NCBI RefSeq assembly: GCF_000022065.1
Contig: NC_011898.1
Location: 3,041,501 to 3,105,500, forward strand
Length of the DNA stretch: 64,000 nucleotides
Reading direction: 5' to 3'
Source of the DNA: Ruminiclostridium cellulolyticum H10
GTDB taxonomy: Bacteria; Bacillota; Clostridia; Acetivibrionales; DSM-1351
Part shown: positions 1-64,000 of the stretch, in pieces
Numbering within the stretch: the stretch's first letter is position 1
How the letters are laid out: every line of letters begins with the position of its first letter
Made by a program: the position numbers and the translations under genes
Notes under the pieces: model-generated
What the model was told of the DNA's origin: nothing
What the model saw: the letters and a program-made list of their open reading frames with translations, nothing else
Database searches by the model: none

Positions 1-1506
1 TTTTATATATTTAGCAAGAACATCTTTAAGAAGCTCGCCCTTGCTTAGCAGCTTTCCTTCCTTCAATTCATCGTATCCGTCTCCGCCGTTATACAGATAG
101 TCATTTGTTGCAACTTTGTAATACTTTTCTCTGTCCAGCGGTTTACCGTTTATTGTAATACTTACCAACCTTTTACCCGCAGGTTTTGATGCGTCAAAAG
201 TATACTTTATACCTGAAACCTGCAGGAAGCCTCCATTAGAACCTCCGTCAGGGTACAGCCTTACACCTCTTTCAACTGCGGTGTATATGTTTTCTCCCTT
301 TAGCGCTATTGTGACAAGTGAATTTACAAACGGCAGGGATTTTCCTATTGCATACAGGTTAATGTTTCCTGCGGGAATACTTTCTCGTATTCCGCCTCCA
401 TTCATAAGAGCTAAATCTGCACCGGCTGTTTCACGCATTGCATCGCACAGTAAGTTGGCAAGTGTTGTTTCTTTGCTTCTTACGTTACTTCTAAAACCGT
501 CAAGCTTTTCTTTAGTTTTTCCTACAACCACTTTGGAGGATTCAAGTGCAACTGCATGGTATTTTTCTGCCACCTTGTTCACAATCGGGTCGGCCTTTTC
601 CTTGTCTTTTGTTCTTTTAGAACTCCATACTACCTTTACCAGCTTTCCGTCTTTAAAGTACATATCTGCCAATCCTACATGGGTACTGTAGCCTCCGGCT
701 TCAACCAGATAAGTATTGTTAATCTTATCTGCCTTTTCATATAAAAAGTGGTGGTGTCCGCACAGAATCAAATCTATTCCATCTACCTGCTTTACTACTT
801 TTCTGTCTATGTCATCCCCAAGATGTGATATAAGTACTATTGCATCCACTTTACCCTTGAGCGTTGATACCATTTTATTTGCTATTCTGACAGGATCTTC
901 AAGGGTTACTCCTTTTGTTTCACGTGAGTTGGTATTTATAAGGGCATTTTGCTCCGTCATTCCAAATAAACCTATTTTTTTGCCCCCAACCTTTACAATT
1001 TTGTACTCTTGAAATGCAGGCTTTCCATCTTTGTAAATATTAGCTGAAAGAATTGGAAACCTAAGTTCGTCTTTGATTTGTACCAGCCTGTCATAACCAA
1101 AGTTAAAATCATGGTTACCAGGTGTCATTGCATCGAAACCCATTAAATTGGCTACTTGTACAACTCCTTCAGCCTTATTTATGTTAGCTTCGTTGGTTCC
1201 GTGAAACATATCTCCGGAATCCAGAACCAACGTATTCTTATTTTTTTCCTTTATATCGTCTATCAAATTCTTCATTAACGGCATACCCATCATTACGCTT
1301 ACGTCATCTAGAGAGTAATATCCCCCTGCTTCCTCATCGAAGATAATATGACCGTGTATATCTGCGGTGCTTACAACGCTTATTTTTTCTTCATAATAGC
1401 CTACGCTTTTAAGCAAATCATTAAAGTTAACGTATTTTGCTACAAGAAATACTGCTATTCCGAATATAAGTACTCCTATAACAATGAGATTTTTATAGCT
1501 TTTCAA
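1..1506 (-). CDS. 5'-nucleotidase family protein, C-terminus cut at window edge
   Basis: Predicted membrane-anchored or exported nucleotidase/phosphoesterase hydrolysing nucleotides or related phosphate esters outside the membrane. 502 codons are visible and no stop is reached. One N-terminal hydrophobic segment (about residues 6-25) is followed by the calcineurin-like metal motifs STADIHGHI, SGDMFHGT, GNHDFNFG, ISHLGDD and CGHHH. A C-terminal nucleotide-binding domain follows, with MNGGGIRES and NGGDGYDEL. The start is a TTG at 1506, with AGGAGG about 9 bases upstream; the nearby ATG at 1533 is followed at once by a stop in its own frame. It lies 18 bases after the second ABC permease gene, so it may be the last gene of that operon. 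Family assignment is firm; the exact substrate cannot be read from the sequence. Confidence 0.9.
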   Translation of the reverse strand, partial: MKSYKNLIVIGVLIFGIAVFLVAKYVNFNDLLKSVGYYEEKISVVSTADIHGHIIFDEEAGGYYSLDDVSVMMGMPLMKNLIDDIKEKNKNTLVLDSGDMFHGTNEANINKAEGVVQVANLMGFDAMTPGNHDFNFGYDRLVQIKDELRFPILSANIYKDGKPAFQEYKIVKVGGKKIGLFGMTEQNALINTNSRETKGVTLEDPVRIANKMVSTLKGKVDAIVLISHLGDDIDRKVVKQVDGIDLILCGHHHFLYEKADKINNTYLVEAGGYSTHVGLADMYFKDGKLVKVVWSSKRTKDKEKADPIVNKVAEKYHAVALESSKVVVGKTKEKLDGFRSNVRSKETTLANLLCDAMRETAGADLALMNGGGIRESIPAGNINLYAIGKSLPFVNSLVTIALKGENIYTAVERGVRLYPDGGSNGGFLQVSGIKYTFDASKPAGKRLVSITINGKPLDREKYYKVATNDYLYNGGDGYDELKEGKLLSKGELLKDVLAKYIK

Positions 1507-1524
1507 AAGAATAATCCTCCTTAT

Positions 1525-2364
1525 TTAATTCATAGCGGTACCTGTACTGGAATAGCGGCTGACACCTTTTTTCCAAAATGCATATACAAGCAGAAACATT
1601 ATTACGGCAACCACTGGAGTCATGTAGAGAAAACCGTTCCAGTATGAAGACATTTCGCTTTTTCTTAAGAAATATTGTGCCGGAAAAAAATTTACAAAAG
1701 CAAAGGGAACTACAAACATGAGCAGCTTTTGTATGATACCCGGATAAAAGCTCAACGGGTAGCCGGAAATTCTTCTAGCATTAAAGAATATTAGGTTTCT
1801 CAGATTATCAACCTTGTATGTCCAGAAACTAAAGCAGGCGGAAAACAGGAATATAGATGCCTGTATGACTGCTCCTGTTAGTAATATGACTATGTAGTAA
1901 ATAATGTTCTTTATATTCCAGTTTATACCTACTGAAAATGCAGTATTTACAAACAGGATTATTCCTACTATTCCATGGCCGAGAGCTGCACTTAAATCTA
2001 TCTTTGACGCAATTATTTGGTACATGAGCCCAAGAGGCCTGGTCAGAAACCTGTCAAACTCCCCTGAATAAATCATATTGTCAAAATCTCTCATACCTGC
2101 GAAGAACAATACAAACACACTGTAAGATAAAAACAGGAAGCTGTACAGGAAGAACATCTGGTTATATTCCCAGCCCTTTATCCGGACAAATCTTGTGAGT
2201 ATAAGAAACATAACAACGACGCTTATCATTTCCCTGCAAAAAATTGCTATTGTGATAAAAACTCTGTCAAATTTATATTCTAAAATTGACTTTATGCTTA
2301 GCTTTGCATACTTCATTAACAGGACTAACATTTCAAGCGGACTGTATAACGCTTTCTCTTTCAT
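1525..2364 (-). CDS. ABC-2 type permease (COG3694-like)
   Basis: Integral membrane subunit of an ABC exporter, 279 residues with about six hydrophobic helices. It contains a short EFDRFLTRPLG stretch after the second helix pair, typical of the DUF990/COG3694 permease family that pairs with COG4587 permeases. It starts 3 bases after the preceding permease gene stops, and both follow the ATPase gene, so the three form one operon encoding a heterodimeric-permease exporter. Such systems are often annotated as daunorubicin-type or multidrug exporters, but the substrate is unknown. No frameshift or truncation is seen. Confidence 0.88.
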   Translation of the reverse strand: MKEKALYSPLEMLVLLMKYAKLSIKSILEYKFDRVFITIAIFCREMISVVVMFLILTRFVRIKGWEYNQMFFLYSFLFLSYSVFVLFFAGMRDFDNMIYSGEFDRFLTRPLGLMYQIIASKIDLSAALGHGIVGIILFVNTAFSVGINWNIKNIIYYIVILLTGAVIQASIFLFSACFSFWTYKVDNLRNLIFFNARRISGYPLSFYPGIIQKLLMFVVPFAFVNFFPAQYFLRKSEMSSYWNGFLYMTPVVAVIMFLLVYAFWKKGVSRYSSTGTAMN

Positions 2365-2367
2365 TGT

Positions 2368-3156
2368 CTATCCCCCCTGTACAACCAATTTTTTCAATGC
2401 TGACCTCCATAGGAGCCTGCCTATTATAAACAAGCCCAGTGCCCATATAAGCTGTTTTATAAGTGCAAAAGCTATTTCCTCCATTGGCATTTGTCCCAGA
2501 TAAATAGTAATGGGTACATAATATATGGAAGCAAAGGGAGTAAGATTAATAAAATCCACCATTGCCTGGGGCATAAACCACAGAGGAAGCAGTGCCCCTG
2601 ACAATATCATTACCGCTGCGTCCTTTATTGTTACAAGGCTGAAAGTCCAATAGAACCAGAATGAGCTTATCCATACTATGAAGTTCAAGCAGTACAATAC
2701 AAGGTAACCTAAAATCATACTAACCAAAAAAAGTGCGAACATTGTTAACGAAAAAGGCGGAAGCATTTTAAATAGAAATATGGATATGATTAGTGCGGGT
2801 GTAAGTTGCATAACAACCCTGAAAATCAAGATACCTACATTATATGAAAAAGTATAGCCGCTGAAATTAATAGGCTTGAGTAAATCCAATCCTATAGAGC
2901 CCGATCGTACCTTGTTTTCAATTCGGTATTCATCCATAGCATAAATACATTGCATCAGAAAGGCAAGAACTACATAGGTTATCAGCATTTTGAACTGCAC
3001 ACCGGCTACAGCTTGTTCGTCCTCATAGATTGCTTTCCAGACACATATGTTGACAAATATCATGATTATGGCATTTATAATACCTGCTACACAATCTGCC
3101 CTGTATGCAATATTATTCTGGAATGCTTTTTTAGCGAACTCCACATAGGCTCTCAT
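2368..3156 (-). CDS. ABC-2 type permease (COG4587-like)
   Basis: Second membrane subunit of the same ABC exporter: 262 residues with about six predicted helices, and a YRIENKVRSGSIGLDLLKP segment that matches the cytoplasmic loop of COG4587 permeases. The ATG at 3156 lies inside the last 26 bases of the ATPase gene, with a G-rich ribosome binding site just upstream, so translation is probably coupled. The pairing of COG4586 ATPase, COG4587 permease and COG3694 permease is a known three-gene exporter arrangement in Firmicutes and actinobacteria. Substrate not determinable. Confidence 0.88.
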   Translation of the reverse strand: MRAYVEFAKKAFQNNIAYRADCVAGIINAIIMIFVNICVWKAIYEDEQAVAGVQFKMLITYVVLAFLMQCIYAMDEYRIENKVRSGSIGLDLLKPINFSGYTFSYNVGILIFRVVMQLTPALIISIFLFKMLPPFSLTMFALFLVSMILGYLVLYCLNFIVWISSFWFYWTFSLVTIKDAAVMILSGALLPLWFMPQAMVDFINLTPFASIYYVPITIYLGQMPMEEIAFALIKQLIWALGLFIIGRLLWRSALKKLVVQGG

Positions 3157-4141
3157 CGAACTTAATCCCCCCCTGATAGATTTCCCTGATTATCCCTTCA
3201 ATTTCAGGTTCTTGAACTGTCAGGTCCACAATAGAATATCTTTGAGTTAATTCATTTATAAGACTGGATATCTGGATTTCATCCTTACGGAATTTAAATA
3301 TCTTTTTGCTTCCCTTCTCTTCAATTACCTGTATTCCGGGTATATTTATTTTTTCAACATTCTCAGAAAAATCTACCTGTAGGGTTCTGTTGGTGCCGTA
3401 CTTTTCTTTTATTTCTTCTACAGTGCCATCATATATTGTTAAACCTTGGTCAATGATTATCATTCTCTGGCAGGTCTTTTCAATATCTTGCATGTCATGA
3501 GTAGTAAAGAGCATGGTCGTGCCTTTTTCTTTGTTGATATACCTGATAAACTCTCTTACCTTTTCTTTTGCGATAACGTCAAGTCCTATGGTCGGTTCAT
3601 CAAAAAATATGATTTCGGGGTCATGAAGCAAAGCAGCTGCAATATCCGCTCTCATTCTTTGTCCGAGACTTAGCTGTCTTACAGGTTGACTTATGAATTG
3701 ATTGATTTCAAGCAATTCATTAAATAGCTCCATATTTTGTTTGTATTTAGCATCAGGAATTTTGTAGATATATTTAAGAAGTTCAAAGGTATCAATTACC
3801 GGCAAATCCCACCACAGTTGGGTCCTCTGGCCAAAAACTACTCCAAGGCGCATAGCATTCCTTTTTCTTTCCTTGTAGGGACATAAACCGTCAATAGAGA
3901 TAGATCCTGAAGTGGGTACCAGTATTCCTGTTAACATTTTTACGGTTGTAGATTTTCCGGCACCATTGGGGCCAATGAAACCTACCATTTCACCTTTGTT
4001 AATGGAAAAACTGATATTATCAACAGCACGCTTCATTTTGTACTCAGGAACAAGCAGACTTTGAATTGAACCTAATAACCCTTTCTTCCTTACATTGAGT
4101 TTATAATCCTTTACCAGATTGTTTACTTCAATAAATGGCAT
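3131..4141 (-). CDS. ABC transporter ATP-binding protein (COG4586-like)
   Basis: Nucleotide-binding subunit of the exporter, 336 residues with the start used here. Walker A is GPNGAGKST, the signature is LSLGQRMRAD, and Walker B is IIFFDEPTIGLD, followed by the H-loop TTHD. An N-terminal extension of about 50 residues precedes the core domain and a C-terminal domain of about 90 residues follows, as in the COG4586 family. The open frame extends to 4207, but the ATG at 4141 has GGGAGAAGGA about 7 bases upstream and begins at the conserved MPFIEVNNLVKDY. It is the first gene of the ABC operon. Confidence 0.93.
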   Translation of the reverse strand: MPFIEVNNLVKDYKLNVRKKGLLGSIQSLLVPEYKMKRAVDNISFSINKGEMVGFIGPNGAGKSTTVKMLTGILVPTSGSISIDGLCPYKERKRNAMRLGVVFGQRTQLWWDLPVIDTFELLKYIYKIPDAKYKQNMELFNELLEINQFISQPVRQLSLGQRMRADIAAALLHDPEIIFFDEPTIGLDVIAKEKVREFIRYINKEKGTTMLFTTHDMQDIEKTCQRMIIIDQGLTIYDGTVEEIKEKYGTNRTLQVDFSENVEKINIPGIQVIEEKGSKKIFKFRKDEIQISSLINELTQRYSIVDLTVQEPEIEGIIREIYQGGIKFDESLCGVR

Positions 4142-4305
4142 TTGGCATCCTTCTCCCGTTTTTTTATAAAAAATGTAAAAAGAAACAAATAAGAGCCGTA
4201 CTAACAATTAATCTAAAATCAGAAAATAATTCAATATGATGTATTAATTGTCATTTTATATAATATTTTGTGAACTTTCTATTGTGTCTTTGTGTAGTAA
4301 AATAT

Positions 4306-4349
4306 AAAAAAAGGGACAAACTACCTTAAAAGGTAGTGCATCCCTTTTT
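4306..4349 (-). terminator. Bidirectional intrinsic terminator
   Basis: AAAAAGGGA and TCCCTTTTT flank an inner stem CTACCTT/AAGGTAG with a two-base loop. It lies just past the stop of the regulator gene on the minus strand. A-rich and T-rich flanks let it work in either direction. Confidence 0.8.
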
Positions 4350-4356
4350 ACTTTTT

Positions 4357-5159
4357 TTAGCAATCTATCTCGTTAATAGACATCAAATTAAGCTTTAAAC
4401 ATTTAATTACAGCCTGTGCCGAACATTCCACTTCCAGCTTTTTATAAATACTTTTTTTGTGGTACTTGACGGTATTTATGGTTATGCCTTCTTCTAAAGC
4501 TATGGTTTTATCAGGTACTCCCTTGGCAACCAGCTTAAGAATCTCCAACTGCTTCTTATTTAATATACATTCCTTCTTGTTGGGTAAAACTGAGTTTATC
4601 TCATTAGATTTTAGTTCATTTAGGATTTTGTATGCGGTAAGGTCAGCGATTATTTCAAGTTCAAATCCAACAGGCTCGTTCAGACTACATATAGCCAAAT
4701 AGCCTATTTCTCTTTTTTTTGTTTCCAATGGTACCGAATAAAAATAGAATTCTCGAAGCAAGTCACAATAATGATGTGGCGGTGTGGTATAAACGGGTTC
4801 TTTCGTTTTCATGGACAAAGCTATTGCATTGGTTCCGATTGCTCTTTCGGCAAAAGACATGCCAACCCTTATGCCGATTTTTTCAATTTTCTTGTTCAAT
4901 TCTCTGCAACACTTTTTTTTAAAAGGACCCCTTCGGGGCTGGTTAATAAAAATACTAAACTCTTGTTTGCTGTAAGACGCTCAAGTTCCCTCCATATTTC
5001 ATCAAACAATGATATTATCGGTTTGCTTGCATTTAATGCAGTTTGCAAAGCGTCTTCACTAATATACGTACTCACAGCAGCAGCTGAATTAATCAAACCA
5101 GAATTTATACATCTCCTCCATGACATTAGAATTTCTTCTACTGGTTGTAATCTATTCAT
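4357..5159 (-). pseudogene. GAF-type sensor with LuxR-type HTH, frameshifted
   Basis: Two abutting reading frames make one regulator. The first (5159 to 4896, 87 codons) carries SWRRCINSG and then SLFDEIWRELERL and FLLTSPEGVLL, which is the start of AcoR-like sensory regions. The second (4899 to 4357) continues with GIRVGMSFAERAIGTNAIAL and an EPVYTTPPHHYCD stretch of the same sensory domain, then ends in a LuxR-type helix-turn-helix (LEILKLVAKG, TINTVKYHKKSIYKKL). The frames switch at a run of eight A residues (4913-4920, T on the plus strand). One more A would join them without a stop as GVLLKKKCCRELNKKIEKIG, giving a protein of about 268 residues. No sigma-54 AAA+ domain is present. This may be a true mutation, a slippage-controlled gene or a sequencing error in a homopolymer. 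Its target genes are unknown; the divergent arrangement gives no hint. Confidence 0.75.
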
Positions 5160-5481
5160 ACATATATCCCCCCTATATTCAGTTTTTTGTAGGTAAAGTA
5201 CTCATATTTCAATATATTTATATTACCATACCTATAATATAAAAAGGTGATAATTATTATGTTTACCAGTTTTTGATAAATTAATGAGACAACTTAATTA
5301 CTGACACACAATAGTTTTAAGGTTGGTCATTAATATAAAAAAATTGAAGGAGTTTAAGAAAGAATTGCTAAATAAGCATACTAGCCGTTGTGCTATTTGT
5401 GTACTACTCCTGTGCAGTTTACGACTAATATGCTTATATGTAATTTGTTATCAAGGACTGTATCAATTATGTCCATATTAA
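5160..5481. other. Intergenic region without a gene
   Basis: AT-rich spacer between the frameshifted regulator and the serine hydrolase. The minus-strand ribosome binding site of the regulator (a run of G just before 5159) is at its left edge, and the hairpin described at 5373-5436 lies on its right side. No open frame of more than a few codons was seen. Confidence 0.6.
5373..5436 (-). other. 16-bp hairpin downstream of serine hydrolase gene
   Basis: Arms 5373-5388 and 5421-5436 pair over 16 positions. Read as minus-strand RNA, all 16 pair, with two G-U wobbles (5381/5428 and 5385/5424); read as plus-strand RNA those two are C-A mismatches. The structure is therefore better formed in the transcript of the serine hydrolase gene, whose stop is 46 bases upstream. 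No strong U tract follows, so it may be a weak terminator or a stabilising 3' stem. Confidence 0.45.
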
Positions 5482-6615
5482 CTATAAATCAAGCATTTCA
5501 TAAGAGAGATCCCTGATCTTTGGATGAATATCCGAGTATGCATAACCGCAGCCGCGTACATGCTGTACATAAAAAATCGCAAGACGGTTTTTAACATCAA
5601 TTAGTGCATATGCACCTGCAGCTCCATCCCAGCCAAATTCTCCAAGGGGGCTTTTAACTCCAGATCTTTCCTTTTCTACAAGAGTACGTACACCAAGGCC
5701 GTAACTGTAACCTATTCTGCCGAATTCATCAAAGTCCTTTTTAGATATGTCATTCATCTGATCCTTACGCATCATATCAATAGACTCTCTTGTAAGGACT
5801 CTGTATCCATCTGCACTCACCCCGTCGTTACACATGGCATCTAAAAACAGTATATAATCATCTGCTGTCGATAACAAACCGGCTCCTCCGCTTTCATATT
5901 TACTTGAAAGCTTGTAGCAGTTGGCTAGAGAGATGGGTTTTGATGTCATAGTATCCATATCGTATTCGAACTGTTCTGACATATTTGCCTTTCTGTCTGG
6001 TGTTAATTCAAAACCTGTATTCTTCATTCCCAAGGGCTTAAGAATATGTTCCTCCAGGTATTCTCCGAACTTTTGTCCTGATACCTCTTCTATAACTGCA
6101 CCAAGAACATCATGGCTGAGGCTGTACAGGAAGTGGGTACCGGGTTCAAATTCTAATGGTTCATTTGCTAGTGCCCGTATAACCTGTCTGGTCGTAGCTT
6201 CATATTCGGTGTCCTCAAGTACCTTCAGTATAGATGAAGCCTGAAGGTTGTAGTTTAGCCCGCTTTGCATGGAAAGCAGATGCCTTATTGTAAGTGTATT
6301 TTTAGCAGGCACTACCTCAGAGCCACATTTTACATTCAAATGTTTGTATTCCGGCAGGTAATCAGCTACAGGAGCATCAAGCGAAACTTTTCCCTTTTCA
6401 ACCAGTTGCATAATAGCAGTACATGTTATAAGCTTTGTTGCCGAGAAAAGCCAAAATAAATTTTCGGAAGTCAAGTGCTTTGTTTTTCCTGCGTCTGCAA
6501 AACCGGTAGTATGTCGAAAAACAGGCTTATGTTTGTGAAAAATAACGCAGTCACAGCCGGGTACACCCTTTGATTCTAATGAATCCAGATAATCTTTTAA
6601 AATTGCTTTGTTCAA
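5482..6615 (-). CDS. Beta-lactamase-like serine hydrolase (class C/esterase family)
   Basis: Cytoplasmic-looking serine hydrolase of the penicillin-binding-protein-like fold, 377 residues. The nucleophile motif SATK (about residues 58-61) and HLLSMQSGLNY are typical; the second motif is YSLSHDVLG, where family members often have Y-x-N, and the C-terminal motif is FGWDGAAGA in place of KTG/HTG. Members include esterases, D-aminopeptidases and transpeptidase-like enzymes, so the substrate is open. The open frame begins at a TTG (6633) that is itself inside the GAGGGGG ribosome binding site, so the TTG at 6615 (LNKAILKDYL) is the better start. No signal peptide is seen. It appears to be a single-gene unit, separated from the chemoreceptor gene by a hairpin terminator. 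Confidence 0.88.
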   Translation of the reverse strand: MNKAILKDYLDSLESKGVPGCDCVIFHKHKPVFRHTTGFADAGKTKHLTSENLFWLFSATKLITCTAIMQLVEKGKVSLDAPVADYLPEYKHLNVKCGSEVVPAKNTLTIRHLLSMQSGLNYNLQASSILKVLEDTEYEATTRQVIRALANEPLEFEPGTHFLYSLSHDVLGAVIEEVSGQKFGEYLEEHILKPLGMKNTGFELTPDRKANMSEQFEYDMDTMTSKPISLANCYKLSSKYESGGAGLLSTADDYILFLDAMCNDGVSADGYRVLTRESIDMMRKDQMNDISKKDFDEFGRIGYSYGLGVRTLVEKERSGVKSPLGEFGWDGAAGAYALIDVKNRLAIFYVQHVRGCGYAYSDIHPKIRDLSYEMLDL

Positions 6616-6710
6616 AATAAAATTCCCCCTCAATTGTTATTCAGCGTTCAGTTCTATTTTACAACAAACCTATTATATTTAAAATATTCCATAATGAGGA
6701 GACATATGAG

Positions 6711-6748
6711 AAAGGCTGTGTATGAACTAGGTTCACCCACAGCCTTTT
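6711..6748 (-). terminator. Terminator after chemoreceptor gene
   Basis: AAAGGCTGTG and CACAGCCTTT form a 10-bp stem whose loop contains a further TGAAC/GTTCA pair. It lies 16 bases past the minus-strand stop at 6764. The T tract on the minus strand is short, so termination may be incomplete. Confidence 0.6.
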
Positions 6749-6763
6749 AATACTTATGGAATT

Positions 6764-8806
6764 TTATAGTTTATCCAATGTTTTGAGCTCAGATGTTATA
6801 CTGTTTTGTGATGTTGACAGATATTCCATGGATAAAAGCAGATTTTCTATTGTGGCCTGTAGTTCCTCGCTGCTTGCTGCATTGGACTCAATAGCCTGAT
6901 TAACTACTTCTACCACTTCTTCTACTGTTTTTTCATTCTGTCTAAGAAGCTCAACATTGTTTGTAACCTCTTCAACCTGTTCTTGGGATTTAATAGTAAA
7001 ATCTATCAGGCCTTTTAGTGCAATCTTTGCAGAATCAATTTCAGATTTACTGTCATTTATTACAATAATCTGTTTCTCATTTCCCTCTGTAGTGGATTGT
7101 ATGTCTTTTTTAATGTTACCTAATATTTCAACTATTCTGCTTGTTGCTTCCGAGCTGTCGTTTGCCAGTTTTCGTATCTGCTCAGCGACTACGGCGAAGC
7201 CTCTTCCTGCTTCTCCCGCTCTTGCTGCCTCTATTGCTGCATTAAGTGCTAACAGGTTTGTTTGGGAAGTTACGCTGTTAATAAATTCAACAATTCCACT
7301 TATTTCGTTTGAACTATTAATCAGTTGCCTGATACTTTCGTGACTACTCTTTACCTCGGTTTCAACTCTTTCCATAGCATTTGTTATTTTGCTCAGACCC
7401 TCATCACTTGTTTTTACATACTCATGAGTCTTGTTAGACATATCACTAAGGGAATGTGTAGCACTATTTACATTATTCAAGGTATTTATCATGGTTCCCA
7501 TAACCTTAGTTATTTCGTCCACATGCTTCATTTCCTTCTCGTTATTAGCCGCCATTTCTCCGGAAGCCTGAGAAATCTGTTTTATGGTGTCAAATGCCTG
7601 GTTCATATTTTTACTATACTCTTGCTGTAAGCCTGATACATTACCTATACTTGTTTTGATTGTCGTTATTATTTCTTCATAGTTTTGGGTTACAACATTT
7701 ATTCCATCCTGAATTTCATTTAGTTCAGCCTCTTTTACATTAACTGTTTCCAGTGTGTTGGTTTTGCTCTTACCCATTGATTTCAGGACATTTGCAAATT
7801 TATTCAGCGATTTGAGTACAAATCTCAAATATTGGAAAAGCATTAATAGGAATAATAATAGTACGAGGAAGGAAACACTTGTGTATACTATAAGATTTGA
7901 ACTGACCTTTTTTTCGGTAGAATTCAGACTCTGTTTTGCAAGGCTTACACTGCTATAGTAGATTGTCGTGTCTAATTTAACATGCATTACATATCTGATT
8001 TCACTTCCGAATTTGACAGGAGCAAAAATATCACCGTTTTTGCCGTTAATGTTAATTACGGCTTTTCCGTCTTTAAACACTTGCTTTACAACATTATTCT
8101 CAACTTTTTTGCCTTTAGTCCATTCAGCCTTAGTTCCCTGCTTAAGGTTCTGTGTCAGTGCAATTCCCGCACTGTCAACTATTTGAATTGAGTTGATCCC
8201 GTTGCTGTTACTATTGTCAACATACATGCTCAATGCCTTTTCTACAACACCGGATTCACATGCAGTCTCAATAATTCCTTTATTGTCTTTTCTGGGAATT
8301 GCAGTAAATTTGAATATTTGACCTGTTTCTTCTTTAATTTTCAAAGTAGACGGTAATACCTGAGCTTTTCCGTTAAGAAGGTCTTTATATCCCTCCCATA
8401 TGGAAAACAGCGATAAGCCCTTTGCTGCTTTTTCGGTTGAAGCTATAAATATACCATTCTGATCTGTCAGGTATAAATCACTCATTCCTAGCTTCTCGCC
8501 AATTGTTTTAAGATCACTGTCTGTGAGTGTTTTCTGAGAATCCATTTCTTGAAGTGCATACGCTGCATTGAGCATTGATTCATCAACCTGGTTTTCTATT
8601 GATTCTATACTCAAGCTTATTTGACTTGTTATGTTTTCTAATTGACCCTTTACCTTTTGATTTGCATCTTTATTTAAAGTATTTGTGAGACTATTGAAGT
8701 TGTTCTCTAATATTCCGTTTGATATGCCAAGAAACACAATAGCCTCAATCAAATAAGTAATAATTAGTGCAGAAAATATAATATATATTTTTGATTTTAT
8801 TTTCAT
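6764..8806 (-). CDS. Methyl-accepting chemotaxis protein
   Basis: Transmembrane chemoreceptor, 680 residues. Helix 1 (about residues 7-29) and helix 2 (about 305-328) enclose an extracellular sensor of about 270 residues of dCache-like size. After a HAMP-like linker comes the signalling domain with the hairpin tip [20 protein letters not shown] and [19 protein letters not shown], which contacts CheA and CheW. Methylation-helix stretches flank the tip. The ligand cannot be told. The ribosome binding site is a run of G about 12 bases before the ATG. No chemotaxis genes are adjacent, so this is a stand-alone receptor gene as is common in motile clostridia. Confidence 0.93.
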
Positions 8807-9338
8807 TTTTTAGTACACGCCCCCCCTAATTAAGTTTAAAATACTGTACTTAAAACTCTAACCTAAATAGATTATTCTAAACCTCCAATCCTTTGTGTTC
8901 TTTTTGTAACTTTATAAAATTTAATACATCATATTGCAATTAACATAAAGTATAAGGTATAATAAGTAATCTTTTTTCGACACATTCTCTCTTTGTTTGT
9001 CCTAGCTTGTACGAGTTTTTTTAGACAGTTGGCCTTTGTACTATTGTAATCTTTATTACATTTTTTTGAAATATTAATAATAAATAAAATATTTGCCAAA
9101 CTAATGGATTATTTGCCATATAATGTTTATATTGTAAATGATTTTTAAATTAAAATCAAGCTATTCTCCCTATAAATTCCAAAATCAATGTTAACATAAT
9201 AGCTTATAGACCCTTCGGCCCTTCTTGAGGAAATCTTTTGGCCTTTTTATATACACGCTGTATGTATTAAAATGAATTTCCTGTAATAGAATAATTATGC
9301 CAAAATAAAATGTTTGTTTATTTTTATGTTATTTTTAC

Positions 9339-9367
9339 TTTAAATTTTATTTATGGGATGCTATAAT
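9339..9367 (+). promoter_or_regulatory. Promoter of tetR-MFS operon
   Basis: A perfect -10 box TATAAT at 9362-9367 is preceded, with a 17-base spacer, by TTTAAA at 9339-9344. The palindrome at 9368-9382 begins at the next base and would cover the transcription start. Confidence 0.65.
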
Positions 9368-9382
9368 ATGAACATCGTTCAT
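9368..9382 (+). promoter_or_regulatory. TetR operator palindrome 1
   Basis: Perfect inverted repeat ATGAAC-ATC-GTTCAT immediately downstream of the -10 box. Its core TGAAC-N3-GTTCA recurs at 9948-9960 before the exporter gene, which supports it as the binding site of the encoded TetR protein. Confidence 0.7.
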
Positions 9383-9398
9383 TAAAAAGGGTGATTAC

Positions 9399-9929
9399 GT
9401 GCCAAAGATAATTGAAAATATAAAGGAAAACTTAATACTGGAAGGCAGAAAAATTCTGATAGAAAAAAGCTACAAGGAACTTAATATACGAGATACCTCA
9501 AAAAATTGCGGTATCGGTATAGGTACTTTTTACAATTATTTTAAAAACAAAGAAATGTTTGTGCATGAAATTTTCATGGATGATTGGAGAAAAGTAATAG
9601 GCCTGACAGAATCTCTTAGAGCTTCAAAAGAACCTTTAAAGGAAAAAATCAGAAAAATATACATTTGTCTGGATGGATTTGTAGATAAATATCTTTCAAT
9701 TTTCTATGAAATATCCATGCTTAAAGGCTACAGTCCGGAAAGAGACAACGATATAAAGGACCTTTATCCAATGGTTGAAGAAATTTTAAATATAGAAAAA
9801 GCAAATGGAACAATAAAATCTCCACTATCTCCACAAAGTTTGTCTTATTTTATTGTTTCCAATCTGGTATACCTGAGTAAAACCAAGTATATATCATTTG
9901 ACGAATTGTATAGTCACATGAATATTTAA
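9399..9929 (+). CDS. TetR/AcrR family transcriptional regulator
   Basis: Predicted repressor of 176 residues. The N-terminal three-helix DNA-binding domain includes RDTSKNCGIGIGTFYNYFKNKEMFV (about residues 33-57), a clear TetR helix-turn-helix; the rest is a helical ligand-binding domain. The GTG start at 9399 follows AAGGGTG. It is transcribed with the DHA2 exporter 44 bases downstream, and matching palindromes lie at its promoter and in front of the exporter, so autoregulation and control of the pump by a toxic or lipophilic ligand are likely. The ligand is not known. Confidence 0.9.
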   Translation: MPKIIENIKENLILEGRKILIEKSYKELNIRDTSKNCGIGIGTFYNYFKNKEMFVHEIFMDDWRKVIGLTESLRASKEPLKEKIRKIYICLDGFVDKYLSIFYEISMLKGYSPERDNDIKDLYPMVEEILNIEKANGTIKSPLSPQSLSYFIVSNLVYLSKTKYISFDELYSHMNI

Positions 9930-9947
9930 AAAATTTTTAACATTAAG

Positions 9948-9960
9948 TGAACTATGTTCA
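9948..9960 (+). promoter_or_regulatory. TetR operator palindrome 2
   Basis: TGAAC-TAT-GTTCA, sharing both 5-bp arms and the 3-base spacer with the site at 9368-9382. It ends 13 bases before the exporter ATG and just ahead of its AAAGGAG ribosome binding site, so binding here could block elongation or a second promoter. Confidence 0.6.
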
Positions 9961-9973
9961 GAAAGGAGAAAAT

Positions 9974-11746
9974 ATGAACACTAAGAACGACAATAAAAAA
10001 AGAATTATTGTACTGTTAATTTTCCTGTTGGGTATTTTTATGGGAGCTATTGACAGCGGTATTGTATCCCCGGCAAGAACTGTAATTAAAAACAGCTTTG
10101 GAATCAGTGAATCCCTAAGTGTATGGATGGTTACCATTTACACCTTGGCATATGCAGTAGCTATGCCTATAGTGAGTAAGCTTTCAGACAGGTACGGGCG
10201 TAAAAAGATCTATCTGACCAGCATAATTGTTTTTGCGGTTGGTTCTTTTCTATGCGGCTTATCAAATTTTTATGGGAATTACACGTTTTTCCTTATAGCA
10301 AGGGTTATTCAGGCTATCGGCGGAGGCGGAATTATGCCTATAGCAAACGCTTTTATTGGGAACAGCTTTCCCCCTGAAAAAAGAGGAACTGCACTGGGTT
10401 TTGTAGGAGGAGTCTATGGTATTGCCACAATTCTAGGCCCTACCATGGGTTCATCAATTCTGGATATTGCAGGGGTTGACAATTGGGGATGGATATTTTT
10501 TATAAACCTTCCTATAAGCTTATTGATTTTAGTATTAAGTTATAATCTTAAAGAGAATCTTGGCGATAATAACAATAAAATGGATTTAAAGGGCAGTCTA
10601 GTGCTGAGTATTATGATTTTAAGCCTTATGTATGCCCTTACAAACTTGAATTACTTCAATTTTACTGAAAGTATAAAGGATTTGAATGTTTATCCTTTCC
10701 TGATTCTATTTGTTATCTGTTTACCTTTGTTTATTCTTATAGAATCAAAAGCGGATGATCCTATTTTAAATCTGAGATATTTTAAAGAGCGTCAGATACT
10801 TTTAACTCTTATTCTTGGATTTATTACAGGTGTTGGTCTTATGGCAGTTGTTTTTATCCCTCAGTTCGCTGAAAACATTCTAAAAATTAAGACCGGTAAC
10901 GGAGGATATCTGGTTACATTGATGTCGGTTTTCGCAGGAATAAGTGCACCCCTTGGAGGGAAATTTATTGATAAATACTCTGCAAAACTAGTAACAGTTC
11001 TGGGTATGATTTGCACAGCTTTTGGAGCTTTTTTCCTAGCATTTTTTACAACTGCTTACCCGAGTTTTGTTTCAATAATGGTAGGACTGATTTTTGTCGG
11101 TTTTGGTATGGGCTTTACCATGGGTACTCCCCTTAATTACCTTATGCTGTCATTTGTCGGTGAAAGTGAATCAGCTTCCGCTTTATCTACCTTGTCTTTG
11201 ATAAGGTCAATCGGAGTAGCTATTTCTCCAAATATAATGATTAACTTTATAGCTGAAGCCGGCAAGGGTGTTCAAGGTAAAGTAATGGCTGTAATGCCAG
11301 AGCCTTCCGCCCCTACGTTCCCCGGTTCCCAGTATATGTCCGAGTACTTTGATATGTCCAAGATGACAAGTGGAGGCGGAGTTTCAAATACTGCAATAGA
11401 AAAGCTTAAAACAGCTGATGTTACTAATGTTGTAGATGTTTTGAAAGATTTCTCTTCAAATATGCTTGATAAATTGATACCGACAATCAAGGATAAAATA
11501 CTTGAGGCTATGTCAGCTGCACCAAAAGGTGCCGCTTCACAAATCAATCTGGACAAAATTTTCAACGATTGGAAGCTGGATTATATTAATAAGATTGAAA
11601 GTGCAAGGGCAACTATTGAAAACACATTTCAGACTGCAATAAGCACAGGCTACAGAAATATGTTTATAACTGCAGGTGTTATTGCTGTTATAGGACTTAT
11701 TGCAGCCCTGTTACTCAAGAATAAAAAGAAATCGATATCTGAATAA
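9974..11746 (+). CDS. DHA2 (EmrB/QacA-type) 14-helix MFS drug transporter
   Basis: Proton-driven efflux pump of 590 residues in the cytoplasmic membrane. Typical motifs are GAIDSGIVSPA near the first helix, the loop KLSDRYGRKK (MFS motif A), and ARVIQAIGGGGIMPIA (motif C-like). There are about 14 hydrophobic segments. Between the last two lies an unusually long hydrophilic stretch of about 140 residues (roughly 428-565), rich in helix-forming residues. The frame extends up to 9947, but the ATG at 9974 has AAAGGAG about 6 bases upstream. Encoded downstream of the TetR gene and probably controlled by it. Substrate unknown. Confidence 0.92.
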   Translation: MNTKNDNKKRIIVLLIFLLGIFMGAIDSGIVSPARTVIKNSFGISESLSVWMVTIYTLAYAVAMPIVSKLSDRYGRKKIYLTSIIVFAVGSFLCGLSNFYGNYTFFLIARVIQAIGGGGIMPIANAFIGNSFPPEKRGTALGFVGGVYGIATILGPTMGSSILDIAGVDNWGWIFFINLPISLLILVLSYNLKENLGDNNNKMDLKGSLVLSIMILSLMYALTNLNYFNFTESIKDLNVYPFLILFVICLPLFILIESKADDPILNLRYFKERQILLTLILGFITGVGLMAVVFIPQFAENILKIKTGNGGYLVTLMSVFAGISAPLGGKFIDKYSAKLVTVLGMICTAFGAFFLAFFTTAYPSFVSIMVGLIFVGFGMGFTMGTPLNYLMLSFVGESESASALSTLSLIRSIGVAISPNIMINFIAEAGKGVQGKVMAVMPEPSAPTFPGSQYMSEYFDMSKMTSGGGVSNTAIEKLKTADVTNVVDVLKDFSSNMLDKLIPTIKDKILEAMSAAPKGAASQINLDKIFNDWKLDYINKIESARATIENTFQTAISTGYRNMFITAGVIAVIGLIAALLLKNKKKSISE

Positions 11747-11759
11747 ATTTTACATGATA

Positions 11760-11911
11760 AAAGGGGCTGTTACAATAAGAAGTTTTTATGCTTTAACACC
11801 CGTACTCCCGTATAAAATTGTATCAATGATTGCTTCCAAGTTTCCATTGATACAATTTATACTCTAAGTACAGGTTAAGAAATATTTAAATTAATTTTGC
11901 GACAACCCCTT
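11760..11911. repeat. Structured intergenic repeat, copy 1
   Basis: About 150 bp, the counterpart of 61259-61409. The core hairpin pairs 11810-11828 with 11845-11862 (18 bp plus one bulged A, loop of 16). The outer ends GGGGCTGTTACAATAA and TTTTGCGACAACCCC form an imperfect inverted repeat. The paired positions 11820 (G) and 11853 (C) are A and T in the other copy, a compensatory change. It lies between convergent genes and could also terminate both. MITE-like or a conserved RNA/DNA structural element; no open frame. Confidence 0.75.
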
Positions 11912-11931
11912 TGTTGTTTTTGTGAAAATCA

Positions 11932-14766
11932 TCATGGATTTACTTTTACTATGATTTTATAGTAGCTTACTGTTTTTTTGTCCTCCGAGGTTACTTTCAC
12001 TATAAAGAAATCATTATTTGATATAAAAGTGTTTGCGTATACTGCATCTGTTTCAAAATTTTCTGTGTTAGCTCCTTCTGCATACTTGACTGCTTTTATC
12101 TCTGCTCCTGTATAGGTTCCTCTGAATAACGTAATATATGATCCGACATTTGTTTCGTCTGCCGCTGGCGTACCAGTCAGTACTGTTGTCCCGGCTATAG
12201 CTCCGTCTATTGTCGGAGCGGGTGTCCCTACATTATAATAGCCAATTGGTTTTCCTTTTATTGTTGACATATAATCTAGTTTTGCTTCACTGCCTGCTAC
12301 CAGTCCGGGGGTTGTTACCTCTGCTCTGTATGGTGCTGACATATTTCCTTCTCCATTAACTGCCACTGCCCATACATTATATGTTGTGGAATACCTTGGA
12401 AGATTATCTATTATAATTCTCTCCTCTACATTAGCCGTTATCGGTACACTGCCTGAAGCTAATCCAGTCCCGCCTTTTCCGTTTTTACCGGCCAGTACCT
12501 GCTCCTTTGTCGGGGCAGGATCGTAATATGATACGTCACCAGTAACTACATAGTATACCCTTCCTGATTCGTCTGCCCTTACAAGCAGCTCTACTTTCTT
12601 TGTGCCTGCTGCCTGTATTTGACCCGCCTGAGGATAGTACCCCAGGTTAGGTACTCTTCCTTCAACAGTTACAGCAACTTTGTAGTAACTTATTGTTACA
12701 TTATCTTCTGCTGTCACTTTAATTAAAAAGAAATCATTATTATTTATGGTCTCGTATGAGTATGCTGTATCCTTTTCAAAGTTTGCCGTAGATGCTCCGT
12801 TTGCATACTTAACCGCTTTTACCCTCGATTTTGTATCGTTTGGTGCAAATAATGTGATGTATGATCCTGCATTTGAGGTATCTGCCGCCTTGGTTGCACT
12901 TATGGTTACCCTGCCCGGTACTACAAGGCTTTGATCGGTATTGGGAGTTCCCAAGTCACTGATTGTAGTACCCTTTATTTTTGACGTTGTACTTAATACT
13001 GTACAGCTGACCGGTGCTAACTTTATCTTTTCATTAGATAATGGTGATGCAGCTGTCGCATCCAATATAAGTGTATTGTTTCCTTTTGCCGTTACTTTAT
13101 AGGTATATTTGCCTGCTCCCGCTGCACTTATTGATGGCCCGAAGTCAAACCCCGCCGCTGCCTTGTCTGAAGCCACAGTTACAGGAACTATCCATGCTAT
13201 TCCGTCCCTGTAGGCCTGTACGGAATAGCTGATGGCATATGGTACTTCAGTCCACTTTGCCACATTTCCTTCCCAATTGAGACCTTCACTTACCGTTGAG
13301 AGACGAATCACAGTCTGCCCTGGTGAATGAAAAGACCAAGGGCCATCCGTATAAAATACGCCGTCTCCTTTTCCCATTACAATTACGTTATAGGTGCCTT
13401 CCCCTGCTGCTCTCATAGCTGTTAAAAAGTTGTAGGAGGTTGTTCCTGCCGATAAACTTATAGGTGAACCTACATCTCCGCATTCACCGTATAACTGTAC
13501 AACATAGCCTGATTCGTTTGCTAAATCATCCCATTTAGCTGTACCTGTCTCATTCAATGTTACATTTGTCACCTGTGGCAGTTTGTAAGTTAATAGTGCT
13601 GATTTTACCACAATTTTATAGTAGCTTACTTTTGAGCAATCCTCTGATGTCACCTTTATTATAAAAAAGTCATTGTTTGTTATCGGTTCATTAACATATG
13701 CAGGATCGGTTTCAAATTTTGCCGTAGATGCTTCTTCTGCATACTTGACCACCTTAACGGTTGCTTCTGCATAGGTAGCTCTAAGAGATGTAGCGTAAGG
13801 CCATACATTGGTCTCATCAATTGCCTGAGTCATTGTTAATTCTATCGTTCCGGCTGTTACACCCGCTATTGTCGGAGCAGGTGTCCCCACATTATAATAG
13901 CCAATTGTTTTTCCCTTTATTGTTGACATATAGGCCAATTTTGCTTCACTGCCTGCTACCAGTCCGGGTGTTTTGATATCCGTCCTGTGTGGTACCGACA
14001 TATTGCCAATTGAATCCACAACTACTACCCATATATTGTATGTAGCGGAGTATTTTGGGAGGTCGTATATTATAATCCTCTCTTCTTTGTCGGCTGTTAT
14101 TCCCGCACTGCCTGAGGCACAAGCCGGGTTACCATATTCGTCTTTGCCTGCCACCACCTGTGCCGCAGTAATATTTGAATTGTAATTCTCCGTTACTATA
14201 TAGTATGCCTTCCCCGAATCGTCTGCCTTTAAAAGCACCTCTGCATTCGTTGTCCCTGCTTCCTGTATTTGACCTGCCACAGGATAGTACCCCAGTTCAG
14301 GTGCTTTTGCATCAACAGTAACGACTACTTTGTAGTATCTTATTTGTGTAGTATATTCTGACGTTACCTTTATTATAAAAAAGTCATTGTTTGAAATAGG
14401 TTGATTTGCATATGCAGCATCCGTTTCAAACCAGTTTGTTGATGCTCCGTATTTATACTTGACTGCCTTTACCTTTGCCCCCGGAGCATTATTAACAAAT
14501 GATGTTATGTATGCACCTGCATTTGATGTGTCTGCTGCCTGAATCCCATTTAGCAGTACTTTTCCGGGCAAAGCAGAACTTAGTACACCTGACGGGGTTC
14601 CCAATTCTGCTATTGTAACCCCTTTTATTGTGGATTCCGTACTTAAAGTGGCATCATTTCCGGGATCACCAGCAGCATATAGATTTACCTCCAAGCCCAG
14701 ACTTAAAATCTTCACAATAAAAATCATTAAACAAATACTTTTGACCAAATTAATATTTTTACTCAA
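11932..14766 (-). CDS. Secreted modular protein with duplicated beta-sandwich repeats
   Basis: Predicted exported protein of 944 residues of unknown role. A signal peptide (about residues 1-32, ending VNLYAA) precedes an array of predicted beta-sandwich modules. Module A (from STIKGVTIAELGTP to YYKVVVTV), module B (from LGYYPVAGQIQ to VPHRTDIKTPGL) and an A-like module (STIKGKTIGYYN) are followed by two fibronectin-like modules. Then the A-B-A-like set is repeated to the C-terminus, ending YYKIIVKVNP. The A modules end in SNNDFFIIKVTSE, similar to cadherin-like surface repeats. There is no dockerin, S-layer or sortase signal. The start is a TTG with GGGAGG 9 bases upstream. It follows the dockerin-metallopeptidase gene by 22 bases and is probably co-transcribed with it. 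Perhaps an adhesin or a partner of that enzyme; function not assigned. Confidence 0.8.
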   Translation of the reverse strand: MSKNINLVKSICLMIFIVKILSLGLEVNLYAAGDPGNDATLSTESTIKGVTIAELGTPSGVLSSALPGKVLLNGIQAADTSNAGAYITSFVNNAPGAKVKAVKYKYGASTNWFETDAAYANQPISNNDFFIIKVTSEYTTQIRYYKVVVTVDAKAPELGYYPVAGQIQEAGTTNAEVLLKADDSGKAYYIVTENYNSNITAAQVVAGKDEYGNPACASGSAGITADKEERIIIYDLPKYSATYNIWVVVVDSIGNMSVPHRTDIKTPGLVAGSEAKLAYMSTIKGKTIGYYNVGTPAPTIAGVTAGTIELTMTQAIDETNVWPYATSLRATYAEATVKVVKYAEEASTAKFETDPAYVNEPITNNDFFIIKVTSEDCSKVSYYKIVVKSALLTYKLPQVTNVTLNETGTAKWDDLANESGYVVQLYGECGDVGSPISLSAGTTSYNFLTAMRAAGEGTYNVIVMGKGDGVFYTDGPWSFHSPGQTVIRLSTVSEGLNWEGNVAKWTEVPYAISYSVQAYRDGIAWIVPVTVASDKAAAGFDFGPSISAAGAGKYTYKVTAKGNNTLILDATAASPLSNEKIKLAPVSCTVLSTTSKIKGTTISDLGTPNTDQSLVVPGRVTISATKAADTSNAGSYITLFAPNDTKSRVKAVKYANGASTANFEKDTAYSYETINNNDFFLIKVTAEDNVTISYYKVAVTVEGRVPNLGYYPQAGQIQAAGTKKVELLVRADESGRVYYVVTGDVSYYDPAPTKEQVLAGKNGKGGTGLASGSVPITANVEERIIIDNLPRYSTTYNVWAVAVNGEGNMSAPYRAEVTTPGLVAGSEAKLDYMSTIKGKPIGYYNVGTPAPTIDGAIAGTTVLTGTPAADETNVGSYITLFRGTYTGAEIKAVKYAEGANTENFETDAVYANTFISNNDFFIVKVTSEDKKTVSYYKIIVKVNP
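12211..12309 (-). repeat. Internal DNA duplication (partner 13870-13968)
   Basis: These 99 bp and those at 13870-13968 are about 90 percent alike and equal in length. They encode the end of module B and the start of the second A-like module in both halves of the 944-residue protein. This points to a tandem duplication of roughly 1.66 kb within the gene, or recombination keeping the halves alike. Confidence 0.7.
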
Positions 14767-14788
14767 TTATAATACCTCCCATGATAAC

Positions 14789-16027
14789 TTATACTCCGTC
14801 CTTTTTAAACTGGTTTACAATTCTACAATGATTTATGTAATCTGCGTCAGTCCTTACCTCACTGGAGTAGTTCAGTCCATAGGGCCAAAAATGCTGACTG
14901 TCGCCATGCAAAACATCCGTTGAAACACCTGTGATATTTCTTAATTCTTCTGTGGCAGATTTTCCTGTAAAAATGCCGTTCTTAACTAATGAAAACCAAC
15001 CTGAACTTTGCCCTACACCTACAGTATGAGCAATTTCATGTATAGCGGTGCGGGTATCCATATAACTTCTTGATGGACCGAACCTTATAGTCCCGTTGAT
15101 ATTTCCATCCGCTGTGGAAACTGATGTGTTATAGTATACAGTTAACTGCTTGCTGATGTTAGTGAGATTATTATAGTACATAACTGCCGAATCCATTGCG
15201 GCTTTTATTTTCGCATAGGCATCTGATTGGTCGGCTGTTGGGTTTTGTTCACGAATCAATGTGTATGTAATGTTACCAGTTGTTTGAGCAACAAGGTACC
15301 ACTGCTGATTACTACCTCCATTGTCAGTCCATTGGGCAACATCACCGCCGTTGGCAGTGGATGTGTTCAATACTTCCAAAAGCTTTCCGCTTCCCATGTT
15401 AACTATTTTATAATATCCTCCTCCAATATCAATAAACCCCCATTTTTGAGAGTTATCTCCATCATCTATTCCCTGGACTGCACCACCACCATTGTCAACG
15501 GAAGAGTTCATTATCTCCAGAAGCTTTCCACTATTACGGTTAACTATTTTATAATAACCGCCACCTGCATCTATAAAACTCCATTGTTGATTTGCCCCGC
15601 CTGTAAGCCCCCACTGAATGACATTACCGCCCTCTGAAACGGATGAGCCGGATACATCCAGAAGCTTGCCGCTGTTACGGTTAATAATCTTGTAATTAAC
15701 ACCTGTTTTAATATTTGTTGTCGGAGCATTTATAGGCAGTGTAGTTACTATGCCCAGCAAATACTGTTTCAAAATAGCGTAATCCACTGAATCAGCGGTA
15801 TTATCAAGATTGAGATCCATACCACTATTGTATGTTCGTTCTGAATCCATCAAATACTGTTTAAACCCCGCCAGGTCCAATGCATTAATACTACCGTCAC
15901 TGTTGCAGTCACCATATATAATCGAAGTACCCGGCACCGTACCATCAGCCGAAGAAATACCCGAATTGAATATCACTGTCAAAAGCAGTGTAAAAGCAAC
16001 AATAAAGCCTTTAATTTTCATTATCAT
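14789..16027 (-). CDS. Cellulosomal dockerin-ricin lectin-zinc metallopeptidase-like protein
   Basis: Secreted protein of 412 residues. A signal peptide (1-27) is followed by a type I dockerin (about 37-98) with two calcium loops, D40-N42-D44-N48-D51 and D71-N73-D75-D79-D82, each followed by a KQYL helix; this would dock it to cellulosome scaffoldin cohesins. A ricin-type beta-trefoil (about 109-248) has three repeats of [14 protein letters not shown] followed by NQQW/SQKW. The C-terminal part contains [10 protein letters not shown] (H330, E331, H334), a zinc metallopeptidase motif, and HFWPYGLNY later on. The ribosome binding site is AAGGAGATGG and a promoter lies at 16061-16089. Probably a protein- or glycoprotein-degrading, carbohydrate-binding cellulosome subunit; the peptidase activity is inferred from the motif only. 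Confidence 0.88.
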
Positions 16028-16060
16028 ACCATCTCCTTTTTTATTTTTACATTTAATGGT

Positions 16061-16089
16061 ATAATATCAATCTTTTATAAGTTAATCAA
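16061..16089 (-). promoter_or_regulatory. Promoter of dockerin-metallopeptidase gene
   Basis: On the minus strand, -35 TTGATT (16084-16089), a 17-base spacer and -10 TATTAT (16061-16066) give a sigma-A-like promoter. It ends about 34 bases before the ATG at 16027, leaving a short leader. Confidence 0.6.
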
Positions 16090-16105
16090 TAATCCCATAG
16101 GAGAA

Positions 16106-16462
16106 TTATAAATTGTCTATGTCCGTACTTTCGCTATGTGCCGTGGAGTGGTTTATTTCCCCGTCATCCAGTGAATCCTTTATAAGCTCATACCATTGCT
16201 GCAATTTTTTCTCAAGAAGGTTTTTAGGAATAAAAATCCTCAACCAAAGGGGAATAACATTATACAGCTGGGTAAGTACGGCGTTGAACCTTTCTTGCCC
16301 CTTCTTTGTCCCCGTAATAACCTGTTCAGCCTGTACAATCATTTTGTATGCTATTTCTCTTAGTTTTGTCCATCTGTGTTTTGTTATCAGGTAAATGACG
16401 TATCCTGCAAACCCTATAACCATTAATCCAACAAACCAGTAATTAGTCAAAAACTCTATCAT
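16106..16462 (-). CDS. Holin-like small membrane protein
   Basis: 118 residues: one N-terminal transmembrane helix (about 8-27, FVGLMVIGFAGYVIYLI), then a basic amphipathic region (AYKMIVQAEQVITGTKKGQERF) and an acidic tail. The pattern of a helix followed by VQAEQ...G..R...V resembles phage holins of the LL-H superfamily 6, but no other phage gene is near. A strong GGGAGG ribosome binding site precedes the ATG. It ends 78 bases before the dockerin gene. Domesticated phage holin or unrelated membrane protein; role unknown. Confidence 0.55.
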   Translation of the reverse strand: MIEFLTNYWFVGLMVIGFAGYVIYLITKHRWTKLREIAYKMIVQAEQVITGTKKGQERFNAVLTQLYNVIPLWLRIFIPKNLLEKKLQQWYELIKDSLDDGEINHSTAHSESTDIDNL

Positions 16463-16566
16463 TAAGACTTCCCTCCCATTTAAACAATGTCCTTATTTGC
16501 TTTCTAAAAAATAAGGCAAATTGGCGACACTATTTACAACCGGTTGCTTTCTGGACAAGCACGGGA

Positions 16567-16620
16567 CAAAAAAATGGCAGATACAAGCTTACACAAATGG
16601 GTGTACTGTATCTACCATTT
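16567..16620 (-). terminator. Intrinsic terminator
   Basis: On the minus strand, AAATGGTAGATACA pairs with TGTATCTGCCATTT, followed by seven Ts. It ends the transcript of the small gene at 16632-16922. Confidence 0.8.
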
Positions 16621-16631
16621 AATTAGTTAAA

Positions 16632-16922
16632 TTATTCTTCATCTCCAGAATCAGTGTTTTCTTCTTCTGATTCTCCGCGGGTTGTTTTCATTGCCTCCAG
16701 TTTGGGACCAAGCTTTTGTTTATAGCCCTTTGGAGCTTTTTCATAAAACATTTTCAAAAGTAACGCTTCAGTAACAACTTTTACACTGTTTTCTACAAGC
16801 CAACTTTCGATTTCACGTTTTATTATGGATCTGAAAATTGAAGGAACGGCAGACATAACTGCTTTGTACATCATTTTACTGTTGCCCTTCCAAGTAACAT
16901 TGTCTAATACTGAACCCCTCAT
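16632..16922 (-). CDS. Small hypothetical protein with acidic tail
   Basis: 96 residues, not confidently recognised. The central part (AVPSIFRSIIKREIESWLVENSVKVVTEALLLKMFYEKAP) is predicted helical and loosely recalls the C-terminal domain related to protochlorophyllide reductase subunits. The C-terminus is strongly acidic (GESEEENTDSGDEE). The ATG has AGGAGG 7 bases upstream and a strong terminator follows, so it is very likely a real monocistronic gene. No signal peptide or membrane segment is seen. Confidence 0.6.
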   Translation of the reverse strand: MRGSVLDNVTWKGNSKMMYKAVMSAVPSIFRSIIKREIESWLVENSVKVVTEALLLKMFYEKAPKGYKQKLGPKLEAMKTTRGESEEENTDSGDEE

Positions 16923-17004
16923 TATTACCTCCTACCCGCATAGCTACAGCATAAAAATAATACTACATACTATGGCAGATAATGAGTTTTGGTTCAAAAT
17001 CCGA

Positions 17005-17994
17005 TTATAAAAATCCCTTTATAAGATCAGCATGGCTCTTTGTAGACAAATATGACAATGGTACATCTAAAACTGTCTTTGCTCCATAGCTACCTTCGCT
17101 GTTCAAACGTGCAGCGGCTCTTGCATATGCAACCAGAACGTTTGCAGTAAATTCAGGATTACTGTCCAGCTTGATTGAAAATTCTATAATGTGGTTGTTA
17201 ACAGTATCAATTCCTGTCTTACCGCTCCTGAAAACAAATCCGCCGTGAGGCATTTTTGAATGGTTGCTTTTCAGCTCCTCTTCACTAACAAAATGCACTA
17301 CTGTTTCATAGTCGGCAAAATAATTTGGCATACTCTTTATATCAGCTTCAATTTTCGCCCTATCCGCACCTTCCTCGGCTACAACAAAACATTCTCTCAA
17401 ATGCTTCTGTCTTATTGACAATTCAGGATTTTTTCCGTTTCTTACACTTTCAACCGCACCATCTATCGGAACAGTATACTGGATAGCGTTCTTTACTCCG
17501 CTTACCCTTCTGACAGCATCAGAATGGCCCTGGCTTACACCCTTTCCCCAAAAAGTATAATCATTGCCTTCAGGGAGTATAGCACTTGAAAGCATTCTCA
17601 TCATCGAGAACAGCCCCGGGTCCCATCCGACCGAGATTACAGCGGTTTTATTTGAAGCTGCAGCAGCATTATTTACATTTTCAAAATACTCGGGTATTTT
17701 AGCATGTGTATCAAAGCTGTCTATAATATTGAACATAGCCGCAAACTCAGACCCTTGTTTAGGAAGATCTGTTGCGGAGCCTCCACACAGAATCATTACA
17801 TCAATATCATTTTTAAATTTAGCAGCGTCCTTTATATCAACTACCTTTACACCGGGAGTCTTTGTAACTATACTTTCAGGGTTTCTTCTGGTAAACACAG
17901 CAATCAGTTCAGTATCTGCATTCTGTCTTATGGCAGTTTCTACACCCTTCCCAACGTTTCCATATCCGACAATACCTATTCTTATCTTATTCAT
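17005..17994 (-). CDS. ddh: meso-Diaminopimelate D-dehydrogenase
   Basis: NADPH-dependent enzyme (EC 1.4.1.16) that makes meso-diaminopimelate directly from tetrahydrodipicolinate, bypassing the acylated branches, for peptidoglycan and lysine. 329 residues with the N-terminal Rossmann motif GIVGYGNVGKGVE and the family signatures LCGGSATDLP, ISVGWDPGLFSMMR and FWGKGVSQGHSDAVRRV. Length matches the family. The start is an ATG with AAAGGAGG upstream. It lies 32 bases behind lysA in the same direction, so the two consecutive steps around diaminopimelate are co-transcribed. Confidence 0.96.
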   Translation of the reverse strand: MNKIRIGIVGYGNVGKGVETAIRQNADTELIAVFTRRNPESIVTKTPGVKVVDIKDAAKFKNDIDVMILCGGSATDLPKQGSEFAAMFNIIDSFDTHAKIPEYFENVNNAAAASNKTAVISVGWDPGLFSMMRMLSSAILPEGNDYTFWGKGVSQGHSDAVRRVSGVKNAIQYTVPIDGAVESVRNGKNPELSIRQKHLRECFVVAEEGADRAKIEADIKSMPNYFADYETVVHFVSEEELKSNHSKMPHGGFVFRSGKTGIDTVNNHIIEFSIKLDSNPEFTANVLVAYARAAARLNSEGSYGAKTVLDVPLSYLSTKSHADLIKGFL

Positions 17995-18026
17995 TATTAT
18001 CCTCCTTTTCTTTTATAGTTATTTTT

Positions 18027-19277
18027 TTATATATTGAAGTTTGCTATCAAGTCCTCAAAAGTATCCCTGCGTCTTATCAACGTAGGCTCTCCATCTTCCT
18101 TAATTAGCACTTCTGCAGGTCTAAGCCTCATGTTGTAGTTTGAACTCATTGCAAAGCCGTAGGCACCTGCATCCATTATTCCAAGGATATCTCCTTCCTT
18201 TATAACAGGAAGTTTCCTGTTTTTTGCAATAATATCACCACTCTCACAGATATTACCAACGACTGTTACCTCTTCAGTTTCAGCCTCATTTAAGGGCTTT
18301 CCGTTTCTATATACTTCTATGTCATGGTGTGAATCGTACATAACAGGTCTTGCCAGTACATTGAATCCAATGTCAGTACCTACATACTTATTTCCATAAT
18401 TAGCCTTTGTCGTGTATACATTTCCCAGAATTACTCCACTTTCCGCAACTATATAACGGCCCGGCTCGGTCTTAAACAGTATCTTCTTTCCATATTTGTC
18501 AGTCCATTGCTCAAGGACCTGTGTCAGCTTTTCCTTAAAGCTAGCAAGATCAAGCGGTTTCTGACCTTCCTGCTTGTTATATGGAATTCCGAAGCCTCCG
18601 CCCATATCAACAAAATCTATGTCCTCAAACTGTTCTGCCACAGACAGTAATGATTTTACCCCTTCAATATACGAATCACCTTCCATAAACAATGAACCTA
18701 TGTGCTGGTTTACACCGCATATTTTCATATTATATTTTCCGGCAATTTCCTTTACCTGATCTACACAGTCAATGTTTACTCCAAACTTTGTTTTCTTTCC
18801 GGCTGTTACAACCTTTTCGTGGTGTCCTGCTCCGACTCCCGGATTAAACCTTACAGCGGCTTTTCCTCCCGTATTGATCTTCCCAAGCAGTTCAAGCTGT
18901 GACAGTGAATCCACACTTACCAGAACACCGTTGTCAACTGCATACTTTAGCTCTGATTCTGATACGTTGTTTGGAACAAAAAACAGCTCCTCAGGCTCAA
19001 AACCTGCGTGAAGCAAAAGCTGTATTTCCCCTGCGGACATAGCATCAGCCCTGAGTCCTTCTTCCTTTACAATTTTTATTAAGCTAAGGTTTGAGTTTGC
19101 CTTTATGGAATAATTTGGAACAAAGTTTTTGTATTCTACAAGATTCTTCATATCCCTGCATTTCTGTCTTAATATCTTTTCGTTGTAAACGTATAAGGGA
19201 CTTCCGAATTCCTTTAGTAGCTTCTCCGGATTTGAATTACCAAAAAAACCGGTTATTGTTGAATAATATTCTGTCAT
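18027..19277 (-). CDS. lysA: Diaminopimelate decarboxylase
   Basis: PLP enzyme (EC 4.1.1.20) converting meso-diaminopimelate to lysine. 416 residues: an N-terminal TIM barrel with the PLP-lysine segment NYSIKANSN and the histidine/glycine motif VDMGGGFGIPY, and a C-terminal beta domain with NICESGDIIAKNR (the CESGD active-site motif) and MDAGAYGFAMSSNYN. The frame extends to a GTG at 19286, but that codon overlaps the AGAGGTG ribosome binding site, so the ATG at 19277 (MTEYYS) is preferred. It lies between the TrmB-like regulator gene and ddh with about 30-base gaps, a three-gene operon. Confidence 0.96.
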   Translation of the reverse strand: MTEYYSTITGFFGNSNPEKLLKEFGSPLYVYNEKILRQKCRDMKNLVEYKNFVPNYSIKANSNLSLIKIVKEEGLRADAMSAGEIQLLLHAGFEPEELFFVPNNVSESELKYAVDNGVLVSVDSLSQLELLGKINTGGKAAVRFNPGVGAGHHEKVVTAGKKTKFGVNIDCVDQVKEIAGKYNMKICGVNQHIGSLFMEGDSYIEGVKSLLSVAEQFEDIDFVDMGGGFGIPYNKQEGQKPLDLASFKEKLTQVLEQWTDKYGKKILFKTEPGRYIVAESGVILGNVYTTKANYGNKYVGTDIGFNVLARPVMYDSHHDIEVYRNGKPLNEAETEEVTVVGNICESGDIIAKNRKLPVIKEGDILGIMDAGAYGFAMSSNYNMRLRPAEVLIKEDGEPTLIRRRDTFEDLIANFNI

Positions 19278-19308
19278 GATGTACACCTCTTTAATTTAAT
19301 TTGTATTA

Positions 19309-20010
19309 TTAATCCTGATTATTTTCAATACTAATTAGCTTGATTTCATTGGTTAAAGAATCTTTTATAACATCAACCATATTCTTATTCATTGAAAATA
19401 GTCCTGTAGCATTAATCTCACTTAAATGTCCTGTCAGAACATTTGAGGAATCTGTAATAAGTCTGAAGCTTCCGGGTTTTTTGGGCGACATATAGCATAT
19501 GAAGCCTTCCATATCGGTACAATCAGAAGTTATCATAACTACTTTAAGTCCTCTTTCCTTTGCTCTGATAAGTTCCTTAAGAACAAGTTCCAGCTGGTTT
19601 CTGGCCATTGATATATATATCCTGTATTGGGCCTCATTTATCAGATTTTTCATTTTATTAAGTATATGTTCGTTTCCGTTAATGGTTACAAAGGTATCCT
19701 TGGGTATATTGACCTTGGGAATCTCATCAATTACCTTTATAATCTGTGAAAACTTTCTTTTTAGGTTGTCTACAAGCTCATTTACAGGTACGGGACCGTA
19801 TTGGGCCGTTTCCCCGCTTATTTTATAAGCACCGCCCTTGTCACACAAGCCAGCCAGGCCAAGATAAGCATTTGACCGGGGAATTCCCGTTAGCTTGGAA
19901 GCTTCATATCCTGTCAGTTCACCTTCCCTGCAGAGGGTAACATACAAAACAGACTCATGTCTGGTAAAACCCGCTTGCATTAAAGCATCTATAACATCCA
20001 CCTGCAACAT
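19309..20010 (-). CDS. TrmB-family transcriptional regulator
   Basis: DNA-binding regulator of 233 residues. The N-terminal winged helix (about 7-75, GFTRHESVLYVTLCREGELTG then ASKLTGIPRSNAYLGLAGL) is of TrmB type. A short coiled region follows, then a phospholipase-D-like sensor fold (YRIYISMARNQLELVLKELI and ERGLKVVMITS). The ATG at 20010 sits directly on AGAGGG, so the GTG at 20001, 9 bases further, may be the true start. It leads the operon with lysA and ddh, and a 10-bp inverted repeat overlaps its promoter. Control of diaminopimelate/lysine synthesis and of itself is inferred from this context; most characterised TrmB proteins sense sugars. Confidence 0.85.
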   Translation of the reverse strand: MLQVDVIDALMQAGFTRHESVLYVTLCREGELTGYEASKLTGIPRSNAYLGLAGLCDKGGAYKISGETAQYGPVPVNELVDNLKRKFSQIIKVIDEIPKVNIPKDTFVTINGNEHILNKMKNLINEAQYRIYISMARNQLELVLKELIRAKERGLKVVMITSDCTDMEGFICYMSPKKPGSFRLITDSSNVLTGHLSEINATGLFSMNKNMVDVIKDSLTNEIKLISIENNQD

Positions 20011-20022
20011 CCCTCTTTATAA

Positions 20023-20052
20023 ATTATAGTGGTTCTATATAAAACCACTATA
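20023..20052 (-). promoter_or_regulatory. Promoter and inverted-repeat operator of trmB-like/lysA/ddh operon
   Basis: The perfect arms TATAGTGGTT (20025-20034) and AACCACTATA (20043-20052) are separated by 8 bases. On the minus strand a TATAAT box occupies 20023-20028, overlapping one arm. No good -35 box is seen at the usual distance, which would fit an activator-dependent promoter. Confidence 0.65.
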
Positions 20053-20079
20053 TATTATTAGTATTTTTTTGTCAATAGA

Positions 20080-21342
20080 TTAATTATTAAGCTTTTCTTC
20101 AAGAATTTTTAACTCCCCGGGAAGCGGTTCCATATCTCCATAACGGGCTGCATTATAGCTTTTTGCCATTAAATTGTTAACCTCCGTATCCAAAGGTGCG
20201 GCCGCTGAAGAACCTTTGGATATCTCTTCCGCTGTTGAAGAGTTTTTTACAGGAACCCCCATCCGCACTGATTTATTTACAAAGTTTCTGAACAATCGTC
20301 TTACCTTAGCTTTGCCATCCGGTAATTTGTTATAAGGTACCTCTCTGCTGAATATATTCCTTGCCCTGTTGAGAAATCTTCCGGTAATGTTCTTCAGATT
20401 TTTACCGTACAGACTTTGTTTTTCATCAATGAGACCGTTTTCGCTTACTATGACAGCTGATGCTTCTCTGTTTCCAAGCCACCGAGCAATATTACGTACA
20501 AGCTGGATTATCAATTTTGTTATTCCGTATACAAAATAAATCGTAAAACCAGCTATTAAAATTACTGCCAGCACATCAAGTACTACTTTTAGTATTTCAT
20601 CGAACAAGCCTGAAGATGCTTTTACTCCTGGGAATTGGAATTGTTGCATTGGCTTTTCCTCTGCCTGAGTTGCTCCAGGACTTAATAGCATTCCTAATAA
20701 ATTAAATGTTTTCCCGATTAATCTCAATACGAATTTATATATTTCAGAAATGCGTCCCAAAGTACCCATCAGTATAAGCACCAAAATCATAACTCCGCCG
20801 AATATCCGGTTATTTCTGCGTTGGGTTCTGCTTATGTCCATGTTGGTTTTTCCAAAGCTTCGTGAGGTATCTACCTGTCTTACTATCAAGAGTACAACGG
20901 AGGAGATAACTGAAATGCATATAGCTGCATTTCCATATCGTACACTGTCACTCATATCAGCCACTCTGTTTATTACCCCATAAATGATATTTATAATAAG
21001 AGTAAGTATTGCAGTCTGCATTGAGAAATCATTTTCTTCTTTCAAGCAGTACCATGTAATAACTAATGCAACCATACACAGTACGGTTACAATAAATCTG
21101 CCAACAACTGTCCCTCCACTGGCAACTCCGATAAAAATTGATACAGCTAACGAGACTGTATTATACAAATAAGCTTTAATGTTAAATTGACATAGCAGTG
21201 GGGCCAAAAAGGTAAGTACCACCATGAGAAATGATAAAACAACCGCAGTACTCGCCGGAAGGACGAGCTGCATAATAAAAAAGTTAACCGGCATCCACGC
21301 TAAGCCTTGAAATACATTAGTAAGCAGAAATAATTTTGACAT
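20080..21342 (-). CDS. Multi-helix membrane protein of MoxR/DUF58 operon
   Basis: 420 residues, not assigned to a named enzyme. The N-terminal half has about seven hydrophobic segments to residue 200; one more helix lies near 255-278 (VLDVLAVILIAGFTIYFVYGI), and a basic cytoplasmic C-terminal domain of about 140 residues follows with REVPYNKLPDGKAKVRRLFR. Such a tail resembles the DUF4129-type regions of transglutaminase-associated membrane proteins. The ATG overlaps the stop of the DUF58 gene (TAATG), so translation is coupled. Probably works at the membrane with the MoxR ATPase and DUF58 protein, but the function is unknown. Confidence 0.75.
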   Translation of the reverse strand: MSKLFLLTNVFQGLAWMPVNFFIMQLVLPASTAVVLSFLMVVLTFLAPLLCQFNIKAYLYNTVSLAVSIFIGVASGGTVVGRFIVTVLCMVALVITWYCLKEENDFSMQTAILTLIINIIYGVINRVADMSDSVRYGNAAICISVISSVVLLIVRQVDTSRSFGKTNMDISRTQRRNNRIFGGVMILVLILMGTLGRISEIYKFVLRLIGKTFNLLGMLLSPGATQAEEKPMQQFQFPGVKASSGLFDEILKVVLDVLAVILIAGFTIYFVYGITKLIIQLVRNIARWLGNREASAVIVSENGLIDEKQSLYGKNLKNITGRFLNRARNIFSREVPYNKLPDGKAKVRRLFRNFVNKSVRMGVPVKNSSTAEEISKGSSAAAPLDTEVNNLMAKSYNAARYGDMEPLPGELKILEEKLNN

Positions 21343-22424
21343 TAATCCACCTCGCTTTCAGAAATAATCCAAGTCTCAACATCATGCCCGGAACGTTTTA
21401 GTTCATGAATCTGTTCCTGAATTTTTTCATCATTGTAAAGAGAAACAATAAGTATATCTGTATCCTTTGGTATATTATTCTTTATGTTTTTGATCATTGT
21501 ATAAAAGGATAATACCCTGTTAAGCTGTAATTTTGCCATAGCCTCAAATATGGTAAAAAGCTGAATCTGACTACAACGGGCAGGAATATTGACAATTTCG
21601 TTTTGATCTCTGAAGTGTCCATTACAGCAAAACCCTGTAGATATACCCTGCTTTATTGTTTTATCAACTATTGAAGCACAGAAGTGAATACCCAATTCTA
21701 TTTTCTCACATTCTCTCTCATTGGGGTAATTATCCTGATTATTGCTGGAATCTATATTAAAGAGAATCAGAAGTTTTGTATCTGCAGAATAGTCATACTT
21801 ATATACCTGAAGTGAATTTGTACGGGATGTTGCCTTCCAATTGATGGACGAAACAGGGTCTCCCGCCTGGTACTCCCTCACCCCTGCTACAAGAAACGGG
21901 TCTGGGTTTATGAATCTCCTTACAACTGCATCCCCTTGGAGAGAACGGCAGCACTTTACCATTCTGCTTTCAGAAAGAGGACTTGGATATACAAGAAGTC
22001 TGACTTCATTTTCGTACGAGAATATTTTTGTAACAAAGCCTAGAATATCCCCTGCCGTAAGCGTTACATTTCCGACATTGTACTCCCCCCGTTTAAGGCA
22101 AGTGACCGTATGGGTTCTTTTTAGCCGATAGAAAGGCATAATGGAAAAAACACTTCTGTGATAGCCCCCCTGAGATACCTGCATATTTTTAATTGCAGTG
22201 AACTCAAGGTTTGGACTTATACGTGACTCTGCCTTCATCCACGCAATTGGCAGAAAACTGTTGTTTTCTATATCCTCAATCATAGATATTTTCTCGCCCT
22301 CAAACACCGAGCTTTCAGAAAGAGTTCTGCGGTATACAACTCCTTTAAGCAAAAAACGTTTGAAAAGGAAGGTTTCCAAAATAATCAGCAGCGGCAGAGC
22401 AAGTGCAATCTGCAAAAATAACAT
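21342..22424 (-). CDS. DUF58 domain-containing protein
   Basis: 360 residues. An N-terminal hydrophobic stretch (about 2-25) and a long beta-rich region precede the DUF58 motif VREYQAGDPVSSINWKAT (about residues 188-205), then a von Willebrand factor A-like fold with LLILFNIDSS. These proteins are partners of MoxR AAA+ ATPases, thought to act in assembly or maturation of surface or membrane proteins. It starts 8 bases after the MoxR gene with AGGAGG upstream, and overlaps the next gene by one base. Confidence 0.9.
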   Translation of the reverse strand: MLFLQIALALPLLIILETFLFKRFLLKGVVYRRTLSESSVFEGEKISMIEDIENNSFLPIAWMKAESRISPNLEFTAIKNMQVSQGGYHRSVFSIMPFYRLKRTHTVTCLKRGEYNVGNVTLTAGDILGFVTKIFSYENEVRLLVYPSPLSESRMVKCCRSLQGDAVVRRFINPDPFLVAGVREYQAGDPVSSINWKATSRTNSLQVYKYDYSADTKLLILFNIDSSNNQDNYPNERECEKIELGIHFCASIVDKTIKQGISTGFCCNGHFRDQNEIVNIPARCSQIQLFTIFEAMAKLQLNRVLSFYTMIKNIKNNIPKDTDILIVSLYNDEKIQEQIHELKRSGHDVETWIISESEVD

Positions 22425-22432
22425 AATTCCTC

Positions 22433-23377
22433 CTATTCAAGCGGAACCGCTGTCTGTTCTAAAATATTATTGATAATTTTTTCGCCTGGGTTAGTATTTT
22501 CAGCTGTAAGACTCTTTGGTATTATTCTATGTGCAAGAACAGGAACTGCCATTGCTTTAATGTCATCAGGAGTAACAAACGTACGCCCTTTAAGCAGGGC
22601 GTGAACCTGTGCGGCTTTCATAAGAGACAATGTACCTCTTGGACTGACCCCCAGATGAACACCTGAATGCTTCCTTGTCGCTTCTGCAACATTTATTATG
22701 TACTCCATTATATCCTCTGAAACTTTTACTTTGGAGTATATCTCCGATGCCTTACATATTTCATCAGCAGATACAACTGCCTTTAACTCGGTAAGCGGGT
22801 TGTTTTCCTTGAATCTCTTGAGAATACCTATAGAAGACTTGGTATCAGGATATCCCATGGAGGTTTTAATCAAAAATCTGTCAAGCTGGGCTTCGGGGAG
22901 CGGAAATGTTCCTTGAATTTCTACGGGATTCTGAGTAGCTATAACAAAAAACGGAGCAGCTAGCCTTCTTGTTTCACCATCAATTGTAACCTGTTTTTCC
23001 TCCATACATTCCAGCATTGAGGACTGAGTACGGGGAGTAGCACGGTTAATCTCATCTGCAAGCACAATATTGGAGAATACAGGGCCGGGCCTGAAAGTAA
23101 AATTACTTTCCTTTTGATTATAAAAATTAATGCCTGTAACATCCGACGGCAGCAGATCTGGTGTAAACTGTATACGTCTGAAACTACAATCAACAGAGGC
23201 AGCCAATGATCTTGCAAAGACTGTTTTACCCGTTCCAGGGACATCCTCTAAAAGCATATGTCCTCCAGTAATAATACATATTAACGACAGATCAATTATA
23301 TCTTCCTTACCTACGATTACTTTTGAAATGCTTTCTTTTATTTTATGTACAATTAACCCTATATCTCCAAGCTCCAT
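22433..23377 (-). CDS. MoxR-family AAA+ ATPase
   Basis: Chaperone-like ATPase of 314 residues. Walker A is EDVPGTGKTVFA, Walker B is VLADEINRA, sensor 1 is FVIATQNP, and the MoxR motif EGTFPLPEAQLDRF appears as QGTFPLPEAQLDRF; the C-terminal lid contains GVSPRGTLSLMKAA. The frame extends to an ATG at 23395, but the ATG at 23377 (MELGDIGL) has GGGTGGG about 8 bases upstream and is preferred. First gene of the MoxR-DUF58-membrane protein operon; it may share the transcript of the TauE genes 64 bases upstream. Confidence 0.93.
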   Translation of the reverse strand: MELGDIGLIVHKIKESISKVIVGKEDIIDLSLICIITGGHMLLEDVPGTGKTVFARSLAASVDCSFRRIQFTPDLLPSDVTGINFYNQKESNFTFRPGPVFSNIVLADEINRATPRTQSSMLECMEEKQVTIDGETRRLAAPFFVIATQNPVEIQGTFPLPEAQLDRFLIKTSMGYPDTKSSIGILKRFKENNPLTELKAVVSADEICKASEIYSKVKVSEDIMEYIINVAEATRKHSGVHLGVSPRGTLSLMKAAQVHALLKGRTFVTPDDIKAMAVPVLAHRIIPKSLTAENTNPGEKIINNILEQTAVPLE

Positions 23378-23441
23378 ATGTTTTACCCACCCCATCTAAC
23401 TTTTCCCATTATTATATCACACAATATAATTGGCTTACATA

Positions 23442-23828
23442 TTATTGGGTGTTCTTTATCTTTTTCACCTTACCTTTGCCGAATATCTCATATATGCCCA
23501 TTAAAAGGAGGAATACTCCAAATATGTGCTTTAAAGTAGCTCCGTTCATGGCAAGTGCCAACTTAGACCCCAACACTGCTCCCCCAAGTCCGGTAATTAC
23601 TATTGGTATACCCATTTTAAAATTTACATTTTTATTTTTGATATGTATTACAAGTGCAACAATAGCCGTTGGAATAAAAAAAAGAAGGTTTACACTTTGT
23701 GCTATGTGCTGCTCGGGTTTAACGAAAATTACAAGAGCAGGTATAAGGATTGCTCCCCCGCCTATTCCCATACCACTTATTATCCCTGCCGCCAAGCCGA
23801 TTAACATAACTATCATAGTACCCTCCAT
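23442..23828 (-). CDS. Half-size TauE/SafE-family permease, second of pair
   Basis: 128 residues with about four transmembrane helices, half of a normal TauE/SafE protein of about 250 residues. It carries the family motif GMGIGGGAILIPALV (about 19-33) near the N-terminus and a C-terminal helix LKHIFGVFLLLMGIYEIF. It begins 11 bases after the other half-size gene, so the two very probably assemble as a heterodimer. An ATG at 23816 behind GGAGGG is an alternative start. The family exports small anions such as sulfite or sulfoacetate; the substrate here is unknown. Confidence 0.85.
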   Translation of the reverse strand: MEGTMIVMLIGLAAGIISGMGIGGGAILIPALVIFVKPEQHIAQSVNLLFFIPTAIVALVIHIKNKNVNFKMGIPIVITGLGGAVLGSKLALAMNGATLKHIFGVFLLLMGIYEIFGKGKVKKIKNTQ

Positions 23829-23839
23829 TTAACCTAATC

Positions 23840-24211
23840 CTAAAAAATCATTCTTATCGCTGCAAGTATCATAAATATTCCGAATATTTTACGAAGAACA
23901 TTTGAGGGACATTTGTTCAGAAGAAAAGCACCTATGGCACCTCCCACAACACCTCCGGCCATTGCCTTCCATGTTATGTTCCAATCTACATAATTATTGG
24001 ACAGATAAAAATAAGTACTCACAAGTGTCAAAGGCAGGATAATAAGCAGTGCAGTAGCATGTGCCTTGTGTTCGTCTGCATCCAGCAGAAAAACCATCGC
24101 GGGAACAGCTATAGTTCCGCCTCCTGATCCAAAAAGCCCGTTTGCCACTCCAGCGGCTAAGCCTGTCAGAATATATTTCATATACCTTGCCGTTTTGCCC
24201 GAAAACGCCAT
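23840..24211 (-). CDS. Half-size TauE/SafE-family permease, first of pair
   Basis: 123 residues and about four helices. The repeat motif GLFGSGGGTIAVPAMV (about 25-40) matches the one in the following gene, and the end RKIFGIFMILAAIRMIF parallels that protein's C-terminus. The ATG has GGAGG about 9 bases upstream. The pair resembles the two inverted-repeat halves of a full-length TauE protein encoded separately, rather than a broken gene, since each has its own start and ribosome binding site. Confidence 0.85.
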   Translation of the reverse strand: MAFSGKTARYMKYILTGLAAGVANGLFGSGGGTIAVPAMVFLLDADEHKAHATALLIILPLTLVSTYFYLSNNYVDWNITWKAMAGGVVGGAIGAFLLNKCPSNVLRKIFGIFMILAAIRMIF

Positions 24212-24402
24212 TTAACTACCTCCAATAAACAATTACTTCTTAATGTTATTGTTTAATAATATATTTGATTATAAACTGGCAAAAAGTTCATTTAAAGACT
24301 TTGTACCAAATAGACAAATATTAGGTTGAATAATGGTATATTTAATTTTATAATTTATTTAGCTGAATTAGATTATAAAACGATATTAGAGAGGTATAAT
24401 TT

Positions 24403-25581
24403 ATGGATTCAAATAATAACCGCAGCCTGTTAAATAGTAAGCTGTTCAGATACGGCTGTTACCTGCTGCTTGCTCTTCTAATAGTATATATGTTCGGAAA
24501 GATAAATTTCTTTATCGCACCCTTCCAAAGCTTTGTATACTCGATAATTTTTCCGATACTTTTCGGAGGCTTATTATACTATATTCTAAGACCAATAGTT
24601 TTAATGCTTGAAAAAGGTAGGGTTCCCCATATATGGGCCATACTTCTTGCTTTTGTAATTGTATTGTCCGCTTTGATACTATTGAGTTCCTATACAGGGT
24701 CAATTATTAAATCACAGTTTAATGACTTTGCAAAAAGTCTGCCCTATTTGTATGAAAGTGCTGAAAATACTATCAACAACCTGCTAAAGAGTAATTTACT
24801 CAGTTATTTTGATTCTTCCAGTTTTCAGACCTCCGATTTAACAGAAAAAGTATCAAATTTCCTGCAAGGGGCAGCCAAAAGTGTAGGAAAGAATACAATA
24901 AACTTTATAAGTGCGATTACAAATATCGGTTCAGTAATAATTATCTTGCCAGTCATTCTGTTTTATTTCTTAAAGGACGGGCATAAGTTTATGCCCAGCA
25001 TAGTAAGATTTGTTCCATCGTCACAAAAGGACAATATAAGAAAGATTTTAAAGGATATAGATTTCGTACTGTCAAATTATATTGCAGGCCAGCTTCTGGT
25101 AGCTTTTTTTATAGGACTTCTGATGTATATAGGCTATCTGATTATAGGCTTGAAATACTCTTTGCTTCTGGCAATCTTTGCTATGATAACATGTATAATT
25201 CCATTCTTTGGTCCATGGATTGGAATTATACCTGCCATACTGCTTTCACTGGCAGACAATCCATTTATGGCAATAAAGATATTTATAGTGATGATAATTG
25301 TTCAGCAGATAGATAATAACTTTATTTCACCGCAGGTAATGAAAAAGAGCATGGACATCCATCCTCTGACAGTCATTCTGCTGTTGATGGGTATTCTCCC
25401 CATATTTGGTTTTATAGGCTTGATAATAGTTATTCCTCTATATTCTGCAATTAAGATTACAATTAAAAATATAATTGAAATGTACTACCCAAAATACGCA
25501 GAAGCTCTTAATCTTGATATGCCCAATGAAACTGAAAAGCCGAAGAAACAATTAAAATTTAAATTCAAAAAAAATAAGTAA
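24403..25581 (+). CDS. AI-2E (PerM/YtvI) family permease
   Basis: Integral membrane protein of 392 residues. Two helices at the N-terminus, a hydrophilic extracytoplasmic segment (about 90-180) and then about six helices including FFGPWIGIIPAILLSL and the conserved IVQQIDNNFISPQVMKKSM of the family. The tail is basic (KPKKQLKFKFKKNK). Members include the AI-2 exporter TqsA, Bacillus YtvI, and Na+/H+ antiporters, so the substrate is uncertain. GAGAGGT precedes the ATG. It stands alone and converges on the metallophosphoesterase gene, 2 bases away, without an obvious terminator. Confidence 0.9.
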   Translation: MDSNNNRSLLNSKLFRYGCYLLLALLIVYMFGKINFFIAPFQSFVYSIIFPILFGGLLYYILRPIVLMLEKGRVPHIWAILLAFVIVLSALILLSSYTGSIIKSQFNDFAKSLPYLYESAENTINNLLKSNLLSYFDSSSFQTSDLTEKVSNFLQGAAKSVGKNTINFISAITNIGSVIIILPVILFYFLKDGHKFMPSIVRFVPSSQKDNIRKILKDIDFVLSNYIAGQLLVAFFIGLLMYIGYLIIGLKYSLLLAIFAMITCIIPFFGPWIGIIPAILLSLADNPFMAIKIFIVMIIVQQIDNNFISPQVMKKSMDIHPLTVILLLMGILPIFGFIGLIIVIPLYSAIKITIKNIIEMYYPKYAEALNLDMPNETEKPKKQLKFKFKKNK

Positions 25582-25583
25582 AG

Positions 25584-26723
25584 TTATTTCAAGAAATTTA
25601 TATTGATATCCAGAACTTCTGACCTGCTGCCGATACGGACAGTAGGTCCCCATGTACCGTAACCGCATGATACTATAAGATTGAATTTACCGTCCTTGAG
25701 GTGACCGTTATCCTCTTCAAAAATGCTACTGGTTATAAGGTTTATAGGAAAGAACTGTCCCGCGTGTGTATGACCTGAAAGCTGTAAATCTACACTCTCC
25801 TCCCTTGGTTCAGAGAGGTCTTTCGGCTGATGGTCAAGCACTATAACGGGTAAACGTTTATCCACACCATCTAAAAGATTACCTAGTTTCCCTCTTTTAT
25901 AACCGCTGATATCTGCTGCAAAATCCTCCCGCCCTACCAGATAAAAGCTGTTATTAACCTTAACATTTTGGTCCCTTAAAACAACCAGTCCGCTTTCCTC
26001 GTACATACGGGTTATCTCTTCGGTGTCATTAGAATAATATTCATGGTTTCCCATAATGACATATGAACCAAATCTTGTTCTAAGTCCTTTGAGCTCCTCC
26101 AGCATATTTGCCTTTTTAACGGGCTCTATTTCTCTGTCAATTAAATCCCCTGTTATAACAGCTATGTCGGGATTAAGGGAATTTATCTTTTCTACCGCAG
26201 TGTGAAGCCTGTCCCTTCCTATAGTATCACCAAGGTGTACATCTGTAATCATGGCACATTTCAACTTCTTCATATCCCCTGCCTTTTTATCAATATTTAA
26301 TTCATATGAAACCACTCTTGGCATAAAAGCATTGTATGTTCCCACAACAAGGACTATACCTACAAAAAGCACCACTGCCGCTGCTACAAGCCAGGCCCTT
26401 TCTTTCAGGAAACCGGGTAGTATATTAAGCTTTTCCCCGAGTATCCGAAAAACATCCAACAAAATGACAATTCCTATGAAATATACAAATGCTGCCAACC
26501 AGTAGCCTCCCACAGTGTTAACTGCACGTCCAAGCCTGTCCGGTAGGTACTTGCCTCCTAACATTCCCACAAAATACATTGATGCCAGTACGGCAATAAT
26601 AACCCAGTATGCATACTTATTTATGGGAACCTTTGTATTTATGGACTTTAGTCCTCTCAATCCGATGTAATAATTCAGAAAAGCATATGTAAGAAGTGCA
26701 AAACCTGCTGTTACCAATCTCAT
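25584..26723 (-). CDS. Membrane-anchored metallophosphoesterase (YkuE/YaeI-like)
   Basis: 379 residues. The first 140 hold about five transmembrane helices; the rest is a calcineurin-like phosphoesterase with MITDVHLGDTIGRDRL, VITGDLID, IMGNHEYYS, LDHQPKDL and LSGHTHAGQFFP, all the metal ligands being present. YkuE-type enzymes act on lipid-linked substrates such as UDP-glucosyl or lipid A-like precursors or cell-wall lipids, but the substrate here is not known. The open frame reaches 26744, yet the ATG at 26723 has GGGAGGAG about 6 bases upstream. Confidence 0.9.
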   Translation of the reverse strand: MRLVTAGFALLTYAFLNYYIGLRGLKSINTKVPINKYAYWVIIAVLASMYFVGMLGGKYLPDRLGRAVNTVGGYWLAAFVYFIGIVILLDVFRILGEKLNILPGFLKERAWLVAAAVVLFVGIVLVVGTYNAFMPRVVSYELNIDKKAGDMKKLKCAMITDVHLGDTIGRDRLHTAVEKINSLNPDIAVITGDLIDREIEPVKKANMLEELKGLRTRFGSYVIMGNHEYYSNDTEEITRMYEESGLVVLRDQNVKVNNSFYLVGREDFAADISGYKRGKLGNLLDGVDKRLPVIVLDHQPKDLSEPREESVDLQLSGHTHAGQFFPINLITSSIFEEDNGHLKDGKFNLIVSCGYGTWGPTVRIGSRSEVLDININFLK

Positions 26724-26936
26724 TTTTTCTCCTCCCAGTTTCATATGTTTATTAGAATAATTACCTTTATTTTCATAAACAATACAGACGGTTTATACAT
26801 TACAGTAATTTTTACATATATAAGGTTTATTTTCAATGCCAAGATTAAAAACTCGTTCTTAATTAACCAAAATTTAAAAAGAATTTTATGAGGACATTAT
26901 GAATATATTTATAGTAATAATCAATTGGGGGATTTT

Positions 26937-27926
26937 ATGAAATACATATATAAGTCAGGAATTATAGTATCATTATTTTTTATAATTCTTGCCATTACTA
27001 CAATCTGCATCAGAGTAGATAATCAGAATCATAAAAATAACATAATAGGTGGTTCTGTCAAAGAGTTAACACAAACTAAGGAAACTGAAGAGGTACTGTC
27101 CAGACAAACAGTTTCTATTATGAAAGAAAAAAGAAATAATTTCAATGAGACTTATTTCAGGCCATCTTCATTAAAGTCCCTGAATAACAATTTTATTGAT
27201 TTTGGCACCTTTTCAGGAACTTTTAAGGCGGGGACTGTTCCCGCAGACTTGATGGATACTCCAATTAAAACCATAGTTAATTATTTCAGTGTACTTCAGC
27301 AGGCTGAAAACCTTACTGATGAAAAAAAAGGCGGCTGCGGTACTGTCGGTTATGCAAAAAAGCCATATCCTATCGCTTATCAGTTTCTTTCCGAAAGTAG
27401 TAAGAAATCAATGCCCTACAATGAATATCTGGATTCCTTTCAGGGTATAGGCCATATAAATCTTATCAAGGTAATACCTATAATAACTGAAAATCCTAAT
27501 GAAAATAAATATTTCCTTGAATTGGAAATACTTGAGGGTACAACTACGGCAGGAACATCTTTTAACTATTATTTTGCCGAGATTTCCCTTGTAAATTCGA
27601 ACAAAAGGTACTATATAGATTCCTTAGAGCTTACCTCAGAGGACTTTTTCTGTGCTCCCTATCACGGCTGGTCTCATAATGCAGAGTCATACGTGGAAAT
27701 AGTATACGGTAATTGGTGCGGTTTGATAAAAAAGCAATATGCACCTCATCAGAATAAATTTACAAAGGAAATCATTGTTGATGCAGTTAACGGAGACAAG
27801 TATATGTTCAAGTTTGCAAAATTGACCAATGGGACGGATTTTCTCATTAACACTCTGGTTCAGAAAGATGGTGCTTGGATTCCCATTCATATTGATATCG
27901 ATAAATATATAGATAAAAATGTATAA
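26937..27926 (+). CDS. Hypothetical membrane-anchored extracellular protein
   Basis: 329 residues, not recognised. An N-terminal hydrophobic segment (about 5-26, SGIIVSLFFIILAITTICI) is probably an uncleaved anchor or signal peptide. The exported part has no known catalytic motif; a GGCGTVGYAKKPYPIAYQFL segment near the middle and a FFCAPYHGWSHNAESYVEIV segment near the C-terminus are notable. The ATG at 26937 behind TTGGGGGA is preferred over the upstream TTG at 26925, which overlaps that site. A bidirectional terminator begins at its stop codon. Transcribed alone. Confidence 0.75.
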   Translation: MKYIYKSGIIVSLFFIILAITTICIRVDNQNHKNNIIGGSVKELTQTKETEEVLSRQTVSIMKEKRNNFNETYFRPSSLKSLNNNFIDFGTFSGTFKAGTVPADLMDTPIKTIVNYFSVLQQAENLTDEKKGGCGTVGYAKKPYPIAYQFLSESSKKSMPYNEYLDSFQGIGHINLIKVIPIITENPNENKYFLELEILEGTTTAGTSFNYYFAEISLVNSNKRYYIDSLELTSEDFFCAPYHGWSHNAESYVEIVYGNWCGLIKKQYAPHQNKFTKEIIVDAVNGDKYMFKFAKLTNGTDFLINTLVQKDGAWIPIHIDIDKYIDKNV

Positions 27927-27964
27927 AAGCATAACAACCGCCATTGACGGTTGTTATGCTTTTT
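27925..27964. terminator. Bidirectional intrinsic terminator
   Basis: AAAAGCATAACAACCG and CGGTTGTTATGCTTTT form a perfect 16-bp stem with a 7-base loop between convergent genes. Confidence 0.88.
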
Positions 27965-27992
27965 AAATTTCTGATTATAAATAAAAATATAA

Positions 27993-28433
27993 TTACGCTT
28001 TAATACTATTGTAAACTCTTCTTGCGTATTCCCTTGCAGCTTTAAAATCGTTGGTATCAGGATTTTTCCTGTTAAAAAATACGAAAAATTTGCCTTTGCA
28101 GCAGAAGGATTCATCAATAACATTTATTCCCTTTTCTTTTAAAAGAGATTTTATTGTATCAATTGCTGTACCTGTTGTTCCTTTTCCGTTAGTTCCAAAA
28201 ACAGCTACATTTTTTACTCTGTCCTTGTTTAAAGTTCTGACAAATTCCAGTGTTTTCGAATCGGGTTTGCCTCCGTACTCCCCTGTACCGAGAAAAAGCA
28301 AAGCAACATTTTCAGGCGGATATGCAGGGGGAATCTGTTCTGATTTTAATACATCCTCTAGTTCATCTGCAATTTCATCCGCAATCTTCTTAGTGTTTCC
28401 ACCCTTACTGTAGTACAAAACCCATGTCTTCAT
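27993..28433 (-). CDS. Flavodoxin family protein
   Basis: FMN-binding electron carrier or flavodoxin-like protein, 146 residues. The phosphate-binding loop is YYSKGGNTKKIA (about residues 7-18), and LFLGTGEYGGKPD and VFGTNGKGTTGTA mark the second and third FMN loops. A CCKGKFFVF pair of cysteines lies near residue 110. The ATG has GAGGAG upstream. It lies 40 bases downstream of nfnB in the same direction, so it may be transcribed with that redox complex. Confidence 0.85.
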   Translation of the reverse strand: MKTWVLYYSKGGNTKKIADEIADELEDVLKSEQIPPAYPPENVALLFLGTGEYGGKPDSKTLEFVRTLNKDRVKNVAVFGTNGKGTTGTAIDTIKSLLKEKGINVIDESFCCKGKFFVFFNRKNPDTNDFKAAREYARRVYNSIKA

Positions 28434-28472
28434 TGCAATCTCCTCTACAAATAATGTTCAGTTTGTAAAAGA

Positions 28473-29867
28473 CTATTGGTTCTGCCGGATATATATGTCT
28501 ATAGCCTCTGCAGCTTTCTTCCCGGCACCCATGGCCAATATAACAGTAGCAGCACCGGTAACAGCATCTCCACCGGCATATACTCCACTCTTACTTGTTG
28601 CACCAGTCTCTTCTTCAACTATTATACCGCCCCATGTTTGTATGTCAAGTCCGGGAGTAGTGGATGATATAAGCGGATTTGGAGATTGTCCGATTGCTAT
28701 TATGACTGTCTCCAGATCTATAACATGCTCGGAACCACTCTTTTCTACGGGACGTCTCCTTCCTGACTTGTCAGGCTCGCCCAGCTCCATTTCCACACAT
28801 TCCATTCCTTTTACCCAGCCGTCCTCTGTTCCCAGAATCTGTTTGGGATTGGTTAGAACCTTTAAAATTATCCCCTCTTCCTTGGCATGGTGCACTTCTT
28901 CAAGTCTTGCAGGCATTTCTGCTTCTGAACGTCTGTATACAATGTAAACATTTTCGGCCCCAAGACGCTTTGCACTTCTGGCGGCATCCATCGCTACATT
29001 ACCGCCCCCTACGACTGCAACATTTTTTCCTACAAATACCGGAGTATCGGTACTTGGGAACTTGTAAGCTCCCATAAGGTTTATTCTGGTTAAAAACTCG
29101 TTTGCTGAGTACACTCCGTTATAGTTTTCTCCCGGTATTCCCATAAAGCTTGGCAGTCCGGCACCGGAGCCTATAAATACTGCCTTGTACCCTTCTGCTT
29201 TCAAATCGTCTATGGAAAGTACCTTTCCTATTACCATATTTGTCTGTATATCGACTCCCAGATCCTTAACTGTTTGGATTTCCTGCTGAACCAGATTCTT
29301 TGGCAGACGGAACTCAGGTATTCCATACATAAGAACTCCTCCGGGGACGTGGAATGCTTCAAAAATTGTTACCTCATATCCCATTTTTGCAAGGTCTCCA
29401 GCACAGGTAAGTCCAGATGGTCCTGACCCTACAACAGCCACCTTTATACCATTACTTTCAGGCCTACTTACGGCAGCCTCAACGTTCTGCATGTACCAGT
29501 CTGCTACAAACCTTTCAAGTCTACCTATTCCAACAGACTCACCTTTTTTAGCTCTTACGCATACCTTCTCGCACTGTGACTCTTGCGGACATACTCTTCC
29601 GCAGACCGCAGGCAGGCTGTTGGTTTCCCTTATTTTATGATAAGCTTCCTCAAATTTCCCCTCGGCTACAAGCAGAATAAACTCTGGTATCTTTACATTT
29701 ACAGGGCATCCCGCCACACATGGCTTGTGCTTGCAGTTGAGACATCTCTCTGCTTCTTCAATAGCCATTTGCTCATCGTAACCCAGTGCTACTTCTTTAA
29801 AATTCTTGTTTCTTATATTTGGCTCCTGCTCAGGCATTTTTACCTTTTTTAATGACATATTAGGCAT
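28473..29867 (-). CDS. nfnB: NfnB, NADPH-side subunit of ferredoxin:NADP oxidoreductase
   Basis: FAD/iron-sulfur subunit of the electron-bifurcating NADH-dependent reduced ferredoxin:NADP+ oxidoreductase, 464 residues; earlier annotated as glutamate synthase small chain (gltA). N-terminal cysteines CLNCKHKPCVAGCP and CGRVCPQESQCEKVC bind two [4Fe-4S] clusters. FAD motif VVGSGPSGLTCAGDLAKMGY, NADPH motif VVGGGNVAMDAARSAKRLG and the closing IAIGQSP and YAGGDAVTGAATVI follow. The open frame begins at a TTG (29882), but the ATG at 29867 with GGGGG 8 bases ahead is the likely start; it overlaps the end of nfnA by 8 bases. The neighbouring nfnA fixes the Nfn assignment over GltD. Confidence 0.92.
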   Translation of the reverse strand: MPNMSLKKVKMPEQEPNIRNKNFKEVALGYDEQMAIEEAERCLNCKHKPCVAGCPVNVKIPEFILLVAEGKFEEAYHKIRETNSLPAVCGRVCPQESQCEKVCVRAKKGESVGIGRLERFVADWYMQNVEAAVSRPESNGIKVAVVGSGPSGLTCAGDLAKMGYEVTIFEAFHVPGGVLMYGIPEFRLPKNLVQQEIQTVKDLGVDIQTNMVIGKVLSIDDLKAEGYKAVFIGSGAGLPSFMGIPGENYNGVYSANEFLTRINLMGAYKFPSTDTPVFVGKNVAVVGGGNVAMDAARSAKRLGAENVYIVYRRSEAEMPARLEEVHHAKEEGIILKVLTNPKQILGTEDGWVKGMECVEMELGEPDKSGRRRPVEKSGSEHVIDLETVIIAIGQSPNPLISSTTPGLDIQTWGGIIVEEETGATSKSGVYAGGDAVTGAATVILAMGAGKKAAEAIDIYIRQNQ

Positions 29868-30705
29868 TATTCGCACCCCCAAGTCTGCATACGTGTATAT
29901 CTTCGGATTCTTTCTCTTGTTTTTTGTACATATTCTGTCTTCTCATTGCTTCGTCGAAATCTACCTCATGTGCGTCAAAGTCAGGCCCGTCAACACATGC
30001 AAATTTTGTCTTTCCGCCAACTGTGAGCCTGCAGCCTCCGCACATACCCGTTCCATCTATCATAACAGGGTTCATGCTCACTAAGGTCTTAATACCATAT
30101 TCCCTGGTGAGGTTACTGACAGCCCTCATCATTACAAGCGGTCCTATAGCAATAACCAAATCATACTTATTTCCTTCATCAATCAACTGTTTTAATACAT
30201 CGGTAACAAAGCCCTTATTTCCGTTTGAGCCATCATCTGTTGCTACTATAAGCTTGTCACTGAACTTTTTCATTTCATCTTCTAGAATAATAAGGTCTTT
30301 ATTTCTGAATCCTGTTATAGAATGCACTTCTGCACCAAGGCTGTGAAGTTTTTTGGCTTGTGGATATGCTATGGCACTTCCAAGGCCTCCTCCTATGACA
30401 GCAACCTTTCTATAACCTTCAAGGTGAGAAGCAATTCCCAAAGGACCTACAAAGTCAAGCAGGCTGTCTCCCTCATTCATATCTGCCAGTTCTCTTGTGG
30501 TCTTACCGACTAACTGGTATATAATCGTAACAGTACCGTTTTCCCTGTCATAGTCAGCTATAGTAAGGGGTATCCTTTCTCCCCCATCGGATATCCTCAA
30601 AATAATAAATTGTCCCGGTTCAGCCTTCTTTGCTATAAGTGGTGCGTGTATAGACATTAAAACTATCGAAGGATTCAATACTTGTTTTTTAACTATTTTA
30701 AACAT
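29860..30705 (-). CDS. nfnA: NfnA, NADH-side subunit of ferredoxin:NADP oxidoreductase
   Basis: 281 residues, related to dihydroorotate dehydrogenase electron-transfer subunit PyrK. An N-terminal FAD domain (PGQFIILRIS, ERIPLTIADYD) and an NAD domain (VIGGGLGSAIAYPQAK) are followed by the [2Fe-2S] ligand region GTGMCGGCRLTVGGKTKFAC (two cysteines four apart and a third later). With NfnB it couples NADH and reduced ferredoxin to NADP+ reduction in the cytoplasm, supplying NADPH in fermenting clostridia. A G-rich ribosome binding site precedes the ATG. Translationally coupled to nfnB. Confidence 0.93.
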   Translation of the reverse strand: MFKIVKKQVLNPSIVLMSIHAPLIAKKAEPGQFIILRISDGGERIPLTIADYDRENGTVTIIYQLVGKTTRELADMNEGDSLLDFVGPLGIASHLEGYRKVAVIGGGLGSAIAYPQAKKLHSLGAEVHSITGFRNKDLIILEDEMKKFSDKLIVATDDGSNGNKGFVTDVLKQLIDEGNKYDLVIAIGPLVMMRAVSNLTREYGIKTLVSMNPVMIDGTGMCGGCRLTVGGKTKFACVDGPDFDAHEVDFDEAMRRQNMYKKQEKESEDIHVCRLGGANNA

Positions 30706-30838
30706 TTAAATTCCCCCCGTCTGATATTTATGGTTCTACGACATTATACATGTAATTTTATAATTACGGTATACTAAAAGTCAACACATAGGATAGGTTT
30801 AAATAATGACACTTTTTGTAAACCAAACCATAAGACCA

Positions 30839-31744
30839 TTATCTTTTATTAAGCATTTCTTCTACTGTAATGTCTGTAATACCCTCAATAAAAGTATTGA
30901 GAACATCCTGTTCTGTTACGGTCTTTATAATATTCAAATCATTATCCAGTACCTTTATTATATGAAATACATCCGAATAATCCATTGATTTTACCAAATC
31001 AAGTAGCTTTACATCCTTCATAACCACAATTTCTCTCACAGGAAAAATACCTTTTCTAATAATGGCAGAACGTTTTAAAACAAAGTTCTTCATATTCAAT
31101 ATTGCGGCCTCCTTTTTGTTTTTCTTCAACAAAAGAAGAATGTAAACCCCTATTAAAATAAAACTTGCATTGTATTTACTTATAATTAATACCACTGTTC
31201 CAACTGATATAATCAAAATAGAAAAAAATAATGAAAATATGTGCATAAGTCTGTTTGCACGAAATAATCCTAGCCTTCCCGATAATAGTTCCATTGCGAT
31301 CTTTCCACCGTCTAGAGGAGGAACTGGGATTAAGTTAAAAATAGCCAGCCATAAATTTATTATTACGGCCGGCATTATTTTAAAGGTAGAGGGCCACCAC
31401 ACAGGAACCTCCCACAAATGTATACAATATAAGCTTATTGCAAAAAATATATTTACTAGGGGGCCCGTAAGATAAATCAAAACCTTTTGAGGTTTACTGC
31501 ATTGCAAATCCTCAATAGACGCATTAACACCAATCGGCAAAAGCCTGAAGCTGTTCAGCCTGACCCCACACATTGCCGCAGAAGCGATATGTCCTAGCTC
31601 ATGGCAGATAATAAACCCTAATGCAATAGAATATTCCAGAAGAAGGTTTCCTATCATTGCCGCTAAAAATATAGGAAGAATTAATAAATCTATCTGGATT
31701 CTTGTTCTTTTAACCTGAAATTCAATATATGTTGTAACACTCAT
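30839..31744 (-). CDS. spoIVFB: Site-2 protease, SpoIVFB-like
   Basis: Intramembrane zinc metalloprotease (M50B), 301 residues. The zinc motif HELGHIASAAM (about 47-57) lies in a helix, and the third-ligand motif NLIPVPPLDGGKI is present later; about six helices in all. A C-terminal CBS-like domain (VREIVVMKDVKLLDLVKSM to VTEQDVLNTF) follows, as in the sporulation protease that cleaves pro-sigma-K in the mother cell. The preceding gene encodes a SpoIVFA-like protein 28 bases away, which supports the sporulation assignment over a general site-2 protease. Confidence 0.9.
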   Translation of the reverse strand: MSVTTYIEFQVKRTRIQIDLLILPIFLAAMIGNLLLEYSIALGFIICHELGHIASAAMCGVRLNSFRLLPIGVNASIEDLQCSKPQKVLIYLTGPLVNIFFAISLYCIHLWEVPVWWPSTFKIMPAVIINLWLAIFNLIPVPPLDGGKIAMELLSGRLGLFRANRLMHIFSLFFSILIISVGTVVLIISKYNASFILIGVYILLLLKKNKKEAAILNMKNFVLKRSAIIRKGIFPVREIVVMKDVKLLDLVKSMDYSDVFHIIKVLDNDLNIIKTVTEQDVLNTFIEGITDITVEEMLNKR

Positions 31745-31772
31745 ATACTAACCCCATACATACGACAATATC

Positions 31773-32630
31773 CTAGTTATCTCCGTTCAGAATATCAAAG
31801 AGTTTTCCCGGGTCAACCAATTTATTATCCTTTGATACTTCAAAATGGAGGTTTGAATTTGATTTGTCCTCGGAGTTCCCTACTTTTGCAATAACATCTC
31901 CCTGATTTACTTTTTGTCCTACTTTTGCAACCAGAATAGAACAATGTCCATAGAGTGTTGTTATACCATCATTGTGCTTTATTTTTACATACTTGTCATT
32001 TTGAGGGTTTGTTCCTACCTCAGTGACCTCCCCCGCTAGAGCTGCTTTGATGGACGTTCCCATATTTGCTTCTATATCAATACCTGTATGAAACTGGGGA
32101 CTTCCGCTTAATGGGTCTGTCCTTGTCCCAAAGGGCGAAATTACTTCTCCTTTAATAGGAATAATAAATGAGTACTTATCTGCAATTCCTTTTATTCCAA
32201 TTTCATCCACAACCTGCATATCTATACCCGGTACCGACTCACTATCTATTGATAACGAACTGCTTTTTGTATCGGACGCCGGATTAACCGAATCACCTGA
32301 ATCTGTTTTATTTGCAACTGATGAAGTCTGAACATCATTGCCATTTATATCTTTTCCTTCCGGCAGTTTTACCCCTAATTTCGTAGCCGCACTCACAATA
32401 TACCTATTAACGTCATAGTTCACAGTAGTTATTTTCTTTACCTGTGATACGAAAGCATCAGTGGCAGGCGTATTTGCTGCCTTACACAAAGCAATTGCAG
32501 ATAGAAAAACCACAACAATCAGCATTTTTGCCGCTGCAATTGTTGACATGAGGTCATTATTTGTATTCCTTCTGTTTCTCCGGGGACCGGTCGGTCGGGA
32601 GTATTTCGGTCTTTCAATAATTTCGTCCAT
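31773..32630 (-). CDS. spoIVFA: SpoIVFA-like LytM-domain protein with degenerate catalytic site
   Basis: 285 residues. A basic N-terminus (RPKYSRPTGPRRNRR), one transmembrane helix (about 30-50), a low-complexity Ser/Thr-rich linker and a C-terminal M23/LytM fold. FHTGIDIEANMGT holds the first His-x3-Asp pair, and TLYGHCS and the final motif are recognisable. But the HxH pair that should read HLHFE is NLHFEV, so one zinc ligand is replaced by Asn. That agrees with SpoIVFA, a scaffolding regulator of SpoIVFB rather than an active endopeptidase. The frame reaches 32639, but that GTG is inside the AAGGGTGGAAGG site, so the ATG at 32630 is used. Operon with spoIVFB. Confidence 0.85.
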   Translation of the reverse strand: MDEIIERPKYSRPTGPRRNRRNTNNDLMSTIAAAKMLIVVVFLSAIALCKAANTPATDAFVSQVKKITTVNYDVNRYIVSAATKLGVKLPEGKDINGNDVQTSSVANKTDSGDSVNPASDTKSSSLSIDSESVPGIDMQVVDEIGIKGIADKYSFIIPIKGEVISPFGTRTDPLSGSPQFHTGIDIEANMGTSIKAALAGEVTEVGTNPQNDKYVKIKHNDGITTLYGHCSILVAKVGQKVNQGDVIAKVGNSEDKSNSNLHFEVSKDNKLVDPGKLFDILNGDN

Positions 32631-32747
32631 TCCTTCCACCCTTTCTTTGGCAAAATATAACTGATTTTAATTATATAAATTATATTTATCAAGGTAGCGG
32701 AATATTACTGATATTCCAGAGTAATTTAAAGCCGGAGAATTTGATAA

Positions 32748-32776
32748 TTGTTTATTATAGCGCAGTGCGCTATAAT
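32748..32776 (+). promoter_or_regulatory. Methyltransferase promoter inside GCGC-bearing palindrome
   Basis: -35 TTGTTT (32748-32753), a 17-base spacer and -10 TATAAT (32771-32776). The spacer and -10 form a perfect 23-bp palindrome (32754-32776): arms ATTATAGCGCA and TGCGCTATAAT around a central G. Each arm has one GCGC (32760-32763 and 32767-32770), the expected target of the HhaI-like methyltransferase encoded 30 bases downstream. The left arm also gives TATAAT on the minus strand. Confidence 0.75.
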
Positions 32777-32806
32777 TATTGAAAGAGAGTTAAATGGAGA
32801 TTACTT

Positions 32807-33823
32807 ATGATTGATGTTAAGGAAAAATCACTTTTGGGTTTTAAGTTTATAGATTTATTTGCTGGATTAGGCGGTTTTAGAATTGCATTGGAATCACTAG
32901 GTGCTAAATGTGTTTATTCAAATGAGTGGGATAAACCAGTACGAAAAGTTTATACAGATAATTTTGGAGATATTCCCGAGGGAGACATTACACAAATAAA
33001 TGAAAATTCTATTCCTGAACATGATATTTTATGTGCTGGATTCCCATGCCAAGCTTTCTCAATTAGCGGCAAACAACGTGGATTTGAAGACAGTAGAGGT
33101 ACGTTATTCTTCGATGTAGCCAGAATTGTAAAAGCTAAGAAGCCAAAGATTGTTTTTATGGAAAATGTTAAGAATTTTGTTTCTCATGACGATGGTAAAA
33201 CTCTGTGTATTGTGAAAGCCACAATGGAAGAATTGGGATATAAATTTAATCAAAAAGTTCTGAATGCTGTTAATTATGGAATTCCTCAAAACAGAGAACG
33301 TATATATATGGTTTGTTTTAGAAATGACCTAAACATTGAAAATTTTAATTTTCCAAAACCATTCCCATTAAAAAGGTACGTTGAAGATTTTTTATTAGAA
33401 GATGAAAGTCAGGTAGAGCATTTATACATACAGCGTCCAGATACTTATTTTAATGGAGTAGAAGATAATAAATACAGTAACAAACCAATTAGATTAGGTA
33501 TAGTAAACAAAGGCGGCCAGGGTGAACGAATATACAGTACAAAAGGGATAGCCATTACACTTTCGGCTTACGGAGGAGGAATATTTGCCAAGACTGGCGG
33601 TTACTTAATAAATGGAAAAACCAGAAAACTACATCCGAAAGAATGTGCAAGATTAATGGGATTTCCTGATAGCTATAAAATCTCTAATAGTGCAAACCAA
33701 GCCTATAAACAGTTTGGCAATTCTGTAGTTGTTGATGTTCTGCAACTGATTGGTCAAGAAATAGGTAGTGCAATGGAGGAGGCAATAAATGAACGAGATA
33801 GAATTCCGACAATGGCTATCTAA
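32807..33823 (+). CDS. C5-cytosine DNA methyltransferase, M.HhaI-like (predicted GCGC)
   Basis: 338 residues with all motifs in order: FIDLFAGLGGF (I, SAM binding), GFPCQAFSISGKQRGFEDSR (IV; the nucleophile is Cys81, the same number as in M.HhaI), FMENV (VI), IPQNRERIYM (VIII), a target-recognition region with GGQGERIYSTKGIAITLSA and GGGIFAKTGGYL, and QAYKQFGNSVV (X). The recognition region is close to that of M.HhaI as I recall it, so methylation of the inner cytosine of GCGC is predicted. GGAGATTACTT precedes the ATG. Lower G+C than neighbours suggests transfer. Its endonuclease partner is broken (34078-37472), leaving it as an orphan methylase. Confidence 0.93.
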   Translation: MIDVKEKSLLGFKFIDLFAGLGGFRIALESLGAKCVYSNEWDKPVRKVYTDNFGDIPEGDITQINENSIPEHDILCAGFPCQAFSISGKQRGFEDSRGTLFFDVARIVKAKKPKIVFMENVKNFVSHDDGKTLCIVKATMEELGYKFNQKVLNAVNYGIPQNRERIYMVCFRNDLNIENFNFPKPFPLKRYVEDFLLEDESQVEHLYIQRPDTYFNGVEDNKYSNKPIRLGIVNKGGQGERIYSTKGIAITLSAYGGGIFAKTGGYLINGKTRKLHPKECARLMGFPDSYKISNSANQAYKQFGNSVVVDVLQLIGQEIGSAMEEAINERDRIPTMAI

Positions 33824-34097
33824 TAATAATGTATCTAAGAAGATGCAAAGTGATCTTGTATCAAGGTTGAAACGCTTTGAAAAAGCAATAAAAAACTGCG
33901 ATATTGATGAACAATATCGCAGTGACAAATATAAATATTTATTTTCTCTTTTTGAAAATAAAGGCATAAATAGAAATATGAGTAAGTTTAAAGGCGTAGA
34001 TTTACCTATTGGAAAATACCAATTTAGTATATTTAAGTATGCATTAAATAAGTATAGGCAGTTCCTGGAGGATGCGGCTACTTCAACGTCCGAATAA
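33789..34097 (+). CDS. Small unknown protein linked to HhaI-like system
   Basis: 102 residues, not recognised. The start overlaps the methyltransferase gene by 35 bases and has a strong GGAGGAGG 7 bases upstream, so it is translationally coupled and very likely real. Predicted mostly helical: FRQWLSNNNVSKKMQSDLVSRLKRFEKAI recalls SAM-like DNA-binding N-terminal domains of recombinases, then a basic FENKGINRNMSKFKGV and a helical end. Its last 20 bases overlap the antisense end of the broken endonuclease gene. Perhaps a DNA-binding accessory or control protein of the restriction-modification system; this is conjecture. Confidence 0.65.
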   Translation: MNEIEFRQWLSNNNVSKKMQSDLVSRLKRFEKAIKNCDIDEQYRSDKYKYLFSLFENKGINRNMSKFKGVDLPIGKYQFSIFKYALNKYRQFLEDAATSTSE

Positions 34098-34194
34098 AGT
34101 CATCCGATTCTACTCCATTCATTGTAGTTTTTAGATTAATTGAAAAAATTACATTTGCGTTAAACGTGTTAGATAGCTTTCTTATTTCGTATTC
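34078..34194 (-). pseudogene. HhaI-like restriction endonuclease, C-terminal piece
   Basis: Too short to stand out alone: 38 codons on the minus strand from the IS edge to a TAG at 34078, reading EYEIRKLSNTFNANVIFS and ending DDFIRTLK. The segment KLSNTFNANVIFSI matches my memory of the R.HhaI C-terminus. It begins exactly at the target duplication GAATACG, where it joins in frame to the end of the piece at 35488-35837. Confidence 0.85.
34188..34194. repeat. Target-site duplication CGTATTC, partner at 35831-35837
   Basis: The 7 bases CGTATTC touch the outer end of IS copy 1. Their reverse complement GAATACG touches the inner end of IS copy 2, not the inner end of copy 1. The duplication made by one insertion is therefore split between two elements, showing an inversion after insertion. 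Confidence 0.85.
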
Positions 34195-35487
34195 TGCTAG
34201 AGAATTGACTTCACTTGACAGTATCTGAATAATGTTGGGCAATATCTCCTCTGGACAATAATTAAATTGTAGGAGGAGATTTCAATTATGACAGCACAAG
34301 ATCGTATAGTTAAAAACAAAATGAGCCTGATTGAGTTGGCCGAATATCTTCAAAACGTAAGTGAAGCATGTAAAATTCATGGAGTCAGCAGACAGCACTT
34401 CTATGATATTAAGAAAGCTTACGAGGAAAATGGTCTGGAAGGATTAAAGGACAAGACCAGAAGAAAGCCTTGTATGAAAAACAGGGTTGCTCCAGAAACT
34501 GAGGAAGCCGTATTAAGAATAGCATATGAAAAGCCGGCATACGGGCAGCTCAGGGCAAGTAACGAACTGAGAAAACAAGGAGTTCTTGTATCAGCCGGAG
34601 GGGTAAGATCAATCTGGCAGAGATATAATATAGAAACCTTTGACAAGAGACTCAAAAAGCTTGAAGAAAAGGCTGCCAAGGAAGGCATACTTTACACTGA
34701 AGATCAGCTCGCTGCTCTGGAAAAGGCACAGCAGGAAAAGAATATATCCATAGACGAGATAGATACCCAGCACCCGGGATATTTGCTGGCACAGGACACT
34801 TTCTATGTGGGCTATATCAAAGGTGTTGGACGTATATATCAGCAAACTGCCATAGATACTTATTCGGCAGTGGGATTCGCAAAATTATATACAGCCAAGG
34901 TACCAGTAACAGCAGCAGATATATTAAATGACAGAGTCTTACCGTTCTTTGAGAATCATATGATACCGATAATGAGAGTACTCACAGACAGAGGAACGGA
35001 GTACTGTGGAGCACCTGAGAAACACTTGTATGAGTTATTTCTGCAGATGAACGACATTGAGCACACAATGACAAAGGCTAAAAGCCCTCAAACAAACGGT
35101 ATATGCGAGCGTTTTAACCAAACAATTCTGAATGAATTTTATAAACCCGCATTCCGAAGGACAATGTATAAATCAGTTGAACAAATGCAGGAGGATTTGG
35201 ATTTTTATATGCTGGAATACAACGAAGAGCGAACACATCAGGGGAAAAGGTGTAAAGGCAAGACGCCGATGCAGACATTTCTTGACAGCTTGCCTCTTGC
35301 CCGAGAGAAGCTCCTGAATGATCCTGCGAGTTAATTTGTAGGGTCTAGCCCGCCCGGCGATGAGGGCAAAAAAGATATCAGACCAGGCGCCGGTTTGACA
35401 TAGAAAGGCACCTCCATATTGGAAGTGCCGAATAAACAAAACTTAATATTTCCCAGAGGAGTGTCAACCCAAGTACCGTTCAGGACA
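34195..35487 (+). mobile_element. IS481-type insertion sequence, copy 1
   Basis: 1293 bp, starting TGCTAGAGAATTGACTTCAC and ending ACCGTTCAGGACA. The ends read inward share ACTT-N3-TTGACA-N-T at the same offset (14 bases in), forming imperfect terminal inverted repeats, and CTCCTCTGG also occurs near both ends. It holds one transposase gene and, after it, a hairpin GGCACCTCC/GGAAGTGCC. It is the same length as copy 2 (35838-37130), in opposite orientation, and the encoded transposases are identical. The boundaries are fixed by where the two copies diverge. Confidence 0.92.
34288..35334 (+). CDS. IS481-family transposase (copy 1)
   Basis: 348 residues. An N-terminal helix-turn-helix (VSEACKIHGVSRQHFYDIKK, about 28-47) and a second DNA-binding region precede an RNase H-like DDE integrase core: LAQDTFYVG (first Asp), VLTDRGTEYCG (second Asp) and SPQTNGICERFNQT (Glu). 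The single full-length frame without a programmed frameshift supports IS481 over IS3. AGGAGGAG lies upstream of the ATG inside the element. Identical in sequence to the transposase at 35991-37037, so the copies are recent. Confidence 0.95.
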   Translation: MTAQDRIVKNKMSLIELAEYLQNVSEACKIHGVSRQHFYDIKKAYEENGLEGLKDKTRRKPCMKNRVAPETEEAVLRIAYEKPAYGQLRASNELRKQGVLVSAGGVRSIWQRYNIETFDKRLKKLEEKAAKEGILYTEDQLAALEKAQQEKNISIDEIDTQHPGYLLAQDTFYVGYIKGVGRIYQQTAIDTYSAVGFAKLYTAKVPVTAADILNDRVLPFFENHMIPIMRVLTDRGTEYCGAPEKHLYELFLQMNDIEHTMTKAKSPQTNGICERFNQTILNEFYKPAFRRTMYKSVEQMQEDLDFYMLEYNEERTHQGKRCKGKTPMQTFLDSLPLAREKLLNDPAS

Positions 35488-35837
35488 AATTATGGATAAG
35501 GGTTCTGAAATCTTTTCAAATTGGATTATTGAAACCTATGGAAACAAAGGTACCCGCTATTTCATAACAAATGACTTTACTATTTTGCCAATTGAAAGAT
35601 TTAGTGAGTACTTCAATGTAAGTGCTAAATATAGAGTAAAACGCAGTGGATCAAGTAATGTTGGAAAAAGTAATATCTCAAATGTTCTAAGTTATATAAA
35701 ATCACATGATTATGTTGTCCAAACTACAAGAGAAAATGGTGGCAAACTTTTTGTTGAATCCTATGAACCACTTCATAAACGACGTTTTTTGTTACATGGA
35801 CATGAGTATATGTTCTCTCTTCGTGATTCTGAATACG
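35488..35837 (+). pseudogene. HhaI-like restriction endonuclease, middle piece, inverted
   Basis: 350 bp between the two IS copies. On the plus strand it reads DKGSEIFSNWIIETYG, then DFTILPIERFSEYFNVSAKYR, VKRSGSSNVGKSN and ends LRDSEY; a free ATG at 35492 gives a 117-codon frame that runs into IS copy 2. It lies opposite to the other two pieces of the gene. Its left edge AATTATG matches the edge of the N-terminal piece and its right edge GAATACG matches the edge of the C-terminal piece. Flipping it restores one frame: 114 codons from the first piece, 112 here and 38 from the last. It is therefore not an independent gene. Confidence 0.88.
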
Positions 35838-37130
35838 TGTCCTGAACGGTACTTGGGTTGACACTCCTCTGGGAAATATTAAGTTTTGTTTATTCGGCAC
35901 TTCCAATATGGAGGTGCCTTTCTATGTCAAACCGGCGCCTGGTCTGATATCTTTTTTGCCCTCATCGCCGGGCGGGCTAGACCCTACAAATTAACTCGCA
36001 GGATCATTCAGGAGCTTCTCTCGGGCAAGAGGCAAGCTGTCAAGAAATGTCTGCATCGGCGTCTTGCCTTTACACCTTTTCCCCTGATGTGTTCGCTCTT
36101 CGTTGTATTCCAGCATATAAAAATCCAAATCCTCCTGCATTTGTTCAACTGATTTATACATTGTCCTTCGGAATGCGGGTTTATAAAATTCATTCAGAAT
36201 TGTTTGGTTAAAACGCTCGCATATACCGTTTGTTTGAGGGCTTTTAGCCTTTGTCATTGTGTGCTCAATGTCGTTCATCTGCAGAAATAACTCATACAAG
36301 TGTTTCTCAGGTGCTCCACAGTACTCCGTTCCTCTGTCTGTGAGTACTCTCATTATCGGTATCATATGATTCTCAAAGAACGGTAAGACTCTGTCATTTA
36401 ATATATCTGCTGCTGTTACTGGTACCTTGGCTGTATATAATTTTGCGAATCCCACTGCCGAATAAGTATCTATGGCAGTTTGCTGATATATACGTCCAAC
36501 ACCTTTGATATAGCCCACATAGAAAGTGTCCTGTGCCAGCAAATATCCCGGGTGCTGGGTATCTATCTCGTCTATGGATATATTCTTTTCCTGCTGTGCC
36601 TTTTCCAGAGCAGCGAGCTGATCTTCAGTGTAAAGTATGCCTTCCTTGGCAGCCTTTTCTTCAAGCTTTTTGAGTCTCTTGTCAAAGGTTTCTATATTAT
36701 ATCTCTGCCAGATTGATCTTACCCCTCCGGCTGATACAAGAACTCCTTGTTTTCTCAGTTCGTTACTTGCCCTGAGCTGCCCGTATGCCGGCTTTTCATA
36801 TGCTATTCTTAATACGGCTTCCTCAGTTTCTGGAGCAACCCTGTTTTTCATACAAGGCTTTCTTCTGGTCTTGTCCTTTAATCCTTCCAGACCATTTTCC
36901 TCGTAAGCTTTCTTAATATCATAGAAGTGCTGTCTGCTGACTCCATGAATTTTACATGCTTCACTTACGTTTTGAAGATATTCGGCCAACTCAATCAGGC
37001 TCATTTTGTTTTTAACTATACGATCTTGTGCTGTCATAATTGAAATCTCCTCCTACAATTTAATTATTGTCCAGAGGAGATATTGCCCAACATTATTCAG
37101 ATACTGTCAAGTGAAGTCAATTCTCTAGCA
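35838..37130 (-). mobile_element. IS481-type insertion sequence, copy 2 (inverted)
   Basis: 1293 bp, reverse complement of copy 1 with the same ends and the same transposase placement (coding start 93 bases from the outer end). The outer flank 37131-37137 (CATAATT) pairs as a duplication with 35488-35494 at the inner end of copy 1. Together with copy 1 it encloses a 350-bp piece of the endonuclease gene, resembling a small composite transposon but produced by two separate insertions in one gene. Confidence 0.92.
35991..37037 (-). CDS. IS481-family transposase (copy 2)
   Basis: 348 residues, identical to the copy at 34288-35334, with the same helix-turn-helix and DDE core (QDTFYVG, LTDRGTEYCG, NGICERFNQT). 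Intact, so either copy could still drive transposition of both elements. It is read towards the interior of the pair; its own AGGAGGAG site lies within the element. Confidence 0.95.
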   Translation of the reverse strand: MTAQDRIVKNKMSLIELAEYLQNVSEACKIHGVSRQHFYDIKKAYEENGLEGLKDKTRRKPCMKNRVAPETEEAVLRIAYEKPAYGQLRASNELRKQGVLVSAGGVRSIWQRYNIETFDKRLKKLEEKAAKEGILYTEDQLAALEKAQQEKNISIDEIDTQHPGYLLAQDTFYVGYIKGVGRIYQQTAIDTYSAVGFAKLYTAKVPVTAADILNDRVLPFFENHMIPIMRVLTDRGTEYCGAPEKHLYELFLQMNDIEHTMTKAKSPQTNGICERFNQTILNEFYKPAFRRTMYKSVEQMQEDLDFYMLEYNEERTHQGKRCKGKTPMQTFLDSLPLAREKLLNDPAS

Positions 37131-37137
37131 CATAATT
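37131..37137. repeat. Target-site duplication AATTATG, partner at 35488-35494
   Basis: CATAATT on the plus strand (AATTATG on the minus) touches the outer end of IS copy 2; AATTATG touches the inner end of IS copy 1. As with the other pair, the duplication is split across the two elements. Confidence 0.85.
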
Positions 37138-37472
37138 ATATCTTTTCCTGCCGTTCCGGCCTCTTTAAACTCATCAAATTGAGTATTCATATGTCCCATG
37201 ATTTGTTTTGCATAATTATTGATTCTAGTGGTATTCTGATGGCTATAAATGAACGTGCTAGATGATATATCCGGCAGTAATACAAACTGTCCACATTGTG
37301 CGGGAGAGTTTTTTGCATCGATGTAAAAAATATTTCCAAATTTTGTTGTAACTTTAATATCCGGGACGGTAGAGTCAGAGCCACCTTCAAGTTTAAATCT
37401 TGCGTATTCACCGAATTTTTTATTTAGGTATTCGGTACAGTCAATCTCGAAATCTTCCCATCTTGATGACAT
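37131..37472 (-). pseudogene. HhaI-like restriction endonuclease, N-terminal piece
   Basis: The 114-codon start of a type II restriction enzyme: WEDFEIDCTEYLNKKFGEY, then the PD-(D/E)xK catalytic core SDSTVPDIKV...FYIDAKNSPAQCGQFVL (Asp of VPDI, then Asp-Ala-Lys). The present frame runs one codon into IS copy 2 and stops (KDIIMC). AGGAGGT precedes the ATG. In the rebuilt gene, KDIIM continues directly into DKGSEIF of the middle piece. The rebuilt 264-residue protein resembles R.HhaI (GCGC) as I recall it, and the intact M.HhaI-like gene next door agrees. The catalytic half could be expressed but should not fold. Confidence 0.88.
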
Positions 37473-37543
37473 AGTTATACCTCCTATTATTCAAGAAGAC
37501 GATTAATAATCCAATCACCTAATCTTTTAAACATTAAGAGTCT

Positions 37544-37582
37544 AAAAAAAGATATCCTGATAATTTGCCGGATATCTTTTTT
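37544..37582 (-). terminator. Intrinsic terminator after methylglyoxal synthase-like gene
   Basis: AAAAAAAGATATCC and GGATATCTTTTTT form a stem with a 13-base loop; on the minus strand it lies 24 bases after the stop at 37606 and ends the large shape/division cluster. Confidence 0.85.
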
Positions 37583-37605
37583 ATAAACCCTGTTTTTTGA
37601 TTCTG

Positions 37606-37998
37606 TTAATCCTGCCTTAACAATTCCCTCCACGCAAGGTCTCCACGTTCCAGCCCTTTTATAAGAACCTCAGCAGATGCTATGTTGGTGGCAAAAGGAA
37701 TATTGTTTACATCACAATGCTTGAATAACAGGTAGTTATTAGGATCCTCTTCAACATTGGAATCCCGGAAATAAATCAGTAAATCAATTTCATCGCAAGC
37801 AATCCTGGCAGATAACTGCTGTGCACCGAGACTGCCGTATGCAAGAAGATTTACATTCAACCCTGTGGCTTTATTGATCATAATACCTGTAGATCGTGTC
37901 GCTATTATATGATGATCCTGAAGGATTGACTTGTAAGCTATACAAAAGCTTGCCATTAATTCCTTTTTGTTATCATGAGCTATAAATGCTATATTCAT
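37606..37998 (-). CDS. Methylglyoxal synthase homologue with altered active site
   Basis: 130 residues with the methylglyoxal synthase fold: MNIAFIAHDNKK keeps the phosphate-site start with His8, and NKATGLNVN and IPFATNIASAEVLI are typical. But the signature GPMGGDQQ is replaced by GSLGAQQ, one residue shorter and lacking the catalytic-base Asp (Asp71 in the E. coli enzyme). The HDPD motif is EDPN, so the residues equal to His98 and Asp101 are changed as well. It closes the min gene cluster, where clostridia usually carry mgsA. Either an inactive relative or one with a new role; annotation as methylglyoxal synthase may be wrong. Start has AAGGCAAG upstream. Confidence 0.8.
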   Translation of the reverse strand: MNIAFIAHDNKKELMASFCIAYKSILQDHHIIATRSTGIMINKATGLNVNLLAYGSLGAQQLSARIACDEIDLLIYFRDSNVEEDPNNYLLFKHCDVNNIPFATNIASAEVLIKGLERGDLAWRELLRQD

Positions 37999-38022
37999 CT
38001 AACCAATCACTTGCCTTTGAGT

Positions 38023-38307
38023 TTATTTGCCTGCATTTTTTACATTTTTTATTGGAATATTTGCAATAAGAGCCGGAACCACTCTGTCACCTTCTTCACT
38101 TTTGGTTCTGGTTAATTGTATATCAAGTGCACTCTCATCAATTTCCATATAATGCTGTATTACCTTTATTATTTCACCCTTAACCATTTCTAAAAACTCA
38201 GGAGAAACGTTAGCTCTGTCATGAATCAGCACCAACTGAAGCCTTTCTTTAGCAACATCCTTAGACGGCTTGGATCTGCCAAAGATTTTTGCGAAATCTA
38301 TCAGCAT
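38023..38307 (-). CDS. minE: Cell division topological specificity factor MinE
   Basis: 94 residues. The N-terminal MinD-binding part has SKDVAKERLQLVLIHDRANV, the classical contact helix, and the topological specificity domain follows (VIQHYMEIDESALDIQLTR). It stimulates the MinD ATPase and drives oscillation that places the division septum. AAGGAGG lies before the ATG. It follows minD by 14 bases. Presence of MinE rather than only DivIVA-based control is usual in clostridia. Confidence 0.95.
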   Translation of the reverse strand: MLIDFAKIFGRSKPSKDVAKERLQLVLIHDRANVSPEFLEMVKGEIIKVIQHYMEIDESALDIQLTRTKSEEGDRVVPALIANIPIKNVKNAGK

Positions 38308-38321
38308 ACTACTAACCCTCC

Positions 38322-39122
38322 TTATGTATTTTTAATCCCCAGTAATTTTTTAAACTTGTTGAAAAACCCTTCATCACTTTCCAGGTTCATAATGGGTACA
38401 TCTTCACCTTGTATTCTTCTGGTTACATTTCTATATGCTTGTCCTGCAGCAGATTTTTCATCAGTAACTGCAGGCTCACCTTTGTTTGTAGCTACAACAA
38501 TCTTTTCATCATCAGGAACAACACCTATCAAGTCAATGGCAAGTATATCAATAATATCATCCATTGTCATCATATCTCCACGCTTAACCATATCAATTTT
38601 TACTCTGTTTATCAAAAGTTTTGGGTTCCTAAGTTCGTTTGCCTCAAGCAAACCAACAATACGGTCAGCATCCCTTACAGCCGAAACCTCGGGTGTTGTT
38701 ACTACTATTGCTCTGTTGGCTCCGGCAATAGCATTTTTAAAGCCTTGCTCTATACCTGCCGGACAATCTATTATTATGTAATCAAATTCATTTTTTAATT
38801 CATTAATAAGATTAATCATCTGCTCAGGTGCTATCGCAGACTTGTCCCTTGTCTGTGCCGCGGGAAGAAGATACAAACCTTCATACCTTTTGTCCTTGAT
38901 CAGAGCCTGCTTGACTCTGCAAACTCCCTCAATAACATCAACTAGGTCGTACACGATTCTATTTTCCAAGCCCATTACAACATCCAAATTTCTGAGTCCT
39001 ATATCAGTATCTATAAGTACTACCTTTTTGCCTGCCAGTGCCAGACCAGCACCAATATTGGCAGTTGTTGTAGTTTTACCTACTCCACCCTTGCCGGATG
39101 TAATTACAATTACCTCTCCCAT
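38322..39122 (-). CDS. minD: Septum site-determining protein MinD
   Basis: Membrane-associated ParA-type ATPase of 266 residues. The deviant Walker A SGKGGVGKTTTTANIG (about 8-23), switch IDTDIGLRNLDVVMGLENR, and IIDCPAGIEQG are standard. The C-terminal amphipathic membrane-targeting helix is FFNKFKKLLGI. With MinC it blocks FtsZ assembly away from mid-cell. GGAGG precedes the ATG. It is separated from minC by 169 bases containing a hairpin, so it may have its own promoter. Confidence 0.97.
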   Translation of the reverse strand: MGEVIVITSGKGGVGKTTTTANIGAGLALAGKKVVLIDTDIGLRNLDVVMGLENRIVYDLVDVIEGVCRVKQALIKDKRYEGLYLLPAAQTRDKSAIAPEQMINLINELKNEFDYIIIDCPAGIEQGFKNAIAGANRAIVVTTPEVSAVRDADRIVGLLEANELRNPKLLINRVKIDMVKRGDMMTMDDIIDILAIDLIGVVPDDEKIVVATNKGEPAVTDEKSAAGQAYRNVTRRIQGEDVPIMNLESDEGFFNKFKKLLGIKNT

Positions 39123-39255
39123 ACAACATTGCCTCCAATTCTAAGATGAGAATATATTAAAAAATAGATAATATTTCAAACTTATACACATTAAACTATA
39201 TATTTGTTTTTTCAATTTGTCAATATTGCTGCTTTATCGGGTTTTTAACCAAATA

Positions 39256-39281
39256 TGGCAGCTTTCATGGGAAAGCTTGCT
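39256..39281 (-). other. Small hairpin between minC and minD
   Basis: GGCAGCTTTC and GAAAGCTTGC pair around a short loop just after the minC stop. On the minus strand no clear U run follows, so it may be a weak terminator or a processing stem in the minC-minD gap. Confidence 0.4.
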
Positions 39282-39291
39282 TTACTATGGA

Positions 39292-39981
39292 CTATCTGGT
39301 AGGTAAAAATCGTTCTACGTATAGAATGTCATCCTTTACATATGCCAGTTCAGGAATAGGATTCCCAACTACACCTTTTTCATCAGGTGGCCGGGTTATT
39401 ATGTCGGCTATTCTTAACTGTGTAGGATTTAACCCTAATGCCACTACTATAGCTTCTTTGTTACCATCACTGCCTGCATGAACAACGCCTCTGAGCAAGC
39501 CCATTACAACTATGTTTCCAGTAGCTTCAATAACCGCACCTGGATTAACGTCACCCAGTATAACCAGGTTTCCGTCGAAGTTTACCAACTGTCCTGAACG
39601 GACTGTTCCACGATAAAACTTTGTCTGCCCTTCTTCTATTCCTTTAAAAAACATGTACTTTTTTATCTGGTTCTTCCTTTCCACTGGCTTGTCCGACGAA
39701 ACATTATTGGCCACATTCTGAACCTGTTCCTTATCTTCTTCAAATGCCTCTATCCTGGCTCCACTCTCCCTGACAAGTATTTCCAATAGTTGGGACCTCT
39801 CTTCTTCATTGAGGATTCTGCCTTTATATTTTACTGCAAGTTTCGCTCCTCTGAAAAATTTACCCGCGGAATTAACCTTATCTCTCATACATTGTATTAT
39901 TTCACTAAATTCCGGCTCATTTTTCAAAATTATTGTCAATCCGTTCACAGTCCCTTTAAAAGTTACTGAATTTTCATCCAT
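39292..39981 (-). CDS. minC: Septum site-determining protein MinC
   Basis: FtsZ assembly inhibitor of 229 residues. The N-terminal domain (VTFKGTVNGLTIILKNEPEF) is followed by a Lys/Glu-rich linker and the C-terminal beta-helix (FYRGTVRSGQLVNFDGNLVI, LGDVNPGAVIEATGNIVVMG, RGVVHAG) that binds MinD. The frame reaches a GTG at 39996, which lies in GGTGGAGG, the probable ribosome binding site for the ATG at 39981. It follows the penicillin-binding protein gene by 40 bases and so belongs to the shape cluster. Confidence 0.95.
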   Translation of the reverse strand: MDENSVTFKGTVNGLTIILKNEPEFSEIIQCMRDKVNSAGKFFRGAKLAVKYKGRILNEEERSQLLEILVRESGARIEAFEEDKEQVQNVANNVSSDKPVERKNQIKKYMFFKGIEEGQTKFYRGTVRSGQLVNFDGNLVILGDVNPGAVIEATGNIVVMGLLRGVVHAGSDGNKEAIVVALGLNPTQLRIADIITRPPDEKGVVGNPIPELAYVKDDILYVERFLPTR

Positions 39982-40021
39982 ACTTTTAACCTCCACCTGC
40001 CTTACACTGCGGCATAATTCT

Positions 40022-42124
40022 TTACTTAGTCAATTGGACTATATCTGCTTTAACAGTAAAATCCTTATTACCTGTTCCGTTTGAATCAAAGTAATATTTA
40101 AGTATATCCTTTGCAATTGGTGCTGTATAAGAACCAAATACACCCCTCTCAACAACAACGGCTACAGCTATCTGTGGTTTTTCGGCCGGTGCATAGCATA
40201 TAAACAATGCATTTGAGGAATGATTTGCTTCCTGTCCTGTTTCCGCAGTACCTGTTTTTCCTGCAACCGTTATATCCTTTAAGTCCTTGAATTTATCGGC
40301 AGCTGTTCCATCTGTTGCATTGGCAACCGCTATCATACCCTGCTGAACTGCTTTCATATTTTCCTTCTTAACCGGAATTATTTCATATTCTGGCTTTGTT
40401 TCAGTTACTATAGAACCATCATACTTTACAACCCTCTTTATAATATGAGGTTTCATAAGTTTACCTCCATTTGCAATAGTAGCTGCATAATTTGCAAACT
40501 GTATTGGTGTAAAGCTGCTGTACATCTGTCCTATTGCTGTCTGTGCGGTATCAGCGGCAGTCCAGGGGTAAGGATTTACTTTCTTTTTGTACTCCCTTGA
40601 AGATATGATACCTTTGCTTTCACCCAACAGGTCAATTCCAGTTTTCTTACCCAAGCCGAACCTTTTTGCCCATTTTACTATATTGTCAATCCCAACTTTA
40701 TTTCCATAATGGTAAAAATACGGGTTCGACGACCTTTGTATTGCAGTTATAAGGTTAACCGTTCCAAGACCGGCACGGTATTGGATGTACTCAATGGACT
40801 TTAGCATCATACCATCATATGTCTCATACCCTTTATCAAAATATGTTTCATATGGAGTGGTCTTTCCTTCCTCTAGTGCGGCAATTCCTATTAATGGTTT
40901 AAAGATTGAACCCGGTGTATAGATTCCGGCAATCGCCCTGTTATACTCCGACGTAGTTGTATTTTTGGGATCCCCCAAGGCTGCTTTAGCTTTATTCGCG
41001 GCTTTATCATCAGGATCTGCAATAAATATGGACGGATCATAACTTGGATAGCTTGCCAATGCAAGTACTTCACCAGTATTTACATCCATAGCAACTGCCG
41101 CCCCTGCAAAAGCATCACGATGATTCTTTTTGCTGTTATTAACCTCCCTTATATACTTTATATTTTTTGCGAGGGAATCCATTGCTACCTTTTGGAGTTC
41201 CATGTCAATGGTCAGCACAACATCACTGCCTGGCTTTACCCCTTCTTCACTGACTGTTCTTGGTTTTCCGTTGTCGTCTATTTCAACTCGCCTATAACCG
41301 TTAGTTCCTCTAAGATAGCCTTCCGTAGTAAGCTCAACGCCGGATTTACCTATAACGTCCGTCATTTTATAGCCTGCATCTCTATGCTTAGCCAGTTCGT
41401 CTCCATCTATAGGCCCCACATGCCCTATTAATTGTCCCGCATACTTTGCATCAATATATTTTCTGCTGGGAACACTCTGTATAGTTATTCCCGGAAATTC
41501 ATCGCTCCGTTCTTCCAACTCTGCAATTGTATTTGTACTGATAGAATCCGCAAGTACAGGATTCATAGAAATCCCTGCATATCTAAGTGTCATGATATCA
41601 TAAGCGTCCTTTTCAGAATACTTATCGTCCACCTTGAACACCTTGTCCTTAAAGTATTCATATATTTCTTCTGGTGTGGAATCCTGATCAAAGCCTTTGA
41701 AGTCATATCCGGTCATGGTTTTCAAGGTTTTTTGCCTATTTTCGTTATTTTTCAGCATTGACCCAAAGCCCAAAGGATAGGTTAAATATTTTGAGAAGGT
41801 ATCGTCGGGTGAGTCCCCATTCCTCTCAAGCACATCTAAAATCTTATACATCATTTCATTGAGCATTTTCGATCCCAGTCCTGTATCCATCAATAAAACA
41901 GAATAGCTGGTGGAATTAACAGCCACAGGCACTCCATACCTGTCAAGTATATTTCCACGTTCAGCCAAAATCGTTGTTGAACTCATTATTTTACTTTGGG
42001 ACTGGGCGTAATAGTTTTCGCCCTGAACAAGCTGCATATTAGCCAACTGATAAACAATTACCGAAAACATCAGGATTATTGCTATTCCTACAATATTATA
42101 TCTATCTTTAAAAAAATTTTTCAT
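40022..42124 (-). CDS. mrdA: Penicillin-binding protein 2 (elongasome transpeptidase)
   Basis: Class B PBP of 700 residues for lateral wall synthesis. One N-terminal transmembrane helix (about 10-30), the pedestal domain with ERGNILDRYGVPVAVN, and the transpeptidase domain: nucleophile motif TPGSIFKPLIG (SxFK), SSNPYFYHYG (SxN) and VAGKTGTAETG (KTG). A long insert in the pedestal (about 100-200) makes it larger than E. coli PBP2, as in other Firmicutes. Its place right after mreD is typical and points to work with MreBCD; SpoVD-like roles are less likely. Confidence 0.93.
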   Translation of the reverse strand: MKNFFKDRYNIVGIAIILMFSVIVYQLANMQLVQGENYYAQSQSKIMSSTTILAERGNILDRYGVPVAVNSTSYSVLLMDTGLGSKMLNEMMYKILDVLERNGDSPDDTFSKYLTYPLGFGSMLKNNENRQKTLKTMTGYDFKGFDQDSTPEEIYEYFKDKVFKVDDKYSEKDAYDIMTLRYAGISMNPVLADSISTNTIAELEERSDEFPGITIQSVPSRKYIDAKYAGQLIGHVGPIDGDELAKHRDAGYKMTDVIGKSGVELTTEGYLRGTNGYRRVEIDDNGKPRTVSEEGVKPGSDVVLTIDMELQKVAMDSLAKNIKYIREVNNSKKNHRDAFAGAAVAMDVNTGEVLALASYPSYDPSIFIADPDDKAANKAKAALGDPKNTTTSEYNRAIAGIYTPGSIFKPLIGIAALEEGKTTPYETYFDKGYETYDGMMLKSIEYIQYRAGLGTVNLITAIQRSSNPYFYHYGNKVGIDNIVKWAKRFGLGKKTGIDLLGESKGIISSREYKKKVNPYPWTAADTAQTAIGQMYSSFTPIQFANYAATIANGGKLMKPHIIKRVVKYDGSIVTETKPEYEIIPVKKENMKAVQQGMIAVANATDGTAADKFKDLKDITVAGKTGTAETGQEANHSSNALFICYAPAEKPQIAVAVVVERGVFGSYTAPIAKDILKYYFDSNGTGNKDFTVKADIVQLTK

Positions 42125-42167
42125 TATGCCTCACCTATTGCAACTTTTCTCTAAATCTAAAATCATT

Positions 42168-42680
42168 TCAATATCTGTTCTTTTCTTCGTTTTCCAAAAA
42201 TCCCCTATTAAGCAATATAATAACTAAAAATACAATGACACCCAATACACAGTTCACTAGTGATTCAGGAAAAATAACAGTTTTAAGGATTGTAAAGAAT
42301 TCAACTTTCAGGCCCATTAAGTACGATGTAAATAAAATCGCAGACTCGAAAATATATGTAGATAAAAAAGTACAAAATGCCATTACAAGTATATTTTCCT
42401 TGAAAAGCCTTTTGTTTATATTACCCAATAAAAGCCCCAGAAGCATACCCACAAGAGCATGATACCCCAAGGCAACACCTATTACAGCATCCATGCACAA
42501 CCCAGCAGAAAAGCCAACAACCGCACCATCCGTCTTGCCTTTAAGCAATGAAATACTCACTATCAGAATAATTACAAGATTGGGAGCTACTCCGAAAATC
42601 GTAATACTATTCAAGAGTGTAACCTGCGCAGTTACAAATATGAATATAAGTATAGCATATAAAATTACTTTGTTTCTCAT
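42168..42680 (-). CDS. mreD: Rod shape-determining protein MreD
   Basis: Integral membrane protein of 170 residues with five to six helices, starting ILYAILIFIFVTAQVTLLN and holding FSAGLCMDAVIGVALGYHAL, a conserved MreD stretch. It is part of the elongasome that links MreB filaments with the wall enzymes. The ATG overlaps the stop of mreC by 4 bases (ATGA), so it is translationally coupled. It lies between mreC and the PBP2 gene. Confidence 0.93.
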   Translation of the reverse strand: MRNKVILYAILIFIFVTAQVTLLNSITIFGVAPNLVIILIVSISLLKGKTDGAVVGFSAGLCMDAVIGVALGYHALVGMLLGLLLGNINKRLFKENILVMAFCTFLSTYIFESAILFTSYLMGLKVEFFTILKTVIFPESLVNCVLGVIVFLVIILLNRGFLENEEKNRY

Positions 42681-43537
42681 TTGTCTGCATTTTCCATTTC
42701 TGAATTTAATTGTGCATCTTTATTTCTGAGTATTACTACCTGATTAAGCCTCTTTAAATCAGCTGCTGGCTGAATGATTGCATATCTGTCAAGATCGCTT
42801 TCCCCTGCTCTTATTTCCTTTACTGTTCCTATTGTAATACCCCTGGGATATATACCCCCGATTCCTGATGTTTGAATTATGTCCCCCTGAATCAGGTCAA
42901 GATCTGCAGGGATATATTCAAGTTTGCACAAGCCTTCCTTTTCCAGCTTGATATCTCCCTTTACTACAACATAGTCTCCGCTTTTTGCAACTAGAGCACT
43001 TACAGAGCTACCGTCTTCAATAATACTTATGATTTTGGAAGAAAATAGTTGTGCGGACACTACTCTACCCACCAGACCTTTGCTGGTAATAACAGGCATA
43101 TTGTAATTAATCCCATTTGCAGAACCTTTGTCAGTAAGAAAAACATTAAACAGATTTCCGCCATCCCGAGCAATTATATTTGCACCCACATGGTCATAGC
43201 TTGCAAACTGATCCTTCAAATCAAAAACTTTACGTAAGTCTTCATTTTCCCTTTTCAGCCGTAAATATTCGGTTCTTTCATTATTTAGCTTGTCAATTTT
43301 CTCTTTTAATTCCTTGTTTTCAGCTTGCAGCTTTTGAACATTGTCAAAAAGGCTTATACCTTCTTCAACCTTCTGTCCTGTATAAGAAAACGCCTTTTCA
43401 ACAGATGTAAAAGGTACTGAAATCAAGTTTCCGATCCAGTTTATATTACTTGCCGGGTTTACAGTCAAACCTACGCACACAATTAGTATTAAAACTATTA
43501 TGGTAATAACCAACGCCCTGCTTTTAAAATACTTCAA
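42677..43537 (-). CDS. mreC: Rod shape-determining protein MreC
   Basis: 286 residues: one N-terminal helix (about 7-25), a coiled coil (about 65-105, KLQAENKELKEKIDKLNNER) and the beta-barrel MreC domain with NIIARDGGNLFNVFLTDKGS, MPVITSKGLVGRV and DIIQTSGIGGIYPRGITIG. It scaffolds PBP2 outside the membrane. The start is a TTG at 43537 with AGGAGAAG upstream; this is the only plausible start before the membrane helix. It follows mreB by 46 bases. Confidence 0.95.
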   Translation of the reverse strand: MKYFKSRALVITIIVLILIVCVGLTVNPASNINWIGNLISVPFTSVEKAFSYTGQKVEEGISLFDNVQKLQAENKELKEKIDKLNNERTEYLRLKRENEDLRKVFDLKDQFASYDHVGANIIARDGGNLFNVFLTDKGSANGINYNMPVITSKGLVGRVVSAQLFSSKIISIIEDGSSVSALVAKSGDYVVVKGDIKLEKEGLCKLEYIPADLDLIQGDIIQTSGIGGIYPRGITIGTVKEIRAGESDLDRYAIIQPAADLKRLNQVVILRNKDAQLNSEMENADK

Positions 43538-43583
43538 GGAATACTTCTCCTCTCTTTAACCCACCTATCAAAAGATTCTTTAA

Positions 43584-44606
43584 CTATTTCAACCTCTGAG
43601 GCGATAAAAGAACTTTTTTCAGTGTTTCTATTTCCTCAAGAACCTTTCCCGTTCCCAATGCAACGCAATCCAGAGGATTTTCGGCTATTGATACCGGCAT
43701 ACCTGTTTCCTGCATTATCAGCTTATCTAAACCATCAAGAAGGGCTCCCCCTCCAGTCAGCATTATTCCTCTGTCCATAACGTCGGCTGCAAGCTCCGGC
43801 GGAGTTTTCTCAAGAGTAAATTTGATTGAGTCTATTATAGCATTGACAGGCTCCTTTAATGCTTCGTTTATTTCTGAGGAAGTTATCTCAATGTTCTTCG
43901 GCAAACCTGTAATCAGATCTCTTCCCCTTATCATCATTTTTTCTTCCTTGGCCTTAGGAAAAGCACTTCCTATTGTAACCTTGATTTCCTCAGCAGAACG
44001 CTCACCTATCATAAGGCTGTATTCCTTTTTGATATAGTGAGCTATTGATATATCCAATTCATCTCCGGCGATTCTCAACGATTTGCTGGTAACGATACCT
44101 CCTAGGGATATTACCGCAACCTCCGAAGTACCACCCCCTATATCAACCACCATGCTTCCTGAAGGCTCTTCGACAGGTAATTCTGCACCGATTGCAGCAG
44201 CCATCGGTTCCTCAATAAGGTAGGCTTCTTTTGCACCTGCTTGAAGTGTTGCGTCTTCAACAGCCCTTTTTTCAACCTCGGTAACACCTGACGGCACACA
44301 TACTACTACTCTTGGCTTACTGAATCTTCCTGAGGACATAGCCTTTTTTATAAAGTACTTTATCATATTCTGGGTTATGTCAAAATCAGCTATAACTCCG
44401 TCCTTCATTGGCCTAATAGCCACGATATTGCCTGGTGTACGGCCAATCATTTCCTTTGCAGCTTCTCCTACAGCCAATACTTCGTTATTTTTAATATTAA
44501 CTGCCACAACAGACGGTTCTTTTACAACAATTCCTTTTCCTTTCACATGCACCAATGTATTTGCTGTTCCCAAATCTATACCAATATCTCTTGCAAAAAA
44601 ACTCAT
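43584..44606 (-). CDS. mreB: Rod shape-determining protein MreB
   Basis: Bacterial actin homologue of 340 residues that forms membrane-bound filaments guiding wall synthesis. Phosphate 1 is [18 protein letters not shown], phosphate 2 is [19 protein letters not shown], the adenosine motif is [14 protein letters not shown], and [14 protein letters not shown] is conserved. Length fits MreB rather than the shorter-lived Mbl/MreBH distinction, which I cannot resolve. GGAGGT precedes the ATG. First of mreBCD, following radC by 26 bases. Confidence 0.97.
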
Positions 44607-44632
44607 TTTTAAGTACCTCCTGTGTATTCCGG

Positions 44633-45322
44633 CTAAATAAAGCCTTGTTCTTTTAAACTAACATATCTTCCATCACCCAATATAATATGGTCTAATACCT
44701 TTATACCCAATATGTTTCCTGCATTTATTAACCTATCGGTTGTCTGTAAATCTTCTTTACTGGGTGTTGGGTCCCCACTGGGATGATTATGTATAAAAAT
44801 AATACTGTTGCATCCACATTTAACAGCTTCGCTGAAAACTTCCCTGGGATGAACAATAGAAGCATTCAAACTCCCTATAGAAATACTTTCTGTTTTTAAT
44901 ACTTTATTTTTAGTATCAAGCAAAATAGCTTTAAACATTTCCTTTTTAAGGTATCGCATTTCTTCCATCATGAGATTACTTACATCACCTGGACTGTTTA
45001 CAACATGGCGGACAATCCCGTTGCTGGTTGCTACTCTTTTTGAAAATTCAAGAACAGCTTTTATCTGAATCGCCTTTACACGGCCGATTCCCTTTACTTT
45101 CATAAACTGTTCAATTGAGACGTTGTTTAGTGATGAAAGTCTTCCGTCCTGAGAAAGCTTTAGAACCATCTGTGCAAGCTCTACAGCAGTGTATGACTTT
45201 GTTCCTGTCTTAATTATTATAGCAAGCAATTCGGCATTAGACAGGGACTCTGCCCCCACCTCCGACATTTTTTCATAAGGCCTCTCACATACGGGAAGCT
45301 CTTTTATTTTTAGCCTTTCCAT
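44633..45322 (-). CDS. radC: RadC/JAB-domain protein
   Basis: 229 residues. An N-terminal helix-hairpin-helix region ([40 protein letters not shown]) precedes a JAB/MPN metallopeptidase-like domain with [36 protein letters not shown], which keeps the HxHPSGDxxPSxxD zinc motif. Despite the name its repair role is doubtful; the biochemical function is unknown. The frame extends to 45334, but GAGGG in front of the ATG at 45322 favours that start. It stands between maf and mreB as in Bacillus. Confidence 0.94.
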
Positions 45323-45507
45323 TGTTTCCCTCATTATTTCAGCTAATTAATTTACTTCTCTAAAGTTACTAATAATTTCTTTTTTAAACTAAAATCTTGC
45401 CACTAAAGTTGTATCATCCATTTCAATTTATTATATCATGTTTTTATCCTAATTACATCGTCATTATAATCCTAATTTTTAATGAAACTGATATTACAGA
45501 AATGAAT

Positions 45508-46089
45508 TTATTTAATGATTTTTTCATTAAGCTTTTCCAACATATTACCAAGCCTGTTCAGAGGAAGTCCTACAATATTTGAGTAACATCCTTTTATACC
45601 TTTTACAAATATTGCTCCTACACCCTGAGCTGCATATGAACCTGCCTTACCAAATGCCTCACCGCTTTTAATGTATGCTTTAATTTTCTCGTCATCCAGC
45701 TCTATAAATTTAACAAAAGTTGTTTCGTGTTGTATAAGCTCAATCTTGTTATCCAAGTCTAGCAGACATATTCCTGTGATTACCTCATGTTCCTTGCCAC
45801 TAAGCTTTTTAAGCATGTTATAAGCATCTTCCGAGTCTTTAGGCTTACCTAAAATCTCATCATCAATAACAACAATAGTATCGGCACCCAAAATCAAACC
45901 CTTTTGAACCTTGTCAGCAACATCTCTTGCTTTTTGATACGACAGTTGTTCTGCCTTTTTAGCAGGAGTACCCGACAGTTCACTTATATTCTCTTCAATG
46001 TCACTGGGAATAATTTCAAATGGTAGTTTGATTTGTTCCAGTAGATCCTTTCTTCTTGGAGATGATGAAGCTAAAACTATATTCCTCAT
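45508..46089 (-). CDS. maf: Maf-like nucleoside triphosphate pyrophosphatase
   Basis: 193 residues. The start VLASSSPRRKDLLEQI holds the SSSPRR phosphate motif; GADTIVVIDDEILGKPKD gives the catalytic GADT-V and GKP motifs, and GSYAAQGVGAIFVKGIKGCYSNIVGLPL the C-terminal signature (QG-G). Hydrolyses dTTP/UTP or modified pyrimidine nucleotides and is linked with septum control. AAGAGG lies upstream of the ATG. First gene of the maf-radC-mreBCD-PBP2-minCDE cluster; 185 bases separate it from radC. Confidence 0.95.
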   Translation of the reverse strand: MRNIVLASSSPRRKDLLEQIKLPFEIIPSDIEENISELSGTPAKKAEQLSYQKARDVADKVQKGLILGADTIVVIDDEILGKPKDSEDAYNMLKKLSGKEHEVITGICLLDLDNKIELIQHETTFVKFIELDDEKIKAYIKSGEAFGKAGSYAAQGVGAIFVKGIKGCYSNIVGLPLNRLGNMLEKLNEKIIK

Positions 46090-46371
46090 TAATGAATTTC
46101 CTCTTAAATAGCATATATTTTTTTAATATTATATATTTTTATTATTAATATATCAAATATTATGAACCCTTATTGTATTATTTACTATGCAGTATAATAA
46201 TACTAATTGTATTATTTGGATGTATTTTAAGATATTACATGTCTACGAAGTGAATATTATTAATAAATATTACTTCTCAACTGTTTATTTTCGAAGTATA
46301 ATATAGTAAACTATTAAAAAATAAGTGTTCAGCGGGTTTTCCAGATTAAATTAATTAAGGTTGGTGATTGA

Positions 46372-46986
46372 ATGAGAATAGAAAAAGTTAATGAGAATGT
46401 ATTGAGGGTCACAATCACATTAAATGACCTGGAAGAAAGAAATATCGATATTTCTTCTCTGAATTATAATTCACCTGCCGCCCAGGAATTATTTTGGGAT
46501 ATGATGGAACGTGCCGAAGAAGAATACGGCTTCGCATCAGGGGATTCTCAGCTGGTATTTGAAGCCTCTCCGGAAAACGAGGACGGATTTGTTGTAACTA
46601 TAACAAAAATTGACTCAGACGGCGAATTCGAATCCATTCAAAAATATATTAAAAGCAAATATAAGAATTCCGATTTAAGGCAGAAAAAGAAGAAAAGTAA
46701 GGTTTGCTCCACTCTGAACATATACTGTTTTGATTCAATAGAGGACTTATGTGCTTTGGCAAAACAGATTTACCCTTTATACCATGGCGAAAGTACTGTT
46801 TATAGATACAGGAGCAGCTATTATCTTCTGCTGGCTGGATCTTCATCGTCTCCTCAGCTTGACATAATAATGGATGAGTATTCTGTTCAGGTAGGAAACG
46901 CCAACTTTTATGAAGGCTATCTTAACGAATATGGAGAGAGGATTATTCAGGAAAATGCTATAGAAACCTTAAATGTATACTTTTAG
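46372..46986 (+). CDS. mecA: MecA-family adaptor protein
   Basis: Adaptor that brings substrates to ClpC, 204 residues. The N-terminal MRIEKVNENVLRVTITLNDLEERNI is the typical MecA substrate-binding start, a charged linker (about 95-110, QKKKKSK) follows, and the C-terminal ClpC-binding half contains FDSIEDLCALAKQIY and YYLLLAGSSS. Length and order match MecA/YpbH. The ATG has GGTTGGTGATTG before it. It is monocistronic, with a strong terminator 10 bases after the stop; the 282 bases upstream are AT-rich and hold no gene. Confidence 0.92.
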   Translation: MRIEKVNENVLRVTITLNDLEERNIDISSLNYNSPAAQELFWDMMERAEEEYGFASGDSQLVFEASPENEDGFVVTITKIDSDGEFESIQKYIKSKYKNSDLRQKKKKSKVCSTLNIYCFDSIEDLCALAKQIYPLYHGESTVYRYRSSYYLLLAGSSSSPQLDIIMDEYSVQVGNANFYEGYLNEYGERIIQENAIETLNVYF

Positions 46987-46995
46987 TAATCATGT

Positions 46996-47030
46996 AAACC
47001 GGCTGCCACATTCACTGCAGCCGGTTTTTA
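46996..47030 (+). terminator. Intrinsic terminator after mecA
   Basis: AAACCGGCTGC and GCAGCCGGTTT form an 11-bp stem followed by TTTATTT; flanking A residues let it also serve the convergent dehydrogenase gene. Confidence 0.9.
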
Positions 47031-47041
47031 TTTCTAATGTT

Positions 47042-48112
47042 CTAAGCTAATCTTTTGAGTACTTCAATTACCGCATCTCCAACTTCATTTGTCTTAGATG
47101 TTCCTCCCATATCAGGAGTTAGATGCTTCCTTTCTACCATTACCTTCTCTATTGCATTTAATACTTTACTTCCCCAATTCTCATAACCGAAGAAGTCAAG
47201 CATCTGGCTAACAGACCATATTGCAGCCAGTGGATTTGCCTTACCCTGTCCCGCAATATCAGGAGCTGAACCATGTACAGGTTCAAACATTGACGGATAA
47301 GTTCTTTCAGGATTTATATTTGCACCTGCTGCAAGTCCCATACCTCCTGAGATGGCAGCACCTAAATCCGTAACTATATCACCGAAGAGGTTTGATGTAA
47401 CTACAACCTGGAATCTTTCAGGCTGCTTTACAAAGAACATACATGCTGCATCCACAAGATATGAATATGTTTTTACATCAGGATATTCTTTTCCAACTTC
47501 CTCAAATATCTGATCCCAGAATACCATAGAATAATTGAGGGCGTTTGCCTTGCTGATGCTTGTAAGGGTTTTTCCCTCTTTTCTTGCTACCTCATATGCG
47601 TATCTTATAATACGTTCACAGCCTTTGCGTGAAAATACTCCTGTTTGCAAAACTACTTCCTCTGGCTTGTCCTTGAACAGCCAGTCACCTGCACCTGCAT
47701 ATTCGCCCTCACTGTTTTCTCTTACTACTATCATGTCAATCTGGCTGCGGTCCACTCCCTTTAATGGACATTCAGCACCCTCAAGAAGCCTTACGGGACG
47801 CAGATTTACATACTGGTCAAATCCTTTTCTGATTTTAAGCAAAAGACCCCAAAGCGATATGTGGTCGGGTACACCCGGGTATCCTACAGCACCGAGATAA
47901 ATTGCATCAAATTTCTTGAGTTGTTCCATACCATCATCGGCAATCATTTTTCCGGTCTTGACATAATACTCGCATCCCCATGGAAATTCGGTGAACTCAA
48001 AATTAATTTCCGGATTCAATTCAGATATTGCCTTTAACACTTTTACTCCTTCAGCAATTACTTCGGGACCTATTCCATCTCCCGCAATTACTGCAATCTT
48101 GTGTGTGTTCAT
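47042..48112 (-). CDS. D-malate/tartrate dehydrogenase family (isopropylmalate dehydrogenase-like)
   Basis: NAD-dependent beta-decarboxylating dehydrogenase of 356 residues. [21 protein letters not shown] opens the protein; [59 protein letters not shown] and [19 protein letters not shown] are all conserved. The [13 protein letters not shown] region matches TtuC/DmlA (tartrate or D-malate dehydrogenase) better than LeuB, which has a different loop there. No leu genes are adjacent. D-malate, tartrate or isopropylmalate could each be the substrate. AGGGGTG precedes the ATG. Confidence 0.85.
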
Positions 48113-48187
48113 TTCTTTACACCCCTAACTCTTTTATATGTAAAATAATTTGATTTCATCAACAGCCGGATTGTATCTGCAAAAGTC

Positions 48188-48230
48188 AGCTTTCCGAATG
48201 GGAATATATGGTTATTCCATCCGGAAAGCT
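48188..48230 (-). terminator. Hairpin upstream of dehydrogenase, downstream of lon
   Basis: AGCTTTCCG and CGGAAAGCT enclose a second ATGGGAAT/ATTCCAT stem. It lies 33 bases past the lon stop on the minus strand. The U tract is short (GACTTTTG), so it is a probable but weak terminator. Confidence 0.5.
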
Positions 48231-48262
48231 AATGCTGTTCGACAAGAATCATTATTTTCCCA

Positions 48263-50602
48263 CTATACCTTATTATGCACCAGTGCATTTTCTAATACTG
48301 TCTGCATGTCCGAGGCACAAATAAAGTTCAAAGACTTTCTTACATTTTGAGGTATTTCTTCAATATCCTTCTTATTATCAATTGGAAGAATTATAGTCTC
48401 AATTCCTGCTCTGTGTGCAGCCAGTACCTTTTCTTTAAGGCCCCCTATGGGAAGCACTCTGCCTCTTAGGGTAATTTCACCTGTCATGGCTACTTTTCTG
48501 CTTACCGGTACTCCTGACAATGCAGATACCATGGCAGTTGCCAGTGTGATTCCAGCCGAAGGCCCGTCTTTGGGAATTGCACCTTCTGGAACATGTATGT
48601 GTATGTCATTTTCTTCATGAAACTGCTCATTTATATTCAATTCTTTGCATCTAGACCTAATAAAGCTCATTGCCGCTTTTGCCGATTCCTTCATTACATC
48701 ACCAAGATGCCCCGTAAGCTCCAACTTACCCTTTCCTTGCATCAGATTCACTTCTATAGAAAGTGTATCACCACCCACAGGAGTCCATGCAAGACCTCTG
48801 GCAATACCAATTTCATCCCTTTCGCCTGCATAGTCAAACCTGAACCTCTTCACTCCAAGAAATTTCTCCAGATTATTTCTGTTTACGGTTACCGATTTTT
48901 TGTTTTCAGATACAATAATTTTGGCAACCTTTCTACAAACAGAACCAATCTCTCTTTCCAGATTTCTTACTCCAGCCTCCCGGGTATAATAATTAATAAT
49001 ATCTCTTACTGTTCCTTCATCTATTCTTATGTTCCTTGACGTTAGTCCGTGAAGCTTCATCTGCTTTGGCAGCAGATATTTCATAGCTATATTTGCCTTA
49101 TCCTCTTCGGTATAGCTGGAAAGATTTATTATCTCCATTCTGTCTAAAAGAGGCCTTGGTATGGTATCCAAAGTGTTGGCAGTAGTAAGGAATAATGCAT
49201 TTGACAAATTAAACGGTAATTCCATGTAGTGGTCTCTGAAGGCAAAGTTCTGTTCTGAATCCAATACTTCAAGCATGGCTGAAGCAGGATCGCCTCTGAA
49301 ATCACTGCTCATTTTATCTATCTCATCCAGAAGTATCAATGGATTGTTTGAGCCGGCCTGTTTTAAAGCTGATATTATTCTTCCGGGCATTGAACCAACA
49401 TATGTCCTTCTGTGTCCTCTTATCTCCGACTCATCCTTAACACCTCCCAGAGAAATACGTACATAGTTCCTGTTCAGTGCCTTTGCTATTGACTTTGCAA
49501 TGGAGGTCTTACCAACTCCTGGTGGTCCTACAAGACAAAGGATAGGCCCTTTGAGGCTGTTTTTCAGCTTTTGTACCGCCAAATATTCTATTATTCTTTC
49601 CTTTACCTTTGTAAGCCCGTAATGATCTTTCTCTAGTATTTCTTCGGCACTTTTTAAGTCTATATGCTCCTGCGTTGATTTATTCCAAGGTAAATCAAAT
49701 ATCCAATCAAGGTAAGTTCTGATTACTCCTCCTTCAGCAGAACCCTGAGGCATTTTTAAAAGTCTGTCTAATTCCTTCTGAACCTTCTTTTCAACCTCTT
49801 CGGGAAGTTCAGCTGATTTTAGTTTTTCTCTGTATTCCTCAACCTCTCCGGCAACTCCTTCTCTGTCACCCAGTTCGGTTTGAATTGCCTTCATCTGCTC
49901 ACGAAGATAATACTCTTTCTGGAGTTTGTCTATTTGTTTCCTTACTTTTGTATTTATATCTTTTTCAATTTCAAGTATTTCTATTTCCTGGTATAGTATC
50001 TCCAGAAGCTTTTCGACCCTTCTTAGCGGATGAAATTCCGAAAGTATGGCCTGCTTCTGCTCAACCTTCAAAGGTATATTGTTTGCTATTATATCTGAAA
50101 CCTGACTTATATTGCTAATCTCCACAACCGATAAGGCAGTATCCGGAGAAACCTTTCCGCTTAGCTTAACATACTCCTCAAATGCTGAAATCAGCCTTCT
50201 TTTCAAAGCTTCTACTTCATTTTCGTCAAAATCCTCTTCCGTCTTTGACTCAACTACTTCTGCGATAAAAAACGGATCATCCTGTACAAATTTCTTTATT
50301 TCGGCTCTGTTTATGCCCTCTACAAGAACTCTGATTGTATCACCCTGAAGTTTAAGTAACTGCTTAACCTTTGATATAGTACCAATTGAGTATATACCAT
50401 CAGCACTGGGAGAATCCGCCGAAGCATCCTTTTGTGCAACAAGAAAAATCAGTTGGTCATTAATCATTGCCTCTTCAAGTGCCTTTATGGATTTATCCCT
50501 TCCTACATCAAAGTACAGTGTCATAAAAGGAAAAACCGTTAGTCCCCTAAGCGGAAGCAGCGGTAATTGCTTTTTCTGTTTCTTTTTAATATTCTCAGCC
50601 AT
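48263..50602 (-). CDS. lon: ATP-dependent protease Lon
   Basis: Cytoplasmic LonA protease of 779 residues. N-terminal substrate domain ([15 protein letters not shown]), a coiled linker ([20 protein letters not shown]), the AAA+ domain with Walker [17 protein letters not shown] and Walker [10 protein letters not shown], and the C-terminal peptidase with the Ser-Lys dyad: [14 protein letters not shown] (Ser) and [22 protein letters not shown] (Lys). The open frame extends 25 codons further to 50677, but GAGAGGAT precedes the ATG at 50602 ([11 protein letters not shown]), and the extra residues do not fit the family. Monocistronic. Confidence 0.96.
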
Positions 50603-50705
50603 GTCTATCCTCTCAATTTTGCATAAATTATACCAATTAGCATTAATTATTATAACCTTATTGACTTTCCAGTTCAACTATAAATAGCCTTTTAAAGACC
50701 ATCTA

Positions 50706-52448
50706 TCAGTTACATCTTATAACCAGCCCTCTTTCAGAATCAACTGTTACAACAGAGCCGGCTTTCAATATTTTTGTAGCATTTTCAGCCCCCAGTATCA
50801 CAGGAATATCCAGTGCAAGCCCCACTGTTGCAGCATGGCACGACTGTCCATGCTCTTCAACCACTATGGCGGATGCCCTCTTAATAACCGGAAGCATGGA
50901 GTTATCTGTGAATGGAGCTACTATAATATTGCCATCGGTGAATTTATCCATTGCCTCTTTAGTATTCTGGGCAACACATAATTCGCCCGTAACAGATGAC
51001 GTACCGATTCCCACTCCCTGAACCAATACCCTTCCTACAATATGAACTTTAAGTGTATTGGTTGTTCCGCTTATTCCGGCAGGCATACCGGCTGTTATTA
51101 CTGCAAGGTCACCGTTTTTTACCAGGCCGGATTCCAATGCCTTTTCAACTCCGTTGTCAAACATATCATCAGTTGTTTTTGCAATTCCTACAAGATATGG
51201 CATAACTCCCCAGGATAAATTTAACTGCCTTTGTACCTTGGGATTTGCTGTCGTTGCAATAATAGGGCATGCAGGTCGGAATCTTGCTATCATTCTTGCA
51301 GTGTGTCCCGACTGTGTAACCGTTATTATGGCGGCAGCCTTTAGATCCAGAGCGGTGGTACAGGTCGCATGACTGATAGCATTCGTTACACTGGTATCTA
51401 ATTCTGTACGTGCGGTTGCAAATCTATTCCAGTAGTCCATGGATTTTTCTGCCTTTTCAGCTATTTTTGCCATTACCTCAATGGTTTCAATGGGATATTT
51501 ACCGGCAGCTGTTTCTCCTGAAAGCATCACACAGCTTGTTCCGTCGAAAATGGCATTTGCAACATCACTCGCTTCGGCTCTTGTAGGTCTTGGATTTCTT
51601 ATCATGGAGTCAAGCATTTGAGTGGCTGTTATAACCGGTTTACCGTTCTGATAGCATTTCTCTATAATATTTTTCTGAACAATCGGAACCTCTTCGACAG
51701 GTATTTCCACTCCCAGGTCTCCTCTTGCTACCATTATTCCGTCAGATACCTTAAGGATATCATTGAAGTTCTTTATACCTTCCCTGTTCTCTATTTTTGC
51801 TATTATCAGTATATCCTTGCCGCCGTTCTTCTCAAGAACCTTCCTTATTTCCACAACATCGGAAGCTTTTCTCACAAATGAAGCCGCTATAATATCAAAG
51901 TCATTCTTTATTCCGAATTTAATATCGTCAATGTCCTGCTCTGTCAATGAAGGAAGTTTAATTTCCGCACCGGGTACATTTATTCCCTTGTGATTTCCCA
52001 CTGCACCGCCGTTAAGCACTCTACAGTAGATATCCTTATTTTTTATCTCTGTAACCTCAAGCTCAACCAAACCGTCATTAATAAGTATCTTGCTTCCTCT
52101 TGAAACATCCTTGTACAGTTCCTTATAGGTAATTGTACATTTTGTTTCATCACCTAGTATATCCTCGTTAACAAGTATAAACTCATTATTTTCCTTTAGT
52201 ATAGCCTGGTCGTTCTTAAATTTACCTGTTCTTATTTCAGGACCCTTTGTATCAAGCAATAAAGGTATCGGAAGATTAAGTTCTTCTCTTATTTTCTTTA
52301 CTAAGTCTGCCCTTTTTTTGTGTTCTTCATGAGTCCCGTGTGAAAAATTCATTCTTGCCAGACTCATACCACCAAGCATCATTTTCCTCAATATATCCTC
52401 ATTATCCGAAGCAGGCCCCAATGTACAAATAATTTTTGTTCTTCTCAT
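50706..52448 (-). CDS. pyk: Pyruvate kinase with C-terminal phosphohistidine-like domain
   Basis: Final glycolytic enzyme (PEP + ADP to pyruvate + ATP), 580 residues. TKIICTLGPASDNEDIL, RMNFSHGTHEEH, the catalytic IIAKIENREGIKNF, VARGDLGVEIPVEEVP and PVITATQMLDSM are all present. The last 100 residues form an extra PEP-utiliser-like domain with GQSCHAATVGLALDIPVILG, as in Bacillus-type enzymes; its histidine is probably not phosphorylated in the reaction. The ATG at 52448 with GGAGG 6 bases upstream is preferred over the ATG at 52454, which abuts that site. Confidence 0.97.
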   Translation of the reverse strand: MRRTKIICTLGPASDNEDILRKMMLGGMSLARMNFSHGTHEEHKKRADLVKKIREELNLPIPLLLDTKGPEIRTGKFKNDQAILKENNEFILVNEDILGDETKCTITYKELYKDVSRGSKILINDGLVELEVTEIKNKDIYCRVLNGGAVGNHKGINVPGAEIKLPSLTEQDIDDIKFGIKNDFDIIAASFVRKASDVVEIRKVLEKNGGKDILIIAKIENREGIKNFNDILKVSDGIMVARGDLGVEIPVEEVPIVQKNIIEKCYQNGKPVITATQMLDSMIRNPRPTRAEASDVANAIFDGTSCVMLSGETAAGKYPIETIEVMAKIAEKAEKSMDYWNRFATARTELDTSVTNAISHATCTTALDLKAAAIITVTQSGHTARMIARFRPACPIIATTANPKVQRQLNLSWGVMPYLVGIAKTTDDMFDNGVEKALESGLVKNGDLAVITAGMPAGISGTTNTLKVHIVGRVLVQGVGIGTSSVTGELCVAQNTKEAMDKFTDGNIIVAPFTDNSMLPVIKRASAIVVEEHGQSCHAATVGLALDIPVILGAENATKILKAGSVVTVDSERGLVIRCN

Positions 52449-52645
52449 TTTCATCCTCCATATATACCATTAAAATTTAGTTTTATCTATTATTGCGACG
52501 TTACTATCGTTAAACATCTAATTTATGATATTTTATTTTTTGTTGCTTGTCTATACATGTAATTACTTTGTTATTTTGGTTATACCCATGTTGCACGCTT
52601 TTAACCCTATTTAACAGAAATTGCATATCAGTATTATTATTGTCA

Positions 52646-52674
52646 AACTGTAAAAAATAATTATCACTACAGTT
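52646..52674 (+). promoter_or_regulatory. Inverted repeat before sodium symporter gene
   Basis: AACTGTA (52646-52652) and TACAGTT (52668-52674) are perfect 7-bp arms 15 bases apart, ending at the CTGGAGG ribosome binding site. It may be an operator or an RNA stem that affects initiation. No binding protein can be named. Confidence 0.35.
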
Positions 52675-52693
52675 CTGGAGGTAATTCAATTTA

Positions 52694-54064
52694 ATGGAAA
52701 AGAAATCGCTGGAAAGAGAGAAATTTTCTACAGGATTAGCAGTCTTTTTTGCAACCTTAAGCTCTACAGTAGGCCTAGGTAATATATGGAAGTTTCCTTA
52801 TCTTACAGGCAAATACGGTGGAGGAGCTTTTCTCTTGGTATATTTTATATTTATTCTTCTTGTTGCAATACCAGTTATGGTAAGCGAACTGTATATTGGA
52901 AGAAAAACCAGAAAAAATCCTATCGGAGCTATTTATTCTATCAAGCCTAAGGGCCCATGGAAATTGATAGGGTATATGGGAATACTGTCTGCATTTTTTA
53001 TTCTTTTCTTCTACAGCTCCGTGGCAGGCTGGATATATTCTTACATTTTTAAGGGTTTGTCAGGAGTTTTTTCAAACAGCTCTTTTAAGGACTTGGATAA
53101 TATATTTCATCAAACGGTTTCAGCTCCGATTTACCCTATAATATGGCAATTTGTATCTATATTGGTAGTATCATCAATTTTGCTTCTGGGTGTAAAAAAC
53201 GGAATCGAACGAATGACTAAATTGTTGATGCCTCTACTGCTGATTCTCATCGTTATATGTGATATACGGTCACTGACATTGCCGGGTGCTATGAAAGGAC
53301 TGACCTTTATTTTTAAGATAGACTTTTCAAGCATTACGAAAGAAGTTATTTTAATGGCATTAGGACTCTCTTTTTTTAAACTGTCTTTAGGAATGGGTAC
53401 TATTATTACCTACGGAAGCTACTTTACCTCGGACAATAATATGATGGCTACTGCCGGAAGAGTTGCCTTGTCAGATACAATTGTATCGCTTCTGGCAGGG
53501 ATTGCAATCTTCCCTGCTGTTTTCTCCTTTGGTATGGCACCCCAGCAAGGCCCGGGCCTGTTGTTTAAAACTATTCCGTTAGTATTTTCAAAAGTACCCT
53601 TTGGCGGAGTTCTTATAGTTTTATTCTTCTTATTGTCAGCCATTGCAGCAACAACCGCAATGCTCTCAATGCTCGAGGTTGTGGTTACTTACTTTGTAGA
53701 GGAAAAGAAGATGTCAAGAAGAAAATCACTATTAATATGCTCCTCAATAGTTCTGATCATTGGCGTACTGGTATCTATGTCCCAAAATGGCTCAAACCCA
53801 ATCAGCAAAATTAAACCTTTTGGTTTGAATCTTTTTGATCTTTTTGACCAGGCTTCTTCAAATGTATTGCTACCCCTTGGCGGACTGCTGATTGCATTGT
53901 TCGCAGGTTATATTGTAAATAAAAAGGATATTGAAACAGAGCTTTCTAATAATGGTAAGTTGAAAAATCATGCATTAATAAAAATTTATATATTTTTGGT
54001 CAGATATATTACACCGATTCTACTGCTTATTATTTTCTTAAGTATGCTAGGAGTGTGGGGATAA
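52694..54064 (+). CDS. Sodium-dependent neurotransmitter-symporter family transporter
   Basis: LeuT-fold sodium:amino acid (or related solute) symporter, 456 residues with 11 to 12 helices. Helix 1 carries FFATLSSTVGLGNIWKFPYL with the unwound GLGNIWKFPY sodium/substrate site, followed by GGGAFLLVYFIFILLVAIPVM. Helix 6 and 8 regions include LSLGMGTIITYGSYF and LFFLLSAIAATTAMLSMLEV. Bacterial members take up amino acids such as leucine or tryptophan; substrate unknown. The GGAGG site is about 13 bases before the ATG, slightly long. Transcribed alone and convergent with the citrate synthase gene. Confidence 0.93.
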   Translation: MEKKSLEREKFSTGLAVFFATLSSTVGLGNIWKFPYLTGKYGGGAFLLVYFIFILLVAIPVMVSELYIGRKTRKNPIGAIYSIKPKGPWKLIGYMGILSAFFILFFYSSVAGWIYSYIFKGLSGVFSNSSFKDLDNIFHQTVSAPIYPIIWQFVSILVVSSILLLGVKNGIERMTKLLMPLLLILIVICDIRSLTLPGAMKGLTFIFKIDFSSITKEVILMALGLSFFKLSLGMGTIITYGSYFTSDNNMMATAGRVALSDTIVSLLAGIAIFPAVFSFGMAPQQGPGLLFKTIPLVFSKVPFGGVLIVLFFLLSAIAATTAMLSMLEVVVTYFVEEKKMSRRKSLLICSSIVLIIGVLVSMSQNGSNPISKIKPFGLNLFDLFDQASSNVLLPLGGLLIALFAGYIVNKKDIETELSNNGKLKNHALIKIYIFLVRYITPILLLIIFLSMLGVWG

Positions 54065-54083
54065 CGCTGTATAGCGTCTCCCC
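54057..54083. terminator. Hairpin between convergent symporter and citrate synthase genes
   Basis: GGGG/CCCC outer and ACGCT/AGCGT inner stems with a GTAT loop at the symporter stop codon. No T run, so a weak or factor-aided terminator at best. Confidence 0.4.
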
Positions 54084-54099
54084 TATCATCTTAGAATAA

Positions 54100-55452
54100 T
54101 TATCTTTCTTCCATAGGTATGTATTTCTTCGGTCTTGATATACTTTTGTATGCAGGCCTTATAATCTTTTGCATGGACACTACCTCTTCAATTCTGTGGG
54201 CACACCATCCAACTATTCTGGCAACCGCAAATAAAGGTGTGAACAGCTCGGTCGGAATTCCAAGTGCATCATATACAAAACCTGAGTAAAGATCAACATT
54301 TGCACAGATATTTTTTGTTGTACCCTTTGCCTGGGCAAATACATCAGGTGCAATTCTTTCAACAGCATCATATAGAAGGAATTCCTTTTCTCTTCCCTTT
54401 TCGATTGCCAACTGGTGGGCTTTTTCCTTTAACAGAATTGTTCTGGGGTCTGACAAAGTGTATACTGCATGACCCATTCCGTATATGAGGCCTGCCTTGT
54501 CAAAGGCTTCCTTGTTTATTATCTTTATCAGATAATTTCTTACTTCGTCATCATCAGTCCAATCTTTTACGTGTTCCTTTATATCTGAAAGCATATTCAT
54601 TGCCTTTATGTTGGCTCCACCGTGCTTTGGTCCCTTGAGAGAGCCGACTGCAGCAGCAATTGCTGAATATGTATCTGTTTCAGTAGATGACACTACTCTT
54701 GCAGCAAAGGTAGAGTTGTTTCCTCCTCCATGCTCTGCGTGAAGTACCAGTGCAAGGTCAAGTATTTCTGCTTCAGTCTGAGTATATTTATTGTCAGGTC
54801 TGATCATATGCAGTATATTTTCAGCAGTTGACAATTGTGGCAACGGGCTATGTATATAAAGGCTCTGTCCTCCATAATAGTGAGACTTTGCTTGAAATCC
54901 GTAAGCAGCCATGGTAGGAAATCTCGCTATAAGCTCAATACTCTGTCTCAACAGGTTTTTAGGGTCTATGCCGTCTGGTTCGTCATCATAAGAATAAGAT
55001 GCAAGTACACTTCTTGCCAGCTTGTTCATAATATCACAGCTGGGTGCCTTTAATATCATATCCTCAGTAAAACCCACGGGTAGGGCTCTTAAACCTCCCA
55101 GCAGCTCTGTAAACTCTGAAAGCTCATCTCTATTTGGAAGCTTTGCGAACAGCAGCAGATAACATACCTCTTCAAACCCGAATCTTTTCTCCTTTTGAAA
55201 TCCCCTTACCATCTCATATACATCAATACCTCTGTAAACAAGGTGTCCTTCGTCTTCTTTTCTCTCACCCTCAGAGATAAAATAGCCGTGAACCTCACCT
55301 ATTTCAGTCAAGCCTACCAGAACTCCCGAGCCATCGCTGTTTCTAAGACCTTTTTTTACACTATATTTTGTAAAATATTCCGGGTCTATTCTGTTTATAC
55401 AATCAACTACACCTACCATCTTTTCAATATATTCATTTAAACTTTTTTCCAT
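54100..55452 (-). CDS. Citrate synthase
   Basis: Condenses oxaloacetate and acetyl-CoA to citrate, 450 residues. An N-terminal clostridial extension of about 60 residues precedes HLVYRGIDVYEMVRG. Catalytic regions are LVLHAEHGGGNNSTFAARVV (His), GPKHGGANIKAMNML (His), GMGHAVYTLSDPRT and the late ELFTPLFAVARIVGWCAHRIEE. The acidic active-site residue lies in this last part of the family but I have not placed it. With the nearby icd gene it gives the oxidative branch to 2-oxoglutarate for glutamate synthesis. Start has GGAGAG upstream. Si versus Re type is not decided here, though the sequence is of Si type. Confidence 0.95.
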   Translation of the reverse strand: MEKSLNEYIEKMVGVVDCINRIDPEYFTKYSVKKGLRNSDGSGVLVGLTEIGEVHGYFISEGERKEDEGHLVYRGIDVYEMVRGFQKEKRFGFEEVCYLLLFAKLPNRDELSEFTELLGGLRALPVGFTEDMILKAPSCDIMNKLARSVLASYSYDDEPDGIDPKNLLRQSIELIARFPTMAAYGFQAKSHYYGGQSLYIHSPLPQLSTAENILHMIRPDNKYTQTEAEILDLALVLHAEHGGGNNSTFAARVVSSTETDTYSAIAAAVGSLKGPKHGGANIKAMNMLSDIKEHVKDWTDDDEVRNYLIKIINKEAFDKAGLIYGMGHAVYTLSDPRTILLKEKAHQLAIEKGREKEFLLYDAVERIAPDVFAQAKGTTKNICANVDLYSGFVYDALGIPTELFTPLFAVARIVGWCAHRIEEVVSMQKIIRPAYKSISRPKKYIPMEER

Positions 55453-55772
55453 ATCTCTCCATTTCCGGCATGTATAACGTATTTTTATGCCATTACATTT
55501 TTATAATAAAATCGTATTTATTATTTTCTTGGCTGAATTATCAGAGTCCTGTTCTTTCACTATAAGTTCCTAGACCATCATAATTGTATAATAATTCATT
55601 TATAAGTGCAAGTTCAATTTCTTGAAACTTCATCAGCACCATTTTTTTAACCCCTTGCCCCAACCCACCCACAAGAGAAAACAAAGGCTTAAGTCAATCC
55701 GAGAAAAATCCCCGTCTATCAACTCAAGCCTTATACTTTATCTGTATAATTATTCTGAAATATTACAAAAGC
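55453..55772. other. 320-bp intergenic region with hairpin
   Basis: Between citrate synthase and the SEC-C gene, both leftward. AAGGCTTAAGT (55684-55694) and ACTCAAGCCTT (55722-55732) pair over 11 positions, fully so as minus-strand RNA (one G-U), followed there by TGTTTTCTC; this is a likely terminator of the SEC-C gene. The rest is AT-rich and probably carries the citrate synthase promoter. No gene seen. Confidence 0.5.
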
Positions 55773-56267
55773 TTACTTTCCGCAACACTTTTTATACTTC
55801 TTTCCGCTTCCACATGGACAGGGGTCATTTCTGCCAACCTTGTTGCTGACAGCTATTCCTGCCTTTCTGTATTCAGTGGTAATTTCTTTTCTTCTCTCAA
55901 CGGAAAGTAGGTCTTCCCATTCAGGCAGATTATATAACCATTCTGCTTTTGAATCCAGCATATTATAGTACAGTTTTTCATAATCTATCTCTGCATCAAT
56001 AACTGTTGTTTCTTCCAGAGACTCCAGATCAACCTCTTCTACGAGGCTGGTATTAATTCCGTCCAAAAAACCTGTAAATGTAACATTATCCATATTAAAA
56101 GTACTTGCAAGCTCTTTAAGGTCGCCTTTTAAGGTCTTCAGATTGTTGCCTAATATATATGCGTAGTTATCTTTTTCCTTTAAAAAATAATCTTTCCAAA
56201 AAGACTCATTTTCTTGTGGAGTTCTTTCAGCATCCGCAATTTCTCTCCACTGTTCGTATATCGACAT
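55773..56267 (-). CDS. SEC-C motif protein
   Basis: 164 residues. The C-terminus [20 protein letters not shown] is a canonical SEC-C zinc-binding motif (CxCx8CC), as at the end of SecA and in several small proteins. The rest is acidic and helical, with [20 protein letters not shown] at the start. The function is unknown; it may bind zinc and interact with ribosome or secretion components. AAGGAG precedes the ATG. No secA nearby, so this is an independent gene and not a SecA fragment. Confidence 0.85.
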
Positions 56268-56467
56268 AACAACTACTCCTTTTCTTATAAAATCTCATGC
56301 TATTATACCATAAACAAATTAATCATACACTAATTATTTAATTGCAAACAATATTAAATTTTTTATGTTTTTTTGTCCATTTTAATACTTATGTTAACTT
56401 TTCCTAATCTACCGCATATATTGGTATATGACTACTTAAATCTATTTATAACATGGTGGTGATTTTT

Positions 56468-57121
56468 ATGGATTATGACTCTTTTGACCTTAATCAGGCA
56501 GGCAGCCTCAGACAGATGCCCGGTATCTCATATATCAGATTGTTTCATGCTTCTCCCGGTACGCCTGCTGCGGATGTATATGCAAATGACAAACTTATTG
56601 CGAGAGGACTTTCATATGGGCAGTTTACTGAATATATGCCATTGCCCACCGGAACGTACAATGTTGAGGTATATCCTGCCGGACAGAAAAATACTCCTAT
56701 ATTGCGTATAAATCTTCCTGTATCAGAAAGACAGGTATTTACTCTGGCTGTAATTGGTATCCTTCCAAGAATAGGTATTCTGCCTGTTGAAGATGAATAC
56801 GAAACCCTTGCTCCCAACAGAGTTAACATCAGGTTAGCCAATCTCTCTCCCAATTCCGGCGACCTTGACCTTGCTCTAAGAGGAGGCCCAAACATATTCA
56901 CAAATATAGGCTATACCGAAGTTTCCGACTACAGGAGCTTCCCTCCGGGCAGGTACAGCTTTTTTGTCAGACCGTCCAACTCAACAACAAACCTTTTATT
57001 TGTGCCTGTAAACCTTCTGCCTAGAAGAAACCTGACTTTCTATGTTGTCGGAAGTCAAGGAATTCAGCCTGGCTTGCAAGTATACATCCCAATGGACGGT
57101 ACTACCTATCTGAGAGTTTAA
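56468..57121 (+). CDS. DUF4397 domain protein
   Basis: 217 residues. The DUF4397 pattern YIRLFHASPGTPAADVYAND appears near residue 25, and a second similar unit NIRLANLSPNSGDLDLALRG starts near 120. Each is predicted beta-sandwich. There is no signal peptide, so it may be cytoplasmic or a spore-coat type protein; the latter is a guess based on its occurrence in spore formers. GGTGGTGA precedes the ATG at 56468; the in-frame ATG at 56453 overlaps that site. A terminator follows at once. Confidence 0.82.
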   Translation: MDYDSFDLNQAGSLRQMPGISYIRLFHASPGTPAADVYANDKLIARGLSYGQFTEYMPLPTGTYNVEVYPAGQKNTPILRINLPVSERQVFTLAVIGILPRIGILPVEDEYETLAPNRVNIRLANLSPNSGDLDLALRGGPNIFTNIGYTEVSDYRSFPPGRYSFFVRPSNSTTNLLFVPVNLLPRRNLTFYVVGSQGIQPGLQVYIPMDGTTYLRV

Positions 57122-57128
57122 ATAAAGA

Positions 57129-57170
57129 AGGGAGCTTATCACATATTTGTGAAGCTCCCTCTTACTTTTT
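57129..57170. terminator. Bidirectional terminator between DUF4397 gene and asnS
   Basis: AGGGAGCTT and AAGCTCCCT with an inner CACA/TGTG extension, followed by CTTACTTTTT on the plus strand and by TTCTTTATTT on the minus. Confidence 0.85.
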
Positions 57171-57171
57171 A

Positions 57172-58566
57172 CTAGAATTCACAGCTTCCTGTGGTTCTTG
57201 GGAAAGGTATTACGTCTCTGATATTTGTTATTCCTGTAAGATACATAATCGCTCTCTCAAAGCCAAGACCAAAGCCTGCATGTTTTGTGCCTCCGTATTT
57301 ACGCAGATCAATATACCACTGGTAATCTTCCTTGTTAAGGCCCATTTCATCCATCCTCTTTTCAAGGGTATCCAGACGCTCTTCTCTCTGGCTTCCGCCT
57401 ATTATCTCACCTACGCCGGGTACCAGAAGGTCCATGGCTGCAACTGTCTTGTTATCGTCATTAACCCTCATATAAAATGCCTTTATTTCTTTCGGGTAAT
57501 CGGTAACAAATACAGGCTTCTTGTATACCTGCTCGGTAATATATCTTTCATGCTCTGTTTGGAGATCAACACCCCATTCTACAGGATATTCAAACTTGTC
57601 CTTGTTCTTCTCCAAAATCTCTATAGCTTCTGTATACGTAATGTGTGCGAAATCGGAATTAACAACGTTCGCCAACCTCTCAAGCAGTCCTTTGTCTACG
57701 AAACTGTTGAAGAACTGCATTTCTTCGGGAGCATTCTCCAGAACATAATTAATTACATACTTCAGCATTTCTTCTGCAAGGATCATGTCATCCTTTAAAT
57801 CTGCAAATGCAATTTCAGGCTCAATCATCCAGAATTCAGCCGCATGTCTTGCGGTGTTGGAGTTTTCCGCTCTAAAAGTGGGTCCGAAGGTGTATATGTT
57901 CTTAAAAGCCAAGGCATAGGCTTCACCTGTAAGCTGACCACTTACAGTAAGACTTGTTTCCTTTTCAAAGAAGTCCTTTGAATAGTCTATATCACCCTCT
58001 TTCTGCCTTGGCGGGTTTTTCATATCCAGTGTTGTTACTCTGAACATCTGTCCGGCACCCTCACAGTCGCTTCCTGTAATAAGGGGAGTATGGACATAAA
58101 CAAAGCCTCTCTCATTAAAGAATTTGTGTATGGCGAAAGCGGCCAGCGACCTTACTCTGAAAACTGCGGAAAATGTGTTTGTTCTGGGTCTCAAATGCGA
58201 GATTGTCCGCAAAAATTCAAAGGAATGTCTCTTCTTCTGCAACTGGTAGTCCGCAGGGCAAAAACTCTCTACTAATATCCTTTTTGCCTTTAGCTCGAAA
58301 GGCTGCTTTGCATTGGGGGTTTCCACCAATTCGCCCTCAACCTCTATGGAGGATCCCACAGAGAGCTTTGTAATCTCTTTAAAGTTATCAAGTTTACCAT
58401 CCTCAAATACAACCTGAAGATTTTTAAAGAAGGTTCCGTCATTTAATTCTATAAAACCAAAGGTCTTAGAATCACGGACTGTCCTTACCCATCCCGGAAC
58501 TGTTATGGTTTTTCCAATATATTCATCTGGTGACCTAAATAGTCTTTTTATCTCTGTATAACTCAT
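57172..58566 (-). CDS. asnS: Asparaginyl-tRNA synthetase
   Basis: Class IIb aminoacyl-tRNA synthetase of 464 residues. An N-terminal OB-fold anticodon domain ([20 protein letters not shown]) is followed by the catalytic core with motif 2-like [21 protein letters not shown], and motif 3 [28 protein letters not shown] at the end. The [11 protein letters not shown] stretch separates AsnRS from AspRS. AGGAGTACGGG precedes the ATG. It lies 123 bases after asnA in the same direction, so asparagine synthesis and its charging may be co-transcribed. Confidence 0.95.
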
Positions 58567-58689
58567 TTACCCGTACTCCTTTGTACATTTGTTTTACATA
58601 AATACTCTAGTCTATAATATGACAAAACTTACGAAAATAAAAGTACCTGTATAAAATTAAGTACCCCGCTGTGTATTTTATATAGGCTG

Positions 58690-59700
58690 TTATAATAATT
58701 GGATATTATGCTGGGAACATTCGGATATCATGTCATCACTCCAAATAGATGCCTGAACCTCTCCGATATGTGCCTTTCCAAGGAAGAACATGCATATTCT
58801 TGATTGGCCTATTCCTCCTCCTATAGTGTAAGGGAGTTCCTTATTTATAAGCTCCTTGTGGAATTTGAGATTCTTTCTGTCCTCGCATCCTGCTTTTTTA
58901 AGCTGTGCAACAAGTGAGTCCTCGTCCACTCTTATACCCATTGATGAAACCTCGTATGCCAGGTCCAGTACAGGATAGTAGAATACTATGTCCCCGTTCA
59001 GTGCCCAGTCGTCATAGTCAGGAGCTCTTCCGTCATGCTTGATACCTGACTTAAGGGTATCTCCTATTTTCATAATAAATATGGCTTTCTTCTCCTTTGC
59101 AAGTGCGGTCTCCCTTTCCTTCGGTGTTAGTTCAGGATACATATCCTCTAGCTCCTGCGTGGTTACAAAGAATATGTCTTCGGGAAGGTACTTTTGCAGG
59201 TTTGGGTATAGCCCGGACAAATAATTCTCAGTTCTCTTGAATACGGAGAAAATTTTACTTACTATAGTTTTTAAGGTCTCTTCTGTTCTTTCACTTTTAA
59301 GAATTATCTGCTCCCAGTCCCACTGGTCGACGTAGACTGAATGAAGATTGTCCATATCTTCATCCCTTCTGATTGCATTCATATCTGTATAGAGGCCTTC
59401 TCCTGGTGCGAAGCCATATCTCTTAAGTGCCATTCTTTTCCATTTAGCAAGTGAATGAACTACTTCCACAGTGTCGCCACCAATGCCTTTTACATCGAAG
59501 GCTACCGGTCTTTCAACACCATTTAGATTATCATTCAAGCCAGTTTCAGGTCTGACGAATAATGGTGCGGAGACTCTTGTCAAATTCAATTCCTTTGCAA
59601 GTTCACTTTCAAAATAATCCTTTGTCTTTTTAATGGCAACTTCTGTCATACGTATGTCAAGGCTAGGTTTATAGCCTTCTGGTTTAATCAAACTGTTCAT
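58690..59700 (-). CDS. asnA: Aspartate-ammonia ligase (asparagine synthetase A)
   Basis: Makes asparagine from aspartate, ammonia and ATP (EC 6.3.1.1), 336 residues. It has the class II synthetase-like fold: [60 protein letters not shown] and the end [24 protein letters not shown]. Length agrees with the family (about 330). AGGAGG lies before the ATG. Adjacent to asnS, with which it shares an evolutionary fold. Confidence 0.96.
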
Positions 59701-59824
59701 GTTTTCCTCCTGATTAAATAATATTTAAAATTTATTTATTCTCATAAATTTGCAAGTCCCTAAACAGCTAGTGTCATTTTATCACACTTTTAGGAAAATA
59801 TATAGTAAATTGCTGGCGGAAGAC

Positions 59825-59866
59825 AAAAAAGCATAATAACCGAATCTGCGGTTATTATGCCTTTTA
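59825..59866 (-). terminator. Intrinsic terminator after icd
   Basis: AAAAGCATAATAACCG pairs with CGGTTATTATGCCTTTT (one mismatch), loop of 6. On the minus strand it follows the icd stop and ends in TTTTTT. Confidence 0.85.
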
Positions 59867-59876
59867 AATTTCTTAT

Positions 59877-61085
59877 TTACATCATTGCATCAAGGGTTTT
59901 CTTAACTTCAACAAGGAATTGTTCCGTATTAACAGTCTTTATGTGCTTTAGTTCTGAAAGAGCGGCCAGATCCTTTGTCATTACACCGTTTTCAATTGTT
60001 TTTATTGAAGCTTTTTCAAGCTTATCTGCAAACTCAATCAGTTCATTTATTCCGTCCAGTTCCCCTCTCTTACGAAGTGCTCCTGTCCATGCAAACAAGG
60101 TAGCCATGGAGTTTGTGGAAGTTTCCTGTCCTTTCAGGTGCTGGTAGTAGTGTCTCTGAACTGTTCCGTGAGCTGCCTCATATTCATAGAAGCCCTCAGG
60201 TGATACAAGAACCGATGTCATCATTGCGAGACTTCCGAAGGCAGTAGCTACCATATCTGACATTACATCACCGTCGTAGTTCTTGCAGGCCCATATAAAT
60301 CCGCCTTCGGACCTTACTACACGTGCGACCGCATCATCTATCAAGGTATAGAAGTATTCAATTCCTGATTCCTTGAATTTTGTGTCGTATTCCTTTTCAT
60401 ATATCTCCTGGAAAATATCCTTAAATGTATGGTCGTATTTCTTTGAAATGGTATCCTTTGTCGCAAACCATACATCCTGTTTCATGTCAAGTGCATAGTT
60501 GAAGCAGGATCTCGCAAAACTTTCTATGGACTTGTCGATATTGTGCATTCCCTGTATTACACCTGCACCTTTAAAATCATGAATTGTCTCCCGGACTTCT
60601 TCACCCTTTTCGTTTGTAAATACCAGTTCAGCTTTACCTGCTTCGGGAACACGGTATTCAACGTTCTTGTAAACATCACCATATGCATGTCTTGCTATTG
60701 TAATAGGCTTTGTCCATGTTTTAACAAATGGTTTAATGCTATCAACCAATATAGGTGCACGGAAAACCGTTCCGTCAAGAATTGCTCTTATTGTACCGTT
60801 AGGGCTTTTCCACATTTGTGTAAGGTTGTATTCGTTCACTCTTTCGGCATTTGGAGTTATGGTTGCACATTTTACCGCAACACCGTACTTTTTAGTAGCA
60901 ATAGCAGAGTCAGTAGTTACCTGATCGCCTGTCTTTTCTCTGTACTCAAGTCCAAGGTCATAGTATTCTGTCTTAAGGTCAATATAAGGATTTAAAAGAA
61001 TGTCCTTAATCATTTTCCAGATTACTCTGGTCATTTCGTCTCCATCCATTTCAACCAGTGGAGTTTTCATTTTTATTTTAGCCAT
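59877..61085 (-). CDS. icd: NADP-dependent isocitrate dehydrogenase, eukaryote-like type
   Basis: Oxidises isocitrate to 2-oxoglutarate, 402 residues. [20 protein letters not shown] at the start, [20 protein letters not shown], and the later [29 protein letters not shown] and [21 protein letters not shown] place it in the homodimeric type II family also found in eukaryotes, not the E. coli type. The [14 protein letters not shown] region is the NADP-specificity segment. AAAAGGAG precedes the ATG. Works with citrate synthase 5 kb away to supply 2-oxoglutarate. Confidence 0.95.
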
Positions 61086-61258
61086 TTATATACTCCTTTT
61101 TATTTTTTTACTCAGATTCTTCTCCATGTCCGAGTAAAATCCGAGTTATTATACAAAGTCAGTTTGTTATTGATTTCACACACTACTTTAATATAGCATA
61201 TCCAAAGGATGTATGTAAACTGTTTAGCAATCTGATATCCTAAAAACCGTATAAAAAT

Positions 61259-61409
61259 GAGGTTGTTGCAAAATACAAACTTTTTCTGTTTTAACACCGG
61301 TACTCCCGTATAAAATTATATCAATGATTGCTTCCAAGCTTCCATTGATATAATTTATACTCTTTAGTACAGGTTAAGAAAGATAAAAATTATTTTTGCG
61401 ACAACCCCA
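61259..61409. repeat. Structured intergenic repeat, copy 2
   Basis: The counterpart of 11760-11911, about 150 bp. Outer ends GGTTGTTGCAAAA and TTTTGCGACAACC pair over 13 positions with one G-U. The central hairpin pairs 61308-61326 with 61343-61360; position 61318 is A and 61351 is T, where copy 1 has G and C. The 330-bp gap between icd and the GH94 gene holds nothing else of note. It lies just after the stop of the GH94 gene. Confidence 0.75.
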
Positions 61410-61414
61410 TTTTT

Positions 61415-64000
61415 TTACATTACCGCTTCTACCTCATGTGTCCTGCCATCATCAATCAGCTCTATTCTGTTGGTCTCTGTGGTTTTACCGTCTATGGTTA
61501 TTCTTTCGACGGTTGTGTTTTTGTGTCCGGGATTTTTTACTGTTATGTTGTATACCGAACTGCCATAGACATACCTTACGGAGTATTCGTTCATATTTTG
61601 TGGAATACATGGATTCAGCAGAATAGAATTGCCCTGCTTTTTAATTCCTAAAAGGTGATCTATACCTATTCTGTACATCCAGCCTGCTGCTCCTGTATAC
61701 CAAGTCCATCCTCCTCGCCCTTCGTTAGGGTAAACCGCATAGACATCAGCTGCCATAACATAAGGCTCCACCTTGTAGGTCATGCTCTCAGATTTTGTTC
61801 TGGCGTGGTTTACTGGGTTTATCATGCTAAATAGCTCCCATGCCCGCTCTCCGTCCCCAAGTTTACAAAATGCGTAAACAACCCATGTAGCCGCATGAGT
61901 ATATTGCCCTCCGTTTTCTCTTACTCCGGGCAAATAACCCTTTATATACCCCGGGTTGAGTTCACTATCATAGAACGGCGGGGTCAGTAGCTTAATAAGT
62001 CCGTTTCTCCTGTCAACCAGGTATTTTTCCACCGCACTCATAGCTTCCTCCACCCTGCTGTTTTTAGCCGCCCCGGTTATTGCAGCCCAAGACTGTGATA
62101 GAGAGTCTATCTTACATTCATCATTTTCCATTGAACCCAAAGGTGTTCCGTCATCAAAATACGCTCGTCTGTACCAGCTTCCGTCCCATGCTTCTCTTTC
62201 AATTGCTTCTATTATTGCATCTGCCTTTGTTTTGTAATTCTCTGCCCTTTCAACATCCCCCATTTTATTACAAATAGGAATCATCCTTAGCAGAACGCAG
62301 TACATAAACCACCCCAGCCAAATGCTTTCGCCCTTTCCTTGAACACCCACAAGGTTCATCCCGTCGTTCCAATCTCCACCGCCCATCAACGGTATTCCAT
62401 GAATTCCGAATTTCAAACCTTTGTCTATGGCCCTGATACAGTGGTCGTAAACTGTCCCTTTTAGACCTGAATCACTAGGTACTTCATATCTTTCGTGTTC
62501 ATTTTCATTAAGGGTAGGAGACGTAATATACCGTTCTTCTAGGTTCAGGATTTCAAAATCTCCTGTTGCATTTATATAATCACATGTTACATAGGGCAGC
62601 CATAACAGATCATCAGAATATCTCGTTCTGATACCGTTCATTTTTTGGTTATGCCACCAGTGCTGAACATCTCCTTCAACAAACTGATGTCTGCAATGCA
62701 GAAGTATCTGGTTTTTAGTAAGCTCTGGCAAGCTATACACAACCGCCATTACATCCTGCAACTGATCGCGGAAACCGAATGCTCCTCCTGCCTGATAGAA
62801 GCCTGTTCTTGCCCATATCCTACAGGAAAGCACTTGATATTGCAGCCATCCGTTCAACATCAGATTAATGGAATCGTCCGGGGTCTTAACCTGAATCTGT
62901 CCCAGCCTTCTGTTCCAACTGTCTTTGACTTTTTCCATTTCATTTTTAGCATTTTCAATATTCCGAAACGCACTAATTACTTCGGTAACCTTTTCAGATT
63001 TTTCCTGTCCAACAATGAATAAAATTTCTTTTGTCTCACCGGGTCTAAGCCGTATACTTGCCTTTAATGCCGCACATGCATCAATACCCGCTCCTGTAAT
63101 GGAATCAAGTTCCTCCCTCATACCTGCCGGGTTTGATATTTCCATACCCGGACCAAAAAATTTCAAGCGGCTGCCGGTATAGGATACACCGCTCTCGGAA
63201 CAGGCAAGAAAGGCTCTTAATCCTCTAAAATCGGCACTATAAACATTATCAATAATAATAGCATTTGAAGTCTCATCAAATTCCGTGACAATATACGGGG
63301 ATGTCTGTGGAAACTCCGTTCCCAGTAGCGGCCTGAAATAATATGCTGTTTCCAGAAGCATCTCGCTTGTTGTGATATTTTCCAATTTCAATATACTGAA
63401 TTTAACTGCAGCTTCCGTAGCTGCAAACTGTGTAAGTGTCTGGTTAATTCCGTTGCTTTTGTGCCCGAAGCACGTATACCCGAAACCATGTCTTATGGTA
63501 TACGGCTCCGCTTCTCTTACTGGCAGAGGTGTACAGCTCCATACTTTTCCATTTTGTGTATTGCAAATATAAATAATCTCCGAAGGAGTATCCGTAATAG
63601 GGTCATTTATCCATGATGTTAACTTATTCTGACTGCTGTTAAGATGCCATATATATCCTCCGCCTGACTCGGTACATATGAATCCGAATCTTTCATTGGC
63701 AATTACATTTACCCATGGTGCAGGAGTACTCATTCCATCACTTAATTGGATAACATATTCTCTGCCGTCTTTGGTGAAACCGCCAAAGCCGTTGAAAAAC
63801 AATAGTTCAGCGGCGGTTACTACATCTTTTCCAGAGTATTCGCTTTCGCTTACCAATGACGGTGCACTGCTTTCTTCTGAAGGTTCTAAAGGTGTGTGAA
63901 TTTCAACATCCATAGACTTTTCTATACCTTCAATTATCTCCATCAGTGAAGGAATTCCCTCATCCGCATCAAGGATTATTTTTGCACTAGCAAATAGTAG
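61415..64000 (-). CDS. GH94-family glycoside phosphorylase or cyclic glucan synthase, N-terminus cut at window edge
   Basis: The visible 861 codons remain open to the right edge. The C-terminal part is a GH94 glycan phosphorylase module: a beta-sandwich domain, then an alpha6/alpha6 barrel with FYQAGGAFGFRDQLQDVMA, HQFVEGDVQHWWH, LMGGGDWNDGMNLVG (the catalytic acid Asp lies in DWNDG), ENGGQYTHAATWVVYAF and GGWTWYTGAAGWMYRIGID. This closely matches both the C-terminal third of NdvB-type cyclic beta-1,2-glucan synthases and beta-1,2-oligoglucan phosphorylases; the missing N-terminus would decide. An ATG at 63943 is internal to the open frame and is unlikely to be the start. Confidence 0.9.
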   Translation of the reverse strand, partial: LLFASAKIILDADEGIPSLMEIIEGIEKSMDVEIHTPLEPSEESSAPSLVSESEYSGKDVVTAAELLFFNGFGGFTKDGREYVIQLSDGMSTPAPWVNVIANERFGFICTESGGGYIWHLNSSQNKLTSWINDPITDTPSEIIYICNTQNGKVWSCTPLPVREAEPYTIRHGFGYTCFGHKSNGINQTLTQFAATEAAVKFSILKLENITTSEMLLETAYYFRPLLGTEFPQTSPYIVTEFDETSNAIIIDNVYSADFRGLRAFLACSESGVSYTGSRLKFFGPGMEISNPAGMREELDSITGAGIDACAALKASIRLRPGETKEILFIVGQEKSEKVTEVISAFRNIENAKNEMEKVKDSWNRRLGQIQVKTPDDSINLMLNGWLQYQVLSCRIWARTGFYQAGGAFGFRDQLQDVMAVVYSLPELTKNQILLHCRHQFVEGDVQHWWHNQKMNGIRTRYSDDLLWLPYVTCDYINATGDFEILNLEERYITSPTLNENEHERYEVPSDSGLKGTVYDHCIRAIDKGLKFGIHGIPLMGGGDWNDGMNLVGVQGKGESIWLGWFMYCVLLRMIPICNKMGDVERAENYKTKADAIIEAIEREAWDGSWYRRAYFDDGTPLGSMENDECKIDSLSQSWAAITGAAKNSRVEEAMSAVEKYLVDRRNGLIKLLTPPFYDSELNPGYIKGYLPGVRENGGQYTHAATWVVYAFCKLGDGERAWELFSMINPVNHARTKSESMTYKVEPYVMAADVYAVYPNEGRGGWTWYTGAAGWMYRIGIDHLLGIKKQGNSILLNPCIPQNMNEYSVRYVYGSSVYNITVKNPGHKNTTVERITIDGKTTETNRIELIDDGRTHEVEAVM

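Follow-up and report, generated by a model that had tools for sequence, protein, structure and literature searches.

We analysed a 64,000-nt window of the Ruminiclostridium cellulolyticum H10 genome (GCF_000022065.1, NC_011898.1, positions 3,041,501–3,105,500), to which all coordinates below refer. The locus holds a methylase gene (M), a small conserved gene (S) and a putative restriction endonuclease gene (R) that lies in three pieces, split by two inverted IS481-family copies and with its middle piece reversed. The features are as follows.

32714–37544, no strand: stretch missing from four sibling species (cassette together with the IS copies that came later; limits set by the best alignments)
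32748–32776, plus strand: predicted M promoter, −35 TTGTTT, 17-bp spacer, −10 TATAAT (sequence and related loci)
32756–32774, no strand: dyad TATAGCGC-AGT-GCGCTATA, candidate operator lying against the −10 box, with 3 bp between its two HhaI (GCGC) sites
32807–33823, plus strand: M, intact HhaI-type cytosine-5 methyltransferase gene, 338 aa (M.HhaI; PF00145; TIGR00675)
33789–34097, plus strand: S, small conserved ORF of 102 aa overlapping the end of M, all-helical model (pLDDT 92; related loci)
34078–34194, minus strand: R piece 3, C-terminus, stop at 34078–34080 (R.HhaI 217–240, E = 9.7e-5)
34188–34194, no strand: CGTATTC, abutting IS copy 1 on its outer side, with its partner at the inner flank of copy 2
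34195–35487, plus strand: IS copy 1, IS481 family, transposase at 34288–35334 (348 aa; NF033577)
35488–35837, plus strand: R piece 2, middle, in reverse orientation to pieces 1 and 3, starting AATTATG and ending GAATACG (R.HhaI 110–171, E = 2.5e-13)
35488–35494, no strand: AATTATG, inner flank of IS copy 1
35831–35837, no strand: GAATACG, reverse complement of CGTATTC, inner flank of IS copy 2
35838–37130, minus strand: IS copy 2, identical to copy 1 and in opposite orientation, transposase at 35991–37037 (sequence comparison)
37131–37137, no strand: CATAATT, abutting IS copy 2 on its outer side, with its partner at the inner flank of copy 1 (AATTATG, its reverse complement)
37131–37472, minus strand: R piece 1, N-terminus with a PD...DAK core (R.HhaI 2–106, E = 9.5e-22; PADLOC REase_II, E = 1.1e-24)

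The three R pieces were searched separately against the PDB, and pieces 1, 2 and 3 matched consecutive parts of R.HhaI (chain 6uke); they followed the same order on one PADLOC model. Neither Pfam nor NCBIfam gave a match at E ≤ 0.01 for any of them, as would be expected if the pieces were unrelated ORF fragments abutting the IS copies by chance and no endonuclease gene existed. That view is next to impossible, being refuted by the ordered matches to a single PDB chain and a single PADLOC model, and by the relatives: 65 of the 80 related loci examined show all three pieces, and in each of these (65/65) the three are collinear. None of these 65 loci carries the middle piece in its present orientation, the arrangement that an earlier, sequence-only reading had named as counting against its account.

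That reading had joined the pieces (37472–37131, 35488–35837 and 34194–34078) into one 264-codon frame, and both the arithmetic and the relatives confirm it. The lengths give 342 + 350 + 117 − 14 = 795 nt, or 264 codons plus a stop, and two intact relatives (L064 and L065) have the same 264-codon length. In Clostridium magnum and C. liquoris the gene is intact with 264 residues, and the R pieces tile it, overlapping in the duplicated codons only; two codons are shared per joint in intact relatives, which fits counting each duplication once. In restriction endonucleases of this kind, D...(D/E)xK is the catalytic core motif, and the core and R.HhaI likeness claimed earlier are borne out by PDI...DAK in piece 1, together with the consecutive matches. 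Intact relatives have DAK (L064, L065) or EAK (L067, L068, L145) at this place. Across 65 unique intact relatives, 38 columns are at least 95% conserved, the core D and K among them, and none of the 38 is altered in the R pieces. R does not form one uninterrupted endonuclease gene; judged by sequence, it is a broken HhaI-type restriction endonuclease gene, which would be dead whichever way the middle segment faces. Piece 3 overlaps by 20 bp with the end of the convergent gene S.

M carries a PF00145 domain, and its residues 1–323 align with residues 1–322 of M.HhaI (E = 2.7e-162; PDB 10mh). The source organism of R.HhaI (6uke) and M.HhaI (10mh) is Haemophilus haemolyticus. The system resembles HhaI in that M aligns almost end to end, the R pieces match consecutively and the genome footprint described below fits GCGC, whereas R is broken here; the cassette may also differ from HhaI in carrying S as an additional gene, in the convergent orientation of R and in the paired GCGC sites of its promoter. 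The earlier claim that the restriction enzyme was lost while its methylase stayed agrees with a broken R and an intact M.HhaI-type gene next door. The M gene being intact, M itself is presumably active, and what remains is probably a solitary, self-regulated GCGC methylase. For users of this host, the prediction is DNA that is GCGC-methylated and free of GCGC restriction.

In four sibling species (loci L044–L047) the alignments run up to 32689–32713 and resume at 37545, and mgsA there adjoins the M23 peptidase gene. R piece 1 was found in none of ten other genomes of the genus. This empty site suggests gain in the H10 lineage rather than loss in the siblings: a cassette of paired-GCGC promoter, M, S and convergent R would have entered between mgsA and the M23 peptidase gene. 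In a search for a plasmid or phage donor, R piece 1 and S had no match at E ≤ 0.001 among 72,556 plasmid and 50,697 phage records.

GCGC occurs 44 times per 400 kb in H10 (observed/expected 0.20). It is three- to fivefold rarer there than in three siblings, with 190 (0.78) and 204 (0.82) sites per 400 kb and 115 per 340 kb (0.62). In an alignment with one sibling spanning 306 kb, 91 GCGC sites were sibling-only and 9 own-only, while 12 other palindromes in the same alignment had ratios of 0.77–1.32; this site-by-site comparison covers one sibling, and the GCGC level agrees across all three. Transitions at the 91 lost sites fell on the inner cytosine in 43 and on the outer in 5, which indicates past methylation of the inner C of GCGC. 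Restriction avoidance, deamination or both may underlie the footprint, and the two are not fully separable in it. R may have recognized GCGC; the genome-wide loss of GCGC and the similarity of M to M.HhaI bear on this indirectly. Another GCGC methylase was considered as the source of the footprint and, as far as the second full-length cytosine methylase of the genome is concerned, rejected: it adjoins an MspI-type endonuclease (PF09208, E = 1.2e-123), so CCGG is its likely target. The genome also encodes two larger cytosine methylases.

Cutting and methylation of GCGC by the cassette would have lasted until most of these sites were gone from the genome, and the HhaI-type system was probably long active and then recently lost. 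Because the genome bears a GCGC mutation scar, the description of the locus as a fossil record is stronger than was originally claimed. When a restriction enzyme is lost and its methylase kept, normally nothing but the end state can be seen. Here the stages may be readable as well, from acquisition (the empty site) through long activity (the GCGC scar and mutations at the methylated base) to a recent break with no decay to be seen.

The predicted M promoter has a weak −35 box (3/6 consensus bases) and contains M's own recognition sites, through which M may be regulated. GCGCNNNGCGC occurs at only two places in the 4.07-Mb genome, one of them the dyad at this promoter. Such target sites in the methylase promoter are shared with LlaDII, AhdI and CfrBI, which PMC12707154 presents as cases of control by promoter methylation. 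In contrast to those three as described there, the sites here form a GCGC-N3-GCGC pair against the −10 box, common to cassettes of several phyla, and the pair occurs, among the loci examined, only together with S. Of the 42 related cassettes with S, 34 carry the pair, as against none of the 38 without S (80 loci; Fisher value 5e-11 for 62 non-redundant loci, kinship ignored). A tree test of the association was not significant (median p 0.125): 14 changes were counted for S and 16 for the operator, and the six independent pairs on supported branches changed the same way in 3.7 on average, the opposite way in 0 and showed no difference in 2.3. Of the eight S-bearing loci lacking the exact pair, two have an S that looks damaged (L067 and L085); in the six with an apparently whole S, L072, L087, L103 and L108 keep one GCGC, and L122 and L131 have none. 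The 17-base promoter motif is not specific by itself, an M.HhaI-like gene being found in 5 of 71 viral stretches, directly behind the motif each time. In the open-licence literature searched, we came across no account of S or of a paired-GCGC promoter.

Relatives of S were matched in 2 of 398 genomes, its own included. S is not quite exclusive to HhaI cassettes: in a second genome of the phylum, one distant relative sits within a region resembling a prophage. In Pfam, the S of this window matched no family, and the other 34 members gave isolated weak matches (best E = 0.0062, not helix-turn-helix), and a winged helix-turn-helix model matched one of 35 members at E = 0.1. NCBIfam gave nothing at E ≤ 0.01, and Foldseek found no PDB fold like the S model at E ≤ 0.001. 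Assignment to a PADLOC family was rejected, the matches being weak (LeoB 0.0017, SspE 0.002), and the best PDB profile match, a proteasome ATPase subunit (E = 0.0014), was judged spurious.

In restriction-modification systems controlled by C proteins, a small controller gene lies in the cassette and a dyad serves as operator. The cassette here likewise includes a small gene that may act at a dyad operator, but S lies downstream of M, and neither Pfam (35 members) nor the PDB fold search marks it as a helix-turn-helix controller, with no significant Pfam match and no fold at E ≤ 0.001. S is a candidate new controller. We tentatively propose, as a possibility somewhat short of an even chance, that in HhaI-type cassettes of several phyla the all-helical S protein of about 100 residues acts with the GCGC-N3-GCGC operator, whose methylation would set the methylase level. 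If true, the nuclease has been destroyed and the whole control circuit survives, a natural nuclease-free version for studying the loop. The co-occurrence of S and the paired-target promoter in related cassettes poses a testable question about methylase control.

The IS copies are 1,293 bp each, 100% complementary and 350 bp apart, and their transposase belongs to the IS481 family (NF033577, E = 1e-85, 287.7 bits, cut-off 224). The flank letters confirm the crossed duplications exactly as first described. The genome holds 26 full copies, of which 22 have their own perfect 7-bp duplication and two have none (L003 and L020); only at the R pair are the duplications crossed, each copy matching the other alone. 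Two further close inverted pairs keep their own duplications (L021/L022, 986 bp apart, and L001/L002, 2,268 bp apart), so neighbouring independent insertions do occur. Uniformly random insertion would rarely strike one 0.8-kb gene twice, an objection softened by the clustering of the copies (11 neighbour distances below 20 kb versus a mean of 3.0 in 5,000 random draws).

With unlike duplications at the two outer ends (CGTATTC and CATAATT), composite transposition is excluded; moreover, the middle segment belongs to gene R in relatives. This part of the sequence-only reading stood, but its choice of two insertions followed by homologous recombination as sole explanation did not: recombination, transposition in cis and a mis-oriented 350-bp segment give identical sequence. 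Opposite copies with exchanged 7-bp duplications are a signature of inversion by ectopic recombination in the account of PMC2775673, where the Galileo-mediated inversion 2z3 of Drosophila buzzatii shows both; that is a large chromosomal inversion, whereas here 350 bp within one bacterial gene lie between identical copies. The R pair has this signature, which the rival routes share, and chimaerism cannot be scored because the copies are identical.

One such route is a single insertion in R followed by intramolecular transposition (replicative or from an IS-dimer junction) about 343 bp away, inverting the segment between. Worked out by hand, it yields exactly the same exchanged ends with the second copy in opposite orientation, and one independent hit in R suffices. 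Intramolecular replicative transposition has been proposed as an inversion route for IS26 (PMC8672901), and for IS30, a copy-out-paste-in element, PMC9333248 reports inversions arising from active end–end junctions. We nevertheless regard it as unlikely, since the 26 copies include no second crossed pair, simple insertions without crossing make up both of the other close inverted pairs, and the literature searched gave no evidence of such behaviour by IS481 elements. Alternatively, two simple insertions may have occurred without any inversion, the middle being mis-oriented in the assembly or the culture being mixed for both orientations. Flipping the middle indeed gives each copy its own duplication, as at 22 of the 24 other copies, and a segment between identical 1.3-kb inverted repeats is hard to orient without long inserts. 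Against this reading, the genome is a single contig, and it too seems improbable.

The census favours two insertions followed by recombination without proving that route. While the breakage of R and the crossed duplications are plain in the DNA, we infer the order of events and the mechanism of the inversion. During a recent expansion of the element, R would have received two copies facing opposite ways, with a 7-bp duplication at either one; homologous recombination between these identical copies would then have flipped the 350-bp middle and swapped the two inner duplications. S and M are intact, as are the promoter sites of M. As a whole, the sequence of cassette gain, long activity, two IS insertions, inversion by homologous recombination and survival of M and S is probably correct. 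The earlier reading had overlooked the paired sites in the promoter of M, the conserved small gene, the siblings' empty site and the GCGC footprint across the genome.

The element resembles ISCce1 of Clostridium cellulolyticum in size, ORF length and copy number. ISCce1 reportedly (Maamar et al. 2003, J Bacteriol 185:714) has a 348-aa IS481-like transposase, a length of about 1.29 kb and 20 or more copies, and the element here is alike in all three. The length of ISCce1 is reportedly 1,292 bp, with 8-bp repeats, whereas the copies here measure 1,293 bp with 7-bp repeats at 22 of 26.

Rereading both IS copies and their flanks from the sequence showed the sequence-only reading to be right to the base in its coordinates and in the crossed duplications around the broken HhaI-type endonuclease gene (R). 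The two IS copies are perfect inverted copies of each other with 350 bp between them, and the 348-aa transposase of the element scored above the threshold of the IS481 model. CGTATTC, which borders copy 1 on its outer side, recurs as its reverse complement, GAATACG, on the inner side of copy 2; CATAATT, bordering copy 2 on its outer side, is paired with AATTATG on the inner side of copy 1.

Features of the region (window positions)
32756-32774: TATAGCGC-AGT-GCGCTATA, within the predicted promoter of M, second GCGC directly abutting the -10 box
32807-33823: M, HhaI-type cytosine-5 methyltransferase gene, intact
33789-34097: S, small ORF overlapping the end of M, between M and R
34078-34194, minus strand: R piece 3, C-terminus
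34195-35487, plus strand: IS copy 1, 1,293 bp
35488-35837, plus strand: R piece 2, inverted middle
35838-37130, minus strand: IS copy 2, 1,293 bp
37131-37472, minus strand: R piece 1, N-terminus

Searched alone, each R piece matched the same R.HhaI PDB chain, over residues 2-106 for piece 1 (E 9.5e-22), 110-171 for piece 2 (E 2.5e-13), and 217-240 for piece 3 (E 9.7e-5); a single PADLOC model for type II endonucleases was also matched by all three, in the same order. Aligned with the unbroken C. magnum (L064) and C. liquoris (L065) genes, the pieces tile them and share at the joints only Ile-Met and Glu-Tyr, the codons inside the duplications; the proposed likeness to R.HhaI thus holds. A scan of species genomes with M yielded 249 confirmed relatives, and locus statistics were drawn from the best 80 of these. 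Of the 80 loci, 65 have the three pieces collinear on a single strand, with R downstream of and convergent with M in 64 (upstream in L084); in 14 the fetched flanks yielded no R piece (two of these loci extend <1 kb on one side), and L115 is cut by a contig end. A frame of 230-310 aa is open in 71 of the 72 genome and viral loci with piece 1, some viral loci repeating genome ones. The exception, L113, has a HhaI-type endonuclease gene (about 4968-5768) with an early in-frame stop next to an open methylase, which perhaps makes it another locus that lost its nuclease and retained its methylase, unless the metagenome assembly is in error. The R pieces deviate at none of the 38 columns conserved in ≥95% of 65 unique intact relatives. 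R was sound until the IS hit, which looks recent. It is a further HhaI-type endonuclease, a kind already known; the GCGC footprint and the candidate unit of S and operator go beyond it.

The genome, a single contig of 4,068,724 bases with the window at 3,041,501-3,105,500, contains 26 full copies of the element, 25 identical and one (L026) with one base different. Twenty-two have their own perfect 7-bp duplication, and a crosswise flank match was found only for the two copies within R. Two others (L003 and L020) have no matching 7-bp flanks, perhaps a remnant of deletions between copies. The copies are clustered, with 11 neighbour distances <20 kb; random draws averaged 3.0, and none of 5,000 reached 11. 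Seven of ten siblings (other genomes of the genus) had some match to the element, in most cases partial or short, and one (G019) had a full-length copy at 94% identity. The element expanded recently, and did so within this lineage.

Composite transposition is excluded as the source of the inversion because the outer flanks of the two copies differ. In two further close opposite-orientation pairs, 986 and 2,268 bp apart, each copy has its own duplication, and therefore neighbouring independent insertions occur. Given this, and given that the census revealed no other crossed pair, we favour as the probable route two independent insertions into R, after which homologous recombination between the inverted copies would have turned the middle. 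A Drosophila study (PMC2775673) gives 7-bp duplications swapped between oppositely oriented copies as a mark of this route; the copies there are also chimaeric, a feature not scorable here with both copies identical. One insertion followed by an inverting intramolecular transposition, as proposed for IS26 (PMC8672901) and reported for IS30 end-end junctions (PMC9333248), would also fit the flanks but is unlikely, as it is disfavoured by the same census; two simple insertions with a mis-oriented 350-bp segment fit too and seem similarly doubtful. Insertion and recombination, put forward from the sequence as the explanation, is therefore likely without being the only one. R is dead under all three routes.

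Only 44 GCGC sites were counted in 20 stretches of the genome (400 kb; samples L239-L258, L316-L335), 0.20 of the Markov expectation. Three siblings that lack the cassette (M, S, and convergent R with a paired-GCGC promoter) have 190 (0.78) and 204 (0.82) per 400 kb and 115 per 340 kb (0.62), so that GCGC is 3- to 5-fold rarer here. None of the ten other palindromes listed singles out this genome likewise, though CGCG varies 0.31-0.74 among the four genomes. Over 306,525 columns aligned with one sibling (G022, 86.5% identity), 91 GCGC sites were sibling-only, 9 own-only, and 8 shared (binomial p 3e-18), and twelve other palindromes gave ratios of 0.77 to 1.32. M.HhaI methylates the inner cytosine of GCGC. 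That cytosine has changed (GTGC or GCAC in this genome) at 43 of the 91 sibling-only sites and the outer one at 5 (p 1.4e-8); in the reverse direction the counts were 2 and 1. The remaining losses are also one-sided (48 vs 7, some of the 48 being multiple changes), which suggests cutting avoidance besides deamination. Because of the deficit, the inner-cytosine changes, and this bias, M and R were probably both long active in the lineage, and the earlier view of the locus as a fossil of a lost restriction enzyme is strengthened. The second full-length cytosine methylase of the genome (G000:C1:3417563 region, L356) is unlikely to have caused the loss, since the convergent endonuclease beside it is MspI-type; both genes are open. 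In the G022 alignment CCGG is itself mildly biased (463 vs 352; inner transitions 90 vs 52).

M aligns with M.HhaI nearly end to end. The paired sites before it, GCGC-N3-GCGC, occur just twice genome-wide, and the 64-kb window has 7 GCGC in total. Among the best 80 of the 249 relatives, 34 have the pair within 150 bp before M, where the remainder of the loci would predict 0.17, and TATAAT follows directly in 27 of the 34. A -35-like hexamer with ≥4 matches lies 15-19 bp upstream in a fraction of 0.91 (32 of 35 sequences), compared with 0.27 in the shuffled control; the window's own, TTGTTT, has 3 matches and is among the three below the threshold. For L133 and L139, the remaining two of these three, we read the pair as lying downstream of a separate promoter-like sequence, not inside the spacer, so that by its placement it might be a repressor site.

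Of the same 80 loci, 42 have S, and every one of the 42 has the complete set of three R pieces. Where R is present and S is not (24 loci), the M-R gap is ≤99 bp in 21, L084 has R elsewhere, and searches of the gaps of L140 and L142 gave no match to S. Among the 42 loci with S the pair was present in 34; it was absent from all 24 that have only R and from all 14 that lack both S and R (24 of 31, 0 of 20, and 0 of 11 when made non-redundant by promoter). Eight loci have S and no exact pair: S is damaged in two (shortened in L085, no start found in L067), four have one GCGC, and two none; the six with apparently whole S count against a strict link. No supported locus pair in the M tree had S and the paired sites going opposite ways, a result not significant with only six such pairs. 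S has no significant relative in Pfam or PDB by sequence, profile, or structure searches; its model is confident and all-helical (pLDDT 92, pTM 0.84). Reading from sequence, we regard S and the paired sites as a candidate control unit for M. CfrBI, LlaDII, and AhdI, named as precedents for self-methylated methylase promoters (PMC12707154), likewise have the methylase's own target sites in its own promoter, the promoter here being a predicted one; the same paper calls such control apparently rarely used. A different genome within the phylum has a distant relative of S (L231:1447-1803) in a region that is prophage-like, and no HhaI-type methylase was found in the fetched stretch.

Four siblings (G019, G020, G021, and G022; L044-L047) have mgsA directly beside the M23 peptidase gene and lack about 32714 to 37544. 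R piece 1 had no match in ten other genomes of the genus, and the only M match there at E ≤ 1e-40 (G017) was 43% identical. We infer a gain of the cassette in this lineage, which is simpler than many losses. The nearest M relatives among the best 80 of 249, those of Tissierella pigra, C. magnum, and C. liquoris included, are 87-88% identical. L144, L147, and L203 represent a cassette no more distant than the C. magnum one, with M 88% identical, on a 52.6-kb contig that IMG/VR classes as viral.
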